Assembly (NCBI RefSeq): GCF_030412265.1
Contig: NZ_JAUHLN010000001.1
Span: 186,001-250,000, forward strand
Length of the DNA stretch: 64,000 nucleotides
From: Fictibacillus terranigra
GTDB lineage: Bacteria; Bacillota; Bacilli; Bacillales; Fictibacillaceae
Reading direction: 5' to 3'
In this document: in pieces, positions 1 through 64,000 of the stretch
Position numbering within the stretch: the stretch's first letter is position 1
How the letters are laid out: each line of letters opens with the position of its first letter
Made by a program: the position numbers and the translations under genes
Notes under the pieces: generated by a model
Databases searched by the model: none
What the model was told of the DNA's origin: nothing
The model's input: the letters and a program-made list of their open reading frames with translations, nothing else

Positions 1-1
1 T

Positions 2-361
2 ACACTCCGTCTTGACCTGGCTTCTTTCCGTGAGCTTGAAGCATTTGCTCAGTTCGGTTCTGACTTGGATAAAGCGACTCAAGCAAAACTTAACCGTGGT
101 GCGCGTACGGTTGAGGTGCTTAAACAAGGCCTTCACAAACCGCTTCGCGTAGAACTTCAAGTTGCCAGCCTTTATGCCCTCACAAGAGGATATATTGACG
201 ATGTAGCAGTTGAAGATGTCACACGTTTTGAAGAAGAGCTTCATGCTTACATGGAGACCAACTCTAAAGACGTTCTTGACCAAATCAAAACCACTGGAAA
301 ACTTCCAGAAGGCGACGAGCTGGACAATGCGATCAAAGCGTTCAAGAAAGTTTTTGCATAA
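2..361 (+). CDS. atpA: ATP synthase F1 subunit alpha, C-terminal part (truncated by window edge)
   Basis: The open frame enters from the left edge and encodes the last 119 residues of the alpha subunit, the nucleotide-binding non-catalytic subunit of the F1 head. The visible part is the C-terminal helical domain; the run [15 protein letters not shown] followed by [19 protein letters not shown] is typical of bacterial AtpA. The Walker A region lies outside the window. Genes for gamma, beta and epsilon follow in the usual order, so this is the tail of the atp operon. The 212-bp gap to atpG is longer than the other gaps in the operon and I see no gene in it. Identity is near certain from sequence and context. 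Confidence 0.97.
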
Positions 362-567
362 GAAAAACTGAAGCCGCTGTTTAAGGACGAAAAGCACTGG
401 AACTCTTGTGCTTCAACACGGTTTTTGTGTCGGGGTGAGAGAGTGAAGTGTCTCGAGTCCCTGGCGGCTGAAGCTGGATCCGGTGTTAACAGTAAAATAA
501 TGTTTTCTAATAGATAACTGCAGGATGCTGTATGCATCCTGCAACCAGCTTAAATAAAAGGTGGTGA

Positions 568-2882
<2,315 letters not shown>

Positions 2883-2898
2883 ACCTATAAGGGGGTAA

Positions 2899-3309
<411 letters not shown>

Positions 3310-3321
3310 AAAAGCAAGCAG

Positions 3322-3351
3322 CCTCCCTGGCTTTGGCCGGGGAGGTTTTTC
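3322..3351 (+). terminator. Rho-independent terminator of the atp operon
   Basis: A 10-bp stem (CCTCCCTGGC / GCCGGGGAGG, one T-G pair) with a TTTG loop is followed by five T residues, directly after atpC. Confidence 0.9.
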
Positions 3352-3450
3352 TATTTTCATGATCGGTTTGAACCCCTCCTGTAAGGACGGTTTTCTTTTT
3401 TGTTGCGAAAGAGTATATAATAAAGGAAACCCGCATTTTGGAGGAAAAAA

Positions 3451-3993
3451 ATGAGCTTTCAAAACCAAACCATTTTACCGGCGGTCCGAAAATGGAAAGA
3501 ACTCGAACAATTGTTGAACAGCCAGTATACCTACATCGTGATTCTGGACAGCCATATCGCCCAGTTGAAAAACATGGTGAAAATCGCCGGACAGGCCAAA
3601 AAGAAGCTGTTTATCCATGCGGATTTAATAAGCGGGTTAAAGGCAGATGAATATGCAGCAGAATTTATTTGTCAGGAAATCAGACCAGCGGGCATCATTT
3701 CAACCCGTACGAATGTGATCACAACGACAAAAAAGAAGGGTTTGACGGCCATTCAGCGTTTATTTCTTCTCGATTCGATCGCACTTGAAACCAGCTACAA
3801 GATCATCGAAAAAACACAGCCTGATTTCATTGAGGTTTTGCCTGGATTGATGCCGAACATCATCACGGAAGTTCATGAAAAAACCGGGATTCCTGTGTTT
3901 GCTGGCGGGTTGATCCGAACGAGAGAAGAGATTGACTTGGCGATCAAAGGCGGAGCGGTGGCAGTAACCACTTCCGATAAAGAACTCTGGTAG
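3451..3993 (+). CDS. glpP: Glycerol-3-phosphate-responsive antiterminator GlpP
   Basis: This 180-residue RNA-binding regulator matches the GlpP family. In B. subtilis GlpP binds glycerol-3-phosphate and the leader mRNAs of glpFK and glpD to allow read-through of a leader terminator. Family features visible here are a TIM-barrel-like pattern, YIVILDSHIAQLKNMV near residue 30, KKLFIHADLI near residue 50, and the C-terminal IPVFAGGLIRTREEID phosphate-binding-type loop. Start ATG at 3451 follows GGAGG. It has its own unit: a TATAAT box lies at 3416-3421, although the -35 is poor. The candidate target leaders stand before glpF and glpD. Confidence 0.95.
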   Translation: MSFQNQTILPAVRKWKELEQLLNSQYTYIVILDSHIAQLKNMVKIAGQAKKKLFIHADLISGLKADEYAAEFICQEIRPAGIISTRTNVITTTKKKGLTAIQRLFLLDSIALETSYKIIEKTQPDFIEVLPGLMPNIITEVHEKTGIPVFAGGLIRTREEIDLAIKGGAVAVTTSDKELW

Positions 3994-4029
3994 ATTAGAC
4001 ATTTCATGAAATTCCCATATCCTTACCCA

Positions 4030-4058
4030 TTGACAGCGTTTTCAAGCTGTGATTAAAT
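4030..4058 (+). promoter_or_regulatory. glpF promoter with overlapping cre-like site
   Basis: TTGACA at 4030-4035 and TTAAAT at 4053-4058 are spaced by 17 bp. Bases 4031-4044 read TGACAGCGTTTTCA, which differs at one position from the catabolite-responsive element consensus TGWAANCGNTNWCA. CcpA bound there would cover the -35 and spacer. The site is read from sequence; repression by CcpA is inferred from the family. Confidence 0.65.
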
Positions 4059-4065
4059 ATTAGAC

Positions 4066-4146
4066 AAGTTAATAATTTGACGGAGAATCGGAGATCAGCG
4101 GAAGCCCTTACACAAAATAAGGGGATTTTTTGCTGGTCTTTTTTTC
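4066..4146 (+). promoter_or_regulatory. glpF leader attenuator: GlpP-type motif plus terminator
   Basis: The leader begins with AAGTTAATAAT (4066-4076) and two CGGAG boxes (4081-4085 and 4089-4093). A hairpin follows: GATCAGC (4093-4099) pairs with GCTGGTC (4132-4138), with an inner CCCTTA / TAAGGG stem, then a run of T. The same motif order stands before glpD. The likely role is a glycerol-3-phosphate-dependent terminator relieved by GlpP, as known for B. subtilis glp leaders. Confidence 0.8.
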
Positions 4147-4199
4147 CGCTAAGAGAAAGTTTTCATTCTTTTGTCTAATTTGGAAGGAGTGTGTTGGGG

Positions 4200-5027
4200 A
4201 TGTCACCGATACTCGGAGAAATGATCGGAACAATGATTTTAATTATTTTTGGCGGAGGCGTTGTTGCCAATGTTAGCTTAAAGAAATCAAAGGCAGAAGG
4301 CGGGGGCTGGATCGTCGTTGCACTTGGCTGGGGCCTTGCTGTTACCATGGGAGTTTACGCTGTTGGAAAATTCAGTGGAGCGCACATGAATCCAGCAGTT
4401 ACTTTAGGAATGGCTGCGATTGGCGAATTCAGCTGGTCTCAGGTTCCAGGATACATTGCAGCTCAGATGCTTGGCGGCTTCCTAGGCGGCATTATCGTAT
4501 ATTTCCAATTTTTGCCTCACTGGAAACAAACGGAGGATCCTGCTGTAAAGCTTGGTGTTTTCTCTACTGATCCAGCCATTCCACATACATTATCGAATCT
4601 GTTAAGTGAGTTTATAGGAACAGCGGTTTTGCTTGTAGGACTTTTATCCATCGGGGCGAATAAGTTTACAGAAGGGCTCAATCCTTTGATCGTCGGATTT
4701 TTAATCGTAGCGATCGGCTTGTCACTGGGGGGCACAACCGGTTACGCGATTAACCCGGCGCGTGACCTCGGTCCGAGACTGGCGCATTTCTTCTTGCCGA
4801 TCAGCGGCAAGGGCGGGTCGAACTGGAAGTATGCCTGGATTCCTGTTGTCGGGCCAATTTTGGGAGGCGTTTTCGGCGCATTATTCTATCAGGCACTGTT
4901 CGAAGGCAAGGTAACCGCATTCTTTTGGAGCTGGACGGTATTTTCCGCATTGGTGCTGGCAGCCGCTCACTTTGCAGGAAAAAGCGGCACACAGGGGTTT
5001 AGCCATGGTGAAAGAATCAAGAACTAA
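4200..5027 (+). CDS. glpF: Glycerol uptake facilitator (aquaglyceroporin)
   Basis: The 275-residue membrane channel lets glycerol diffuse into the cell. Both half-helix motifs are present: GAHMNPAVTLG in the first half and GYAINPARDLGPR in the second, the latter with the Asp after NPAR that marks glycerol channels rather than water channels. Six membrane segments can be followed. I chose ATG at 4200 because GGAAGGAG ends about 11 bp upstream; the in-frame GTG at 4191 would abut the ribosome site. glpK follows after 54 bp. An attenuator and a cre-like site lie upstream. Confidence 0.96.
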   Translation: MSPILGEMIGTMILIIFGGGVVANVSLKKSKAEGGGWIVVALGWGLAVTMGVYAVGKFSGAHMNPAVTLGMAAIGEFSWSQVPGYIAAQMLGGFLGGIIVYFQFLPHWKQTEDPAVKLGVFSTDPAIPHTLSNLLSEFIGTAVLLVGLLSIGANKFTEGLNPLIVGFLIVAIGLSLGGTTGYAINPARDLGPRLAHFFLPISGKGGSNWKYAWIPVVGPILGGVFGALFYQALFEGKVTAFFWSWTVFSALVLAAAHFAGKSGTQGFSHGERIKN

Positions 5028-5042
5028 CCAAAAACATAATAA

Positions 5043-6575
<1,533 letters not shown>

Positions 6576-6586
6576 AAGCGCAACAT

Positions 6587-6615
6587 TTGCAAATTTCATC
6601 ATAACTTGTTATGAT
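6587..6615 (+). promoter_or_regulatory. glpD promoter, with a perfect inverted repeat over the -10
   Basis: TTGCAA (6587-6592) and TATGAT (6610-6615) are spaced by 17 bp, and TGT before the -10 gives an extended -10. The -10 is the right arm of a perfect 8+2+8 inverted repeat at 6598-6615 (ATCATAAC tt GTTATGAT). No protein is assigned to it. Confidence 0.65.
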
Positions 6616-6621
6616 AGCATT

Positions 6622-6698
6622 AAGTTAATAATGGTCGGAGCTACGGAGAGACCTCAATACCCTGAGATAGGTTCAGGGATATTGTGGTCTCTTTTTTT
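6622..6698 (+). promoter_or_regulatory. glpD leader attenuator: GlpP-type motif plus terminator
   Basis: AAGTTAATAAT (6622-6632) is followed by CGGAG at 6636-6640 and 6644-6648, then a long hairpin from GAGACC (6648-6653) to GGTCTC (6686-6691) with inner ATACCCTGA / TCAGGGATAT pairing, and seven T. The terminator shares its first base with the last base of the second CGGAG box, so protein binding there could plausibly block hairpin formation. Arrangement matches the glpF leader. Confidence 0.82.
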
Positions 6699-6779
6699 GT
6701 TCTCCCTCCAAAAAAACGCTTTAAATGACGTAATTTAGGAAAAGAATAAATAGATGGAAAAAAGAAGGAGTGGCGTGAT

Positions 6780-8441
6780 ATGGGTAATCAATTTTCAAGC
6801 AATAAAAGGGAACAATATATAGAAGATATGAAGAACGCTTCCCTTGATTTGTTAGTCATCGGGGGCGGTGTAACAGGGGCAGGAATTCTGCTTGATGCCA
6901 CGACTCGCGGAATGAAAGCCGGCGTTTTGGAAATGCAGGACTTTGCCGGAGGCACGTCCAGCCGTTCTACTAAACTTGTCCATGGGGGACTTCGCTACTT
7001 AAAACAGTTTGAAGTCGGTCTGGTTGCAGAGGTGGGGAAGGAACGTGCGATCGTTTATGAAAATGCCCCGCATGTTACTACACCAGAATGGATGCTTCTT
7101 CCGTTTTATAAAAAAGGAACGTTCGGCAAGTTTTCTACATCCATTGGTTTAAAGGTGTATGACTTCTTGGCAGGTGTAAAACGAAAAGAACGCAGAAAGA
7201 TGCTGAGCAAGGACGAAACCATGAACCGCGAACCCCTTTTGAAAAATAAAGATCTGCTTGGCGGCGGTTATTATGTAGAGTATAAAACAGATGATGCCCG
7301 TCTAACCCTTGAGATCATGAAAGAAGCGGTGAACCGCGGAGGAAAAGCAGTCAACTATATTAAAGTCATAGATTTCATCTATGACAACGACGGCAAGATA
7401 CTGGGTGTAAAAGCTGAAGACACAGTTTCCGGAAAAGTGCACGAAATCCATGCGAAAAAAATTGTAAACGCAACGGGTCCGTGGGTCGATGAACTGCGCG
7501 ATATCGATAAATCCAAAAAAGGAAAAAGAATTCACCATACAAAAGGAATCCACCTTGTGATTGACCAGGAGCGCTTCCCGCTCCGCCAAGCGGTTTACTT
7601 TGACACACCAGACGGACGAATGGTGTTTGCGATTCCTCGTGAAGGCAAAACGTATGTCGGTACGACAGATACGGATTACAAAGGGGATTTAAAAAATCCA
7701 AGAATTACGCATGATGATGTTGATTATGTCGTAAAAGCGATCAATTTCATGTTCCCGGACGTGAAAATGACTGAAAAAGACATCGAATCTTCTTGGTCTG
7801 GATTACGCCCATTGATTCACGAAGAAGGAAAGGATCCTTCTGAAATTTCAAGGAAAGACGAAGTGTTCTTCTCACCTTCAGGATTGATCACGATTGCTGG
7901 CGGCAAGTTAACCGGATATCGTAAAATGGCAGAAAAAGTAGCAGATATCGTAGCTGGCCAGCTTGAAAAGGAAGCAGGAATCAAATACGACACAAGCAAT
8001 ACGAAACACCTTGTTCTATCAGGCGGGAACGTAGGAGGAAGCAGCCACTACCCTGAATATATCCGCCAAAAAGTATCGGAGGGCCAAAACCTCGGCTTAA
8101 GCAAGGAAGATGCGGAACAACTCGTAAAGAAATACGGTTCCAATGTTGACCGTCTGTTTGAGATCATCCGGGACGGCCAAAAAGAAGCCGATCTCAATAA
8201 ATTGCCGGTCAACGTCTATGCCACATTGATCTATGCAATGGACGAAGAGATGGCGACAACACCTGCGGATTACTTCATCCGCCGTACAAGTGCGATGTAC
8301 TTTGACATTGCTTACGTACGCCAATGGAAAGAAAAAGGAATTGCTTTGATGGCCAAACACTTAAGCTGGACACCTGAGCAAACCAGGCAGCACACAGAGG
8401 AACTCGAACGCCAAATGAGCTACAGCACAGAAGCAATCTAA
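6780..8441 (+). CDS. glpD: Aerobic glycerol-3-phosphate dehydrogenase (FAD, quinone-linked)
   Basis: The 553-residue peripheral membrane flavoenzyme oxidises glycerol-3-phosphate to dihydroxyacetone phosphate and passes electrons to quinone. The FAD dinucleotide fold is at residues 20-40 (LLVIGGGVTGAGILLDAT); GGTSSRSTKLVHGGLRYL and the DAAO-type core follow. Start ATG at 6780 has AAGAAGGAG upstream. It is a separate unit from glpFK with its own promoter and attenuator. A nested-palindrome element directly after the stop acts as the probable terminator. Confidence 0.97.
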   Translation: MGNQFSSNKREQYIEDMKNASLDLLVIGGGVTGAGILLDATTRGMKAGVLEMQDFAGGTSSRSTKLVHGGLRYLKQFEVGLVAEVGKERAIVYENAPHVTTPEWMLLPFYKKGTFGKFSTSIGLKVYDFLAGVKRKERRKMLSKDETMNREPLLKNKDLLGGGYYVEYKTDDARLTLEIMKEAVNRGGKAVNYIKVIDFIYDNDGKILGVKAEDTVSGKVHEIHAKKIVNATGPWVDELRDIDKSKKGKRIHHTKGIHLVIDQERFPLRQAVYFDTPDGRMVFAIPREGKTYVGTTDTDYKGDLKNPRITHDDVDYVVKAINFMFPDVKMTEKDIESSWSGLRPLIHEEGKDPSEISRKDEVFFSPSGLITIAGGKLTGYRKMAEKVADIVAGQLEKEAGIKYDTSNTKHLVLSGGNVGGSSHYPEYIRQKVSEGQNLGLSKEDAEQLVKKYGSNVDRLFEIIRDGQKEADLNKLPVNVYATLIYAMDEEMATTPADYFIRRTSAMYFDIAYVRQWKEKGIALMAKHLSWTPEQTRQHTEELERQMSYSTEAI

Positions 8442-8449
8442 TCTTTTTA

Positions 8450-8505
8450 GGTGCCAGGCACCGCTCTTTGACATATGTCAAAGGCGGGTGCCTGGCACCT
8501 TTTTC
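8450..8505. repeat. Nested-palindrome repeat, copy A (core TTTGACATATGTCAAA)
   Basis: GGTGCCAGGCACC (8450-8462) and GGTGCCTGGCACC (8487-8499), each itself a palindrome, flank the perfect palindrome at 8467-8482. A run of T follows, so it can also terminate glpD. Confidence 0.9.
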
Positions 8506-8730
8506 AATAAAGCAGAATTCCCCAAAATAAGGGCTGGGATACGATACACTAATATAGCTCAATTGCTTTGCAGATTCAGGCTGAGAAAGCAAAAAGTCGC
8601 CCGGCATGGAGGCAGGGGGCAAGCAGATAAAAGAATCGATTCTTTTCTTCCTGTGTAGCCGCCTTTTTGAAATAACCCCAAACATGTTCGGCTGTATTAA
8701 GAAAGGCTTTCCTGGAATAGGGAAAACTCT

Positions 8731-8886
8731 CTATCTCTCCCAATGCATTGAAATTTTTTTATAATCTTCTTCCCCTCTTGCCTTATGGAACATATTTTTG
8801 ATCTTGCTGTAATACTGGCAGCCCTTCGCCGTAACATCATATTTTTGTATCGCCCACTCCAGTTCAGCTTCCTTTCGGATTCTCAT
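8731..8886 (-). CDS. Small hypothetical protein, 51 residues
   Basis: I do not recognise this family. It encodes MRIRKEAELEWAIQKYDVTA and continues to a highly charged C-terminus with two Tyr-Tyr/Tyr-Lys rich stretches; no membrane segment or signal is visible. The start ATG at 8886 follows ACAGGAGGGTG on the minus strand, which is a strong ribosome site and the main reason for calling it. It stands alone between glpD and nuoA in about 650 bp that otherwise hold only the repeat and the nuo promoter. Function unknown. Confidence 0.55.
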   Translation of the reverse strand: MRIRKEAELEWAIQKYDVTAKGCQYYSKIKNMFHKARGEEDYKKISMHWER

Positions 8887-9078
8887 AAACACCCTCCTGT
8901 TTCCGTTGTCAGACATACTGCCGCTAAAAGAGACCCACTAAAATCCATCCCTTCAGCGCAGAGACAAGGAATGGCCAAAGTCCATTCCAGTCTCTTTGCG
9001 TTCCCCCTCATTCTATCCCCCGAACAAGCACATATAATAGGAGTATAGTAATGAACCAGTGCCAGTCTCCCTCCTGTG

Positions 9079-9107
9079 TCGACACAAATTTTGGAATTTG
9101 CTATAAT
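9079..9107 (+). promoter_or_regulatory. nuo operon promoter with palindrome at the -35
   Basis: TCGACA (9079-9084) and a perfect TATAAT (9102-9107) are 17 bp apart, 52 bp before nuoA. The -35 lies inside a perfect 12-bp palindrome TGTGTCGACACA (9075-9086), a possible operator. It does not match the Rex consensus. Confidence 0.75.
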
Positions 9108-9158
9108 GAATACGATTACATAATGTTTAAAAAATTCTGATGATTAGGGAGGTAATGG

Positions 9159-9533
9159 ATGGAGTTAACACATGTTTACCAAAACAATTACCTTGTTGTA
9201 ACCGTCTTTCTCGCCTTGGGTATTCTTTTGCCGGTTGGGGCATTAACGGCAGGGCGCCTGCTCCGCCCGTACAAACCGACAAAAGAGAAAGCAACCACAT
9301 ATGAGAGCGGAATAGAACCCTTTCATCAAAGCTGGATCCAGTTTAATGTAAGATATTATTTGTTTGGCCTCATGTTTGTCATCTTTGATGTAGAAACCGT
9401 ATTTTTATATCCATGGGCGGTCGCCTATGAACATCTCGGCGCGTTTGCCCTCATTGAAATGGGGATTTTTATTGTGATGCTCGCCCTTGGCCTCGTATAT
9501 GCCTGGAAAAAGAAGGTGCTGAAATGGATCTGA
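9159..9533 (+). CDS. nuoA: NADH-quinone oxidoreductase subunit A
   Basis: The 124-residue membrane subunit has three hydrophobic segments, and the conserved [10 protein letters not shown] loop followed by [18 protein letters not shown], which holds the acidic residues typical of NuoA/ND3. ATG at 9159 follows AGGGAGG. It opens an eleven-gene operon and overlaps nuoB by 10 bp. Confidence 0.95.
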
Positions 9534-10036
9534 AACTGTCGGATATTTCGCCTGAAGAAAAAGCTGAGCTTGAACGCAATATCTTTTTAACTACTTTGGA
9601 ACAGATTAAAGCATGGGCAAGAAGCAATTCACTATGGCCGCTTACGTTCGGCCTTGCCTGCTGCGCCATAGAAATGATGGGAACAGGATCATCCCACTAT
9701 GACCTGGACCGTTTCGGCAGCATATTCCGGACCTCCCCGAGACAGTCGGATGTCATGATTGTCTCCGGAACGGTAACAAAAAAGATGGCTCCAGTTCTTA
9801 AAAGGCTTTATGATCAAATGCCTGAACCGAAATGGGTGATCGCCATGGGCTCTTGCGCTACAGCAGGTGGACCTTATATCAAGTCATATGCTGTCGTTAA
9901 AGGAGTAGATCAAATCGTTCCTGTTGATGTTTATATTCCCGGCTGTCCGCCAAATCCTGCAGCCCTTATCTATGGAATCAACAAATTGCAGGAGAAGATC
10001 CGTTACGAAGCGAAGACTGGGAAGAAGGTGATGTAA
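9524..10036 (+). CDS. nuoB: NADH-quinone oxidoreductase subunit B (N2 cluster)
   Basis: The 170-residue peripheral-arm subunit carries the terminal 4Fe-4S cluster N2 that reduces quinone. All four ligand cysteines are visible: [11 protein letters not shown] (two adjacent), GSCATAGGP, and [10 protein letters not shown]. It overlaps the end of nuoA and ends 3 bp before nuoC, so translation is likely coupled. Confidence 0.97.
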
Positions 10037-10039
10037 GGC

Positions 10040-11131
10040 ATGCCTAGCGAAAACGATGGAAAATCTCCAGGGTCTGAATTAAAAAAGCAGGCTGCAGCTG
10101 AGGCGAAAGCGAAGGCCCTGGAGCTTGCCAAACAAAGAGCGCTCGAGAAAAAAGAGGAGAATGAAAATTCTTCCCACGAAATGAGCATTGAAGAGCGAAA
10201 GAAAAAGGCGGTTGCAGAGGCAAAAGCCAAAGCTGCAGAGTTAAAAGCATTAAGAGAAAAAGAAGAAGCACCAAGTACCAATGATTCTCTGGCTGATGAT
10301 AAGGCAAAGGCGGCAGCGAAAGCAAAGGCTGCCGCAGCAGCGAAGGCAAAAGCGGCAGCTGCTGCCAAAGCGAAAGCAGCGAGAGAGGGAGCGGGGGACC
10401 CGTCTGATCCCGCAGCCGATGAAAAGGCAAAGGCGGCAGCGAAAGCAAAGGCCGCCGCAGCAGCGAAGGCAAAAGCGGCAGCTGCTGCCAAAGCGAAAGC
10501 AGCGAGAGAGGGAGCGGGAGATTCATCTGGCCCTTCCGATGAAAAAGCAAAGGCAATTGCGGCCGCCAAGGCGAAAGCCGCCGCCGCTGCAAGAGCAAAA
10601 GCGGCAGCTGCCGCGACGAAGGCCGAGGAGCCTGCTGAGGAACAAAAACCATCCCCCCTGCAGCCGCTCCTTGATCGTTATGTCAGCCTAATCCAAAAGG
10701 CATTGGGAGAGGATGTGCTTGAAGACAGCTACATCAACCGGCTTTCCAGGGACGTTCCGACCCTCGTTGCCAAACCGGATACATATTTTAAAGTTGCACA
10801 GCTTTTAAAACACCACGGAGAACTTCGTTTTGATTATTTGTCAGAACTTCACGCCACAGATTTTGAAACTCATCTAGAAGTCTACAACCATTTTTATTCC
10901 TACTCGCATCGCAGTCCCGTTGCATTAAAAGTAAAAATCAACAGAGAAGAAGCAGTGATCGATTCGCTCGCCCCTCTTTGGGCGGGGGCTGACTGGCCGG
11001 AACGGGAAGCCTTCGACCTGCTGGGCATAACTTTTACCGGTCATCCGAACTTAACGAGAATCATGATGCCCGACGATTGGGTGGGTCACCCGCTTCGAAA
11101 AGATTATGAACCGTATGATGTGGAGGTGTAG
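10040..11131 (+). CDS. nuoC: NADH-quinone oxidoreductase subunit C with Lys/Ala-repeat N-terminal extension
   Basis: The 363-residue protein has two parts. Residues from about 210 onward are the ordinary 30-kDa subunit of the peripheral arm, with FDYLSELHATDF, ADWPEREAFDLLGITF and GHPLRKDYEPY. Residues 1 to about 205 are a low-complexity, highly basic KAKAAAAAKAKA-type extension that should form long helices. In DNA the extension contains a direct tandem repeat with periods of 123 and 120 bp (units from 10295, 10418 and 10538). Typical NuoC is about 150-220 residues, so the extension roughly doubles the protein. Similar Lys/Ala extensions occur in bacillal NuoC proteins. Antisense frames opposite the repeat are artefacts of this composition. 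Confidence 0.93.
   Translation: MPSENDGKSPGSELKKQAAAEAKAKALELAKQRALEKKEENENSSHEMSIEERKKKAVAEAKAKAAELKALREKEEAPSTNDSLADDKAKAAAKAKAAAAAKAKAAAAAKAKAAREGAGDPSDPAADEKAKAAAKAKAAAAAKAKAAAAAKAKAAREGAGDSSGPSDEKAKAIAAAKAKAAAAARAKAAAAATKAEEPAEEQKPSPLQPLLDRYVSLIQKALGEDVLEDSYINRLSRDVPTLVAKPDTYFKVAQLLKHHGELRFDYLSELHATDFETHLEVYNHFYSYSHRSPVALKVKINREEAVIDSLAPLWAGADWPEREAFDLLGITFTGHPNLTRIMMPDDWVGHPLRKDYEPYDVEV
10295..10620 (+). repeat. Coding tandem repeat within nuoC (41- and 40-codon units)
   Basis: Units begin at 10295, 10418 and 10538 with GAYGAWAARGCAAAGG. The first two are nearly identical over about 100 bp; the third is shorter and diverged. Repeat number is likely to vary between strains. Confidence 0.88.
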
Positions 11132-11134
11132 CCG

Positions 11135-12235
11135 GTGATTCGCACGGAGGAAATGCTGCTGAATGTCGGCCCACAGCATCCGAGCACCCATGGGGTGTTC
11201 CGGATCGTGCTGAAAATCGACGGAGAGACCATTATTGAAGCCCAACCGGTCATTGGATATCTTCATCGCGGGACAGAGAAACTCGCGGAAAACCTTCAAT
11301 ACACACAAATTATTCCGTATACCGACCGGATGGATTACCTTGCGGCCATGACGAACAATTATGTGATCTGCCATGCGGTGGAAACGATGATGAACCTTGA
11401 AATCCCTGAACGGGCGGAATATCTTCGTGTTCTTGTGATGGAGCTTGGCCGCATTGCCAGTCATCTTGTCTGGTTTGGAACATATCTTCTGGATATCGGA
11501 GCAATGAGCCCTTTTCTATATGCCTTCAGGGAAAGAGAGGCGATCATCGGGCTGCTGAACGAAATATCAGGGGCACGTCTTACGTTCAATTACATGAGGA
11601 TTGGCGGTGTGAAATGGGATGCCCCGGAAGGCTGGATCGAGAAAATCAGGGAATTTGTTCCTTACATGCGCGAGCAGCTGTCGGGATATCACGACCTCGT
11701 TTCCGGCAATGAAATCTTCCTGAACCGTGTAAAAGGTGTTGGGTTGTATTCGAAGGAAGAGGCCCTCGATTACTCACTGAGCGGAGCTAACCTGCGCTGT
11801 ACGGGGATTAGCTGGGACTTGAGAAAAGACGAATCCTATTCCATCTATGACCGGTTCAGCTTTGATGTTCCCGCTTTTGACAGCGGGGATGCCTGGGCCC
11901 GCTATCAGTGCCGGATGGCAGAGATTGAAGAATCCTTAAAAATTGTGGAGCAAGCGGTGGAGCAGTTTCCTGAAAACGGGGAGATCATGGCGAAGGTGCC
12001 AAAGATCATCAAGCCGCCAAAAGGAGAGGCTTACGTCCGGATCGAGTCGCCGCGCGGGGAGATCGGCTGTTATATTGCTTCGGAAGGGAAAAAGGAGCCC
12101 TACCGCCTGAAATTCAGAAGGCCTTCTTTTTATAACCTTCAAATATTGCCAAAGCTCCTTGTAGGGGAAAACATTTCAAACCTGATTACCATACTGGGTG
12201 GAATCGACATCGTGTTAGGGGAGGTGGACGGCTGA
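11135..12235 (+). CDS. nuoD: NADH-quinone oxidoreductase subunit D
   Basis: The 366-residue 49-kDa subunit forms the quinone pocket with NuoB. The start of the protein, LLNVGPQHPSTHGVFRI, holds the pocket His residues; GYLHRGTEKLAE and the C-terminal GGIDIVLGEVDG are also typical. GTG at 11135 is 3 bp after nuoC. It shares its last base with the start of nuoH. Confidence 0.97.
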   Translation: MIRTEEMLLNVGPQHPSTHGVFRIVLKIDGETIIEAQPVIGYLHRGTEKLAENLQYTQIIPYTDRMDYLAAMTNNYVICHAVETMMNLEIPERAEYLRVLVMELGRIASHLVWFGTYLLDIGAMSPFLYAFREREAIIGLLNEISGARLTFNYMRIGGVKWDAPEGWIEKIREFVPYMREQLSGYHDLVSGNEIFLNRVKGVGLYSKEEALDYSLSGANLRCTGISWDLRKDESYSIYDRFSFDVPAFDSGDAWARYQCRMAEIEESLKIVEQAVEQFPENGEIMAKVPKIIKPPKGEAYVRIESPRGEIGCYIASEGKKEPYRLKFRRPSFYNLQILPKLLVGENISNLITILGGIDIVLGEVDG

Positions 12236-13239
12236 TGATGAATCATTTGTTATCCTCGCCTCCAGGCTGGATCCATGCGGCCATCTTTTTCGGTTTAGGA
12301 GCCTGCCTGCTGGTTATCGTTCTCGGATTTGTCACGTATGCCATTTTGGCAGAGCGAAAAGTACTGGGGTTCATGCAGCTTCGCCCGGGGCCAAACCGGG
12401 TCGGCGGGCGTTTCGGTCTTCTTCAGACCGTGGCAGATGTGCTGAAGCTGCTGATCAAGGAAGACACCATACCGAAGCTTGCCGATAAACCGCTTTTTAT
12501 TCTGGCGCCGGTTCTCGCTTTTGCTCCGGCGTTCATGGTTTTAGCGGCGATTCCTTTTTCTGAGCACCTGAAGTTTTCCGATCTCAGCATCGGCCTTCTG
12601 TATTACATAGCCATATCAGGTATTACCACGGTAGGGATTTTAATGGCCGGATGGGCTTCCAACAATAAATACTCGCTTCTAGGGGGAATGCGGTCTGCGG
12701 CCCAGATGATCTCGTATGAGATTCCTCTGGTCATCTCGGTGATCGGGGTGATTTTATTCAGTGGAAGCCTTAATTTGACCGACATTGTGAACGGACAGGA
12801 AAAGGTGGCTTATATCTTTCTGTCACCGCTCGGCTTCATCGTCTTTTTCATCTCCTCCATCGCTGAGCTGAACCGTACCCCGTTCGACCTGCCGGAGGCC
12901 GAATCTGAGCTGGTCGCCGGCTATCACGTAGAATATTCAGGCTTTCGCTGGGCTTTCTTTATGCTTACGGAGTATGTATATCTTTTTGCCATGGCTGCTT
13001 TAACGACCGTCCTTTTTCTTGGCGGATGGAAGCCGATCCCGTTTTTGGGCTTTATTCCGGGGATCATCTGGTTCGCCCTGAAGTTCAGCGTGATCGTCTT
13101 CTTTATGATATGGATCCGGGGAACAATGCCTCGTTTGAGAGCCGATCAGCTCATGGAGTTTGCGTGGAAAGTACTATTGCCGGTCGCTTTACTCAACATC
13201 TTTGTCAGTGCCGTTGTGAAAGAACTCTTCTTAAGATAG
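12235..13239 (+). CDS. nuoH: NADH-quinone oxidoreductase subunit H
   Basis: The 334-residue membrane subunit links the peripheral arm to the proton channels and forms the quinone entry. It has about eight membrane segments, the family signature AERKVLGFMQLRPGPNRVG, and the acidic loop FDLPEAESELVAGYHVEYSG. The ATG at 12235 overlaps the nuoD stop; ATG at 12238 is an equal alternative. Confidence 0.97.
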   Translation: MMNHLLSSPPGWIHAAIFFGLGACLLVIVLGFVTYAILAERKVLGFMQLRPGPNRVGGRFGLLQTVADVLKLLIKEDTIPKLADKPLFILAPVLAFAPAFMVLAAIPFSEHLKFSDLSIGLLYYIAISGITTVGILMAGWASNNKYSLLGGMRSAAQMISYEIPLVISVIGVILFSGSLNLTDIVNGQEKVAYIFLSPLGFIVFFISSIAELNRTPFDLPEAESELVAGYHVEYSGFRWAFFMLTEYVYLFAMAALTTVLFLGGWKPIPFLGFIPGIIWFALKFSVIVFFMIWIRGTMPRLRADQLMEFAWKVLLPVALLNIFVSAVVKELFLR

Positions 13240-13265
13240 GTCCAGCAAAAAAGGAGTGGTGTGAG

Positions 13266-13685
13266 GTGAAAGGTCTTGCAAAGGGCTTAAAATATACGCT
13301 CAGTAATTTGACGAAGCAGAATGTGACAACACAATATCCGGATGTCCCTCTTCAGATGCCAGACCGTTTCCGGGGCATTCAGAAATTCTATCCGGAAAAA
13401 TGTATCGTCTGCAATCAGTGTGCGAACATTTGCCCGACAGACTGTATTCAGCTGACTGGCAAGCCCCATCCCGACCCAGGGAAAAAAGGGAAAATCATTG
13501 ATACGTATGACATCAATTTTGAGATCTGCATTCTGTGCGATCTTTGTACAGAAGTCTGCCCGACTGAAGCAATCGTCATGACCAACAATTTCGAACTGGC
13601 GGAGTACAGCCGGGATGAACTGTTCAAAGATCTGCTTTGGCTCGATGAGAACGACAGCAACGTGAGGAAGGAGAATAAAGCATGA
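13266..13685 (+). CDS. nuoI: NADH-quinone oxidoreductase subunit I (2 x 4Fe-4S)
   Basis: The 139-residue ferredoxin-like subunit carries clusters N6a and N6b: CIVCNQCANICPTDC and CILCDLCTEVCPTEA. I chose GTG at 13266, which follows AAGGAG at 13251-13256 by 9 bp; the frame stays open further upstream into nuoH but no good start is there. In a complex lacking NuoEFG, this subunit and NuoB/C/D form the exposed electron-entry face. It overlaps nuoJ by 4 bp. Confidence 0.95.
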   Translation: MKGLAKGLKYTLSNLTKQNVTTQYPDVPLQMPDRFRGIQKFYPEKCIVCNQCANICPTDCIQLTGKPHPDPGKKGKIIDTYDINFEICILCDLCTEVCPTEAIVMTNNFELAEYSRDELFKDLLWLDENDSNVRKENKA

Positions 13686-14194
13686 CAGGAGAAATGATTG
13701 CTTTCTTTATCCTGGCCTTGGCTGCCATAGCTGGCGGTGTACTGATGATTAATCTGTCAAACGTGGTTCATATGGTGGTGGCGCTGGTGTTCACGTTCCT
13801 GGCCATCGCCGGCATCTACATCACGCTGTCGGCAGAATTTGTGGCTGCCGTCCAGGTGCTGATCTATTCTGGTGCCATCACGATCATCATGCTGTTTGGG
13901 ATCATGCTCACCCGCCATGAACGGGATACGGCATCAAAAATGCCAAGGATGACCGTTTTATTGTCAGGAGCAGGAGTAGCGCTCTTTTTCCTGATTATGT
14001 TTTTTGGCATAAACCGTCTCAGCCTCGGATCACCGGCGGCTGATTTACACATTGAGAACACCAAAAAAATTGGGGTCGAACTCTACTCAAAGTACATCAT
14101 TCCATTTGAACTGACGTCTGTCCTTCTATTGGTGGCCTTGGTCGGAGCGATTGTGCTTGCGAAAAGGGACGAAGAGAAGGAGGCTGAAAAATGA
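13682..14194 (+). CDS. nuoJ: NADH-quinone oxidoreductase subunit J
   Basis: The 170-residue protein has five hydrophobic segments and the ND6-type stretch [16 protein letters not shown] plus [19 protein letters not shown]. Start and stop overlap nuoI and nuoK by 4 bp each, so translation is coupled. Confidence 0.95.
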
Positions 14195-14505
14195 ATAGTA
14201 TTCCTTTGTCCGTTTACCTTGTACTGGCCCTGATCCTGTTCTGCATCGGGCTGTTTGGAGCGCTGACGAAAAGAAATGCAGTCATCGTGCTCATCTCCAT
14301 TGAACTGATGCTGAACGCAGTTAACATTAACCTTGTTGCTTTTGCTAAGTATGGCGCCAAACCCGGCCTGACCGGACAGATCTTTTCACTTTTTACCATC
14401 ACCGTTGCGGCTGCTGAAGCGGCGGTAGGGCTGGCCATTCTGATGGCCCTGTACCGAAACCGCAAGACCGTTAATGTGGATGAAATGGATATTATGAAGC
14501 GCTAA
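14191..14505 (+). CDS. nuoK: NADH-quinone oxidoreductase subunit K
   Basis: The 104-residue three-helix subunit has the two conserved membrane glutamates in [17 protein letters not shown] and [13 protein letters not shown] that belong to the proton path. It overlaps nuoJ and is 16 bp from the chosen nuoL start. Confidence 0.96.
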
Positions 14506-14521
14506 AAAGGGGTTGGAAAAG

Positions 14522-16390
14522 ATGATGCAGAATGCCTGGCTGATACCACTGTTACCGCTGCTATCCTTCATCCTTCTTTTACTTTTTGGAAAAAAACTAA
14601 AAGAAGCCTCTGCCTACGCCGGTATCGGAGCAACCTTGCTATCCTTGATGCTGGCTGCTGCTGTAATGCTCGGCCAATGGGGCGGGGAGTCTTACAAGGC
14701 AGAAGGAGTATGGCTGTCGATCGGAAAACATGCCGTAACGATGGGATACGAAATCAATCCGCTGAATGCGTTGATGCTTGTCATCGTAACGCTCGTAAGC
14801 TTTCTTGTACATGTCTACTCGAAGAGTTACATGCGTGGAGATGACCGTTTCCATGTGTTTTTTGCCTACCTGGGTCTTTTTACCTTTGCGATGCTGGGGC
14901 TTGTTCTGTCCCCTAACCTGCTTCAGGTCTATATGTTCTGGGAACTGGTAGGCTTAGGTTCGTTTCTTCTCATCGGATACTATTATTTTAAGCCGGAAGC
15001 GAAAGCCGCTGCGAAAAAAGCCTTTATCATGACCAGGATCGGAGACGTTGGACTCTTTATCGGTATCATCCTCCTATACTGGCAGGCTGGAAGCTTTGAG
15101 TACGATGAGATTTTCAAAGCGATAGCCGACGGAACGATTTCCTCGGATATGATAACGCTGATCGCCATTCTTATTTTTGTAGGAGCAGTCGGTAAATCGG
15201 GGCAGCTTCCGCTTCATACATGGCTTCCTGATGCGATGGAAGGTCCAACGCCAGTGTCTGCGCTGATCCACGCAGCAACGATGGTCGCTGCAGGTGTGTA
15301 TCTCGTGGCCGCCATGTATCCGCTTTTTGAAGCTTCCTCTGCGGCCATGACCACCGTCGCCGTTGTTGGAGGGATTACCGCTATATTTGCCGCATCCATC
15401 GGTCTGATGCAGAAGGATATTAAACGGGTGCTCGCCTATTCCACCGTGAGCCAGCTTGGCTACATGATGCTCGCCCTCGGTTCCGGCGGCTATACAGCCG
15501 GAGTCTTCCATCTGATGACTCACGCGTTTTTTAAGGCTCTCCTGTTCCTGGCTGCGGGGAGTGTAATCCATGCTGTACATACACAAAATATTGAAGAAAT
15601 GGGCGGTCTTTGGAGAAAGCTGAAAATTACAGCTCCTTTATTTTTGATTGGAGCACTCTCCATTTCCGGTTTTCCGCTCTTTTCCGGTTTTTTCAGTAAA
15701 GATGAAATTTTAATGGCAACCTACGGGGATGGAAGATATGGATTATTTGTTCTCGCTGTACTCGCTGCCTTTTTTACCGCCTTTTATATGTTCCGCCTGT
15801 TTTTTATGGTATTCGCAGGAAGCCCAAGCCAAGAGCATGGGAAGGTGGGGGAATCCGATGGCCCGATGATCCTTCCAATGGCGGTTCTCGGTGTCCTGGC
15901 TGTCTTGGCTGGTTATTTAAATACCCCATGGTTCGGAACCTTTTTAGCAGATTATTTAAGCCACGGCCCTGTCCGGTTCGCTGCAGAAGGAGAGCATGGG
16001 CCGATTTGGATTCCGATTCTTGCTACGGCGGTATCCTTGGCTGGAATCTTACTGGCCTATCTCATGTACGGTAAAAAGAAACTGTCGAGAAATTGGCTGT
16101 CGCGTTCTCTGCCTTCTCTCAGCACGATCGTTTACCGCAAGTATTATGTGGATGAGGCCTATGACGCCACGGTTGTCAGAGGAACAACGGGATTTAGCTG
16201 CCTTTGGAGCTATGTTGACCGGTACCTCGTTGAAGGGGCTGTAAACGGAACGGTAAGCCTCATTCAATGGCTTGGTAAAAGAGGTTCCTATATGTACGAT
16301 GGCCAGGTGCAGAGAATCGGTGCCGTCGCTGTTGCAGGCCTCGTTATTATCCTACTATTCTTTGCTGCGGCAGGGGGGTATTTCTCATGA
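14522..16390 (+). CDS. nuoL: NADH-quinone oxidoreductase subunit L (antiporter-like)
   Basis: The 622-residue proton-pumping subunit belongs to the Mrp/ND5 antiporter family. The core is recognisable by FWELVGLGSFLLIGYYY (conserved Glu), KSGQLPLHTWLPDAMEGPTP (Lys and His of the channel) and FHLMTHAFFKALLFL. A long lateral-helix region and a C-terminal membrane segment complete it. The ATG at 14522 has AAGGGG 9-10 bp upstream; the in-frame TTG at 14513 would abut the site. It overlaps nuoM by 4 bp. Confidence 0.96.
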   Translation: MMQNAWLIPLLPLLSFILLLLFGKKLKEASAYAGIGATLLSLMLAAAVMLGQWGGESYKAEGVWLSIGKHAVTMGYEINPLNALMLVIVTLVSFLVHVYSKSYMRGDDRFHVFFAYLGLFTFAMLGLVLSPNLLQVYMFWELVGLGSFLLIGYYYFKPEAKAAAKKAFIMTRIGDVGLFIGIILLYWQAGSFEYDEIFKAIADGTISSDMITLIAILIFVGAVGKSGQLPLHTWLPDAMEGPTPVSALIHAATMVAAGVYLVAAMYPLFEASSAAMTTVAVVGGITAIFAASIGLMQKDIKRVLAYSTVSQLGYMMLALGSGGYTAGVFHLMTHAFFKALLFLAAGSVIHAVHTQNIEEMGGLWRKLKITAPLFLIGALSISGFPLFSGFFSKDEILMATYGDGRYGLFVLAVLAAFFTAFYMFRLFFMVFAGSPSQEHGKVGESDGPMILPMAVLGVLAVLAGYLNTPWFGTFLADYLSHGPVRFAAEGEHGPIWIPILATAVSLAGILLAYLMYGKKKLSRNWLSRSLPSLSTIVYRKYYVDEAYDATVVRGTTGFSCLWSYVDRYLVEGAVNGTVSLIQWLGKRGSYMYDGQVQRIGAVAVAGLVIILLFFAAAGGYFS

Positions 16391-17892
16391 GCCACCTGAT
16401 TTCCATCCTGGTGTTTTCTCCGCTGGCCGGTATTCTTGCTCTAAGTTTACTGTCTTCCAAAAATGAGAGAGCCCTAAAACTCGCAGGCCTGCTCGGTGCA
16501 CTTCTTCCCATGCTGATCGCGGTCATCGCAGCAGCCTCCTTTGAACGTTCGGCTTCTGGAATCCAGCTTGCTGAACAGGTGAACTGGATCTCCTATAAAA
16601 TGCTTAAAACGGGAGATGCCGCCTATTTTTCTATTAGGTATGAAGTGGGCGCTAATGGCCTGTCAATTGTCCTCATGCTGCTCACGGCTGTTATTTCTGT
16701 TCTGGCAGCCGTAGGTTCATGGACCGTCAAGCGTGACTGGAAAAGTTATTTCATCTTCTTTCTGATCTTGGAGCTCGGTATGTTAGGGGTGTTCGCCGCT
16801 CAAAATCTCTTTCTCTTCTTCATTTTCTTTGAGATCACGCTGATTCCGATGTTCTTCCTGATCGGCAGGTGGGGGTATGCGGACAGGGAAAAGGCGGCAT
16901 ACAGCTTCTTGATCTATAACGGAATCGGTTCTGCCATTCTGCTCATTGTATTCGTAGCCCTTTTTATGAGAGCAGGAACGCTCAATTATGGGGAACTTGC
17001 GAAAATACTCAGCACAAATGGCTATCCGGGTCTCGGAAGCACGTTCCGAATGTCAGTCCTTATTGCCCTGCTCGTCGCTTTTGGGATTAAACTGCCGATT
17101 GTGCCCCTTCATACATGGATGCTAAGGGTGCACGTTCAAGCACCGCCTTCCATCGTTATGATCCACTCAGGGATTCTTTTGAAGATTGGAGCATACGGGC
17201 TCTTTACGTTCGGAATCGGATTCTTTCCTGCTGAATTTAAACAGCTGGCGGTTTGGATCGCGGTCCTGGGAGTGATCAACCTTCTTTTTGGTGCTTTTCT
17301 TGCCATTGTACAGACGGATTTGAAAAAAGTACTGGCCTACTCTTCTGTCTCTCACATGGGAATCGTACTGATCGGCTTTGCCGCCATGAATGAAGCCGGA
17401 TTAAAGGGAGCCATATTTCAGCTGATCTCTCACGGATTGATCTCCGCTCTGCTGTTCTTCCTGATAGGAGTGCTGTACGAACGGACGGGTTCTTCAGATT
17501 TAAAAGACTACAGCGGGCTTGCAGGCGCCATGCCGGTCACTGCAGGCGTCCTTCTCGCCGGGGGACTGGCGTCGCTTGGGCTTCCGGGCATGTCGGGGTT
17601 TATCAGTGAATTTCTGGCCTTTCTCGGGCTTTTCAAGGTGATGCCGGTCATTGCTGCAGTCGGGACTCTCGGAATCGTATTGACGGCGGTATATGTTTTG
17701 CGCGCTGTTCTCTCCGTAACCTTTGGGCCAACGAGAGAATCTTATCCTGTTGGACGTGATATGACGGCTCGCGAAAAGATTCCGGCCTTTGTTCTTCTCG
17801 GCCTCGTGCTCGTTATCGGCATTTATCCGGGAATGCTTAGCGAACCTTTACACACGGTTTTAGACACAATCTTGTTAGGCTTAAGGGGGTAG
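16387..17892 (+). CDS. nuoM: NADH-quinone oxidoreductase subunit M (antiporter-like)
   Basis: The 501-residue membrane subunit shows the ND4 signature: FFIFFEITLIPMFFLIGRWG (conserved Glu), KLPIVPLHTWMLRVHVQAPP, and YSSVSHMGIVLIG. About 14 membrane helices are expected. It sits between nuoL and nuoN in canonical order, 4 bp before nuoN. Confidence 0.96.
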   Translation: MSHLISILVFSPLAGILALSLLSSKNERALKLAGLLGALLPMLIAVIAAASFERSASGIQLAEQVNWISYKMLKTGDAAYFSIRYEVGANGLSIVLMLLTAVISVLAAVGSWTVKRDWKSYFIFFLILELGMLGVFAAQNLFLFFIFFEITLIPMFFLIGRWGYADREKAAYSFLIYNGIGSAILLIVFVALFMRAGTLNYGELAKILSTNGYPGLGSTFRMSVLIALLVAFGIKLPIVPLHTWMLRVHVQAPPSIVMIHSGILLKIGAYGLFTFGIGFFPAEFKQLAVWIAVLGVINLLFGAFLAIVQTDLKKVLAYSSVSHMGIVLIGFAAMNEAGLKGAIFQLISHGLISALLFFLIGVLYERTGSSDLKDYSGLAGAMPVTAGVLLAGGLASLGLPGMSGFISEFLAFLGLFKVMPVIAAVGTLGIVLTAVYVLRAVLSVTFGPTRESYPVGRDMTAREKIPAFVLLGLVLVIGIYPGMLSEPLHTVLDTILLGLRG

Positions 17893-17896
17893 CCAG

Positions 17897-19414
17897 ATGG
17901 ATCTTCAAACGTTAACTTCAATGAACTGGGGAATCATGGCGCCTGAATTTGTTGTCTTAGGCACAGCACTTCTGCTGTCCTTGCTCGACCTTTTTATGAC
18001 AGGGAAGAAAAGCCGCCGTCCTCTCGGGATATTGGCGATAGCGGGAATCGCAGCATCTTTCATTTTTTTATACCTTCAGTTTGGCGATCCGGGTGCATCA
18101 CTGTTTCATGATATGTATCGGCTGGATTCCTTCTCGAAGGCATTTAAGCTGATTTTGCTTTTGGGAACAGGGCTGATCTTGGTTTTAGCTTACGACTATC
18201 AAATGAAGGAAGAAGAGGAGTACCGTGGGGAATTTTATTATCTGCTCCTCACCGCCTTGCTTGGAGCCATGGTTATGGCTTCCAGCGCAGATATGATCAC
18301 CTTGTTTATCGGGCTGGAGCTCCTTTCCCTTTCTTCCTATGTCATGGCGGGTTTGAGAAAGGGGAAAATGGAGTCAAATGAGGCCGCTTTTAAATATGTG
18401 GTAACAGGCGGAATTTCAACAGCGGTCACATTGTTTGGAATGAGCTACATTTTCGGGATGACGGGGGAAACGAACCTGTATGCGGTCGGAGCGGCTCTGA
18501 GGGATACGAGCATTTTGCAGAATCAGTTTTTACTTGTGTTTGCTTTCTTTATCACATTTGCCGGTCTTACCTTTAAAATCGCTTCCGCTCCTTTTCATAT
18601 GTGGGCACCTGATGTCTATCAGGGTTCTCCGCTCCCTGTAACCGCTTTTTTAAGCGTCGTTTCCAAGACAGCGGGATTTGCGCTGATCCTTCGCTTCTTC
18701 CTCTTGTGCTTCAGTTCGGCGCCAGGCATAAAAGGAGATCAGCTCTTGCTTCAAGTACAGCCGTATCTCGCTGTCCTAGCCGGGGCAACGATGATCGCCG
18801 GAAATGTGATCGCCCTCCGGCAGCGGGACATTAAACGGCTTTTCGCCTACTCTTCGGTTGCGCAGGCCGGCTATATTCTTGTTCCATTCGTATCCGTTTC
18901 GGCCTTGCTGTTTGAAACCACCTGGTTTTATCTTTTGGCGTATCTGTTTATGAATATTGGTGCATTTGCCGTCATTCAGGCCGTAACGGCAGCAGCAGGG
19001 ACGAACGATATATCCGGTTTTGAAGGTTTGTATAAGCGTTCTCCGTGGCTTGCGGTGGCCATGACGATCTTCATTCTTTCATTGGCAGGCATTCCGTTAA
19101 CAGCAGGGTTTGCCGGTAAATTCGGCATCTTCATGAATGCTCTTGGAACAAATCCCCCACATTACATATTAGCGGGTATCCTGATGGCTACGACGGTCGT
19201 CTCCTACTTCTATTATTTCAATATCATCGGTCAGATGTTTTTCCGCACGGGGCAGGAAGGACCCAGGATACAGCATAAGAATGGCCTCCTGGTTGTAACG
19301 GCTGTATGCGCGGCAGCGACGTTGTTCTTCGGGATCTTCCCGGGAGCGGCTCTGCACTTCTTTTACAATGAATTTCAGTTCAACGATTTTTTCCAGGTTA
19401 TGGAGCAAAAATAA
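17897..19414 (+). CDS. nuoN: NADH-quinone oxidoreductase subunit N (antiporter-like)
   Basis: The 505-residue ND2-type membrane subunit has TLFIGLELLSLSSYVMAG (conserved Glu), KIASAPFHMWAPDVYQGSP, and YSSVAQAGYIL. It is the last gene of the operon; a clean terminator overlaps its end. No nuoE, nuoF or nuoG is present before nuoA, inside, or after nuoN. Confidence 0.96.
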   Translation: MDLQTLTSMNWGIMAPEFVVLGTALLLSLLDLFMTGKKSRRPLGILAIAGIAASFIFLYLQFGDPGASLFHDMYRLDSFSKAFKLILLLGTGLILVLAYDYQMKEEEEYRGEFYYLLLTALLGAMVMASSADMITLFIGLELLSLSSYVMAGLRKGKMESNEAAFKYVVTGGISTAVTLFGMSYIFGMTGETNLYAVGAALRDTSILQNQFLLVFAFFITFAGLTFKIASAPFHMWAPDVYQGSPLPVTAFLSVVSKTAGFALILRFFLLCFSSAPGIKGDQLLLQVQPYLAVLAGATMIAGNVIALRQRDIKRLFAYSSVAQAGYILVPFVSVSALLFETTWFYLLAYLFMNIGAFAVIQAVTAAAGTNDISGFEGLYKRSPWLAVAMTIFILSLAGIPLTAGFAGKFGIFMNALGTNPPHYILAGILMATTVVSYFYYFNIIGQMFFRTGQEGPRIQHKNGLLVVTAVCAAATLFFGIFPGAALHFFYNEFQFNDFFQVMEQK

Positions 19415-19444
19415 GGGATCTGCAGTGATGCAGATCCCTTTTTC
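19413..19444 (+). terminator. Terminator of the nuo operon
   Basis: A perfect 11-bp stem AAGGGATCTGC / GCAGATCCCTT with a 6-base loop is followed by T residues right after nuoN. Confidence 0.93.
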
Positions 19445-19626
19445 TGTAAAAAGATACCCTTGGATTTGATAGTTATGTCAAAATTGGGAACATGGTTAAA
19501 AATAGGTCTTTTGTCTGTTCCTTTATGGTAAAATTCAGTTTATGCTACTTTCTGTTGATGTGTGTTATCATGGTGTTGTTTAGTAAACACCTGGCCGATC
19601 AGGCCTTGTGGCAAGGAGGAACCGAG

Positions 19627-19860
19627 TTGTTTGAACAAGCCGGGCAGCAAGCGCTGCTACATATCCTTGTTTACCTGCTTTTTCTCGTCATCACATGGTG
19701 GGCCATGCAGGCAATAAGATTTGACACATACATCAAAAAAGGCAAAGTGATCCAGGCACGAGTGCTATTCGTCCTTGTGACGATCGCAGTTGCCAGCCTC
19801 GTAAGCAGCTTCTTTCTCACGTATTTGAATTATTCCACACAGCTTAAATATTTATTTTAA
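19627..19860 (+). CDS. ywzB: DUF1146 small membrane protein (YwzB family)
   Basis: The 77-residue protein has two membrane segments (ALLHILVYLLFLVITWWAMQ and VLFVLVTIAVASLVSSFFLT) separated by a basic cytoplasmic loop FDTYIKKGKVIQARV, which is the DUF1146 pattern. I chose TTG at 19627, which has AAGGAGGA 6 bp upstream. The frame extends to 19492, but the extra part lacks a ribosome site. The following ywmB and murA reproduce the B. subtilis order, which supports the call. Function is unknown in the family. Confidence 0.82.
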   Translation: MFEQAGQQALLHILVYLLFLVITWWAMQAIRFDTYIKKGKVIQARVLFVLVTIAVASLVSSFFLTYLNYSTQLKYLF

Positions 19861-20029
19861 TTTAACATTTACCTATTAACTGCCGCAGCCCACTATACAG
19901 CAAAAGATTGTTCACTGTTGAACAAAGTAAATACGTGAAGTTTCTGTCGGAATATGACTGCAACTTCCATGAATAATGGACCGTCCTCTGGCAAGAATGA
20001 GAAATACAGGAGAGGACGGGTGGAATAAA

Positions 20030-20773
20030 ATGAAAAAGAACATTGTTCTATTTTTTGCTATTATATTTTTGGTTCATTCTTATGCGAGTGTGCAGGCGAA
20101 AGAAACGGCAAATGTAACGAAGATTTTGGACATGAAACAGGCGATGGACCAGCACGGTGTGATCTTGAAAAAATGGTCGGTTTACACGAAAGGTAGTGCA
20201 GGTTTTACATTGGATGTAAATGGGTATCGACAAAAAGCGGCATTATTAAAGAAGGCTGCTAAAGGTTATAAATGGAACGCAATCAACGAACAAGAACATT
20301 TGAAAATGTCCGGGGTGCGATTTTCCGAGGCAGGGAGTATAAAAGAGCGCCTTACGCTGGTAGCCTACCCCCAAAAAGGAAAGCTGGCAACGTATCTTGT
20401 TTATGCGGTCGAAGGGAGGAGCTGGAATAAAAATCAATTCCAGCAATTCGCACGATCGTTTCAGAGTAGGGTCGCTACCTACTTTGAAGGAAAAACTGCA
20501 ACTTTCTCTTGTGTCACCGGGGTACATAGTGATACAATGGACGTTGGTTTGTATAAACAAGCACTTGAGCTCATGACAACGTTCTCCGCTGTTCCTGTCG
20601 AAGAACTGAAGGAAGAGACGTTTGTATCAATCTCGGCATATACTAAGCATTGGGATGAGAAATTGAACACAGCTCACAAAGCAATGAATCTGCAGATTGC
20701 AATCAGAAATCAAGGAATGGGCGGCCAAACTGCCGTCACAATTGGAACACCAATAATTACGTCTGAATATTAA
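20030..20773 (+). CDS. ywmB: YwmB family secreted protein (TATA-box-binding-protein-like fold)
   Basis: The 247-residue protein begins with a signal peptide (MKKNIVLFFAIIFLVHSYAS) with a likely cleavage near VQA. The rest fits the YwmB family, a two-domain exported protein of unknown function conserved just before murA in bacilli. ATG at 20030 is chosen because of the signal peptide and a GGGTGGA site; earlier ATG codons at 19998 and 19976 are possible. It is 30 bp from murA and probably shares its transcript. Confidence 0.8.
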   Translation: MKKNIVLFFAIIFLVHSYASVQAKETANVTKILDMKQAMDQHGVILKKWSVYTKGSAGFTLDVNGYRQKAALLKKAAKGYKWNAINEQEHLKMSGVRFSEAGSIKERLTLVAYPQKGKLATYLVYAVEGRSWNKNQFQQFARSFQSRVATYFEGKTATFSCVTGVHSDTMDVGLYKQALELMTTFSAVPVEELKEETFVSISAYTKHWDEKLNTAHKAMNLQIAIRNQGMGGQTAVTIGTPIITSEY

Positions 20774-20803
20774 TATAGAAATTGGACGCGGAGGGGAATA
20801 TCG

Positions 20804-22123
20804 TTGGAAAAAATCATTGTCCGTGGTGGTAGGCGGTTAGAAGGCTCTGTCAAGGTAGAAGGAGCAAAGAATGCCGTACTGCCTGTCATCGCAGCATCCA
20901 TTTTAGCCAGTAAAGGCACAAGCACGATTAAAGATGTGCCGACCCTTGCTGATGTATATACGATTAACGAGGTACTGCGTTATTTAAATATTGAAGTTAA
21001 ATTTAAGAATGGCGAGATCGAAGTTGATGCTTCTGGTGCTCTAAAAACAGAAGCACCGTTTGAATATGTTCGTAAAATGCGTGCATCCTTCTTAGTAATG
21101 GGGCCTTTGCTTGCGCGTGTAGGTCTGGCGAGAATCGCGCTTCCTGGCGGCTGTGCCATTGGTTCCCGCCCGATTGATCAGCACTTAAAAGGCTTTGAAG
21201 CGATGGGTGCTACTGTTAAAATCGGTAATGGGTTTATTGAAGCAAGCATCGATGGCCGGCTTAAGGGCGCAAAAATTTATTTAGATTTCCCAAGTGTAGG
21301 AGCTACAGAAAATATCATCTCAGCTGCTGCCCTTGCTGAAGGAACAACCATCATTGAAAATGCAGCAAAAGAGCCTGAGATTGTCTGCCTCGCCAACTAT
21401 ATCAACTCCATGGGAGGAAAAGTAGTAGGTGCAGGAACAGGTACGATCCGCATTGAAGGTGTAGAAGAGCTTTCCGGTGCAGTTCACGCTGTGGTTCCTG
21501 ACCGTATCGAAGCCGGTACGTACATGGTTGCTGCAGCGATTACTGGCGGTAACGTTTTTGTTGAAGGAGCGATTGCCGAGCACCTTCGCCCATTAATAGC
21601 AAAAATGGAAGAAATGGGTATTACCATTAAAGATGAAGAAACCGGACTTCGTGTAATTGGACCAGAAGAATTAAAACCAGTGGACATTAAAACCATGCCT
21701 CACCCTGGATTCCCGACTGATTTACAGTCACAGATGATGGCACTGCTCCTTCGGGCAAACGGTACAAGTGTCATTACCGAAACTGTGTTTGAAAACCGTT
21801 TTATGCATGTGGAGGAATTCCGCCGCATGAATGGAGATATTAAAATTGAAGGCCGTTCTGCTGTAATCAACGGACCTGTATCCTTACAGGGAGCCGAGGT
21901 TGCGGCAACAGACCTGCGTGCAGGAGCAGCACTTGTTCTTGCTGGCCTTGTAGCTGACGGATATACTCGCGTCACTGAGCTTAAGCATATCGACCGCGGC
22001 TATGTAGGATTTACAGAAAAACTTCGTGATCTCGGAGCTGACATCGAACGTGTCAACGAAGAATCGAAAGTTGTTCCAACAGAGGAAAAATCATCGGTAT
22101 CATTAAAATCTAATCTTGCTTAA
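20804..22123 (+). CDS. murA: UDP-N-acetylglucosamine 1-carboxyvinyltransferase
   Basis: The 439-residue enzyme transfers enolpyruvate from PEP to UDP-GlcNAc, the first committed step of peptidoglycan synthesis and the fosfomycin target. The active-site loop reads [18 protein letters not shown] with the catalytic Cys intact, so it should be fosfomycin-sensitive in type. The Lys-Asn pair at the N-terminus (GAKNAVLPV) binds UDP-GlcNAc. TTG at 20804 has GAGGGG upstream. It corresponds in position to B. subtilis murAA. Confidence 0.97.
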
Positions 22124-22134
22124 TTCATATGCTA

Positions 22135-22167
22135 AAAGGCTTCCTGCGATTGCAGGGAGCCTTTTTT
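22135..22167 (+). terminator. Terminator after murA
   Basis: AAAGGCTTCCTGC pairs with GCAGGGAGCCTTT across a four-base loop (one mismatch or wobble) and is followed by T residues. Confidence 0.9.
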
Positions 22168-22351
22168 AATTGTGTTTTCTAAAGGTGTAGTAAAAAGAGC
22201 ATGAGAAATTCCATTAATAAAAGTGATTGAAAAGGCCTAGCTGATGAAAGGAATGAAAAAATTCTAGTATGATATATTCAAAATTTTGAGAATAGTTTGA
22301 AATTAAAGGAAAATCAAGTAATATAGAGTCAAGCAAGGCCATTCTATATAA

Positions 22352-24031
<1,680 letters not shown>

Positions 24032-24034
24032 AAA

Positions 24035-24070
24035 GCAAGGACCCTGCTAGGCACCTGGCAGGGCTTTTTC
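24035..24070 (+). terminator. Terminator after the M4 protease gene
   Basis: CCCTGC (24042-24047) pairs with GCAGGG (24058-24063) and is followed by a T run. Confidence 0.8.
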
Positions 24071-24178
24071 TATGAGATTGAAAAGCCATCTCAGAGGATG
24101 AAAGGAAAAACAAGTTCTAATAGTTTGTCCCCCTCCATAAATTGTAAAGACTAATCAAATCAGTGGAGGCCAGGCAGA

Positions 24179-25204
24179 ATGTTCATGAAAATGAAGCCGA
24201 TTACCTTCTTCGTCTCTGTTTTTGTAGTAGTCACTGTTCTTCTTCCGTCTCTGCTCGTGCTGCCCTACTCTTCCAAGACATCATTTCTGCTAGAAACGAA
24301 ACCGAAGGAGATGAAACGGTCGGCTCTTCCAAGTCTATCATCCACACTGGCTGTACCTGTCTATCGGACAGCTGAGAAAAAGGTGGAAAAGGTTGCACTC
24401 GAAGAATACGTCAAAGGAGTCGTTGCCTCTGAAATGCCAGCTGACTTCAAACTAGAGGCCTTAAAGGCTCAGGCGTTAACAGCCAGAACTTACATCGCGA
24501 GGATGTTAGACAACACCGATCAAGGGGGGAACCTTCCAGGCGGTGCGGCCGTTACAGACTCCATCCTCCATCAGGTCTACAAAAATGATGATGAGCTGAA
24601 GAAGCAATGGGGGGACGAATATCCAGAAAAGATGGAGAAGATCACCAAAGCGGTGGCGGCGACGAGAGGAAAAATTTTAACGTACGACGGAAAACCGATC
24701 TTCGCGAGTTTCTTTTCAACAAGCAACGGTTATACCGAAAACAGCGAGGATTACTGGGGCACGAAGTATCCCTATCTAAAAAGTGTAAAGAGTCCATGGG
24801 ACCGTGACACACCCAAGTTTGAGCAAAAACAGGAAATCCCTCTCCTTGATGTTGAGAAGCAGCTGGGAGTCGTGATCCAAAAAGACGGCGAGGTTGGCAA
24901 GGTGATCCAAAGGACAGCGGGTAACCGGATCGCCCGCATGGCCATTGACGGAAAAACCTTTAAAGGCAAAGAGGTCCGTGAGAAGCTTGGTCTTCGATCT
25001 GCCGATTTTACACTTACGAAAAAGAAACAAGAAGTCATCGCCACGACGAAAGGATTCGGCCACGGAGTCGGTATGAGCCAGTATGGGGCAAACGGAATGG
25101 CGAAGGACGGCAAGAACTACAAACAAATCGTCAAATACTATTTTAAAGGAGTGTCCATATCGGATTATAAGCCTCATTCCGGCCGCTCTACTGTAAAGGA
25201 CTAA
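24179..25204 (+). CDS. spoIID: Stage II sporulation protein D (lytic transglycosylase)
   Basis: The 341-residue membrane-anchored enzyme cuts glycan strands during engulfment together with SpoIIM and SpoIIP. It has an N-terminal membrane anchor (FFVSVFVVVTVLLPSLLVL), the SpoIID/LytB signature ALKAQALTARTYI, and the C-terminal GFGHGVGMSQYGANGMA. ATG at 24179 follows GTGGAGGCC. CATAAATT at 24136 resembles a sigma-E -10 box, which would fit mother-cell expression, but the -35 is weak. It is a single-gene unit with a terminator. Confidence 0.96.
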   Translation: MFMKMKPITFFVSVFVVVTVLLPSLLVLPYSSKTSFLLETKPKEMKRSALPSLSSTLAVPVYRTAEKKVEKVALEEYVKGVVASEMPADFKLEALKAQALTARTYIARMLDNTDQGGNLPGGAAVTDSILHQVYKNDDELKKQWGDEYPEKMEKITKAVAATRGKILTYDGKPIFASFFSTSNGYTENSEDYWGTKYPYLKSVKSPWDRDTPKFEQKQEIPLLDVEKQLGVVIQKDGEVGKVIQRTAGNRIARMAIDGKTFKGKEVREKLGLRSADFTLTKKKQEVIATTKGFGHGVGMSQYGANGMAKDGKNYKQIVKYYFKGVSISDYKPHSGRSTVKD

Positions 25205-25210
25205 ACGTTG

Positions 25211-25242
25211 AAGACCCGGTGAAAAACGCCGGGTCTTTAGCT
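25211..25242 (+). terminator. Terminator after spoIID
   Basis: AAGACCCGG and CCGGGTCTT form a 9-bp stem, followed by TT and a short T-rich stretch. Confidence 0.8.
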
Positions 25243-25397
25243 TTACTCTCCTTCATCATCCATCGGAGAAAAATAAAGTTTTAGGAATCATGCATAGTAT
25301 TCCAGTCTTTGTCGAAAAATAATATCCCATTTTTTTTCACACCAAAGTATATATTTTCTGAATCCTGTTCAGAATGATTGCTGAGGTGATGATAAAA

Positions 25398-26249
25398 ATG
25401 AAAGATGAAGAAAAACAATCCCAAAAAACAGTTCCGCTAAAAAGCAGGAAAATGGGCAGATTTATGAAAAAACGATGGGTATACCCGGCAGTCTATCTCG
25501 CATTTGCCGCAGTAGTTCTAGCTTCCGTTTTGTGGTATCAAAATGATGCATCTAATTCAAAGGATGAGCCGAACAGTGCTTTTGACAATAATGATAAAGC
25601 CGTTCCGGTCAGTGTCTCTAAAGAAGTATTCAAGATGCCGGCAAAGGATCCTAACAGCGTAGCGATTAAAAAAGAATTCTTTGATCCTGATGCATCTGCA
25701 AAGGAACAAGAAGCTGCTCTCGTATTTTATAATAATATCTACTACCAAAATAAAGGAATCGATCTTGCTGCTGAGAGCGGAAAAACATTTGATGTCACTG
25801 CTGCCATGAGTGGTAATGTTACAAAGTCAGTGAAAGACCCTGAGCTGGGCTATGTTGTTGAAGTCGAGCATACGAATGGCCTTATCACTCACTACTCTTC
25901 TCTCGCTTCTGTAAAAGTGAAAGAAGGCGACAGAGTGAACCAGGGTGAAGTTGTCGGTTCAGCAGGCCAAAACCTGTATGACAAGGACGCGAAAATCCAT
26001 GCTCACTTTGAAATCCGCAAAGACGGGATCGCTGTAGATCCAGTATCTGCATGGAACCAATCGGCTTCACAAATTGAGAAGCTGGTGGACAAAGAAGAAC
26101 AAGCGAGCAAAAAGGAAGACAGAGCTTCAGTTGAACAAAGTAAATCTGACAGTGTTCAGGACAGCAATGCCGCTCCTGAAAAAAACAAAGAGAAAGAATC
26201 TTCTTCAACAAGCGAAAACTCTGAACAGTCATCCAGCAACGATAACTGA
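25398..26249 (+). CDS. spoIIQ: Stage II sporulation protein Q (degenerate M23 domain)
   Basis: The 283-residue forespore protein forms the channel with SpoIIIAH across the septum. A single membrane segment (WVYPAVYLAFAAVVLASVLW) is followed by a LytM/M23 domain. The usual first metal His before GID is replaced (NKGIDLA), while HAHFE at the end is kept, so the domain is probably non-catalytic, as known for B. subtilis SpoIIQ. A Glu/Ser/Lys-rich tail follows. ATG at 25398 follows GAGGTGATG; the frame is open to 25374. GCATA at 25292 with CGAAAAATA downstream is a weak sigma-F-like match. Confidence 0.93.
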   Translation: MKDEEKQSQKTVPLKSRKMGRFMKKRWVYPAVYLAFAAVVLASVLWYQNDASNSKDEPNSAFDNNDKAVPVSVSKEVFKMPAKDPNSVAIKKEFFDPDASAKEQEAALVFYNNIYYQNKGIDLAAESGKTFDVTAAMSGNVTKSVKDPELGYVVEVEHTNGLITHYSSLASVKVKEGDRVNQGEVVGSAGQNLYDKDAKIHAHFEIRKDGIAVDPVSAWNQSASQIEKLVDKEEQASKKEDRASVEQSKSDSVQDSNAAPEKNKEKESSSTSENSEQSSSNDN

Positions 26250-26262
26250 TCAAAATGAAAAG

Positions 26263-26290
26263 ACAGCCTGCCATGTGCAGGCTGTTTTTA
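26263..26290 (+). terminator. Terminator after spoIIQ
   Basis: ACAGCCTGC (26263-26271) pairs with GCAGGCTGT (26277-26285), followed by a T run. Confidence 0.93.
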
Positions 26291-26680
26291 TTTTGATCTC
26301 CTGTAAATGAAAATGAGGTGTTTTGTGAGTAAAGCTTTGAAAACCGTGAGTAAATCATGTCGAACTGCAAGTAATTTTTTTGTGGCTTCACGCCCCTGTT
26401 CGCGAGTATACCGTCTTTATTCTCTGACCGGGCGCCTCAGCTTTTCTTTTTTCCCTTGTCCTTCTTGAGATTTTGGCATATAAGTACGTTCGTCTTAATA
26501 AGATGTTACAAAACCTACAATTCTTTTGAGGGTGAGCGGTGAGAAGACGTAGTATGGCTGCGGTGAAAAGGGGACGGGACACTCTGACTTCATGGAGACG
26601 ACACACAAGGACAGGTCGCGTAGCTTGAACATAGAAGTCTCTATCGCATCTCTCACATCCAATTTGGGGAGGCGAGTGGT
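26291..26680. other. Geneless stretch between spoIIQ and spoIIID
   Basis: About 390 bp hold no open frame with a credible ribosome site on either strand. It presumably contains the spoIIID promoter, but I could not identify convincing sigma-E boxes. No repeat or RNA gene is recognised. Confidence 0.5.
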
Positions 26681-26947
26681 GTGCACGATTACATCAAAGA
26701 ACGAACCATCAAGATAGGAAGGTATATCGTGGAGACAAGAAAAACAGTGCGTATGATCGCAAAAGAATTTGGTGTCTCAAAAAGCACCGTTCATAAAGAT
26801 CTGACGGAACGATTACCTGAAATCAACCCGGATTTGGCGAACAATGTGAAAGAGATTTTAGAGTACCATAAGTCCATAAGGCATTTAAGGGGTGGTGAAG
26901 CAACACGGGTCAAATACAAAAAGGGTGCAGAGGAAGTCGTACAATAA
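26681..26947 (+). CDS. spoIIID: Sporulation transcription factor SpoIIID
   Basis: The 88-residue DNA-binding protein activates and represses mother-cell genes between the sigma-E and sigma-K stages. The helix-turn-helix is clear: TVRMIAKEFGVSKSTVHKDL. The basic C-terminus (RHLRGGEATRVKYKK) fits the extra DNA contacts known for the family. GTG at 26681 follows GGGGAGGCGAG. It precedes mbl as in B. subtilis. A GGCGTGCA / TGCATGCC hairpin after the stop is a weak terminator candidate. Confidence 0.96.
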   Translation: MHDYIKERTIKIGRYIVETRKTVRMIAKEFGVSKSTVHKDLTERLPEINPDLANNVKEILEYHKSIRHLRGGEATRVKYKKGAEEVVQ

Positions 26948-27133
26948 GATATTCACCTCACACGGCGTGCATATTTGCATGCCGCTGTTGTTTGTTCAGG
27001 AAAATGTTCAAAAAAGTTAACATATTTTTTCCCGGTTCAACAAAACTTATGATAGAATGTTTTATTGGATAGAAATTCGAAAATTGACGATTTTTGTAAA
27101 GTTTTGTGCTGAGCATGCAGGGAGGATATATGA

Positions 27134-28135
27134 ATGTTTTCAAGGGATGTTGGGATTGACCTCGGTACGGCCAACGTACTGATTTATGTAAAAGGAAAAG
27201 GGATTGTACTGGACGAGCCATCTGTTGTGGCGATTGACACAAACACGGGGAAAGCGCTCGCTGTGGGGGAAGAAGCCTTCAGGATGGTGGGGCGTACACC
27301 AGGTAACATCGTGGCGATCCGTCCTTTAAAAGATGGGGTTATCGCTGATTTTGAAGTGACAGAACAAATGTTGAGGCATTTTATCAATAAAATAAATGTA
27401 AAGGGCATGTTTACCAAACCGAGAATTCTCATCTGCACCCCTGCGAACATTACCTCTGTTGAACAAAAAGCCATTCGTGAAGCCGCTGAAAAATGCGGAG
27501 GAAAAGCGATTTATCTGGAAGAAGAACCGAAAGTGGCAGCGGTTGGGGCCGGTATGGACATTTTCCAGCCGAGCGGCAACATGGTTGTGGATATCGGCGG
27601 CGGTACGACAGACGTTGCGGTATTATCCATGGGGGATATCGTTACAGCCTCTTCCATTAAGATGGCGGGGGACAAGCTTGACGGTGAAATCCTGAACTAC
27701 ATCAAGAAAGAATATAAGCTGTTGATCGGAGAACGAACAGCGGAAAACATTAAATTGAACGTGGCCACCGTCTTCCCTGGTGCTCGAGATGAGGAGATGG
27801 ATATTCGCGGGCGCGACATGGTGACTGGCCTTCCGCGAACGGTTACCATCCGTTCCGAGGAAATCACACAAGCTTTGCTTGAACCTGTCATGATGATGGT
27901 TCAGGCAGCAAGAAGCGTTCTTGAAAAGACGCCTCCTGAACTGTCTGCCGATATTATTGACCGAGGAATCATCTTAACAGGCGGAGGGGCATTGCTTCAC
28001 GGGATCGACCAGTTGTTTGCCCAAGAGCTGAAAGTTCCTATTTTTATTGCCGAGGAGCCGATGAAGGCTGTAGCAAACGGAACAGGCCTGATGCTAGAAC
28101 ATATGGATAAGCTTCCAAAGCGCAGAATAAAATAA
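27134..28135 (+). CDS. mbl: Rod-shape-determining protein Mbl (MreB-like actin)
   Basis: The 333-residue actin homologue guides lateral cell-wall synthesis. Phosphate-binding loops are visible: VGIDLGTANVLIYVKG at the start, VDIGGGTTDVAVLS in the middle, and GGGALLHGIDQL near the end. Position after spoIIID and before flhO/flhP distinguishes it from MreB and MreBH. ATG at 27134 follows GGGAGGATAT. A strong terminator follows. Confidence 0.96.
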   Translation: MFSRDVGIDLGTANVLIYVKGKGIVLDEPSVVAIDTNTGKALAVGEEAFRMVGRTPGNIVAIRPLKDGVIADFEVTEQMLRHFINKINVKGMFTKPRILICTPANITSVEQKAIREAAEKCGGKAIYLEEEPKVAAVGAGMDIFQPSGNMVVDIGGGTTDVAVLSMGDIVTASSIKMAGDKLDGEILNYIKKEYKLLIGERTAENIKLNVATVFPGARDEEMDIRGRDMVTGLPRTVTIRSEEITQALLEPVMMMVQAARSVLEKTPPELSADIIDRGIILTGGGALLHGIDQLFAQELKVPIFIAEEPMKAVANGTGLMLEHMDKLPKRRIK

Positions 28136-28154
28136 ATCACTTACTATGATGAAG

Positions 28155-28187
28155 GACCCGTTTTTATGAAAAAACGGGTCTTTTTTT
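28155..28187 (+). terminator. Terminator after mbl
   Basis: GACCCGTTTTT pairs with AAAAACGGGTC, followed by seven T. Confidence 0.93.
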
Positions 28188-28264
28188 GTGTAAGTATAAA
28201 CATCCAATAGTTTTCGCCGATAACAAAGATAAGAAGAATTGTGAGGATTAGAGGGGGAACCAGT

Positions 28265-29095
28265 GTGCTGAGAGGATTCTATACTGCGGCTGCCGGAATG
28301 ATTGCTCAGCAGCGGCGCCAGGAAATGCTGAGCAACAACATTGCGAACACCAATACACCAGGCTATAAGGCTGATCAGTCAACTCTCAGGACGTTTCCTT
28401 CCATGCTTTTAGAACGGATCGACTCCAACGGAAAGACGCCGTTAACCAGTGCGGGCCAGAAACAGGGCGGCCAGCTGGTTACGGGCGTCTATATGCAAGA
28501 AGCGATCCCGAACTTTGTACAGGGAGATCTGCAGGAAAGCGGTGTGAACACCGATCTTGCCCTGGTTCAGGGTTCCGTCCCGATAGATAAAAAAACAGGC
28601 AAGCCTGGTTCTTTGTTCTATATGGTGGAAACAGCAGATGGGGGAACCCGCTACACCCGGAACGGGCATTTTTCCGTCGATGCCAATAATGAACTCGTGA
28701 CCACGGACGGATATTATGTCCTTGATATCAAAGGAAAACACATAACCGTTTCGGACGAGAATTTCACAGTGAGCGGAGATGGAGCCATTCTCGATCAGGG
28801 ACGCAGTGCCGGTACACTTGGAATTGCGCTGATTACAAACCCAATGGATCTGGTGAAAGAGGGGAATGGTTTATTCAGCCCGCAGGGCAATCAACAACCG
28901 GAGGCGGCTGCAGGCAATCCACAGGTGGCTTATCAGGTAAAACAAGGATTTGTTGAACGTTCCAACGTAGATGCTGAACAATCCATGACAGAAATGATGG
29001 AAGCCTACCGTTCATTTGAAGCCAATCAAAAAGTGCTTCAGGCCTATGACCGAAGCATGGAAAAGGCAGCAAACGAAGTAGGAAAGATCGGATAG
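28265..29095 (+). CDS. flhO: Flagellar hook-basal body rod protein FlhO
   Basis: The 276-residue axial protein belongs to the FlgF/FlgG rod family. The N-terminal signature LSNNIANTNTPGYKAD and the C-terminal EQSMTEMMEAYRSFEANQKVLQAYD are diagnostic. GTG at 28265 has GAGGGGG 7 bp upstream; an earlier in-frame GTG at 28241 lacks a site. It pairs with flhP 13 bp downstream. Confidence 0.93.
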   Translation: MLRGFYTAAAGMIAQQRRQEMLSNNIANTNTPGYKADQSTLRTFPSMLLERIDSNGKTPLTSAGQKQGGQLVTGVYMQEAIPNFVQGDLQESGVNTDLALVQGSVPIDKKTGKPGSLFYMVETADGGTRYTRNGHFSVDANNELVTTDGYYVLDIKGKHITVSDENFTVSGDGAILDQGRSAGTLGIALITNPMDLVKEGNGLFSPQGNQQPEAAAGNPQVAYQVKQGFVERSNVDAEQSMTEMMEAYRSFEANQKVLQAYDRSMEKAANEVGKIG

Positions 29096-29108
29096 GGAGG
29101 GACATGCG

Positions 29109-29942
29109 TTGAATACATCCATGATTAATGCTTCAGTGACCATGGTCCAGCTGCAGCAGAAACTTGATACAACAGCCCACAATATGGCGAACAGCAATAC
29201 GAATGGTTTTAAGAGAAGAAATGTCCAATTCTCTGACCTTCTTTTTCAGCAGATTGATAATAAATTTAATAATACATTTAGTAATAAGGATGAGGCTGGC
29301 CGGCTTACTCCTGCAGGAATTCGTGCGGGAAGCGGGGCAAGAGTCAGTTCGACGGCAATCAGCCTGGAGATGGGAGCGATCAAGACGACAGAACGGGCGC
29401 TCGATATCGCTCTGTTGAGCCCTGGGCTTTTTTTTCAGGTCCAGACGAGGGACAGCGGCGGAAAGGCTGTAACCGAGTACACCCGTGACGGTGCATTTTA
29501 TTTAAAAACGGCTAAAGGGCAAAACGATCTTGAACTCGTAACCTCTGATGGCAAAGCTGTAATGGGGGGTAAAGGGCCGATTCGGATTCCAGCCGGGTAC
29601 AAGGAAATTTCTATTGGACAAAACGGAAATATTTCGGTAACGTTAAGTAATGGAAGGGTGGTCAACAGCGGCAGATTGGCGGTTGTTGATGCTGTCCATC
29701 CCCAGCTGCTTGAAGCGGTGGGGCATAATTTTAGAATTCCGGCTGGTGTAAATTCAAATCAAGTGCTTCGGGCGGCAAACCCGGCCAGCGTAAAAATGCA
29801 GCAGGGTGCTCTTGAGATGTCCAACGTAAATGCAGGAAATGAAATGACGGATATCATCAATATGCAGCGATCCTACCAGTTTAACGCACGCACCATTACA
29901 ATGGCAGACCAAATGATGGGGCTCGTCAACGGAATTCGTTAA
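29109..29942 (+). CDS. flhP: Flagellar hook-basal body rod protein FlhP
   Basis: The 277-residue protein is a second FlgF/FlgG-type rod protein; B. subtilis FlhO and FlhP form the distal rod. Motifs are TTAHNMANSNTNGFKRRN near the N-terminus and SNVNAGNEMTDIINMQRSYQ near the C-terminus. TTG at 29109 follows AGGGAGGGACA. Part of the flhO-flhP unit. Confidence 0.93.
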   Translation: MNTSMINASVTMVQLQQKLDTTAHNMANSNTNGFKRRNVQFSDLLFQQIDNKFNNTFSNKDEAGRLTPAGIRAGSGARVSSTAISLEMGAIKTTERALDIALLSPGLFFQVQTRDSGGKAVTEYTRDGAFYLKTAKGQNDLELVTSDGKAVMGGKGPIRIPAGYKEISIGQNGNISVTLSNGRVVNSGRLAVVDAVHPQLLEAVGHNFRIPAGVNSNQVLRAANPASVKMQQGALEMSNVNAGNEMTDIINMQRSYQFNARTITMADQMMGLVNGIR

Positions 29943-29955
29943 CAGGTGATAAAAA

Positions 29956-30264
29956 ATGGGAAACGAGCTCAGCAGGGAAGAATACCGAAAAAATAAAATG
30001 GCAGCTATGAACGAAGAGGAAGAGGTTAAGGAAAAGAAACCTAAGTCGCGGGAAAGCAAAAAGAAAGAGCAGGAGACCGGGACGTCAAGAAGACGCCGTT
30101 TTCCGATCTGGCTCCGCCTGATTGTGATTGTTGTACTTATGGTGATCTGCCTGGTCGTGGGAGCCGTGATTGGCTATTCGGTCGTAGGCGACGGAAAAGC
30201 AGGGGATGTGTTCAAAAAAGAGACATGGACGCATATCTCGGATTTGGTGAACAAAGATAAGTAG
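29956..30264 (+). CDS. EpuA-like small membrane protein
   Basis: The 102-residue protein has a highly charged N-terminal half (Glu/Lys-rich, then RRRRFP), one membrane helix (LRLIVIVVLMVICLVVGAVIG), and a short outer tail. This matches the EpuA family, often mis-named DNA-directed RNA polymerase subunit beta in databases. It follows flhP by 13 bp and precedes fabZ, a conserved position in bacilli. Function is not established; the RNA polymerase label should not be trusted. Confidence 0.78.
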   Translation: MGNELSREEYRKNKMAAMNEEEEVKEKKPKSRESKKKEQETGTSRRRRFPIWLRLIVIVVLMVICLVVGAVIGYSVVGDGKAGDVFKKETWTHISDLVNKDK

Positions 30265-30448
30265 TTTAGCGAAAAGAGCCATGTGAAGACATAAGTGGGC
30301 CGAGGTTCTCTTTTTATTTTGGCTAAACGGTGGATCGGAAAACAGGGAGACACTGCCCATTGGATTAACCTTTTTCTATCATGTATAATGTCCAGAGATA
30401 CATAGAAACAATAGAACCGTAAACCAGAAAGAGAAGGAGTATCTCGGT

Positions 30449-30877
30449 ATGAAATTAAACATTGAACAGATTAAAGAAATCATTCCACACCGTTACCCAT
30501 TTTTGCTTCTTGATACGATTGAAGAGCTCGAGCCGGGAAAACGTGCGGTTGGCAAGAAAAACATCACGGCGAATGAGGAAGTCTTCAATGGGCACTTTCC
30601 TGATTATAATATCTTTCCAGGTGTCCTGACTCTGGAAGCATGTGCGCAGACCGGAGCGGTCGCGCTCTTGTCTTTGGATGAATACAAAGGGAAGATCGCC
30701 ATGTTTGCCGGTGCGGATAAAGTGAGATGGAAGCGCCAGGTACGACCGGGAGACACGTTGCTGATGGAAGTTGAACTGCTTCAAATCCGAAGAGGCATCG
30801 GTAAGGGAAAAGTAACAGCAACCGTTGACGGCGAGCTTGCTATGGACGCTGAAATAACATTTGCTGTTGGGCGATAG
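30449..30877 (+). CDS. fabZ: 3-hydroxyacyl-ACP dehydratase FabZ
   Basis: The 142-residue hot-dog-fold enzyme removes water from 3-hydroxyacyl-ACP in fatty acid elongation. The catalytic His is in [10 protein letters not shown] and the catalytic Glu in [26 protein letters not shown] is the usual loop. ATG at 30449 follows AAGGAG. It appears to be a single gene, terminated by repeat copy B. Confidence 0.97.
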
Positions 30878-30891
30878 TTCCTTTTAGGGGA

Positions 30892-30946
30892 GGTGCCAGG
30901 CACCGCTTTTTGACATATGTCAAAAGCCGGTGCCTGGCACTTTTCT
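30892..30946. repeat. Nested-palindrome repeat, copy B (core TTGACATATGTCAA)
   Basis: GGTGCCAGGCACC (30892-30904) and GGTGCCTGGCAC (30929-30940) flank TTTTTGACATATGTCAAAA. It follows fabZ and ends in a T run, so it can terminate it. It is the same subtype as copy A after glpD. Confidence 0.9.
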
Positions 30947-31119
30947 GTTCCTCTTTTTTAACCCAATATCAAGAAGTTTAAGGCACTGTAAAGGATATGT
31001 AAGGTATTGGTAAATCGCGTCTAAAACGGATGTTTTCCTGCTATAGTGGGGATAGAGCCGCTGGTAAATGGTGCAGCGCTGCGGTTCAAATCTGAACTAA
31101 TCGAAGGGAGAACTTTGGG

Positions 31120-31332
31120 ATGAATAAAAGTTTCTTAATGAAAATTGGGGCTTCTCTTATGGCGATTATGTTAATGACAGCATGTAACAACAGCGACACC
31201 GAGAAGAAGGAAAGTGGAACAGGAACGGAACAAAAAGTGGATGATGAAAAGCAAGCGGATCAAACGACTACAGATGAAAATACACAGGATCAAGAAACAA
31301 GCACTGATTCTCAATCCTCTGATGAACAATAA
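31120..31332 (+). CDS. Small acidic lipoprotein
   Basis: The 70-residue product has a lipoprotein signal (MKIGASLMAIMLMTAC, lipobox LMTAC) and a mature part made almost only of Asp, Glu, Gln, Ser and Thr. The mature chain is probably a disordered, membrane-tethered tail. I know of no function. ATG at 31120 follows AAGGGAG. It is a single gene with a bidirectional terminator shared with asnB. Confidence 0.72.
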   Translation: MNKSFLMKIGASLMAIMLMTACNNSDTEKKESGTGTEQKVDDEKQADQTTTDENTQDQETSTDSQSSDEQ

Positions 31333-31339
31333 AACCCAG

Positions 31340-31370
31340 AAAAAAGCACACCCTGAGAGTGTGCTTTTTT
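31340..31370. terminator. Bidirectional terminator between the lipoprotein gene and asnB
   Basis: AAAAAAGCACAC pairs with GTGTGCTTTTTT, giving T runs on both strands between two convergent genes. Confidence 0.92.
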
Positions 31371-31377
31371 CATTGCC

Positions 31378-33198
31378 TTATACAAGTTTAATGTGATAGT
31401 CCTTCAGCCAGGTGTTGACGTGAATGAGATATTCCATCAGTTTAGTGGCTTGTCCGTCGCTCATTCCCGTTTTTCCTGCAGCGACCGCCCGGATTTTATT
31501 TTCATCAATTAATGGACGAAGCGGTGAATTGCTGTCATCCACAATGTCCATCAACCAGTTTTTAATAGCTCCGAAATAGACGGGATCCTGAGCTGTAGGA
31601 TAAGCACTTTTGCGGCGGTTTCTCACCTCGTCAGGAAGATAGCCTTTTAATGCACGGCGAAGAATCCCTTTTTCGATGTTATCGACGCTTTTCACTTCCC
31701 AAGGAACGTTCCATAAATATTCGACTAAACGGTAGTCGCAGAACGGAACACGAACCTCAAATCCGACCGCCATACTCATGCGGTCCTTACGGTCGAGCAT
31801 GAACGGAAGGAAGCGTGTGATGAACTGATAGGACATTTGCCGCTGTTTTGCACCGAGTTCGCTCTCTCCGGCCAGTAAAGGAACTTCCGCCAATGCTTCC
31901 TGATAACGGCGGTCAGCATACTCATCAGGCCGTATGGAGGCCCTTGCTTCTTCTGACAGGATATTGCCGAAGTTTCCACGGCTCTGGCGCCATGGGAACG
32001 TGCTGCCGTTCAGGAACTCCTCCTGATGGAACCAAGGATATCCGCTGAATACCTCATCCGCAGATTCCCCTGAAAGGGCCACAGTAGCGTCCTTTTTCAT
32101 CTCTCTGAAGAGAAGATAAAGAGAGGTCTCCATTTCTCCCAGTCCTGGAAGGTCCCTTGCATACAGCGGCTTCAAGAAGTTTTCCAAAAGATCGTTGGCG
32201 CCAAGTACAGTGGAGTGATGCTCCGTTCCAACGTGTTCAGATACCCGTTTGACCCATGGTTCATCAAGCCCCAAGTGCAGCAGATCCGTTTGGAAATGCT
32301 CTGCACTGTTGGCGAAATCAATGGAATATGTGTGCAGAATCTTTCCTGCTTCTTTAAAATCTTTTCCGGCAAGGGCTGTTAAGCCGCTTGAATCGAGGCC
32401 GCCCGATAGCATGGATACGAGCGGAAGGTCGGAAATCAGCTGTCGTTTCACCGTATCCTCAAGCAGTGATTGGATTTTTTCTGCTGTTGTTTCAACGGTA
32501 TCGGTATGCTCTTTGCTCTGCAGCTTCCAATATTGTCTCACGTTCGTTTTGTTGTTTGTAAATGTAATGCTGTGTCCCGCGCGTACTTCTTTGACATCTT
32601 TAAACACACCGACACCCGGTGTACGCATCGGCCCAAGAGAAAATACTTCTGCCATACCCTCTCGGTCTACTTCGGGCTCAATGGCCGGATGGGCGAGGAG
32701 CACCTTCAGTTCAGAGCCGAAAATAACGGAGCTGCCTCGCTGTGCATAAAAGAGAGGCTTAACGCCAAGATGGTCACGTCCCAGGAACAGCTTCTGCTTC
32801 TTCTCGTCCCAGATGGCAAAGGCAAAGATCCCGTTCAAATGATCGACACATTCCTCTTCCCACTCCATATAGGAATGAAGGAGAACTTCTGTATCTGAAT
32901 GGGTACGGAAAGTATGCCCCCGTTCCTCCAATTCTTTCTTTAATTCAATAAAGTTGTAAATCTCACCATTATAGGTCAGAGCAAGTGATCGCTCATCCTG
33001 TTCATGAAGCATGGGCTGGAGCCCGCCTTCAGGATCGATAACGATCAGGCGGCGATGGCCAAAGGCAGCTCGCGGCGAGAACCAAAAGCCGTCTGCATCC
33101 GGCCCGCGATGTTCGATCGCGCCTGTCATGTCCCGCAGAATAGATTGTTGTCGAGAGAGGTCTTCTGACCAGTTAACCCAGCCTGCAATACCACACAT
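31378..33198 (-). CDS. asnB: Asparagine synthetase, glutamine-hydrolysing
   Basis: The 606-residue enzyme makes asparagine from aspartate, glutamine and ATP. The N-terminal nucleophile amidotransferase domain starts MCGIAGWVNW with Cys2 as nucleophile and has EHRGPDADG. The synthetase domain has the PP-loop LSGGLDSSG and FEVRVPFCDYRLVEY. The start at 33198 follows AAGGAGATG. Bacilli carry several paralogues (AsnB, AsnO, AsnH) and I cannot assign which this is. No T-box leader is visible upstream. It is transcribed toward the lipoprotein gene. Confidence 0.93.
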   Translation of the reverse strand: MCGIAGWVNWSEDLSRQQSILRDMTGAIEHRGPDADGFWFSPRAAFGHRRLIVIDPEGGLQPMLHEQDERSLALTYNGEIYNFIELKKELEERGHTFRTHSDTEVLLHSYMEWEEECVDHLNGIFAFAIWDEKKQKLFLGRDHLGVKPLFYAQRGSSVIFGSELKVLLAHPAIEPEVDREGMAEVFSLGPMRTPGVGVFKDVKEVRAGHSITFTNNKTNVRQYWKLQSKEHTDTVETTAEKIQSLLEDTVKRQLISDLPLVSMLSGGLDSSGLTALAGKDFKEAGKILHTYSIDFANSAEHFQTDLLHLGLDEPWVKRVSEHVGTEHHSTVLGANDLLENFLKPLYARDLPGLGEMETSLYLLFREMKKDATVALSGESADEVFSGYPWFHQEEFLNGSTFPWRQSRGNFGNILSEEARASIRPDEYADRRYQEALAEVPLLAGESELGAKQRQMSYQFITRFLPFMLDRKDRMSMAVGFEVRVPFCDYRLVEYLWNVPWEVKSVDNIEKGILRRALKGYLPDEVRNRRKSAYPTAQDPVYFGAIKNWLMDIVDDSNSPLRPLIDENKIRAVAAGKTGMSDGQATKLMEYLIHVNTWLKDYHIKLV

Positions 33199-33381
33199 AC
33201 TAACATCTCCTTACGCTATTTAGTGATGCGTGTCCTATCGTAACACAGTATAACGTTAACGTAAACGTGAGCTATGACCCATTTGTAAATAACGAAAACC
33301 GGGTTTGCCATACTTCAGCTTCTCTCTGCAATAGTCCGTTATGAGGATTTAGGAATTAAAAAAACCGCTTCATATAAGCGG

Positions 33382-33654
33382 TCAGTCTCTTGAGTATTTT
33401 GAGAGGATCTCTTCACGGGTGTCCGTTCCTTCGACTCCTTCATGGACCGCTGCTGTCAGCCGGTCATATTCTTCTTTTGTAATTTCAGCAACCGCATTTT
33501 TAGGAAAAATATATGGCTTTCCGATATCCATGGTATCCAGCTGGTTCATGAGCTCAATCTCATCTTCATTTTCCCTGCACTGCCCCGGATCAAAGGTATA
33601 CACCTTGCCGAATTCATCTTTAAACTCTCTCTTCATATTAATAAAATAACGCAA
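33382..33654 (-). CDS. Hypothetical protein, 90 residues
   Basis: I do not recognise this family. The product starts MRYFINMKREFKDEFGKVYT and is rich in Asp/Glu; no membrane segment or signal is visible. TTG at 33654 has AAGGGAG about 8 bp upstream, which I prefer over ATG codons further up. It lies upstream of asnB in the same direction but 180 bp away, so it is probably a separate unit. Confidence 0.6.
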   Translation of the reverse strand: MRYFINMKREFKDEFGKVYTFDPGQCRENEDEIELMNQLDTMDIGKPYIFPKNAVAEITKEEYDRLTAAVHEGVEGTDTREEILSKYSRD

Positions 33655-33963
33655 TGTTAAATCTCCCTTCATTGATGCATTCATACTAGTCATACCCTTT
33701 TTTTCGTTTTTAGAGTCATAAAAAAATCTATAAAACTTTTTTAAATATAAGGGATAAAAAGAGAGATTTCGGGAATGATAGTAGTACCCCCTTTTTTATA
33801 TATCTTTTTGTCCCCCGCTTCCTATGAGGCGGCTTTTTTTTTGTCTAATTGCTACGGTCATTGAAAGGATTTTCCATTAATAAATAGTACAAAAGTAACA
33901 TGTAATTATATTGTAATAATTTATACTAATATAAGGAAAACTAACATATTTCAGGAGGAAATA
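33655..33963. other. Intergenic region with an orphan terminator-like hairpin
   Basis: This 309-bp stretch between divergent genes is AT-rich. A CCGCTTC / GAGGCGG hairpin with nine T (33815-33843) points in the plus direction but no plus-strand gene ends before it. A TATACT box at 33922-33927 may serve the downstream surface-protein gene. Confidence 0.5.
33815..33843 (+). terminator. Orphan rho-independent terminator or leader attenuator
   Basis: Seven-bp stem CCGCTTC / GAGGCGG (one wobble), loop CTAT, then about nine T, with no gene upstream on this strand. It could end an unrecognised small RNA or be a remnant. Confidence 0.55.
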
Positions 33964-34992
33964 ATGAAAAAGATTCTATTAAGCTTGCTGGCTGTTCTCT
34001 TGGCCTTTTATTTTGTGCCTGCAAACGCATTTGCAACGGTTAAGGATGCGGATCTGACAGCGTATTTAGAACATATCAGCAAAGAACGAGGCTATGAAAT
34101 TAGCAATGAGGATTACACGCATTACCTGTCCGACTACGTTCAGATGGATCTGTCAGACTTTGAGGACATCAATGAATTAAAGGAAAACTTAGGGCCAGTA
34201 ATCAAAAGCGACAACAGCAACCTTGATGAAATCTATACAGATTTCGACTTGGACGAGCAGCAGCTTAAGGATCTTTTAGCGAGGAACGGAGAGGCGATCG
34301 AGGATTATATTTATGTAGATGACCTGTATTTTACCGTTATGCAACTAGAGGAGCCGGTAGAAGAAATGCCTGATTTTGAAGAAATTCAAAAAGAAATTGA
34401 AGGGGCTTTGGCAGAGGTGGATCTTTCTCATGCCGAGATTCAAAACCTGCAGGACCATCTGATGTCCATTGAAAAGGACCTTAACTCCCCAGACACAGAA
34501 AAAAGGCTGGAGTCCATCGCTGAACGCATGATGAGCATCGACCCTGAGAAAGCAACGAAAGCTCAGATTCAGGAAGTGGGAACAGCATTTGAAGAGCTTA
34601 TGTCGATTTTCCAAATGAAAGCCAGCTTCTTCATTGTCGACGGCAGCAAGAAAACGCCGGTATCTGCAGGAGAGCTGATGCAGATGGAAGTATTGGACGG
34701 AGATTATCTTCTGATCCAATTGTTCGACTTGAACGGAAAATTGCTTGCTGACTTGAAAATCACATCAGATACTGTTAAAAACAGTGCAAAAACAGTAAAC
34801 AAGGTCACCCAAACCGTTAAACAGGAAGTGAAATTGTCCGCGCCGGCGCCGGTGGCTAAAAAGCAAAAGCCAAGAACCGTAACTGGCGGAAAACTGCCTG
34901 AAACGGCTTCCAACCACCTTGACTTGGCACTTGCCGGTTTAGCGATTGCCGGAGCGGGGCTATTCCTTTATAGAAGAGCAAGGATGTCCTAA
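33964..34992 (+). CDS. Processed acidic surface protein with LPXTA sorting signal
   Basis: The 342-residue protein has a signal peptide (KKILLSLLAVLLAFYFVPANA), an Asp/Glu-rich body predicted to be mostly helical, and a C-terminal sorting signal: LPETA at 311-315, a hydrophobic helix, and the basic tail RRARMS. Ala instead of Gly in the fifth sorting position fits class D sortase substrates. The next gene, overlapping by one base, encodes such a sortase. The family is known as processed acidic surface protein; its function is not established to my knowledge. Confidence 0.88.
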   Translation: MKKILLSLLAVLLAFYFVPANAFATVKDADLTAYLEHISKERGYEISNEDYTHYLSDYVQMDLSDFEDINELKENLGPVIKSDNSNLDEIYTDFDLDEQQLKDLLARNGEAIEDYIYVDDLYFTVMQLEEPVEEMPDFEEIQKEIEGALAEVDLSHAEIQNLQDHLMSIEKDLNSPDTEKRLESIAERMMSIDPEKATKAQIQEVGTAFEELMSIFQMKASFFIVDGSKKTPVSAGELMQMEVLDGDYLLIQLFDLNGKLLADLKITSDTVKNSAKTVNKVTQTVKQEVKLSAPAPVAKKQKPRTVTGGKLPETASNHLDLALAGLAIAGAGLFLYRRARMS

Positions 34993-35639
34993 TGGATAGA
35001 AGACGGAAAGAAGGAGGAAGACGGCCCAAAAAGGCTGTTCTTCTTTCTTTTTCAATGGTCATCATTGTCATCGGCCTTGGAATATTTTCGAAAAATATGA
35101 TCGGCTACACTCGAGGTTATTTTGCCGGTGAAAAAGTAGAGTCAAAAGCACTGCATGAACCTGAAAAAAAACAGGCAAAAAAATACGAGGAAGAACGTGA
35201 AGCGCCTCTTTATGCTAACCGGCCGGCGATCGGTGCAAAGATGGGCACACTCTACATTCCGAAACTTGAAGCCAAACTGCCAATTTATCACGGTACCAAT
35301 GAAGATGAACTTGAAAAGGGAGTCGGCCACTTTAAAGACAGCGTTCTTCCTGGTGAAAAGGACAACTCTGTTCTCTCCGGCCACCGTGACACCGTGTTCC
35401 GCAGCCTCGGAAAAGTAGGAAAAGGCGACAGGCTGGAAGTGGCCACATCGGCAGGGACTTTTACGTATAAAATAAGGAAGGTGCGCATCGTCGATAAAAA
35501 TGACCGCACGGTGATCGTCCCAAAACCGCGTGCAGTGCTAACGGTCAGTACGTGCTATCCGTTCAATTATATCGGTGCAGCTCCAAAGCGATATATATTG
35601 GAAGCTTTTCTGATCTCATCAGAACGATCGAAAAAATAG
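34992..35639 (+). CDS. Class D sortase
   Basis: The 215-residue transpeptidase cleaves the sorting signal of the preceding protein and joins it to the cell wall. It has an N-terminal membrane anchor (AVLLSFSMVIIVIGLGIF), the beta-barrel start GTLYIPKLEAKLPIYHG, the catalytic His in VLSGHRDTVF, the catalytic Cys in VSTCYPFNYIG, and the Arg in PKRYILEA. Its ATG overlaps the substrate gene stop, so the two are translationally coupled. A terminator follows. Confidence 0.94.
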   Translation: MDRRRKEGGRRPKKAVLLSFSMVIIVIGLGIFSKNMIGYTRGYFAGEKVESKALHEPEKKQAKKYEEEREAPLYANRPAIGAKMGTLYIPKLEAKLPIYHGTNEDELEKGVGHFKDSVLPGEKDNSVLSGHRDTVFRSLGKVGKGDRLEVATSAGTFTYKIRKVRIVDKNDRTVIVPKPRAVLTVSTCYPFNYIGAAPKRYILEAFLISSERSKK

Positions 35640-35649
35640 GAAAAAACGG

Positions 35650-35680
35650 CGAAGGGAGGAATAATTTCCCTTCGTTTTTG
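35650..35680 (+). terminator. Terminator after the sortase gene
   Basis: CGAAGGGA (35650-35657) pairs with TCCCTTCG (35667-35674), followed by T residues. The same stem recurs after the next gene at 36256. Confidence 0.9.
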
Positions 35681-35756
35681 TTTTGTCGTTCTGCGAAAAA
35701 CTCTGGTACATTAAACATAGACAACAAGTTTTTTAACAGACATGAGGAGGAATAAC

Positions 35757-36266
35757 GTGGTGAATATAAGAGAGGCGCTTCTTCGCGATTTGCCGGCTAT
35801 CTTGGACATATATAATGATGCGATAAAAACGCTGACGGCTACTTTTGATTTAGAAGAGCAAACACTAGAAGAAAGAAAGGTTTGGTTTGAAAAATACGGC
35901 GCCGGTTATCCGCTGATTGTTGCGAAACTGGACGGCAAAGTGGCGGGATACAGCTGTCTTAGCCCGTTCAGAGATAAAGCGGCGTATTCCCGCACGGTTG
36001 AATTATCATTATACATATCTTCTGAATTCCGCGGCCAAGGAATCGGCAACGCCTTAATGGGAGATATTTTGAAAAGAGCGGCCGATCTTGGCTATCATAC
36101 GGTGATCAGCAGCATTACAGGCGGGAACGAAGCGAGTGTGAAACTTCATAAAAAGTTTGGCTTTGAATTTGCCGGCAACTTTAAAGAAGTAGGCTACAAA
36201 TTCAATGAGTGGCAGGATGTCCACTTCTACCAGCTCATGCTGAACACTGAAAAAACGAAGGGATAG
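35757..36266 (+). CDS. GNAT family N-acetyltransferase (phosphinothricin acetyltransferase type)
   Basis: The 169-residue enzyme transfers acetyl from acetyl-CoA to an amine. The family pattern is clear: IREALLRDLPAILDIYNDAI at the start, the acetyl-CoA loop FRGQGIGNALM (residues near 100), and VKLHKKFGFEFAGNFKEVGYK. It is closest in type to Pat/YwnH-like enzymes acting on phosphinothricin or methionine sulfoximine; the true substrate is not certain. GTG at 35757 follows AGGAGG by 6 bp; GTG at 35760 is equally possible. It is a single gene. Confidence 0.85.
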   Translation: MVNIREALLRDLPAILDIYNDAIKTLTATFDLEEQTLEERKVWFEKYGAGYPLIVAKLDGKVAGYSCLSPFRDKAAYSRTVELSLYISSEFRGQGIGNALMGDILKRAADLGYHTVISSITGGNEASVKLHKKFGFEFAGNFKEVGYKFNEWQDVHFYQLMLNTEKTKG

Positions 36267-36288
36267 GGTTTCCCTTCGTTTTTTTTTT
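36256..36288 (+). terminator. Terminator after the acetyltransferase gene
   Basis: CGAAGGGA / TCCCTTCG stem followed by about ten T; overlaps the coding end. Confidence 0.92.
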
Positions 36289-36346
36289 GATGGCTTAGTG
36301 TGCCGAAGCGCAAGTAAATAGGGTTCTGGCCAGCATGCTGACTCTG

Positions 36347-37039
36347 TTACTGCTGATTAACAATATCCTTCAGCTTATTCTGCCATTTATTATCATCCAA
36401 AATGATCTGAAAGGAGATCCTGCGGTTCTTCTGCAGGGCTGCAGCGGAGTTTCCCTTGGCGATCGGTTTATATTCACTGTAGCCTGTGGCAGCCAGATAC
36501 TGGGCGTAAGGAAGGCGGGCAAGCTTGGGATTGGCTTGTGCAAGATATTTTACGACCGCTACTGCTCGCTCGGTGGACAAGGACCAGTTATCATAAGGCA
36601 CCGAATCAGTATGGCCCTCCACCAGAATAATATAAAGATATTTACTCATATCCTTCTCGTCTATGATGGCGGCGAGTGAATCGGCCAAAGGCTTCAGCAC
36701 CTTCTTGCCCTGTGCACTGACTTCGGCGCTCCCCGTATCGAATAAAATGTTTCCTTCTACAGATATCGTATTGTTCGGACCGCGGACCACTTTATCTTTT
36801 CCTACGTTCTTTTGAAGCTGTTTTTCAATCAAGTCGGAAATATGTTTTTTAACATCTGCGACCTGATGCAGCTCATTTTTAATCTGGGACTGGTCATAGG
36901 CATTATAAATACTCTGGACGTATGCGAGTATGGCGATGAAGATCATGATGAGTACCATCATGGCCATCATGTCCGTAAAACTGGGCCAATAGATTTCTTC
37001 CTGATGCTGTTCGGCAAACACATCTTTACGCGCACGCAA
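36347..37039 (-). CDS. MotB/OmpA-type stator protein (ZorB-like)
   Basis: The 230-residue protein has a short cytoplasmic start, one membrane helix (residues 24-42) preceded by FTDMM with Asp23 in the position of the proton-binding aspartate of MotB-type stators, a linker, and a C-terminal OmpA/MotB peptidoglycan-binding domain (ILFDTGSAEVSAQGKKVL, VEGHTDSVPYDNW, RRISFQI). It starts 6 bp after the MotA-like gene and forms a two-gene unit with it. Real flagellar motB normally pairs with a short MotA; here the partner has a long coiled-coil tail, as in ZorAB of the Zorya defence system. I see no ZorC, ZorD or ZorE. Confidence 0.85.
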   Translation of the reverse strand: MRARKDVFAEQHQEEIYWPSFTDMMAMMVLIMIFIAILAYVQSIYNAYDQSQIKNELHQVADVKKHISDLIEKQLQKNVGKDKVVRGPNNTISVEGNILFDTGSAEVSAQGKKVLKPLADSLAAIIDEKDMSKYLYIILVEGHTDSVPYDNWSLSTERAVAVVKYLAQANPKLARLPYAQYLAATGYSEYKPIAKGNSAAALQKNRRISFQIILDDNKWQNKLKDIVNQQ

Positions 37040-37045
37040 GGCACA

Positions 37046-38620
37046 TCACCGCCTTTTACTGTCATGCGAACTGATCAGCCTCGAATCATGGTCCCGCTCA
37101 CGAGAGTCATAGACTGTCTGATGCTCCACGGCTGCCTGATACATGCGCTGAAGAAGATGATACATGTCGCCAAGGGTCCGGTTGCTGCTATTAAAGTCTC
37201 GGGAAAGCCCGTGGAAAAGATTTTCCAGTGTATGGGCAAGCTCTCTCATATCGTCTCCCCGATGCGGACCGGATTGCTGGCTGAGCTGCCGTTCCCTCTC
37301 CAGCACATTTCGGATCTGCTCGACAAAATCGCGCTTCATATGTTCGACAGCATTGTAGAAGCCCTTTTCAAGCTGCTGGACGGAAGATGCAAAATCTGCC
37401 GCAGCTCTGCCGTATTCCCCTTGTTTTTCGGAGTAGCGGTAATACCATTCCTCCTGTTTTTGGCCCAGCCGGCTCTCCAGTGCGTCATGCTGGTTGGCAT
37501 AGTGCTGCAGCTGCTCTTGAAGAGCCCGTGCCATGTTTCCGGCGAATTCTTCCGAGCGTCGCTGTGTTTCAGCGAGCACTTTATCTGACCGCTGAATCAG
37601 AAGTTCAAAGGTTTGCTGTCCTGCATTCTGGCGGTCTGCGCTTTTTTGCAGCTGCTGCTCGAATGAATTGATCTGGGCGGTCAGCACGGAAATGCTTTGG
37701 TCGACCGCTTTATGCATGGTATCCTGCTTTTCGATCGTTTTATGAAACTGGACGCCGAACTGTTCAAGGGTAGATGCAGAAGCCGCAAATGACTCGGTGT
37801 GCAGCCGCTGTGCCTCTAATATGCCTTTGACGTCCTCCATGGCGGTTTTTAAACCGGCAGTAAATTCAGTCATCGATTTGCCAAAATGACCTACACTTCT
37901 TTCAAAGCTCTCCTCCACTTTCGCTGCAAGGCGGTCAAGCAGCCGTTCAGCCGAGTCCTGGGGCTTTTCTTGCAGCAGAAGACTGTTAAATGTGTGGTCA
38001 AGGTAAACTTCGCAATCTGTCATGACCTTTCCCTGCAGGTACGTAAGGGAAGCCCCTCTGGACAAAAATCCCGCCTGAAGGATGTTGAGGATAAGGGATC
38101 CTCCGATCCCGGCGATACTTGTAATAAAAGCGACGCTCATTCCCTCAAATGGAGCGGTCAGGGATGAGATGATGGAGTTCATGGTCATACTCGGCCCGGC
38201 GGCAGAACTTCCGAGCCTGAAGAGCGTATCCTGCATGGAAAGCAGGGATAGGGTGAGGCCAATAAAAGTGCCGAGCACACCCAGGATAATCGTAAAGGCG
38301 GGCAGCTGCTGAAGAACCTTTTGAATATTCCCAACAGGGACGCGCAGCAGTCCAAGAAGAGGAATCCGTTCCTGATAAAGGTGCTTTTCGATCAATGCCT
38401 GTGTATTTAAGGAAGAAACACCTGAGAGATGATACTGCCTGTAATCTGCGCATACTCGCTGAATCCAGCGGGAACGGGGCTGTGCAGCTCCCTGCGATTC
38501 CAGCTCCTGCAGCTCCCTCATCCACACTCTCAGGCGGTAACCTGTCTGGGCATATCCGGCCAATCCAGTTAACACAAGAAAACCAATCAACCCCACAACG
38601 GCCATCGTCAATGAATCCAT
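37046..38620 (-). CDS. MotA/TolQ/ExbB-type channel protein with long coiled-coil tail (ZorA-like)
   Basis: The 524-residue protein has membrane helices at about 3-24, 107-128 and 160-184, the latter two forming the ExbB/TolQ core (ILGVLGTFIGLTLSLL; FEGMSVAFITSIAGIGGSL). From residue 190 to the end it is a long charged helical region rich in Gln, Glu and Arg, expected to be a coiled coil. MotA and ExbB lack such a tail; ZorA has one. ATG at 38620 is chosen from a GGGGGA site; the frame stays open upstream through repeat copy C, which is not coding. Its likely role is a proton-driven motor with the OmpA-type partner; anti-phage activity is only an inference. Confidence 0.82.
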   Translation of the reverse strand: MDSLTMAVVGLIGFLVLTGLAGYAQTGYRLRVWMRELQELESQGAAQPRSRWIQRVCADYRQYHLSGVSSLNTQALIEKHLYQERIPLLGLLRVPVGNIQKVLQQLPAFTIILGVLGTFIGLTLSLLSMQDTLFRLGSSAAGPSMTMNSIISSLTAPFEGMSVAFITSIAGIGGSLILNILQAGFLSRGASLTYLQGKVMTDCEVYLDHTFNSLLLQEKPQDSAERLLDRLAAKVEESFERSVGHFGKSMTEFTAGLKTAMEDVKGILEAQRLHTESFAASASTLEQFGVQFHKTIEKQDTMHKAVDQSISVLTAQINSFEQQLQKSADRQNAGQQTFELLIQRSDKVLAETQRRSEEFAGNMARALQEQLQHYANQHDALESRLGQKQEEWYYRYSEKQGEYGRAAADFASSVQQLEKGFYNAVEHMKRDFVEQIRNVLERERQLSQQSGPHRGDDMRELAHTLENLFHGLSRDFNSSNRTLGDMYHLLQRMYQAAVEHQTVYDSRERDHDSRLISSHDSKRR

Positions 38621-38656
38621 GCTGTCCAATCCCCCCGTTTCCATACAAGCATATGA

Positions 38657-38707
38657 GGTGCCAGGCACCCCTATTACACAAGTATGTAACGCTCGGTGCC
38701 AGGCACC
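38657..38707. repeat. Nested-palindrome repeat, copy C (core TTACACAAGTATGTAA)
   Basis: Two GGTGCCAGGCACC units (38657-38669 and 38695-38707) flank the core. It lies between the divergent ZorA-like and subtilase genes, so unlike most copies it is upstream of both and cannot be a terminator for either. Confidence 0.88.
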
Positions 38708-38832
38708 GAGCAAAAAAAAATAAATTGCGATTTCTGAATAATGGAATTAAACTAAAAATATGGAAATTTCAGTTTGATAGGCAACAGGATCATTCACCCA
38801 GGAAAATCTATACACAGAAAAGGGGAAACTGG

Positions 38833-41800
38833 ATGAAGAAACGGATTGCGTTGATGACAGCATTTATCATGACGTTTTCCAACCTGGCTTATGCCCAGGG
38901 GAACTTGCCGTCTCAAAGCAAGGCAGCGGGAACAAAGCCACTGGGCCTTGATTTGAAAAAACTGCCTCAAGAAGAGAAGTACGGCAAAAATGAGAAGGTT
39001 CGTGTGGTCGTCGAACTTGATCAAAAGCCAGCAATTCAGTACGCACAGGCCCAAAACAAGCGCTACAGTGCTCTGAGTACAGGCGAAAAAACGTCGCTCA
39101 ACAAAAAACTGGCGAGTGAACAAAAAGAAGTGAAAGAAGACATCGCGAAGGAAGACATCACGGTATCGTATAAGGAAAGCTTTACAACCGTACTTAACGG
39201 CTTCAGCGGCGAAGTCAAATATAGCGATATTAAAGATATTGAAAAACTTGATGGTGTAAAAGAGGTACATATTGCGCATGAGTATAAGCGTCCCGAATCA
39301 ATCAAAGGGGACAAGCCGAACATGCTGTACAGCAAGGATATCGTCAATGCGAAGCAAACATGGCAGGACTATGGCTATAAAGGAGAAGGAACAATCGTGG
39401 CGGTCATCGACACAGGCATCGATCCTTCTCATAAGGACATGGTGCTCAGCCCTGATACAAAGGTAAAGCTGACACCGGGGAAAGTGAACAGCATCAAAGA
39501 CTCAAAAGGACTTAAAGGCAACTATTTCACAGAAAAAGTACCGTATGGATACAACTATGCGGACCATGACAAAGAAATCCGCGATCTTGGACCAGATGCT
39601 TCCATGCACGGCATGCATGTTGCGGGAATCGCCGGTGCCAACGGGGACGAAGACAATGGCGGAATTAAAGGGGTAGCTCCTGAAGCACAGCTTTTGGCGC
39701 TTAAAGTATTCGGAAACGACCCTGGAATGCCCTCCACGTTCAGTGATATTTACATTAAAGCGATCGACGATGCGATTGCCCTCGGCGCTGATGTGATCAA
39801 CATGAGCCTTGGATCTGCTGCCGCTTTCGTTCAGCACGATGACCCTGAAGAAAAAGCGATCCAGAACGCGACAAACAATGGTATTCTTTGTGCCATATCT
39901 GCAGGAAACTCTGCTTACGCAGGACATGGTGCCGGCAATCCTTTCCCATCCAACCCGGATACAGGAGTGGTTGGTTCCCCTGGATTGATCGGACAAGCTC
40001 TTCAGGTCGCTTCCCTTGAGAACACCAAGCTTACACTCGAAGGGATGAACTTAAAGGCAGACGGAGCGGATATGGGGTACATTGCCTACCAAAAGCAGGA
40101 TTCTCCAAATCCGATTGACACGTTTGAAAAAGATAAAATGGAAGTAGTGTACGCCGGTGACGGAAGCCCTGCCAACTATACTGGAAAAGACGTCAAGGGA
40201 AAAGTCGTTTTCGTTGTCCGAAACGGAGATTTCAACTACTCGATGATTCAGAAAGAAGCTGAAAAACAAGGCGCTGCAGGTGTGATTATCCGCGGCAGGG
40301 TAGATCATGGCGATTACGTCAGCATGGCCCTTAACAAACCGACGATCCCTATCGTTTCTCTAAGCATTGCAGACGGCGACCAGCTCGAAGCAAAGGCGAA
40401 AGAAGGCAAGAAACTGGAAGTCATTTTTGACGGCAAAGCCGTTTCAACAAATAACCCGACGGCTGGAGAGATGTCTGATTTCAGTTCTTGGGGCGTAACG
40501 CCGAACCTTGACTTTAAACCAGAGATCACGGCACCAGGCGGAAAAATTTATTCTACGCTTAACGACAACCAATATGGCGTTAAAAGCGGTACTTCCATGG
40601 CTGCTCCGCATGTTGCCGGCGGTGCTGCACTCGTGATGGAAAGAATCGACAAGGATTTCAGAGTTAAAGGGGCAGCACGCGTTAAACTCGCGAAAAATAT
40701 TCTAATGAACACTTCAAGGCCGCAAACGGACCATGGCTTGTTCAATACTGAGAGCCAGACTGGAAACTACTATTCTCCACGCCTTGAGGGTGCAGGGGTA
40801 ATGGACCTTCATGCAGCAATGAAAACTCCTGTAGTGGTAACCGAATCAAAGTCAGGTGAAGGAAAAGCCGCTGTAAAAGAGGTTGGCGATAAATTTACCT
40901 TTACGTTAAATCTTAAAAACTACAGCACGAAGGACGTAACTTACAAGCTTGCCGGAACGGTTCAAACGGACCTTGCTCTTCTTAACATGAACCTCCTTGA
41001 AGCTGACGGCATCTTTAAAAATGGAACAAGAGATTCAGAGGATCCGAATAAAGGAACATTCCCAATTTCCTTTACTTCCGGTTCCAAAAAAGCAAGCAGC
41101 ATTACGATTAAAGCGAAAGGCACAGCCACTGTAAATGTTACGGTCGATCTTAAAGATACGGTAGATTGGGCAAATGACATGCCGCTTGATAAAATCTTCA
41201 AAAACGGCTACTTTGTTGAAGGTTTTGTAAGATTAATAGATGCGGGCAGTAAGCACCCCGAACTAAGTGTTCCTTACGTGGGTTTCCATGGAAAATGGGA
41301 CAAAGCGCCGATCATCGATGCTCCTGTATACGATGACAACACGTTCTATGGAGTGACGGGACTCGCTGCTGAAGTCAACGAAGACTTTGAGTTCCTTGGA
41401 AGCGATGCATTGAAAAATGTGCTGAAAGACAAAGTTTCCTTCTCTCCGGATGGAGACGGTCTCTATGATGAAGCTTTCCCTGTGCTTTCCTTCCTAAGAA
41501 ACGCGAAAAAAGTAGAATACTCGATCCTTGACCGAAATAAAACATCACTCCGCAAATTGGATACACAAGACGATGTTGTGAAGAACTATTATGACAACGG
41601 TGATGACCCTGGTTATACTCCTGTCACGGAGGCTGCTTGGGATGGATCGGTCAATGGTTCTAAAGTAAAAGACGGATTGTACTACTACCAAGTACGTTCA
41701 GTGGTTGACTACCCGAAAGCAAAATGGCAAAAGGCATTGTTCCCTGTGTATGTCGATACGAAGGATCCTGCAGTGACTGCCAAATGGAACGCGGATAATG

Positions 41801-42576
41801 ACACGCTTTCATGGACGGCTGGCGACCAGGGAACAGGCGTAGCCTACTACGATGTTTTAGTGAACGGAAAAAGCGTTCTTTCCAAGCCGCTTGATTCTTC
41901 TGCCAGCGAATATAAGCTGAATGACCTCCCTAGCCGTGCAAAAGTGGTCCTTGCTGCTTACGATTATGCAGGAAACTCAGTGATGAAAAATGTCAATATG
42001 AGCGGGAAAGATACTAGTGTTCCCAGTGTTTCTGTAGATTCTCCCGAAGCCTTAAGCATCACTTCTTCCAAGACAGTGACTGTAACCGGACATGTCACGG
42101 ATGAATCTGGTATTAAGTCATTCATGATCGACGGCAAACCTGTAAAGCTTGTATGGAATGCAGCAAAACAGCAGTACGACTTCAGCAAAAAAATCACCTA
42201 TACTTCGGATAATATTCAATCGTTTAAGGTGGAAGCGATCGATAAAAGCGGAAATCGAGTGGCCTTCAGCCGCAAGGTGATTGTCGACTCCACGCTTCCG
42301 ACGATAAAAGTAGATGCACCAAAAACGGTTTCAAGCAAAACGAAAACAGCAACTCTCAACATTACGCTTGCAGACAACTATGATGAGATGCGCTTCTTCG
42401 TAAACGACAATGCGGCATACCGCCATTACTTTAAAGAGCCGTTTGCAAAGAGAGCATTAACGAAAAAAATCAGCCAAAAAGTTTCCCTGAAAAAAGGTAA
42501 AAACACCGTTCATCTTGAACTGACAGACATTGGCGGAAACACGGTTGAGAAGAACGTAACGATCACAAAGAAATAA
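38833..42576 (+). CDS. Large secreted subtilisin-family serine protease (Vpr/lactocepin type)
   Basis: The 1247-residue preproprotein has a signal peptide (KKRIALMTAFIMTFSNLAYA), an inhibitor I9-like propeptide to about residue 160, and a subtilase domain with triad Asp193 (VIDTGID), His259 (HGMHVAGIAG) and Ser588 (GTSMAAP). A PA domain is inserted between His and Ser (roughly residues 400-510). Beyond 650 lie beta-sandwich domains of Fn3 or Ig type, and a repeat PSVSVDSPEAL/PTIKVDAPKTV near the C-terminus. B. subtilis Vpr is about 800 residues, so this one has a longer tail. ATG at 38833 follows AGGGGAAACTGG; the open frame upstream runs into the neighbouring gene and is not used. Confidence 0.93.
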   Translation: MKKRIALMTAFIMTFSNLAYAQGNLPSQSKAAGTKPLGLDLKKLPQEEKYGKNEKVRVVVELDQKPAIQYAQAQNKRYSALSTGEKTSLNKKLASEQKEVKEDIAKEDITVSYKESFTTVLNGFSGEVKYSDIKDIEKLDGVKEVHIAHEYKRPESIKGDKPNMLYSKDIVNAKQTWQDYGYKGEGTIVAVIDTGIDPSHKDMVLSPDTKVKLTPGKVNSIKDSKGLKGNYFTEKVPYGYNYADHDKEIRDLGPDASMHGMHVAGIAGANGDEDNGGIKGVAPEAQLLALKVFGNDPGMPSTFSDIYIKAIDDAIALGADVINMSLGSAAAFVQHDDPEEKAIQNATNNGILCAISAGNSAYAGHGAGNPFPSNPDTGVVGSPGLIGQALQVASLENTKLTLEGMNLKADGADMGYIAYQKQDSPNPIDTFEKDKMEVVYAGDGSPANYTGKDVKGKVVFVVRNGDFNYSMIQKEAEKQGAAGVIIRGRVDHGDYVSMALNKPTIPIVSLSIADGDQLEAKAKEGKKLEVIFDGKAVSTNNPTAGEMSDFSSWGVTPNLDFKPEITAPGGKIYSTLNDNQYGVKSGTSMAAPHVAGGAALVMERIDKDFRVKGAARVKLAKNILMNTSRPQTDHGLFNTESQTGNYYSPRLEGAGVMDLHAAMKTPVVVTESKSGEGKAAVKEVGDKFTFTLNLKNYSTKDVTYKLAGTVQTDLALLNMNLLEADGIFKNGTRDSEDPNKGTFPISFTSGSKKASSITIKAKGTATVNVTVDLKDTVDWANDMPLDKIFKNGYFVEGFVRLIDAGSKHPELSVPYVGFHGKWDKAPIIDAPVYDDNTFYGVTGLAAEVNEDFEFLGSDALKNVLKDKVSFSPDGDGLYDEAFPVLSFLRNAKKVEYSILDRNKTSLRKLDTQDDVVKNYYDNGDDPGYTPVTEAAWDGSVNGSKVKDGLYYYQVRSVVDYPKAKWQKALFPVYVDTKDPAVTAKWNADNDTLSWTAGDQGTGVAYYDVLVNGKSVLSKPLDSSASEYKLNDLPSRAKVVLAAYDYAGNSVMKNVNMSGKDTSVPSVSVDSPEALSITSSKTVTVTGHVTDESGIKSFMIDGKPVKLVWNAAKQQYDFSKKITYTSDNIQSFKVEAIDKSGNRVAFSRKVIVDSTLPTIKVDAPKTVSSKTKTATLNITLADNYDEMRFFVNDNAAYRHYFKEPFAKRALTKKISQKVSLKKGKNTVHLELTDIGGNTVEKNVTITKK

Positions 42577-42585
42577 CAAAAAAAG

Positions 42586-42630
42586 ATGCCAGAGCCCTGA
42601 TTCCTTTCAGGGTGCCTGGCACCTTTTTTT
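42586..42630. terminator. Bidirectional terminator formed by a decayed repeat copy (D)
   Basis: GGTGCCTGGCACC (42611-42623) is intact while the left half is altered to GATGCCAGAGCCCTGA, pairing by GCCAG and CCCTGA with CTGGC and TCAGGG. A runs before and T runs after make it a terminator for both convergent genes. Confidence 0.8.
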
Positions 42631-42632
42631 GT

Positions 42633-43829
42633 TCACTGAAACAATTCAACGAGCAGCAGGGCAACAGCCCCGATTGCCGTTGCTTTGTTCCCCAGCATAG
42701 ACAGCCTGATATCGGTATGCTTTGCCGCTTCAGTCAACACCTTCTTTTGAACCGTTTCCTTCAAACTGTCCATAACGAAGTGCCCTGCATTGGAGACACC
42801 TCCGCCTATAATGATCGTTTTTGGGTTCATTAGGTGGATCAAGTTTGTCAGCCCGATCCCCAGGTAGATCCCGGTTGACTTCAGCACGTGAATGCAGAGT
42901 TCATCTCCTTGGAGTGCTCCTTCGAATACCATTTTTCCGTCAATCTTCTCCAGATCATGATCGGCCATCTCGCGCAAAAGGCTGTCTCTTCCAATGGCTA
43001 CTTCTTTTTGTGCCTTTTCTGCAATAGCAGGCCCGGCTGCCAGTGTTTGAAGACATCCGTAATTGCCGCAGGTACATTGCCTGCCGCCGATATCGATCGT
43101 CATGTGCCCGATTTCTCCGGCTATAAAATTTGCGCCGTGAAATAGCTTGCCATCTACCACAATCCCTGCTCCGACACCGTTCCCGACGTTAACGACGACT
43201 ACACTTTCCGCTCCGTTTCCGTTCCCGAACCAAACCTCGCCAAGTGCAAGCGCCTTCGCATCATTTTCGACTTTAACTGTACGGCTGAACCGGTTCTCTA
43301 GTTCCTCTTTTATCGGGATATTTCTCAGATTCAGGTTTGGTGCATAGAGTGATAGGCCCTGCTCGGCGTCCACTACTCCGTGCATCCCTACACCGATGCC
43401 GATAATTTTGTCTTCTTCTCCCTTATACTGGTCCATAATCTGTTGAATTTCTGCTTTCATGATGTCGAGCAGCTCAGCATTTGTGAGCGGACTGAACAAC
43501 ACTCTCTCCTGGAACACCAGAACTTTGCCATTCAAATCTGTCATGACAGTTTTAATGTCCTTGGGGCCAACATCCAGCCCGATGACATAGAAACTGTCAG
43601 CATTAATGACCAGCATGGTAGGTTTCCGTCCGCCCTTGGATTCACCCTGTACACTCTCCTTAATCAAATTTGATTCGATCAGTTCCTTAACGATTGAACT
43701 GACTGTAGGCGGTGTCAGCTTTGTATCCTTGGCGATCTGGGCTCGGGAAATAGGCCCTTCCAGACGGATTTTATTCAGAATTATGTTCCGGTTTAATGAT
43801 TTCATCAATTGAAACGTGCCGCGCTGCAT
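42633..43829 (-). CDS. ROK family transcriptional repressor (probable galactose regulator)
   Basis: The 398-residue protein has an N-terminal MarR-like helix-turn-helix (ISRAQIAKDTKLTPPTVSSI) and a ROK sugar-kinase-like domain (VIGLDVGPKDIKTVM, VNVGNGVGAGIVV) with the zinc motif CTCGNYGC. This is the NagC/XylR layout. It is transcribed away from the gal genes. The 16-bp sequence TTAATTAATTAATTTA stands at its own promoter and just before galT, which suggests control of both; the inducer is probably galactose or a derivative. The start at 43829 has GAGGTG upstream. Confidence 0.9.
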   Translation of the reverse strand: MQRGTFQLMKSLNRNIILNKIRLEGPISRAQIAKDTKLTPPTVSSIVKELIESNLIKESVQGESKGGRKPTMLVINADSFYVIGLDVGPKDIKTVMTDLNGKVLVFQERVLFSPLTNAELLDIMKAEIQQIMDQYKGEEDKIIGIGVGMHGVVDAEQGLSLYAPNLNLRNIPIKEELENRFSRTVKVENDAKALALGEVWFGNGNGAESVVVVNVGNGVGAGIVVDGKLFHGANFIAGEIGHMTIDIGGRQCTCGNYGCLQTLAAGPAIAEKAQKEVAIGRDSLLREMADHDLEKIDGKMVFEGALQGDELCIHVLKSTGIYLGIGLTNLIHLMNPKTIIIGGGVSNAGHFVMDSLKETVQKKVLTEAAKHTDIRLSMLGNKATAIGAVALLLVELFQ

Positions 43830-43843
43830 GAAAACACCTCAAG

Positions 43844-43864
43844 TTAATTTAATTAATTAATTTA
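43844..43864. promoter_or_regulatory. Candidate ROK operator at the regulator promoter
   Basis: AT-rich site; bases 43849-43864 read TTAATTAATTAATTTA, identical to 44778-44793 before galT. Confidence 0.6.
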
Positions 43865-43989
43865 CATTATACCTTTATTCTTTTCTTCTGAACAGAAGTC
43901 TTCTGACTTTCGACGATCCGTATAATAGGATAAAATGTTAATCAAATCGTTTTGAATGCCTCTTTCAGGTGTGGAAAGGAGGAAAATGC

Positions 43990-44382
43990 ATGAAGGTAAC
44001 CAGCTTGGATCACTTTGTTTTAACAGTAAAGGATCTAACCAGGACATGTGATTTTTACAATGATGTATTAGGGATGAAGACGATCCATTTTCAACAGAAC
44101 AGAAAAGCCCTGATATTCGGCAGCCAAAAAATTAACCTGCATGAAGCGGGAAAAGAGTTTGAGCCTAAAGCTGATGCACCCACCCCGGGATCAGCTGATC
44201 TCTGCTTTATTACCGAACTCCCTTTAATTGCTGTACTTGAACATTTTCAAAAGAAAGGTGTCCCGGTGATCGAGGGGCCAGTCAAGAGAACAGGAGCGCT
44301 GGGCCCTATTACATCCCTATATATTAGAGATCCGGATGGCAACTTGGTCGAAATCTCAAACTATACAAAGGATACAGAATAA
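43990..44382 (+). CDS. VOC family protein (glyoxalase/dioxygenase superfamily)
   Basis: The 130-residue single-domain protein begins VTSLDHFVLTVKDLTRTCDF, with the metal-ligand His, and ends with DPDGNLVEISNY, with the metal-ligand Glu. This is the common VOC fold shared by glyoxalase I, fosfomycin resistance proteins and virulence-factor-like enzymes; the substrate is unknown. ATG at 43990 follows AAGGAGG. It sits between the ROK regulator and the gal genes and faces the same way as galT, but the 439-bp gap makes co-transcription uncertain. Confidence 0.85.
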   Translation: MKVTSLDHFVLTVKDLTRTCDFYNDVLGMKTIHFQQNRKALIFGSQKINLHEAGKEFEPKADAPTPGSADLCFITELPLIAVLEHFQKKGVPVIEGPVKRTGALGPITSLYIRDPDGNLVEISNYTKDTE

Positions 44383-44503
44383 AACATTGTTTTTAGCCCT
44401 ATTCTCCCTCCTCCGGGCAGCTGTTTTTAATTTTTTTAAAAGATGATTAAACCTGGCGAAAAGGGTTTGCAAAAAGGATAGACTATGTTAATCTGGATAA
44501 AAC

Positions 44504-44524
44504 TTAATAATTTAATTTAATAAA
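44504..44524. promoter_or_regulatory. Second AT-rich operator-like site upstream of galT
   Basis: TTAATAATTTAATTTAATAA resembles the other two ROK sites but is not identical; TTTAATAAA is shared with the site at 44778. Confidence 0.4.
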
Positions 44525-44777
44525 GTATACTTCAGGATATAGTGAAGGCGGTTACAGGGAGGAAGTTGAATAGCAGAAAGCACGCGAGTATGGAGATGGC
44601 AGTAACGGAAAGTGGTTACAGCACGAAGGGCAAGGTACCTTAATAATTGGGATGTTTTCCGGCTTTAGGGTTTGACTCGGATTTTTGCGGTTCCAACTAT
44701 GATTTTGTTCGCATCCACACTCCGATCATGCTTTGTTGAAATTCTTTTCCGCGTAAAAGCTGCAGTTGGCAGCAGTA

Positions 44778-44800
44778 TTAATTAATTAATTTAATAAATT
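44778..44800. promoter_or_regulatory. Candidate ROK operator just before galT
   Basis: Begins with the same 16 bases as the site at 43849 (TTAATTAATTAATTTA) and ends 21 bp before the galT start codon, so a bound repressor could block elongation or initiation. Confidence 0.6.
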
Positions 44801-44821
44801 GAAAAGACAGGGGGCGCTCGT

Positions 44822-45793
44822 ATGGCCGAGCTACGATATAATCCTTTATTAAAAGACTGGACAATGGTGGCTGCGAGCCGGCAGAACAGGCCGCACATGC
44901 CAAAGGACTTTTGCCCGTTTTGCCCTGGTTCAGGAAAGGTGCCTGATGAATACGAAGTTCATCTTTATCACAATGATTTTCCCGTCCTATCATCCAATCC
45001 GCCCAAGCCGGATGATGTAGGAGGAGGGTTGTATCAAACGAGAGAAGCCTACGGAAAATGCGAGGTGGTACTGTATTCTCCGGGTCATTATGACACGATT
45101 CCTGACTTATCACCCAACCATATGAAGAAATTGATGGATCTATGGACCGAAACGTTCGCCAAATTGGATCAAGATCCAAACCATGAGTATGTCATGATTT
45201 TTGAAAACCGCGGAGAAGAAGTCGGTGTTACGATGCCTCATCCGCATGGGCAGGTGTACGCCTATCCTTTTATTCCTTTAAAAGTAAAAACAGAGCTAGA
45301 AGCCTGCAAAGAGTATTTTGTGGAAAAACAAAGGAACCTATTTGATGACATGATTGCGGAAGAAAAGAGGTTTGGGGAGCGTGTCCTTTTGGAGAGTGAG
45401 CATTTTATTGCGTTCATTCCTTTCTTTACGGACTATCCGTACGGAGCTTACATTGTCAGCAAACAAGGAAAAACGGCCATGACTGAATTTGGTGAGGAAG
45501 AAAAACAAGAGCTGGGAAACATGCTTCAAGAGATGGTTGGCGGCATGGATCAAATCTATGACAAGCTCTTTCCTTACATGATGGTCATGCATCAGCGCCC
45601 GTCGAACTCTGATGATTCATATGAGGATTTTTATCGTTTTCACATTGAGTTCTATCCTCCACTCCGTGCTCATGACAAATTAAAGTTTAATTCTTCCTCT
45701 GAAACAGGCGGGTGGGCAGCAGCCAATCCGACAAAGGTGGAAGAAAATGCAGAAATTTTGCGTCAATGTATCAAACGCTACAGCAATAAATAA
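44822..45793 (+). CDS. galT: Galactose-1-phosphate uridylyltransferase (class I, HIT type)
   Basis: The 323-residue Leloir enzyme swaps UMP between UDP-glucose and galactose-1-phosphate. The active-site motif is MPHPHGQVYAYP, with the nucleophilic His; CPFCPGS at the start and HIEFYPP near the end are also typical. This is the short histidine-triad class found in E. coli, not the 500-residue class common in Firmicutes such as B. subtilis. ATG at 44822 follows ACAGGGGG. galK starts 12 bp later. Confidence 0.95.
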   Translation: MAELRYNPLLKDWTMVAASRQNRPHMPKDFCPFCPGSGKVPDEYEVHLYHNDFPVLSSNPPKPDDVGGGLYQTREAYGKCEVVLYSPGHYDTIPDLSPNHMKKLMDLWTETFAKLDQDPNHEYVMIFENRGEEVGVTMPHPHGQVYAYPFIPLKVKTELEACKEYFVEKQRNLFDDMIAEEKRFGERVLLESEHFIAFIPFFTDYPYGAYIVSKQGKTAMTEFGEEEKQELGNMLQEMVGGMDQIYDKLFPYMMVMHQRPSNSDDSYEDFYRFHIEFYPPLRAHDKLKFNSSSETGGWAAANPTKVEENAEILRQCIKRYSNK

Positions 45794-45805
45794 GGAGGAA
45801 TAAGC

Positions 45806-46984
45806 GTGGAGAACCGATGTGTGGAACAGTTTAAAAGATATTTTCCGGGAAATAACGACAACGTACGACTTTTCTTTGCTCCTGGACGCATAAATTTGAT
45901 CGGGGAACATACCGATTATAATGGCGGCTTCGTATTTCCTGCTGCATTAACCATTGGAACGTACATGGCCATTCGGCAGAGAAACGATTGCGTATATCGT
46001 TTGAAGAGTGAAACCTTCCCATTGGAGGTCTCTGTCGATACAAAACAGCCCATTGTCTATGACGAGGCGGATGACTGGGCAAATTACCCGAAAGGTATAC
46101 TTCACCAATTGCAGAAGCTGGGTATCCCGCTATCAGGAGCTGACGTTTTATACGCCGGCAATATTCCAAATGGAGCAGGCCTTTCTTCTTCGGCATCGAT
46201 TGGCATGGTCAGCGCGCTAGGTTTCTCAGTATTGGAAAAAGAGGAGCTGCCCATACTTGAGCTCGCCAAGCTGTGCCAGCGTATGGAAAATCAATTTATC
46301 GGCGTAAACAGCGGTATTATGGATCAGTTTGCGGTCGGGTTCGGAAAGAAGGACCATGCGGTTTTTCTCGACTGCAAGAACCATGAATTCGAATTGATTC
46401 CTCTTGAGATCGAAGGGCACAAGCTGGTCATTACAAACACAAACAAAAGAAGAGGGCTTGCAGACTCGAAGTACAATGAACGAAGAACACAGTGTGAACA
46501 AGGTCTCGATATTATCCAGAAGCATGCAGACGGCGTAACCTCTCTCGGTGAACTGACGCCGCTTCAGTTTAAAAAGGTGGAAGCACACCTCGCTGACGAA
46601 ACGATACGAAAGCGTGTGCGCCATGTGGTTACAGAGGATGACCGTGTTCAAAAAGCTGTAGCAGCACTGGAGAATAAAGATTTGCATGCGTTTGGCTTGT
46701 ATATGAAGGAGTCGCATTTGTCGCTTCGTGAGAATTATGAGGTGACGGGACCGGAGCTTGACGCACTGTTTGACATTCAGGAAAAGCAGCCAGGCTGCAT
46801 AGGAACAAGAATGACAGGCGCTGGTTTTGGAGGATGCACCATTTCAATCGTGGAAGCCGGACAGGTTCAGGATTTTCAAAAGAATGTTGCCATCCAATAC
46901 AAAGAACTGACAGGCTTAACACCAGACTTTTATGTGTGTGAAATTGGAGATGGAGTAAAAGAACTAGACGAGGTGAAAAGATAA
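45806..46984 (+). CDS. galK: Galactokinase
   Basis: The 392-residue GHMP kinase phosphorylates galactose at C1. The signature APGRINLIGEHTDYNGG is at the N-terminus, the ATP loop is GAGLSSSASIG, and the third motif is GTRMTGAGFGGCTISI. GTG at 45806 follows AAGGAGGAATAA. Its stop overlaps the galE start by one base. Confidence 0.97.
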   Translation: MENRCVEQFKRYFPGNNDNVRLFFAPGRINLIGEHTDYNGGFVFPAALTIGTYMAIRQRNDCVYRLKSETFPLEVSVDTKQPIVYDEADDWANYPKGILHQLQKLGIPLSGADVLYAGNIPNGAGLSSSASIGMVSALGFSVLEKEELPILELAKLCQRMENQFIGVNSGIMDQFAVGFGKKDHAVFLDCKNHEFELIPLEIEGHKLVITNTNKRRGLADSKYNERRTQCEQGLDIIQKHADGVTSLGELTPLQFKKVEAHLADETIRKRVRHVVTEDDRVQKAVAALENKDLHAFGLYMKESHLSLRENYEVTGPELDALFDIQEKQPGCIGTRMTGAGFGGCTISIVEAGQVQDFQKNVAIQYKELTGLTPDFYVCEIGDGVKELDEVKR

Positions 46985-47997
46985 TGGCCATATTGGTAAC
47001 TGGCGGGGCAGGTTATATCGGCAGCCATACCGTACTGTATCTGCTTGAAAAAGGTGAGGAAGTCATCGTGTTCGATAATCTGCAGAAAGGGCATCGGAAG
47101 GCTGTGATGAAGGATGTTCCGTTCTATGAAGGCGATCTGCATGACAGCTCCTTGCTGGACACTGTATTTTCAAAACATAACATTGAAGCGGCCATCCATT
47201 TTGCGGCCAACTCGCTTGTCGGCGAGAGTGTCAAAGACCCGATCTCCTATTATCGGAACAATGTGTCAGGTTCATTGAATCTAGTCGACCGCATGGTGAA
47301 AAATGGAGTGAAGAAGATTGTTTTCTCTTCTACTGCTGCGGTCTACGGCGAACCTGAAAACGTTCCTATCCAGGAAAGCGACCGTACGCAGCCCACCAAT
47401 CCCTATGGAGAAACGAAACTGGCTATTGAAAGGCTGCTTCATTGGGCAGATCAGGCCTATGGGCTCAAATCCGTTGCTCTTCGGTATTTTAACGCGGCTG
47501 GCGCGGATCCAAAAGGAAGGATAGGAGAAGACCACACACCCGAGTCCCACCTTATCCCGATCATTCTTGAAGCTGCGCTTGGAAAACGGCCGCATGTTTC
47601 TGTTTTTGGAGAGGACTATGCTACAGAAGACGGCACCTGTGTTCGGGATTATATCCATGTGATGGACTTGGCTGATGCTCACTATCGTGCACTGGAAAAG
47701 TTAAAGAGTACCAATGAAAGCTCGGTTTACAACCTCGGAAACGGCAAAGGATTCTCGGTAAAGCAAGTGATTGGCACATGCCGCAGCGTTACCGGACGGA
47801 CAATCGAAGCTGTGGCTTCGCCGCGAAGGGCGGGCGATCCTGCGATTCTGATCGCGTCTTCTCAAAAAGCCAGAGACGAACTGGGCTGGATTCCGAAATA
47901 CCCTAATCTGAATCAGATAGTGGAGCACGCTTGGAACTGGCACCTGAATCATCCAGACGGCTATGCCGATGGAGGTTCTGACGATGGCCTTAAATAA
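46984..47997 (+). CDS. galE: UDP-glucose 4-epimerase
   Basis: The 337-residue short-chain dehydrogenase interconverts UDP-galactose and UDP-glucose. It has the NAD loop VTGGAGYIGSHT, the catalytic Ser in FSSTAAVYGEP, and YxxxK as PYGETK. It overlaps galK by one base and the next gene by 14 bp, so the unit is translationally coupled. Confidence 0.96.
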   Translation: MAILVTGGAGYIGSHTVLYLLEKGEEVIVFDNLQKGHRKAVMKDVPFYEGDLHDSSLLDTVFSKHNIEAAIHFAANSLVGESVKDPISYYRNNVSGSLNLVDRMVKNGVKKIVFSSTAAVYGEPENVPIQESDRTQPTNPYGETKLAIERLLHWADQAYGLKSVALRYFNAAGADPKGRIGEDHTPESHLIPIILEAALGKRPHVSVFGEDYATEDGTCVRDYIHVMDLADAHYRALEKLKSTNESSVYNLGNGKGFSVKQVIGTCRSVTGRTIEAVASPRRAGDPAILIASSQKARDELGWIPKYPNLNQIVEHAWNWHLNHPDGYADGGSDDGLK

Positions 47998-49063
47998 GAT
48001 CAGAAAGATCATGAATGAAAATGGACTGGACGGGATGCTGCTCAGAAAACGAAATCACTTTTCATGGGTAACTGGAGGGCGCCAGAATCAAATCGTACTT
48101 AGCATCACAGAAGGTGTGGCTGATCTTGTTATCTTTGAAAACGAGATCTATGTGGTGACGACCAAGATGGAAGAAAGGCGCATAAAGGAAGAAGAGCTCG
48201 CGCATTTCCCGCATGAAGTGAAGGTCGTCGCTGATGAATGGTATAAGGGATCAGATCATCTCATTGCTGAACTTGGAAAAGGGAAAGTGATGGGGACGGA
48301 TACGCCGTTTGAAGACTATGTTGACATGGCAGAGGCGCTAAGATCTGTACGTTCGATCCTGGATGAAACGGAAGCAGAACGTTACCGAAAGCTTTGTCAG
48401 GATGCAGCATGGTCCCTGGAATCTGTCTGCCGAAGGATCGAGCCTGGACAGACAGAATATGAAATCGCCGGAATGGTGGCAGAACAGGCCATATCGAAAG
48501 GAATCAGGCCTCAGGTCTTGCTTGTTGCGACGGACGAACGTATTTATTCCTACCGGCACCCTGTTCCAACCTCCAAAAAAATGAACAAGCATGCACTGCT
48601 CGTGATCTGTGGTGAACGCGGGGGGCTGGTCGCCAACCTTACGAGGGTGGTCCATTTCGGGCCGCTGCGGCAGGAGCTTGTTGACCATAAAGAAAAGCTC
48701 TCCCGCATTGATGCGGCATTTATCACATCCACAGTACCCGGTGCAACAGTGGGAGAAGTTTTCAAGAAGGGGATTCATCAGTATGAGAATGAGGGTTATC
48801 CCGAAGATTGGAAACTTCTCCATCAAGGAGGGCCCACCGGTTATGACTCCAGAGAGTTCATCGCAACAATGGATTCAGAGACCAAGGTACAGGAACACAT
48901 GGCGTTCACATGGAATCCGTCGCTTCCCGGTGTAAAGTCAGAAGACACGATCCTTATACATAAGAAGGGCGCTGAGATCTTAACGGAAACGGGAGAATGG
49001 CCCTGCATTGAAGTAACCTTCGGAGGCCAGAAACTGCGCCGGCCGGATATCCTTGTTCGTTAG
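47984..49063 (+). CDS. M24 (creatinase/aminopeptidase P) fold protein, probably without the usual metal site
   Basis: The 359-residue protein has the two-domain Xaa-Pro peptidase layout: an N-terminal creatinase domain to about residue 125 and a pita-bread domain after that. The metal ligands of M24 peptidases (D in DxG, D in SDxTR, H, E, E) are mostly changed: CGERGGLVANLTR replaces the Asp-bearing segment and AFTWNPSLPG replaces the FTIEPG-type Glu. LHQGGPTGY keeps a His. It is thus unlikely to be a standard dinuclear peptidase. ATG at 47984 has GGAGG 8 bp upstream and overlaps galE. Its place in the gal operon suggests a sugar-linked role, but none is known to me. Confidence 0.85.
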   Translation: MALNKIRKIMNENGLDGMLLRKRNHFSWVTGGRQNQIVLSITEGVADLVIFENEIYVVTTKMEERRIKEEELAHFPHEVKVVADEWYKGSDHLIAELGKGKVMGTDTPFEDYVDMAEALRSVRSILDETEAERYRKLCQDAAWSLESVCRRIEPGQTEYEIAGMVAEQAISKGIRPQVLLVATDERIYSYRHPVPTSKKMNKHALLVICGERGGLVANLTRVVHFGPLRQELVDHKEKLSRIDAAFITSTVPGATVGEVFKKGIHQYENEGYPEDWKLLHQGGPTGYDSREFIATMDSETKVQEHMAFTWNPSLPGVKSEDTILIHKKGAEILTETGEWPCIEVTFGGQKLRRPDILVR

Positions 49064-49084
49064 AGAAGCATTCCGCACGTTTGA

Positions 49085-49111
49085 TGAGCGCTTTACAGGG
49101 CGCTTTTTTTT
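49085..49111 (+). terminator. Terminator of the gal operon
   Basis: AGCGC (49087-49091) pairs with GCGCT (49100-49104), followed by seven or more T. Confidence 0.85.
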
Positions 49112-49186
49112 CTGCTCGTAAAACGTTTATCTCTGGTATTTTGGGCGGTTCGGTGAAAGAATAGACAGATAAAGGAGTGATCGGGC

Positions 49187-51193
49187 ATGTATTTGGGAGT
49201 GGATTATTATCCGGAGCAGTGGCCAAAATCAAGATGGCCGGAAGATGTAAGGCTGATGAAAGAGCTTGGGGTTAACGTGGTGCGCATCGCTGAGTTCGGC
49301 TGGCAGCTCATGGAGCCGGAAGAGGGCGTTTATGATTTTACACTTTTTGACGAAGCGATCGATCTTCTGACAGAAAACGGGATCAAAATCATCCTCGGCA
49401 CACCGACCGCGACCCCGCCCGCATGGATGGCACACCGGTATCCCGAAATTCTTCCAGTTGATGAGAACGGCGTAAAGATATCTTTCGGCGCACGCCGCCA
49501 TTACACGGTAAACAGCAAGGTGTATCAGCAATTTACAAAGAAAATCGTTGAGCGGCTGGCGGTGAAGTACGGCCAGCATCCTGATGTGATCGGCTGGCAG
49601 ACAGACAATGAGTACGGCCATGAAAAATCTGACCGCAGCTATGGTGATGAAGACCGGTTGGCGTTTCAAGAATGGCTCCGCCATAAGTATGGCAGCCTGG
49701 ATGCATTGAATGAAGCATGGGGCACGATCTTCTGGAGTCAGACTTATACGGCATGGGAACAGGTTCCGCTACCCAGAAAAGTGTTCCAGGAACATAATCC
49801 GGGGCTGCTGCTGGATTTTGATCGTTTTTGCGCAGACAGCTACACCGCATACAACAAGCTCCAGGTTGAGACCTTAAGAGCACACATTTCAGATCAGCAG
49901 TTCATCACCCATAATTTCGTGTTCACCGAGCTTGCGCAAAAACAGCGGGATATCGCGAAGGATCTCGACTTCATCTCCTTTGATAACTATCCGGTTTGGG
50001 GAGGGCTTGCTGAACCGATCCCGCCAGCGCAGATCGCACAGCAGCATGATCTCTGCCGCTCGACAAAAGACGGAAAAGGCTATTGGGTGCTTGAGGAGCT
50101 TTCTGGCGCGCAGGGATGGAGCCATATCGGCTATCTTCCCCGTCCTGGCCATATCAAGCTCTGGACGTACCAGGCGATAGCCCGGGGGGCAGAAGCGATC
50201 GTCTATTTCAGATGGCGCGCCGCTCGTTTTGGAACGGAGGAATTCTGCCATGGTATCTTGGATCATGATGGGAAGCCGAGGCGAAAGTTTCAAGAGGTGA
50301 AAGAGACCTTTGAGGCACTGAAAAGAATTGGAGATGAATGGGTGGCTTCCACATATAAGGCCGAAGTCGGCGTGTATTATGACGTTGAAAACGCATGGGC
50401 ATGGCGCATCCAGCCGCAAAGTGATGCGTTGACCCATAAACAGGAACTGCTTCGTTTCTATTCCGGAGCCTATCGTTTGAACGCGGCTACGGATATCGTA
50501 TCCCCAAAGAGCAGCCTGGACGGGCTGAAGGCAGTCATCGTTCCTGTTTATTTTTTAACGAATCCGGAATTCTCCGAAAAACTGAAAAAGTTTGCGGCAG
50601 ATGGCGGAACGGTTGTGCTTTCTTATCGTGCGGGCGTCAAAGAACCGAACAATGCGGTCACGGAGCATACACTGCCGGGTGAGCTTGGGGAACTGGCGGG
50701 CATTGAAATCCATGAGTACGAATCTCTTCAGACTGGCCAGCAGAACCGGGTCACTGGAAAAGCGGGAAACATCAGGGACATCATGTCACCGGCCACGGTG
50801 TGGTGTGACTTGATCGAGCCGAAATCGGCGGAGGTTCTCGCTGTCTACCGGGACGCTTTTTATGAAGGAACACCTGCGATCACGAAGAATAAATACGGGA
50901 AAGGCCAAGTGTATTACATCGGAACAGCGGTCGAAGATTTTTACCTTGTCCGGCTGTACCGTGACATTTTTGCTGAGGCTGGCGTAAGCACGATAGAGCT
51001 TCCGGATGATGTGGAAATGGTCATACGGACGGGAGAGGCCGGCAAAAAATTCCTATGTTTATTGAATCACTCCACGACAGTAAGCCACCGCGTCTCCCTG
51101 CCGCATGGCACCTGGATGGACGCCATGACAGGTGAAACATTCAAAGGAGAGGTCAGACTGCAATCTTTAGGATCCTTTCTGTTGATTCAATAG
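49187..51193 (+). CDS. Beta-galactosidase, glycoside hydrolase family 42
   Basis: The 668-residue intracellular enzyme splits beta-galactosides such as lactose or galactan oligosaccharides. The start LGVDYYPEQWPKSRW is typical of GH42. The acid/base Glu142 is in QTDNEYGH and the nucleophile is Glu303 or Glu304 in VLEELSGAQGW. Three domains are expected: barrel, trimerisation domain and a small beta domain. No signal peptide is present, so the substrate must be imported, yet no sugar transporter is in the window. ATG at 49187 follows AAAGGAGTGA. AAACGTTT at 49121-49128 is a poor cre match. It supplies galactose for the gal genes upstream. Confidence 0.95.
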   Translation: MYLGVDYYPEQWPKSRWPEDVRLMKELGVNVVRIAEFGWQLMEPEEGVYDFTLFDEAIDLLTENGIKIILGTPTATPPAWMAHRYPEILPVDENGVKISFGARRHYTVNSKVYQQFTKKIVERLAVKYGQHPDVIGWQTDNEYGHEKSDRSYGDEDRLAFQEWLRHKYGSLDALNEAWGTIFWSQTYTAWEQVPLPRKVFQEHNPGLLLDFDRFCADSYTAYNKLQVETLRAHISDQQFITHNFVFTELAQKQRDIAKDLDFISFDNYPVWGGLAEPIPPAQIAQQHDLCRSTKDGKGYWVLEELSGAQGWSHIGYLPRPGHIKLWTYQAIARGAEAIVYFRWRAARFGTEEFCHGILDHDGKPRRKFQEVKETFEALKRIGDEWVASTYKAEVGVYYDVENAWAWRIQPQSDALTHKQELLRFYSGAYRLNAATDIVSPKSSLDGLKAVIVPVYFLTNPEFSEKLKKFAADGGTVVLSYRAGVKEPNNAVTEHTLPGELGELAGIEIHEYESLQTGQQNRVTGKAGNIRDIMSPATVWCDLIEPKSAEVLAVYRDAFYEGTPAITKNKYGKGQVYYIGTAVEDFYLVRLYRDIFAEAGVSTIELPDDVEMVIRTGEAGKKFLCLLNHSTTVSHRVSLPHGTWMDAMTGETFKGEVRLQSLGSFLLIQ

Positions 51194-51201
51194 AAGGATA
51201 T

Positions 51202-51258
51202 GGTGCCAGGCACCGCCGTTACACACTTGTGTAATCGGCGTGCCTGGCACCTTTTTTA
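51202..51258. repeat. Nested-palindrome repeat, copy E (core TTACACACTTGTGTAA)
   Basis: GGTGCCAGGCACC (51202-51214) and GTGCCTGGCACC (51240-51251) flank a core that is the reverse complement of the core in copies F and H. It ends in a T run after the beta-galactosidase gene. Confidence 0.92.
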
Positions 51259-51365
51259 TAAATTATGAAACTTTAAAAAGAATTGACCCGTAATAGGGAA
51301 GTGGTATATGTTAGTATTTGGAAATGGGGTAAAAACAAATGAACAAACAGATGCAGGGAGGAAAT

Positions 51366-52295
51366 ATGGAAACTGGATATACGCTGGAATTAAAACAGGT
51401 AACAAAACAGATAAAAGGCAAAAGTATAGTAGACAAACTGTCGTTTGGTGTCAAAAAAGGCGAAATTTTTGGCTTGCTCGGGCCGAATGGGGCGGGGAAA
51501 ACGACAACAATCCGTATGATTGTAGGTTTAATCTCTATAACAGAAGGAGAAATTCTGGTGAATGGCCTGGACATTCGCAAACACTATGAAAAAGCGATGG
51601 AACAGATCGGGGCTATTGTTGAGAATCCGCAAATGTATGACTATTTGACCGGCTACAACAACCTTATGCAATATGCGCGGATCATGCCAGGCGTCACGAA
51701 AGAACGGATCAATGAGGTCGTGAAGCTGGTGGAAATGGAATATGCCATTCATAAAAAAGTAAAAACCTACTCGCTCGGGATGAGGCAGCGGCTCGGTGTA
51801 GCCCAGGCTCTTTTGCATAATCCATCTCTTTTAATTTTGGATGAACCGACAAACGGGCTGGATCCTCAAGGGATGCATGATCTTCGCCATTATTTGCGGG
51901 TACTTGCCGATCAGGGGACCTCAGTCATCGTTTCCAGCCATATTTTAGCGGAAATGGAGCTCATGTGTGACCGTGTCGCCGTAATCCAGAACGGTAAACT
52001 TGTTCGGATTGATGATGTGACCAATGTGACCGATCAGGCAGACGCCACCGTGCATTTTCAAGTCGAGGGCGATGTTTTGAAAGCGAAAGATATCCTTGTT
52101 GAACAGCTCCCGGATCTACCGGTTGCGGTCGAGGCTAAGGAACTTGTCATAATGATTCAGCAGCCTGAAGCGATTGGCGATATCAATAAAAGACTGGTCA
52201 TGGCAGGTTTTACGGTGTATGGCATTCAATTAAAGAAAAAGACATTGGAAGAACGATTCCTTGAAATGACAGGGAAAGGGGGAGGGTTCGAATGA
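51366..52295 (+). CDS. ABC transporter ATP-binding protein (BcrA type)
   Basis: The 309-residue ATPase has Walker A GPNGAGKTT, the signature YSLGMRQRLG, Walker B LLILDEPTNGLDPQG and the switch His in VSSHILAE. A C-terminal extension of about 90 residues is typical of drug- and bacitracin-type exporters. ATG at 51366 follows AGGGAGGAAAT. It overlaps the permease gene by 4 bp. The cargo is not known; export of a peptide or antibiotic is usual in this class, but no sensor kinase or regulator lies nearby. Confidence 0.9.
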   Translation: METGYTLELKQVTKQIKGKSIVDKLSFGVKKGEIFGLLGPNGAGKTTTIRMIVGLISITEGEILVNGLDIRKHYEKAMEQIGAIVENPQMYDYLTGYNNLMQYARIMPGVTKERINEVVKLVEMEYAIHKKVKTYSLGMRQRLGVAQALLHNPSLLILDEPTNGLDPQGMHDLRHYLRVLADQGTSVIVSSHILAEMELMCDRVAVIQNGKLVRIDDVTNVTDQADATVHFQVEGDVLKAKDILVEQLPDLPVAVEAKELVIMIQQPEAIGDINKRLVMAGFTVYGIQLKKKTLEERFLEMTGKGGGFE

Positions 52296-53248
52296 AGTTT
52301 CAGTCGCTGGTCACTAATGAATGGATCAAAATTTTCAGCAGGGTCAGAACGTGGGTGTTTATAGCCCTTCCTGTCCTCATCGTTCTTGGCGTGGCCATCT
52401 ACGGCAAGGTTACAGAAGACCAATCGGCAAAAACGAACTGGAAGCAGGAGCTTACCGAACAGAATAAAGGATTGAAAAAGGAAATCGCTCAGGCTAAAAA
52501 GGATAAAGCACCTAAAATGTACAGGGATTCACTAGAGAGCGAGTATAAACAGAACGAGTACGCAATAAAGCATGAGATCTCACCATATGAAACGACAAGC
52601 TGGAAGTTCATGAAGGATTTCGCGCCGATGTCTTCCCTATTGGGACTGTTTGTCATCGTAGTGGCGAGTGATATTGTAGCTGCCGAGTTTGCCAAGGGTA
52701 CGGTTAAGATGCTTCTGATCCGTCCATACAGCCGCTGGAAAATACTGCTCTCCAAGCTGCTTGCAACCCTTGGATTTGCCTTCTTATTGTGGATTGTTCT
52801 CATCGTTTCCACCTGGCTGATCGGCAGTGTATTCTATGGATTCGGAGGAATGGATCAGCCGTATCTGACCGATGTGAATGGGGTTGTCCATGAAAAATTG
52901 ATCTCTCATTATGTATTGGCCAACATGGGGCTGGAGTTCATCGAATTTGCAGTGCTTGTGGCATTGGCGTTCATGATTTCTACGTTGTTTTACAGCAGCT
53001 CTGTGGCGATCGGTGTTTCAATGTTCGTCACGTTTGCCGGGAATATCCTTACGACAATATTCAGCAATAAACCATGGGCAAAATATACACTGTTCCCGAA
53101 CATGGAACTCACCCAGTATCTTGATGAAGGAATGCAGCTCATAAAAGACATGTCACTATCTTTTTCATTAGGCATTCTCGCAATCTATACGGCAGTTTTC
53201 CTAGTGATCACCTTCGCCGTCTTCCAGAAGCGTGATGTGAGGGCCTAG
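52292..53248 (+). CDS. ABC-2 type transporter permease
   Basis: The 318-residue membrane protein has an N-terminal helix (VFIALPVLIVLGVAIYG), an extracytoplasmic region of about 75 residues rich in Lys/Glu, and five further membrane helices. MKFQSLVTNEWIKIFSR is typical of ABC-2 permeases of the BcrB/YhcI kind. It forms one transporter with the preceding ATPase. Repeat copy F follows. Confidence 0.88.
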   Translation: MKFQSLVTNEWIKIFSRVRTWVFIALPVLIVLGVAIYGKVTEDQSAKTNWKQELTEQNKGLKKEIAQAKKDKAPKMYRDSLESEYKQNEYAIKHEISPYETTSWKFMKDFAPMSSLLGLFVIVVASDIVAAEFAKGTVKMLLIRPYSRWKILLSKLLATLGFAFLLWIVLIVSTWLIGSVFYGFGGMDQPYLTDVNGVVHEKLISHYVLANMGLEFIEFAVLVALAFMISTLFYSSSVAIGVSMFVTFAGNILTTIFSNKPWAKYTLFPNMELTQYLDEGMQLIKDMSLSFSLGILAIYTAVFLVITFAVFQKRDVRA

Positions 53249-53282
53249 GGATCCGTGCCCGTTAAATGGGTGTTTTTTGAAT

Positions 53283-53339
53283 GGTGCCAGGCACCGCCGT
53301 TACACAAGTGTGTAATTGGCGTGCCAGGCACCATTTTTT
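53283..53339. repeat. Nested-palindrome repeat, copy F (core TTACACAAGTGTGTAA)
   Basis: GGTGCCAGGCACC (53283-53295) and GTGCCAGGCACC (53321-53332) flank a core with perfect 7-bp arms. It lies between the convergent permease gene and a small minus-strand gene. Confidence 0.92.
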
Positions 53340-53533
53340 TAATGGCTTTCTTCTTCGCAGTTAACTTCTGTCTCACCAGGATGGGCAAGATGATGGACGA
53401 TTCCGCTGATCACGGCTTGATCCGATAATTCCAGTTCCTCATAGACTACATCCTGGGAAAATTCCTCATTCGTGCTGAAATTCTGTTCGTGCGTGCTGTT
53501 TTGTTCTTCGTAGTTTTCTTTCTTCCTATCCAT
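53339..53533 (-). CDS. Small acidic hypothetical protein, 64 residues
   Basis: I do not recognise it. The product starts MDRKKENYEEQNSTHEQN and is strongly acidic, with no signal or membrane helix. The start ATG at 53533 follows AAAAAGGAGGCTGAGG on the minus strand, a strong site. It lies exactly between repeat copies F and G, which may have moved or preserved it as a block. Confidence 0.55.
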   Translation of the reverse strand: MDRKKENYEEQNSTHEQNFSTNEEFSQDVVYEELELSDQAVISGIVHHLAHPGETEVNCEEESH

Positions 53534-53563
53534 TATCCTCAGCCTCCTTTTTCTTATGATTTG

Positions 53564-53614
53564 GGTGCCAGGCACCGGCCGTCACATACTTGTGTAATAG
53601 AGGTGCCAGGCACC
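53564..53614. repeat. Nested-palindrome repeat, copy G (core TCACATACTTGTGTAA)
   Basis: Two GGTGCCAGGCACC units (53564-53576 and 53602-53614) flank a core that is close to the reverse complement of that in copy C. A third partial GTGGCACCTC follows at 53621. Confidence 0.88.
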
Positions 53615-53689
53615 TTCTAAGTGGCACCTCTCTACCATTTCTTAGTACTTCCCTACCAGGAGAACGGGTATAAATATCAGAAAAATCGG

Positions 53690-54342
53690 TATATTCGCTC
53701 GTCTTGCTGTTTGTCATGTTTGTCGGGTTCGCCGCGATCTTAAAGGTTCCTGGTCTGAAAGGGCCCGACGGCGATCTATCACTGTTCAAACTCGCCGTGC
53801 AAACGTTCGATCCCTGGATCATCGGATTGATCGGAGCGGCAGGGCTGCTTACCGCATTGGTACCGGGCTCGCTACTTCTTATGGCGGCTTCAATCCTCTT
53901 TGCGAATAATGTTTATAAAGCGGTTTACCCTTCCGCGAGTGAAAAGCAGGTGGCTAAGCTGGCTAAATACCTCGTGCCGGTCATGGCCCTCATCTCGGTC
54001 TTCTTCACGTTTAAAGGAGGAGACACGATTGTAACGCTGCTATTAATGGGATACAGCCTCGTCACTCAGCTGTTTCCAGCCCTGGTTTTAAGCCTGTCGA
54101 AAAGCCCTTTGTGACGAAACAGGGAGCGTTTGCAGGAATCGCCTGTGGTGTTGCCGTTGTAGCCTATGTATCGATCAAAGGAACAACGCTGGCCATCCTG
54201 CTTCCTATGCTGCCGCAAGCCGTCAAAACTTGAATATTGGCATCGTTGCTTTGCTGGTCAACACCATTGCCCTCTTTGTGGCCAGTGCTTTAACACGACC
54301 GGTTGCCGTCAGCAACAAAGCAGAAAGCGAACAGATGGTTTA
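53690..54342 (+). pseudogene. Remnant of a sodium:solute symporter (SSF) gene
   Basis: The first part (LLFVMFVGFAAILKVPGLKG ... ALVPGSLLLMAASILFANN ... MALISVFFTFKGGD) matches the C-terminal half of monocarboxylate-type SSF symporters. The reading frame then breaks near 54110: VTKQGAFAGIACGVAVVAYV continues in a second frame to a stop near 54233, and LNIGIVALLVNTIALFVAS in a third to TAA at 54342. The N-terminal half is missing; the left end falls just after repeat copy G. Thus it has at least two frameshifts and a 5-prime truncation, and cannot make a working transporter. Confidence 0.85.
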
Positions 54343-54350
54343 ATTTAAAA

Positions 54351-54408
54351 GGTGCCAGGCACCGCCCTTACACAAGTGTGTAATCGCGGTACCTGGCACC
54401 TGCTTTTT
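54351..54408. repeat. Nested-palindrome repeat, copy H (core TTACACAAGTGTGTAA)
   Basis: GGTGCCAGGCACC (54351-54363) and GGTACCTGGCACC (54388-54400) flank the core, directly after the symporter remnant. A partial unit GCCCGGCACC lies at 54541. Confidence 0.92.
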
Positions 54409-54616
54409 TATTTCACTTTGAATATTTTTGTTTCGTCTCTTCCTGCATAGACATTGCCAATGGAATCTGCGACAGGCAGTGGTGATGTGGTATTTACTGT
54501 TTTTTCTTTACTATAAAAAAAAATAAACCGATCATTCGATGCCCGGCACCAATTTTTTTCTTTTTGCTCCCGATTTTGATAATTTAAAAGTAGAAAAAGT
54601 TTCGGGAGGGGTTTGT

Positions 54617-55393
54617 GTGGCACTCGCGTTTGACCATCTTGTATATTTTACCGATAAAGCATTGAACAATCATATTGATAGCCTGAAAAAACAAGGCATT
54701 CATGCAGTCCGGGGCGGCAGCCATAAAGATTGGGGAACTTATAATACACTCTCGTATTTTGGCTTGACCTATGTGGAATTTTTAGCTGTCGAAAAAGAAG
54801 AAATCGCACGGAAGGCGACACAAAATCCCTTGATCGGCCAGCTGATGCAAAGTTTTCCCGAAAAACAGGGCCCTGGCCAGTTTGCCATCCGCACTGATCG
54901 AATTGATCATCTAAAAATCCTGCTGGAGCAGAAAGGTTTGGAGACAAGACTTTTCCCTGGAAGACGTAAACGTGAAGATGGAAGCACCCTCAATTGGAAA
55001 CTGTTATTTATAACGAGCAATGACAAGGGAAACAAGCTGTCTCCGCCGTTTTTCATAGATTGGCTCGAGCCGGATATGGAACGCGATACAGACCTTCGGG
55101 AAAAAGGGTTTATCGGCAAACATCCGGCTGGGGATCTGAGAATGGATCACTTGAAGATTATCGTAGAGGATGCAGAGAAAACATCACTGACCTGGCAGGG
55201 ATGGCTGGGGTTATCCAAAGGGCGGAGCTACATTGATAATGGCCTTCAGGCTGAATGTACGGTACTGGAACTGGACGGCTGCAGACTTCATTTTTGCTCT
55301 CCTCTTGGCGAGGGGCCAGCTCAAGATCTCCTCAGAGAAAGAGGAGAACGTCCTTATGAGCTGGTTTTGAGCAACGGGTTAAAATTGAAGTAA
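54617..55393 (+). CDS. VOC-fold protein (glyoxalase-like domain)
   Basis: The 258-residue protein begins ALAFDHLVYFTDKALNNHID and continues with GGSHKDWGTYNTLSYFG and YVEFLAV, the pattern of the large glyoxalase-like domain family found in many bacilli. A second half (DHLKIIVEDAEKT ... LHFCSPLGEG) repeats the fold. Reaction unknown. I chose GTG at 54617 because GGGAGGGG is 5 bp upstream; the frame extends to 54539 across a partial repeat unit. It is followed after 17 bp by the DCC protein gene. Confidence 0.82.
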   Translation: MALAFDHLVYFTDKALNNHIDSLKKQGIHAVRGGSHKDWGTYNTLSYFGLTYVEFLAVEKEEIARKATQNPLIGQLMQSFPEKQGPGQFAIRTDRIDHLKILLEQKGLETRLFPGRRKREDGSTLNWKLLFITSNDKGNKLSPPFFIDWLEPDMERDTDLREKGFIGKHPAGDLRMDHLKIIVEDAEKTSLTWQGWLGLSKGRSYIDNGLQAECTVLELDGCRLHFCSPLGEGPAQDLLRERGERPYELVLSNGLKLK

Positions 55394-55410
55394 AAGGGGA
55401 GGAATCGTTA

Positions 55411-55821
55411 GTGGAAAAACAGCGGGACGGCTCTATTCTATTATTTGATGGTGTCTGCAACTTCTGCAACGGGATTGTTAATTTCTTGATCAGACAGGAT
55501 AAGAAGGGGCGGATTTCCTTCGGTTCTCTGCAATCGGATGCCGGTCAGAAGCTGCTCCGTGAATTCCGTCTTCCTCAACAAGATTTTGAAAGTCTAGTTT
55601 ATATAAAAGACTGCCGTATCTACCAAAAATCCACGGCAGCACTCGAGATTGCCAGGGATCTCGGAGGCCTGTGGAGTGCTGCCTATATCCTTGTTGTTAT
55701 CCCTAAGCCGCTGCGCGATGGACTGTATTTCTGGATCGCCAAAAACCGTTACAGATGGTTCGGCAGAAAGGACCACTGCATGATCCCCACACCCGAGATC
55801 CGAGAACGGTTCATAGATTAG
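55411..55821 (+). CDS. DCC family thiol-disulfide oxidoreductase-like protein (DUF393)
   Basis: The 136-residue protein has the family signature LLFDGVCNFCNGIVNF, with a CxxC pair in a thioredoxin-like fold, then YIKDCRIYQKSTAAL and the C-terminal RYRWFGRKDHCMIP. The role in bacilli is not established. GTG at 55411 follows GGGGAGGAATC. It probably shares a transcript with the preceding VOC-fold gene. Confidence 0.9.
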   Translation: MEKQRDGSILLFDGVCNFCNGIVNFLIRQDKKGRISFGSLQSDAGQKLLREFRLPQQDFESLVYIKDCRIYQKSTAALEIARDLGGLWSAAYILVVIPKPLRDGLYFWIAKNRYRWFGRKDHCMIPTPEIRERFID

Positions 55822-55836
55822 CCTTTGTTACTAATT

Positions 55837-55849
55837 GGTGCCAGGCACC
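55837..55849. repeat. Solo repeat unit GGTGCCAGGCACC (copy I)
   Basis: A single 13-bp unit without core or partner, between the DCC gene and the terminator of the Spo0E-like gene. Confidence 0.75.
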
Positions 55850-55856
55850 AAGCACT

Positions 55857-55890
55857 AAAAAAGCTGTCCCCAAAAAGGGTGACAGCTTTA
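55857..55890 (-). terminator. Terminator of the Spo0E-like gene
   Basis: On the minus strand AAAGCTGTC pairs with GACAGCTTT and is followed by T residues; the stem overlaps the stop codon. Confidence 0.85.
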
Positions 55891-56049
55891 TGCACATTGG
55901 TTCAGTTCGTTTAGTTTTTGGTCGAGCAACTGGCTTAACTGTACAAGAAGTGGGTCTGCAAGGTTGTTTACGCGGGTGCTCATTACGTACATTGTTAAGC
56001 GGATGGCGTCGATCTCAAGTTTCAATGTTAGTATATTTTGTTGAGTCAT
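55888..56049 (-). CDS. Spo0E-like aspartyl-phosphate phosphatase
   Basis: The 53-residue peptide fits the Spo0E family of small phosphatases that dephosphorylate Spo0A-P and delay sporulation. The sequence has the two-helix layout: LKLEIDAIRLTMYVMSTR, then LLVQLSQLLDQKLNEL with the SxxxD motif (SQLLD). The ATG at 56049 has GGGGGA on the minus strand about 6 bp upstream; ATG at 56055 would abut it. A good promoter (TAGACA, 17 bp, TAAAAT) lies at 56118-56146 on the minus strand and a terminator overlaps the stop. It is a complete single-gene unit. Confidence 0.82.
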   Translation of the reverse strand: MTQQNILTLKLEIDAIRLTMYVMSTRVNNLADPLLVQLSQLLDQKLNELNQCA

Positions 56050-56396
56050 ATCCATTCCCCCAATACAGAAAAATGTTTTATAACTTCACGTTCAGAGAAA
56101 CATCTCTATATATTCCCATTTTATACTAGATATAGGACAGTGTCTATTTAATTTTCTCAATATATAGTATATTTTTTGAAAATTTTGATAGTTTTTATGG
56201 ATTTTTTACGAGGAAAGAGAGGAATCACGCTTCTTTGTTTGTTTTTGTAAAAAAATGTCCCGGGAAATGCACGAACAAAGGCGAGGGAATTTTACAAAAC
56301 AAAATGCAAATTATTTTTTAAACCCTAGATAAATAAACAAGCTTAATTGCCGCTCCTGAATATACTGTCAATAGCTATCGGAAAGGAGTGGCTGGA
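56050..56396. other. AT-rich intergenic region between the Spo0E-like and CHRD genes
   Basis: Apart from the minus-strand promoter at 56118-56146, I see no gene, repeat copy or RNA in these 347 bp. It must hold the promoter of the CHRD gene, which I could not place. Confidence 0.5.
56118..56146 (-). promoter_or_regulatory. Promoter of the Spo0E-like gene
   Basis: On the minus strand TAGACA (56146-56141) and TAAAAT (56123-56118) are spaced by 17 bp; each differs at one position from consensus. Confidence 0.65.
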
Positions 56397-56810
56397 TTGT
56401 TGTTGAAACATTTTTTATGCAGATTAAAAGGCGAACATGAAGTTCCTCCTGTTGGTACCCGGGCAACTGGAAACACTGAATTTGTCCTAAGCTCCAATGG
56501 AACCAAGCTCCACTACCGGCTTCAGGTTAACAATATAAGGAAGTTAACTCAAGCACGCGTTCATTTGGGACAAGCAGGTAAAAGTGGCCCTGTCGTCGCT
56601 TATCTGCTGGCCCATATTAAACCTAGCATCAGCTTGAATACAGGAATCATAACAGGTTGCATCACCAATAAAGAATTAATTGGCCCACTTCAGGGACAGC
56701 CCCTGTCTAAGCTTGTGGAAGAGATTAACGAAGGTAATGTTTATGTGAATGTTTTTTCGGAGTTTAGTCCGGGCGGGGAACTGCGCGGTCAAATCGAGCC
56801 GATCAAGTAA
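56397..56810 (+). CDS. CHRD domain protein
   Basis: The 137-residue protein is a single CHRD (chordin-like) domain: LKGEHEVPPVGTRATG at the start, ARVHLGQAGKSGPVVAYL in the middle, and SPGGELRGQI at the end. No signal peptide is seen, which is unusual because most CHRD proteins are exported. Start codon choice is uncertain: TTG at 56397, 56400 or 56403 all follow AAAGGAG; GTG at 56388 overlaps it. Function unknown. Confidence 0.82.
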   Translation: MLLKHFLCRLKGEHEVPPVGTRATGNTEFVLSSNGTKLHYRLQVNNIRKLTQARVHLGQAGKSGPVVAYLLAHIKPSISLNTGIITGCITNKELIGPLQGQPLSKLVEEINEGNVYVNVFSEFSPGGELRGQIEPIK

Positions 56811-56869
56811 AGAATACGACGGCGTAGCTTAAAGGAGCTAGGCTGTTTTATTTTGAGATGCCGGTTTAT

Positions 56870-56919
56870 GGTGCCAGGCACCGCCTTTACACAAATGTCA
56901 AAACGTGGTGCCAGGCACC
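56870..56919. repeat. Nested-palindrome repeat, copy J (mixed core)
   Basis: GGTGCCAGGCACC at 56870-56882 and 56907-56919 flank TTTACACAAATGTCAAAA, which joins the left half of one core type (TTACACA) to the right half of the other (TGTCAAA). Confidence 0.88.
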
Positions 56920-57014
56920 ACGTACACGACATCACCGAGAAAATGACAGGATATTATGGCATAATAGATACAATGATCTACAAAAACTGACGGATTCTGA
57001 AAGGAGCTGTTAAG

Positions 57015-57296
57015 ATGGATCCGCGATTTAAAATATCCAATCGGGAAGCCTTGATGGGCATCGGGCTTGCCGTTCTGAACTTCATCTGGTGGTACGCTTT
57101 TTCCTACGGGCTTGGCGGGAAACCTGTGAAGGAATATCACTACATATGGGGTTTGCCAGCATGGTTCTTCTATAGCTGCGTCGCCGGCTTTATCGTATTT
57201 TCCATCCTCGTATATATCATGGTTAAATTTTTCTTCACAGAGGTTCCCTTCGAAGATGTACCTGATTTGGAGAACCTGAAGGAGGAAAAGAGATGA
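57015..57296 (+). CDS. YhdT family membrane protein (PanF partner)
   Basis: The 93-residue protein has two membrane helices (IGLAVLNFIWWYAFSYGLG and WFFYSCVAGFIVFSILVYIMV). It matches the YhdT/DUF997 family, nearly always encoded beside the pantothenate symporter. It overlaps panF by 4 bp, so the two are translationally coupled. Its role in transport is not defined. ATG at 57015 follows AAAGGAGCTG. Confidence 0.87.
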   Translation: MDPRFKISNREALMGIGLAVLNFIWWYAFSYGLGGKPVKEYHYIWGLPAWFFYSCVAGFIVFSILVYIMVKFFFTEVPFEDVPDLENLKEEKR

Positions 57297-58747
57297 ACTG
57301 GGAAGTTATTGTTCCTTTACTTGCCTTTTTGATCGGTATGTTTCTCGTTGGAATCTACACCTCACGCAAGGTTGAAAGTGGTTCAGGGTTTTTACAGGAC
57401 TATTTCCTGGGCGGCAGACATCTGGGCGGCTTCGTTCTCGCGATGACCATGGTAGCTACATATGGAAGTGCGAGCAGCTTCATCGGCGGTCCGGGAATCG
57501 CCTATAAGCTCGGCCTTGGCTGGGTGCTGCTAGCGATGGCACAGCTTGTTACGGGTTACTTCACCCTCGCTGTCCTTGGGAAAAAGTTTGCCATTGTTGC
57601 AAGAAAGATCGACGCGGTCACGCTGATTGATTTTCTGAAGGCACGATATGAAAACAAGTGGGTCGTTATTTTGTCCGCAGCAAGCATCAGCATCTTTTTG
57701 TTCTCGTCAACCGCTGCGCAGTGGATAGGCGGCGGCCGGCTCATCGAGTCGTTCACTGGTGTTTCTTACCCTGTGGCCCTGCTGATCTTTTCGTTTTCCG
57801 TCCTTGTTTATGTCATAGCAGGCGGCTTTCGTGCAGTTGTCATTACAGATACATTAATGGGAATTGTCATGTTTGTCGGAACACTCATTATATTGGCAGG
57901 AACGATCATTGCAGGTGGAGGGGTTCCCCATATCATCTCGACCCTTGCTGCTGAGAATCCGAATTTGATCACACCCTTCGGCGCGGACAAGTCTTTGACG
58001 CCGCTTTACGTTTCCTCGTTCTGGCTGCTTGTGGGCATTGGGGTAGTAGGCCTCCCGCAGATCTCGGTCCGGGCCATGTCCTATAAAAATTCAAAAGCGA
58101 TGCACCAGGCGATGATCATCGGGACGTTTGTCATCGGGTTCATCATGCTGGGGATGCATTTGACTGGAGTTTTTGGAAGAGTCGTCATACCAGGAGTGGA
58201 AATCGGAGATAAGGTGATGCCGATGCTCGCACTGAAGGTATTGCCAGGATGGCTTGCGGGTATAGTGCTCGCAGCACCGCTTGCTGCGGTCATGTCAACG
58301 GTGAACGCCATCCTGTTGATCGTAAGCTCCTCCATTGTTAAAGATATCTATATCAATTACATTAAACCGGAAGCCAGTCAGCAATCGGTTAAACGCTTGA
58401 GTTTTTCAGTGACTGCCATTATCGGAATCCTGGTATTCATCGTGTCTCTTTATCCTCCGGACCTGCTGATTTGGCTGAATTTGTTTTCCTTTGGCGGTCT
58501 GGAAGCAGCATTTATATGGCCGGTCGTCCTTGGTCTTTATTGGAAGAGAGGAAACGCAGCCGGTGCTGTGGGTTCCATCGTGACAGGTGTACTTTCCTAC
58601 GTCCTTCTCGACACATTCGCTCCGAACCTGTGGGGAATGCATACCGTTGTAGTGCCAGTCGCACTTTCTCTAGCGGCTTACGTTATTCTAAGTTTAATTT
58701 CAAAAAACAGCGCTCAGTCATCCCTGGGGAAACAAGGAATTATTTAA
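57293..58747 (+). CDS. panF: Sodium/pantothenate symporter
   Basis: The 484-residue SSF-family protein imports pantothenate with Na+, feeding coenzyme A synthesis. It has about 13 membrane helices. Typical segments are FLGGRHLGGFVLAMTMVATY, GSASSFIGGPGIAYKLGLGW and APLAAVMSTVNAILLIVSSS. The YhdT-family partner just upstream supports the pantothenate assignment over other SSF substrates. Copy K of the repeat follows as terminator. Confidence 0.93.
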   Translation: MNWEVIVPLLAFLIGMFLVGIYTSRKVESGSGFLQDYFLGGRHLGGFVLAMTMVATYGSASSFIGGPGIAYKLGLGWVLLAMAQLVTGYFTLAVLGKKFAIVARKIDAVTLIDFLKARYENKWVVILSAASISIFLFSSTAAQWIGGGRLIESFTGVSYPVALLIFSFSVLVYVIAGGFRAVVITDTLMGIVMFVGTLIILAGTIIAGGGVPHIISTLAAENPNLITPFGADKSLTPLYVSSFWLLVGIGVVGLPQISVRAMSYKNSKAMHQAMIIGTFVIGFIMLGMHLTGVFGRVVIPGVEIGDKVMPMLALKVLPGWLAGIVLAAPLAAVMSTVNAILLIVSSSIVKDIYINYIKPEASQQSVKRLSFSVTAIIGILVFIVSLYPPDLLIWLNLFSFGGLEAAFIWPVVLGLYWKRGNAAGAVGSIVTGVLSYVLLDTFAPNLWGMHTVVVPVALSLAAYVILSLISKNSAQSSLGKQGII

Positions 58748-58750
58748 TTT

Positions 58751-58809
58751 GGTGTCAGGCACCTCCATTACACATGTGTGTAATGTGCGGTGCCTGGCAC
58801 CCTTTTTTT
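58751..58809. repeat. Nested-palindrome repeat, copy K (core TTACACATGTGTGTAA)
   Basis: GGTGTCAGGCACC (58751-58763, one change) and GGTGCCTGGCACC (58789-58801) flank the core; a run of T follows after panF. Confidence 0.92.
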
Positions 58810-58912
58810 ACACCTTTTCCCATCAGTAATTTGACGGAATTTACTGCACCCTAAAATAAGACATGCCTAAACAAGTGCACATCCCATCAAATGAAAAAGG
58901 AGGATACAAGGA

Positions 58913-59422
58913 GTGAAAAGAATTAAGCAGTTGCTTTTCTTTATCCTTCCAATCTGCACGGCAGCTGTTTTGCTTGAGACACCATTTAAGAAAGCCGATG
59001 CATCTCCCGTTTTCCGGATTCCATTTCCGGCAGGACAAGTTTGGATCGGGCAGACGAGGATGAATCATAATCCACAAAATGCAGTCGACCTCAACCGTCT
59101 GTATGATGAGGGAGATACGGTGACCGCTTCTGCTGCCGGGAGAGTCATTAAAGTGAAAAATCTGGGTGGCCGCAGTTATGGAAGATACATTGTCATTGAC
59201 CATGGGGGCGGCTGGCAGACCTTGTACGGCCATTTAAGCGGTGTGAATGTATCGGTCGGAAAGAAGGTCTCGCAGGGCCAAAAGATTGGAGCAGTAGGAA
59301 GCACGGGTGGTTCCACTGGTGCACATCTTCATTACGAGCAAAGATACAATGGCAAGGCAGAACGAATCCGATGGAACGGCCATAGCATCTTTTATTGGGG
59401 AAGCAAAACATATAAGAGCTAA
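58913..59422 (+). CDS. Secreted M23 family peptidase (LytM type)
   Basis: The 169-residue protein has a signal peptide (KRIKQLLFFILPICTAAVLL, cleavage near KADA) and one M23 domain. Metal ligands appear intact: His and Asp in NHNPQNAVDLN and His-x-His in AHLHYE; LYGHLSGV holds another conserved His. It should cut peptide cross-bridges of peptidoglycan, and contrasts with SpoIIQ in this window, whose domain is degenerate. GTG at 58913 follows AAAGGAGGATAC. It is a single gene. Confidence 0.9.
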   Translation: MKRIKQLLFFILPICTAAVLLETPFKKADASPVFRIPFPAGQVWIGQTRMNHNPQNAVDLNRLYDEGDTVTASAAGRVIKVKNLGGRSYGRYIVIDHGGGWQTLYGHLSGVNVSVGKKVSQGQKIGAVGSTGGSTGAHLHYEQRYNGKAERIRWNGHSIFYWGSKTYKS

Positions 59423-59429
59423 GAAATGC

Positions 59430-59487
59430 GGTGCCAGGCACCGGTAACGACGGTGCCTGACACCGAGTGATATGACACCGAGTGATA
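59430..59487. repeat. Shortened nested-palindrome repeat (copy L) plus 15-bp tandem
   Basis: GGTGCCAGGCACC (59430-59442) and GGTGCCTGACACC (59452-59464) are separated by only nine bases, so the usual core is lost. A perfect tandem of TGACACCGAGTGATA runs from 59458 to 59487. Bases 59488-59718 hold nothing I can identify. Confidence 0.82.
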
Positions 59488-59718
59488 GCAGCGAGAAAAT
59501 AGCACCGGCGAAAGAAAGAAGGAAACCCGAAACCACGAAACAGCGCCTGCACATGGTCCGCAGGCACCGCTCAATTCATGCATTCTTTCAATACTAAGAA
59601 AAAGTGTGTTTATTTTCCATCGATAATCCCCGCGCTCTACGTTTCACTATCCCTCCTCAATAAGGTAAAATAGAAGCTGTATCTATTGTATTGGATGAAA
59701 CTATGAGGGGATGTTGGT

Positions 59719-60672
59719 ATGTACGCGGAACCGATTTTTTTGCAGCCGGTGTTTAAAGACCGGATATGGGGAGGAACGAAGCTGAGAGAAACGTTCGGCT
59801 ATCAGATTCCGTCTGAAACAACGGGAGAATGCTGGGGGATTTCAGCCCATCCGAACGGTCCGAGCACAATATTGAATGGCCCGCTAAAAGGTATGACCCT
59901 GAACGAAGCGTGGCAAAAGCACAGGGGTCTGTTTGCCGGCCAGGAAGGCGACGACTTTCCTTTGCTCGTTAAAATTTTGGATGCTAAAACAGATCTTTCT
60001 GTTCAAGTGCATCCGGATGATGAATATGCGCAGCGAGTGGAACATGAGGCGTTCGGAAAGACCGAATGCTGGTATATTATAGATTGTGAGGAAGGATCCG
60101 AGCTCGTTTACGGCCATCATGCAAAATCCAAGGACGAGTTCCAATCGATGGTCGACAACGGGCATTGGGACAAGCTTCTTCGTAAAAAGAAAATAGAACC
60201 GGGTGACTTCGTATATGTTCCGAACGGCACGATCCATGCGATCGGGGCAGGGACGATGATTCTTGAAACCCAGCAGAGCTCTGACGTTACCTACAGAGTG
60301 TATGATTACGACCGAAAAGACGATCAAGGCAACACGAGAGATCTTCATATTAAACAATCGATTGAAGTAGCGATGATTCCGCATGTGGACGCCCACTTTC
60401 AGCCTGTTGAAGATAAACAGGGTGATTTGATGGTGAAAAAATTGATTAAAGAATCTTATTTTACCGTTTACCATTGGGAACTGGACGGCACCTCTTCGAA
60501 TCTAGAAAACCCAATGTACATGCTAGTCAGTGTTCTCGATGGGGAAGGAGAGATCGAGACGCAAAACGGCACGTCTTCCTTTAAGAAGGGTGACCATTTC
60601 ATCGTGCCTTCTACTGTGAAGAAATTCTCTCTTAAAGGAAACGCAACGTTTATTGCATCTCACAGCAGTTAA
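59719..60672 (+). CDS. manA: Mannose-6-phosphate isomerase, class I
   Basis: The 317-residue zinc enzyme interconverts mannose-6-phosphate and fructose-6-phosphate. The cupin-type metal site is visible: LSVQVHPDDEYA and GKTECWYII, then YVPNGTIHAIGAGTMILE. LQPVFKDRIWGGTKL at the start is typical of the bacillal ManA/GmuF enzymes. ATG at 59719 follows GAGGGGATG. It is paired with a ROK sugar kinase 58 bp downstream, with a solo repeat unit between them. Confidence 0.94.
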   Translation: MYAEPIFLQPVFKDRIWGGTKLRETFGYQIPSETTGECWGISAHPNGPSTILNGPLKGMTLNEAWQKHRGLFAGQEGDDFPLLVKILDAKTDLSVQVHPDDEYAQRVEHEAFGKTECWYIIDCEEGSELVYGHHAKSKDEFQSMVDNGHWDKLLRKKKIEPGDFVYVPNGTIHAIGAGTMILETQQSSDVTYRVYDYDRKDDQGNTRDLHIKQSIEVAMIPHVDAHFQPVEDKQGDLMVKKLIKESYFTVYHWELDGTSSNLENPMYMLVSVLDGEGEIETQNGTSSFKKGDHFIVPSTVKKFSLKGNATFIASHSS

Positions 60673-60678
60673 AAAACA

Positions 60679-60691
60679 GGTGCCAGGCACC
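60679..60691. repeat. Solo repeat unit GGTGCCAGGCACC (copy M)
   Basis: One unit lies between manA and the fructokinase gene, followed by a duplicated GGCACCAATAAAA-like stretch (60686-60713). It is within the presumed operon. Confidence 0.78.
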
Positions 60692-60730
60692 AATAAAATG
60701 GCACCAATAAAAGCTCGGGGAGGAAAAGAT

Positions 60731-61606
60731 ATGAAACTTGGAGCAATAGAAGCGGGAGGCACGAAGTTTATTTGCGGGATCGGCGATGAAAACGGAGAGG
60801 TGTTTGAACGGATCAGCATACCGACGACCACTCCGGAGGAAACGATCAGCCAGGTTATTGAATTTTTCCGCGATCAAGAGATCGGTGCGATGGGGATCGG
60901 CTCTTTTGGGCCTGTCGACCTTGATAAGAACAGCGGTACATATGGCTACATTACAAGCACGCCAAAGCCTCATTGGGCACAGTACAACCTGGTCGGGGAA
61001 ATTCAGAAACATATCCATGTTCCTGTTGCGTTTGATACTGATGTAAACGCTGCCGCGCTTGGCGAATTGGAGTGGGGGGCAGCAAAGGGATTGGACTCAT
61101 GCATCTACATGACTGTTGGGACAGGCATTGGGGTAGGTGCAATCACGGAGAGCGGGCTGCTTCACGGTCTTACGCACCCTGAGATGGGGCACATCCTAGT
61201 GAGGCGCCATCCCGAAGATCATTTTGAAGGAAGCTGCCCATACCATAAAGATTGTTTGGAAGGTATGGCAGCAGGCCCGGCTGTTGAGAAACGATGGGGC
61301 CAGAAGGGGATCGAACTTGCAGGGAACGAAAAGGTTTGGGAGTTTCAGGCCCATTACCTTGCCCAGGCTCTTGTAAACTATATTCTCATTCTTTCCCCGA
61401 AAAAAATGGTTCTCGGCGGAGGTGTGATGAAGCAGCAGCAGCTTTTCCCGCTCGTCCGCAAAAAGGTGCTTGAGACGCTCAACAGCTATGTACAGCATCC
61501 GCTGCTTACCGAGGAAACCATTCAAGACTATATCGTCCCTCCAGGTCTTGGCGATAATGCCGGGCTATGCGGCGCGATTGCCCTTGCAAAAACTCTGCAG
61601 CATTAA
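60731..61606 (+). CDS. ROK family fructokinase
   Basis: The 291-residue sugar kinase makes fructose-6-phosphate from fructose (or acts on related hexoses). It has the ROK phosphate loop LGAIEAGGTKFICG, the catalytic Asp in AFDTDVNAAALGE, and the zinc site H-x-C-x-C as EGSCPYHKDCLEGMAAGPA. ATG at 60731 follows GGGGAGGAAAAG; the longer open frame overlaps manA. Pairing with manA resembles gmuE-gmuF and suggests mannose, mannan or fructose use. Confidence 0.9.
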   Translation: MKLGAIEAGGTKFICGIGDENGEVFERISIPTTTPEETISQVIEFFRDQEIGAMGIGSFGPVDLDKNSGTYGYITSTPKPHWAQYNLVGEIQKHIHVPVAFDTDVNAAALGELEWGAAKGLDSCIYMTVGTGIGVGAITESGLLHGLTHPEMGHILVRRHPEDHFEGSCPYHKDCLEGMAAGPAVEKRWGQKGIELAGNEKVWEFQAHYLAQALVNYILILSPKKMVLGGGVMKQQQLFPLVRKKVLETLNSYVQHPLLTEETIQDYIVPPGLGDNAGLCGAIALAKTLQH

Positions 61607-61634
61607 ATACGGCAAGCCCGCTTCTCTTAAGAAT

Positions 61635-61799
61635 TTGGCAGATGAGGATTATGGAAAAAGGGTAGAGGAAGGGCTCAAGAAAGCCAATGCGGAAAACACC
61701 TCCAGCAGGGAGCCGATGGGTGCAGAAGGAGCAGAGGATGCACCGCGTAAAGCAGAAGAAAAAGGCCACAGCCAAGATGCTTATTGGTATGAAAAATAA
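61635..61799 (+). pseudogene. Small acidic/basic ORF, possibly a gene remnant
   Basis: An open frame that overlaps the end of the fructokinase gene continues as LADEDYGKRVEEGLKKANAE and ends GHSQDAYWYEK. The composition looks coding, but there is no start with a ribosome site; TTG at 61635 is the only nearby candidate. It may be the C-terminal end of a lost gene. I do not recognise it. Confidence 0.3.
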
Positions 61800-61809
61800 T
61801 CAATGATTA

Positions 61810-61852
61810 AAAGCCTGTCTCTCAGCCAAGATGAGAATGACAGGCTTTTTTT
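61810..61852. terminator. Terminator between the fructokinase region and yvrJ-like gene
   Basis: AAAGCCTGTCTCTCA pairs with TGAGAATGACAGGCTTT over two stem segments, followed by T residues; A residues before the stem allow use from the minus strand too. Confidence 0.85.
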
Positions 61853-61853
61853 G

Positions 61854-61991
61854 CTATCTTTGCACCCGTTCGGCCAGGGACATGATGGATTGGCTCAGTG
61901 TATCAAGCTTGCCTTCGATCCTGTGCAGAAGATACAGCGTCACCATCACTGGAAAGCCCACATCGCTTACAAAAGAGAGCCATGTTTCCAT
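61854..61991 (-). CDS. YvrJ family small protein
   Basis: The 45-residue protein METWLSFVSDVGFPVMVTLY and onward to IEGKLDTLSQSI matches the YvrJ family: a short membrane helix followed by an amphipathic R-I-E-G-K-L-D helix. ATG at 61991 has AAAGGAGG 7 bp upstream on the minus strand. It is the third gene of a minus-strand trio with DUF2922 and DUF1659. In B. subtilis yvrJ lies in the sigO-rsoA locus; here a small sigma factor stands divergently nearby. Function unknown. Confidence 0.85.
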   Translation of the reverse strand: METWLSFVSDVGFPVMVTLYLLHRIEGKLDTLSQSIMSLAERVQR

Positions 61992-62015
61992 GTTTTTACC
62001 TCCTTTCAGCAAGAT

Positions 62016-62045
62016 ACCCCAACCGGCATGACGGCCGATTGGGGT
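62016..62045. other. Stem-loop between the DUF2922 and YvrJ genes
   Basis: ACCCCAACCGGC pairs with GCCGATTGGGGT (one mismatch). There is no T run on the minus strand, so it may be a processing or attenuating hairpin instead of a full terminator. Confidence 0.5.
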
Positions 62046-62069
62046 TTATTCCATCCTTCAACTGTTGCG

Positions 62070-62288
62070 TTATGGAAGCACGATATCACTTGAGGTGCGT
62101 TCTGTGATGCGGGCGCCTTTCTTTTTGACAAAATCACCGCCGTTTGAAATGAAGATGTTCTGTGCGATCACCGTATCCATAGCAGCTTTAACAGCGGCGG
62201 AATCCACAGGTTCTTTCGGGCTATCCAGAGAGATCGTCACCGTCTTATCCTGTTCATTGATAAACTGCAATTCTAGTGTTTTAGCCAT
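62070..62288 (-). CDS. DUF2922 family protein
   Basis: The 72-residue protein AKTLELQFINEQDKTVTISL through DSAAVKAAMDTVIAQNIF is a clear DUF2922 match, small and probably beta-rich. ATG at 62288 has AAAGGAGGAAAAAG upstream on the minus strand. It follows the DUF1659 gene in a conserved pair found in many bacilli. Function unknown. Confidence 0.85.
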   Translation of the reverse strand: MAKTLELQFINEQDKTVTISLDSPKEPVDSAAVKAAMDTVIAQNIFISNGGDFVKKKGARITERTSSDIVLP

Positions 62289-62337
62289 TTCTTTTTCCTC
62301 CTTTCCCATAAGGGTCATACTTGCTTTTTGGAATTTT

Positions 62338-62553
62338 TTACGCGTAAAGGCCATGCGAGTCATTGCGTTCGACAGAGATCAGAGGCAGCTGCTGAAGTGG
62401 AGCTAGAGCGTTAGCGACAGCATAAAGCTGATCCCCTGTGGCGGAAGTTTTTACGTTGGAGAAACTTTTGTTTTTGTACAGCTGCTTGTCACCCTCCATC
62501 CCGGCGTCAAATACCATGCGAAGCTGTGTGTCCTGGATTGCTGTGGTTGCCAT
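62338..62553 (-). CDS. DUF1659 family protein
   Basis: The 71-residue protein ATTAIQDTQLRMVFDAGM continues with KNKSFSNVKTSATGDQLYAVANAL, the DUF1659 pattern. ATG at 62553 has AAAGGAGGTGAT upstream on the minus strand. It opens the DUF1659-DUF2922-YvrJ unit. Function unknown. Confidence 0.85.
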   Translation of the reverse strand: MATTAIQDTQLRMVFDAGMEGDKQLYKNKSFSNVKTSATGDQLYAVANALAPLQQLPLISVERNDSHGLYA

Positions 62554-62809
62554 GTTATCACCTCCTTTCACTTATAAGTAGAAAGCTGCGTGAAAAAAGA
62601 GGCATCTCAAAAAAATGAACGAAAATAGCTAAACCCCTCATAAAGGCCTTTCGAAAACCCCCGTTACCTTCATTCAAAACGTCATTTTCACCATATTTCC
62701 TGTTCCGTTTTGCACTTTTGATCAAATGACAGCCTGAAAACGGAGCATTATCTTTAGATTACCGGCGGAATAAAACGTAAGGCACGTGTCTTTCTTAAGG
62801 ATGAAACAG

Positions 62810-63301
62810 GTGGAATTCAATTTTGACCGTTTGGCCGTTCAATTCGAACCATTAATCAAATCACAGATTCAGTCGCTGGGTATTACCCGGCATTATGATG
62901 AGTATTACCAAGTAGGACTCATTGGGCTTTGGGAGGCTTGCAAGAGGTTTGACAGCAGGAAGGGAGAGTTCGGGCCATTCGCCTATCGAACGGTGAGAGG
63001 AAAAATGCTGGATCAATTAAAAAAGGAAGCTCAATATAAAGCCGTTCATGCAGAATTTTGTCTCGGGCTGACAGAAACGTTCCCCTTTGAAGGCGGTGTT
63101 CTTCCTCTTGAAAATGAAATGTTGGAGCTCTATCTTTCTGGGCTAACGCTGAACCAGCGAAAATGGGTCGTGAAAAAAATTTTCCGCCAAATGAAAGAGA
63201 CAGAGATCGCAGAGGAAGAGGGAGTCAGCATTCACGCGGTAAAATCCTGGAGAAAGCAGGCTCTGGCAAAGCTTAGAAGACACACAGAAAAGACTTCCTA
63301 A
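62810..63301 (+). CDS. Small sigma-70 family RNA polymerase sigma factor
   Basis: The roughly 163-residue protein has sigma region 2 (YYQVGLIGLWEACKRFD, then FGPFAYRTVRGKMLDQLKKE, the -10 recognition helix) and region 4 (ETEIAEEEGVSIHAVKSWRK, the -35 helix-turn-helix). It lacks regions 1.1 and 3, as in alternative sigma factors. The start is uncertain: GTG at 62810 has AAGGATG 8 bp upstream; ATG 62801 and GTG 62786 are alternatives. No anti-sigma gene follows. It stands divergent to the YvrJ trio, which recalls the B. subtilis yvrI/sigO locus. Confidence 0.85.
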   Translation: MEFNFDRLAVQFEPLIKSQIQSLGITRHYDEYYQVGLIGLWEACKRFDSRKGEFGPFAYRTVRGKMLDQLKKEAQYKAVHAEFCLGLTETFPFEGGVLPLENEMLELYLSGLTLNQRKWVVKKIFRQMKETEIAEEEGVSIHAVKSWRKQALAKLRRHTEKTS

Positions 63302-63408
63302 CTTCCCTTTTTTCTAAACTTTCAGATAAAATCATGGACAAACTTTTGTTCGAGAGATAAACTAAAGTTGACATTTAGAAGATAATGGATAAAAAGGAAG
63401 GTGTTTCA

Positions 63409-64000
63409 ATGACGAAAGAATCTCAAATCATCAGCATTATTCAGAGAAATCCATTTATCAGCCAGCAGGAGATCGCTGATGAACTCAGCCTGTCCCGCTC
63501 AGCTGTAGCGGGTTATATATCCAGCTTGTTGAAGAGCGGAAGAATTAAGGGCCGGGCTTATATTTTGCCAGAGCTTAGAGGGATAACCTGTATTGGCGGG
63601 GCTCATCTAGACCGAAAAGCTTTATGCAAGGAGTCCATTCAGTACGAAACATCAAATCCCGTTTCCATCACGGAGACGTGCGGAGGCGTCGTCCGCAATA
63701 TCAGTGAGAATCTCGGAAGGCTTGGGTGCAATGTCAGTCTCATAAGCTATGTCGGCCACGACAAGGAAGGTGACTGGGTTCTTAAAAACACAGGGAAACA
63801 TGGGGTGGATATCAGCCAGGTGCAACGGGACAGCGGGCAATCAACCGGGACCTATACGGCACTCCTGGGAAAAAACGGGGATCTGGCCGTTGCGCTTGCA
63901 GACATGAACATTTATGAACAGATGACCGTACCGTTTATCATGGAAAAGTGGTCCCATATCGCGCTTTCCAGCATGGTCGTTCTGGATACGAACCTGCCGG
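63409..64000 (+). CDS. HTH-PfkB carbohydrate kinase, N-terminal part (truncated by window edge)
   Basis: The visible 197 residues begin with a winged helix-turn-helix (ISQQEIADELSLSRSAVAGY ISSLLKSGRI) and continue into a PfkB-type kinase (TCIGGAHLDRKAL, CGGVVRNISENLGRLG, SYVGHDKEGDWV). This fusion is seen in bacterial pseudouridine or ribonucleoside kinases. The catalytic end lies beyond the window. ATG at 63409 follows AAGGAAGGTG. TTGACA at 63368 may be a -35, but no -10 at proper spacing is seen. Confidence 0.88.
   Translation, partial: MTKESQIISIIQRNPFISQQEIADELSLSRSAVAGYISSLLKSGRIKGRAYILPELRGITCIGGAHLDRKALCKESIQYETSNPVSITETCGGVVRNISENLGRLGCNVSLISYVGHDKEGDWVLKNTGKHGVDISQVQRDSGQSTGTYTALLGKNGDLAVALADMNIYEQMTVPFIMEKWSHIALSSMVVLDTNLP

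Follow-up and report, generated by a model that had tools for sequence, protein, structure and literature searches.

A two-gene unit of Fictibacillus terranigra, lying in a 64,000-nucleotide stretch of DNA (the window), encodes a ZorAB-type motor that is real and conserved and has no recognised Zorya effectors; it is probably a core machine of the cell envelope. To our knowledge, the only role described for ZorAB is to power a phage-defence system, and the pair points to an undescribed use of this type of motor. We regard it as an evenly balanced proposition that the two genes specify a vertically inherited, effectorless motor, ion-driven and of 5:2 composition, which works for the envelope of the cell itself, possibly in the sporulating mother cell.

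Both reading frames are found where the original prediction had placed them (Table 1), and they form a tight unit with zorA first and a gap of 6 bp. Hydropathy analysis of the ZorA-like protein (P0001) gave membrane segments at approximately residues 4-22, 109-127 and 163-181, with a fourth window (169-187) overlapping the third; as the last of the three segments ends near residue 181, the tail that follows it comprises ~343 residues, close to the claimed length of ~330. The charged-helix character of this tail is suggested by inspection of the sequence and by weak coiled-coil matches. The ZorB-like protein (P0002) has a single hydropathic segment at residues 24-42, headed by Asp23 as predicted, and its OmpA domain is recognised by Pfam (PF00691, 6e-12). 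The flanking acetyltransferase and subtilase genes do lie on the strand opposite to zorAB.

Table 1. Positions in the window of the zorAB unit, its parts and its neighbours.
Feature	Position	Strand	Description
zorA-like gene	37046..38620	minus	524 aa, ATG start; three predicted membrane helices, long tail
zorB-like gene	36347..37039	minus	230 aa, predicted TTG start; one membrane helix, Asp23
ZorB-like OmpA-type domain	residues 99-206 of the 230-aa protein		
Conserved ZorA-tail stretch (residues 387-435)	37316..37462	minus	among the two best-conserved tail stretches; may bind a partner or act as a hinge
Candidate zorA promoter	38647..38676	minus	TAATA (38672-38676), 16 bp, CATATGCTT (38647-38655); putatively sigma-E/sigma-K-like
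Acetyltransferase gene	35742-36266	plus	below NCBIfam cut-offs
Subtilase-type protein gene	38785 to 42576	plus	below NCBIfam cut-offs

As had been proposed, the pair resembles Zorya ZorA/ZorB more closely in similarity searches than it does flagellar MotA/MotB. PADLOC models matched P0001 as ZorA1 (7.7e-12) and ZorA3 (1.6e-11) and P0002 as ZorB1 (9.7e-36). When a profile of 31 ZorA-like proteins was compared with solved structures, the top match was Shewanella ZorA (8vvn, 3.3e-18), and E. coli ZorA (8qyd) was recovered at 4.2e-07; the 41 other structure matches were mostly coiled coils or helical bundles and were little informative. A profile of 32 ZorB proteins, which includes one annotated E. 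coli ZorB2, ranked the ZorB of 8vvi (1.7e-42), 8vvn (8.8e-31) and 8qyd (1e-26) first, with flagellar MotB after all three, and a search of the PDB with P0001 as a single sequence found no ZorA. The profile searches thus place Zorya nearer than MotAB, while the curated Zorya cut-offs of NCBIfam are far from reached, both for ZorA (NF033915 41.3 of 100 bits, NF033914 22.4 of 190, NF041792 16.6 of 700) and for ZorB (NF041788 36.3 of 400 bits, NF041787 31.4 of 400); among NCBIfam families, P0002 scores best with a peptidoglycan-binding one, at 95.5 against a cut-off of 305.

Type I and type II Zorya, as represented by PDB 8VVN, 8VVI and 8QYD and described in PMC11890865, have the same gene order and pairing, and share with the Fictibacillus proteins a three-helix ZorA with a long tail, the ZorB Asp, the Ser/Thr ring residues and the peptidoglycan-binding residues. 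The ZorA extensions given there span 236-696 for type I and 100-378 for type II, and the Fictibacillus tail falls between the two. Zorya differs in that it carries ZorC/ZorD or ZorE, whereas none of these is recognised beside the Fictibacillus pair, which is fixed in two families. MotA-MotB and ExbBD/TolQR belong to the same superfamily of pentamer-dimer ion motors, within which MotB also has an OmpA-type anchor (PMC12505986); the pair differs from them in its long tail and in the failure of P0001 to be listed under Pfam MotA_ExbB, either at E values up to 5 or genome-wide at 0.001. In a whole-genome search the MotA_ExbB match lay elsewhere, in one gene with a 290-aa frame.

Six residues of ZorB (Asp23, His143, Leu154, Arg158, Arg206 and Arg207) are invariant in 32 of 32 aligned proteins, and seven of ZorA (G114, G117, T118, F119, G121, T167 and S168) in 31 of 31, so that the ion-path features of Zorya i.e. 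an Asp in ZorB (D23) and a Ser/Thr ring in ZorA (T118, T167, S168) are present. According to PMC11890865, the ZorB Asp is required for Zorya defence, and H186, L199, R203, R254 and R259 of ZorB I are required for peptidoglycan binding and defence; when mapped by spacing and alignment, the invariant ZorB residues appear in line with those needed in Zorya. ZorA and ZorB are under strong purifying selection, with dN/dS values of 0.053 for ZorA against a 91 percent identical relative and 0.032 in a second comparison, and of 0.028 for ZorB against the 91 percent identical relative, its only unsaturated comparison. Within the tail, residues 387-435 have a dN of 0 against the 91 percent identical relative and 0.017 against another, and across 18 close-group ZorA proteins the mean majority is 0.69 in bin 381-400, 0.71 in bin 401-420 and 0.70 in bin 221-240.

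All 34 genomes of the family Fictibacillaceae have homologues, with a single gene in each provided that the split matches in two of them count as one gene, and so do all 15 genomes of a second family (f21). This distribution, together with the low dN/dS, indicates that the pair is not a product of chance. In a sample of the order, 57 of 299 genomes matched at 0.001: the close type, scoring 327.8 bits or more, was present in 30, and the remaining 27 had a distant type alone, in 590-656-aa frames. The close type was found in 3/3, 2/2 and 1/2 genomes of families f4, f18 and f8, and it is patchy in f15 (2/11). A strict profile search matched at least 9 of 398 genomes of the class and at least 11 of 398 of the phylum; these are lower bounds because the search used an E value of 1e-10 and a mixed profile, with a maximum of three candidates scored per genome. 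The close pair had no match in 72,556 plasmid records, 50,697 phage records or viral contigs. Plasmids do carry more distant ZorB-like genes, among them an E. coli zorA2-zorB2-zorE locus. The patchy, island- or plasmid-borne distribution typical of Zorya is therefore not that of this pair, whose two members look like vertically inherited core genes of their lineage.

SpoIVA, used here as a marker of sporulation, is present in all nine ZorA-positive genomes of the class sample and in 267 of 398 overall, for which the chance expectation is 0.67^9, or ~0.03 with kinship ignored. The co-occurrence is weak, as 288 of the 299 genomes of the order sample sporulate by this marker, and a comparison of sporulators with non-sporulators has little power. 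The pair is absent from most of the sporulating Bacilli searched and is therefore not a general sporulation gene.

ZorA and ZorB are adjacent in all 45 loci compared (the window, 24 close-type and 20 distant-type loci). In 12 of 12 loci read from families f4, f8, f15, f18 and f21, drawn from the 19 such genomes of the order sample, sigK, the gene for the late mother-cell sigma factor, lies 0.6-5.4 kb from zorA; its identity was confirmed by NCBIfam for one cluster member (4e-124). No sigK was found near zorA in the 13 own-family loci read or in six further loci (L127-L132). The linkage is probably one inherited arrangement and is a sign of descent, not proof of a functional link. The same 12 loci all contain a small unassigned gene, which in 11 lies just beyond zorB, and in nine of them genes of the cystathionine gamma-lyase and cysteine-synthase types are near the pair. 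At L069:12601-15362, sigK is split into pieces of 128 and 131 aa by a 492-aa gene that by eye resembles a serine recombinase, an arrangement like that of skin-type excision.

The surroundings within the pair's own family are different. Two genes of the flagellar rod type (28241-29942) stand in the window ~6.4 kb from zorB on the opposite strand, in an mbl-linked block that places rod-type genes and mbl 6.4-9.2 kb from the pair, with spoIID farther away; the rod-gene cluster recurs in five other own-family loci and is absent from the other 39. In one genus of the family (g4, loci L059-L062) a nuclease-domain protein is encoded divergently upstream of zorA in four of four loci, with a PLD-like protein beyond it in three, and both appear to be secreted or membrane-bound, although they may be linked to the pair. 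The divergent protein is 1098-1116 aa long and secreted-looking, with domains of the SNase, metallophosphatase and 5'-nucleotidase types in the one member tested. All four loci also have a Spo0E-like gene (PF09388 in the one tested) on the same strand as zorA, 317-705 bp upstream of it, and the divergent SNase/phosphoesterase gene is situated beyond this gene.

Judged by the features tested, the pair is not a Zorya system. Homologues of ZorA and ZorB do stand side by side, as in Zorya. Genes within ~20 kb of the window pair and of 24 other close-type loci were clustered, and part of the neighbours were scanned; the recurrent neighbours identified were housekeeping genes and sigK, plus the Spo0E-like, SNase-domain and PLD-like genes of genus g4, and among them no Zorya effector gene (ZorC with ZorD, ZorE or the type III partners) was recognised. 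The prediction that no ZorC, ZorD or ZorE adjoins the pair is supported to that extent. The ZorC-type EH_Signature was found in 0 of 34 family genomes, a count to be read with the fact that control genomes gave no match either, and ZorE-like matches were weak, occurring in 3 of 34 family genomes and not in the pair's own. Effectors encoded elsewhere, one of the options originally offered, are only weakly disfavoured by these counts. A reduced defence system, another of them, is disfavoured by the presence of the pair in all searched genomes of two families, by its conserved chromosomal neighbours and by the lack of a plasmid or phage match; a mobile defence island is disfavoured on distribution. 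The remaining option, an undescribed cell-envelope machine, gives the best fit.

In a by-genus alignment, a conserved CATA element was found upstream of zorA. The pattern CATAnnn[AT] occurs 15-60 bp before zorA at 48 of 49 loci, as against 58 of 305 other upstream regions (49 of 294 when sigK is left out of the controls), and among the 18 gene clusters of five or more members, a set that contains sigK, a frequency of 0.8 or more was reached by just two, sigK (9/11) and a methyltransferase-like cluster (0.88 of 8). CATA is also the only 4-mer present upstream of zorA in 11 of 11 lineages; on resampling with one locus per lineage, 1.9 were expected for CATA, and any 4-mer reached 11 in 0.12 percent of 5000 runs. 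The same CATA is the -10 core at spoIVA and sigK in these genomes, and PMC517825 gives sigma-E and sigma-K the same -10 and a -35 that differs in one base.

As a positive control we used spoIVA in the same genomes, where [TG]CATA-N14-16-CATA was found in 15 of 27 loci. The motif trained on these loci is partly a matter of construction, as the pattern demanded CAT[AG], GACAA and CATA and the 12 loci with no site under it were dropped from training. In 20 spoIVA loci, CATA lay 15-60 bp before the start taken in 55 percent and 15-110 bp before it in 90 percent. At zorA the spoIVA-trained two-box model gave a median empirical p of 0.16, individually unremarkable, and combined Fisher p values of 0.0046 (14 lineages) and 0.0015 (19 loci); the model has little power either way, because the sigK loci used as positive controls also scored poorly with it (11 loci, p 0.025-0.98). 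A matrix built from the consensus put the window promoter in the top 1 percent of 295 controls and other loci at 4-66 percent, and the spoIVA-trained matrix (15 of 27 loci) was no better. Both two-box models are therefore weak, the -35 match is poor in several lineages, and a clean two-box sigma-E/K match upstream of zorA was not upheld.

Six loci fetched after the idea had formed (L127-L132) had CATA in the set window in three cases, for which the chance is 0.06-0.21 depending on the base rate; L133 and L134, which are of distant type or cut, were excluded from this later check. When 21 of the 49 upstream regions were searched for paired elements, CAAG-N14-17-CATA turned up in 5 of 11 lineages, and 60 shuffle runs gave at most 4; this pairing is suggestive only. 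No sigma-70-type promoter was found in 36240-38900, as against 2.7 (sd 1.6) in shuffles, a difference that is not significant alone. Near some of the zorA upstream sites we noticed by eye GGACAA, which is SpoIIID-like. At L132 (genome G326) the sequence upstream of zorA, CCATATTTTGTCTTCCTCCCACATATGTAT, is closely like the spoIVA promoter of genome G075, TCATATTTTGTGGACAACATCATATGTAT. Two copies of GGTGCCAGGCACC (38657-38669 and 38695-38707) lie by the zorA promoter of the window, one of them within its presumed spacer; they occur also in two near relatives and are absent from the other Fictibacillus loci compared.

That sigma-E or sigma-K transcribes zorAB in the mother cell during sporulation is a tentative proposal, which we put a little below even. 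The full reading of the pair as a sporulation machine is more doubtful again: the motor would be made in the mother cell under sigma-E/sigma-K, sit in the membrane surrounding the forespore, grip forespore peptidoglycan and use an ion gradient to drive a cytoplasmic rod, and it would share a common ancestor with the Zorya motors. It competes with a machine of the vegetative envelope, which would sense or act on peptidoglycan in growing or stressed cells and have no tie to sporulation. Core status and conserved residues suit that alternative equally well, most spore-formers do without the pair (close type in 30/299), the promoter model is weak and CATA was found in only half of the loci checked later. 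The conserved CATA element, which agrees with the -10 core that spoIVA and sigK have in these genomes, speaks against it, as do the lack of a sigma-70-type site, for what that is worth alone, and the sigK neighbourhood in five families, and we consider a purely vegetative role unlikely.

An innate, fixed anti-phage system, in which ZorAB would act as it does in Zorya, either with effectors that are unlinked or not recognised or by itself as an ion-leak device, would account for the similarity to ZorA and ZorB, and other ZorAB units described below, with an NYN-domain gene directly upstream or in variable surroundings, fit it too, as do the nuclease-domain and PLD-like genes of genus g4. PMC11890865, however, describes for the Zorya types a differential distribution across strains, as is typical of anti-phage systems, and a loss of protection on deletion of any component, whereas this pair is chromosomal, is present in all searched genomes of two families and has no recognised effector beside it; with the near absence of ZorC and ZorE signals (silent controls noted), a defence role seems improbable. 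Far less probable still is an accessory MotAB i.e. a flagellar or gliding stator. P0002 matches the flagellar MotB family PRK07734 (4.1e-20), as a single sequence it finds the MotB-type structures 8ucs and 6ysf ahead of 8vvn, and rod-type genes stand near zorB. Those genes, however, belong to the mbl-linked block on the other strand and are missing from most loci, the ZorB1 match of P0002 beats MotB, and P0001 shows neither the MotA_ExbB match nor the four-helix form of ~270-290 aa by which a stator MotA would be recognised. MotA has four membrane helices against the three of this ZorA, which also has the long tail, and the MotA_ExbB gene of the genome is a different one. A flagellar stator is accordingly disfavoured.

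For the ZorAB-type envelope motor that we prefer, we infer the 5:2 assembly, the rotation and the tail rod from the known ZorAB structures. ZorB would be anchored to peptidoglycan through its OmpA-type domain, ion flow past Asp23 and past the ring residues of ZorA near Thr118 and Ser168 would turn ZorA, and the tail would pass rotation or a change of shape into the cytoplasm, where residues 387-435 may contact a partner encoded elsewhere. If sigma-E or sigma-K transcribes the pair, the motor would lie in the membrane of the mother cell or in the outer membrane of the forespore, and there it would face peptidoglycan of the cortex or of the engulfment zone.

An effectorless ZorAB fixed in whole families of spore-formers would show this type of motor doing ordinary cell work and would help to root the defence system among housekeeping machines. 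It would also warn that matches to ZorA and ZorB alone should not be counted as Zorya. Searches of the open-access literature gave no report of this zorAB unit or of a rotary motor, powered by ions, that takes part in making endospores; the possible link with sporulation emerged from the present analysis and is offered as a lead. If it is true, such a motor would take part in endospore formation, and if the sporulation-machine reading is true, the Zorya defence motors and a developmental motor would stem from one ancestor.

The same order also contains longer orphan ZorAB units (L075-L092), with ZorA frames of 588-634 aa and variable gene surroundings. Like the window pair they consist of two genes with no recognised effector, and their ZorB belongs to the ZorB1 family (L081, 2.1e-72); they differ in that their ZorA is only 15-20 percent identical to P0001 and in having a conserved upstream block of their own. 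This block, CATGATTTGTCC-N7-GAATA or GCATGATTTGTCC-N7-GAATA, is constant despite unrelated surroundings. Of the 14 genomes searched, 10 had it exactly once (L097-L106), each time ~50-190 bp upstream of that genome's zorA, and a reversed control pattern was never found in the 14.

Two genomes that hold the close-type pair also contain a three-gene unit (L093:7110-11188 and L094:6837-10953, minus strand) in which a gene for an NYN-domain protein of 478-480 aa (PF01936, 2.2e-13 and 7.4e-14) is followed by a distinct ZorA and ZorB. The position of this gene directly upstream of a distinct ZorAB type suggests that effector swapping may occur in the superfamily, and the unit may represent a Zorya-like system, so far undescribed, whose effector is the NYN-domain protein.
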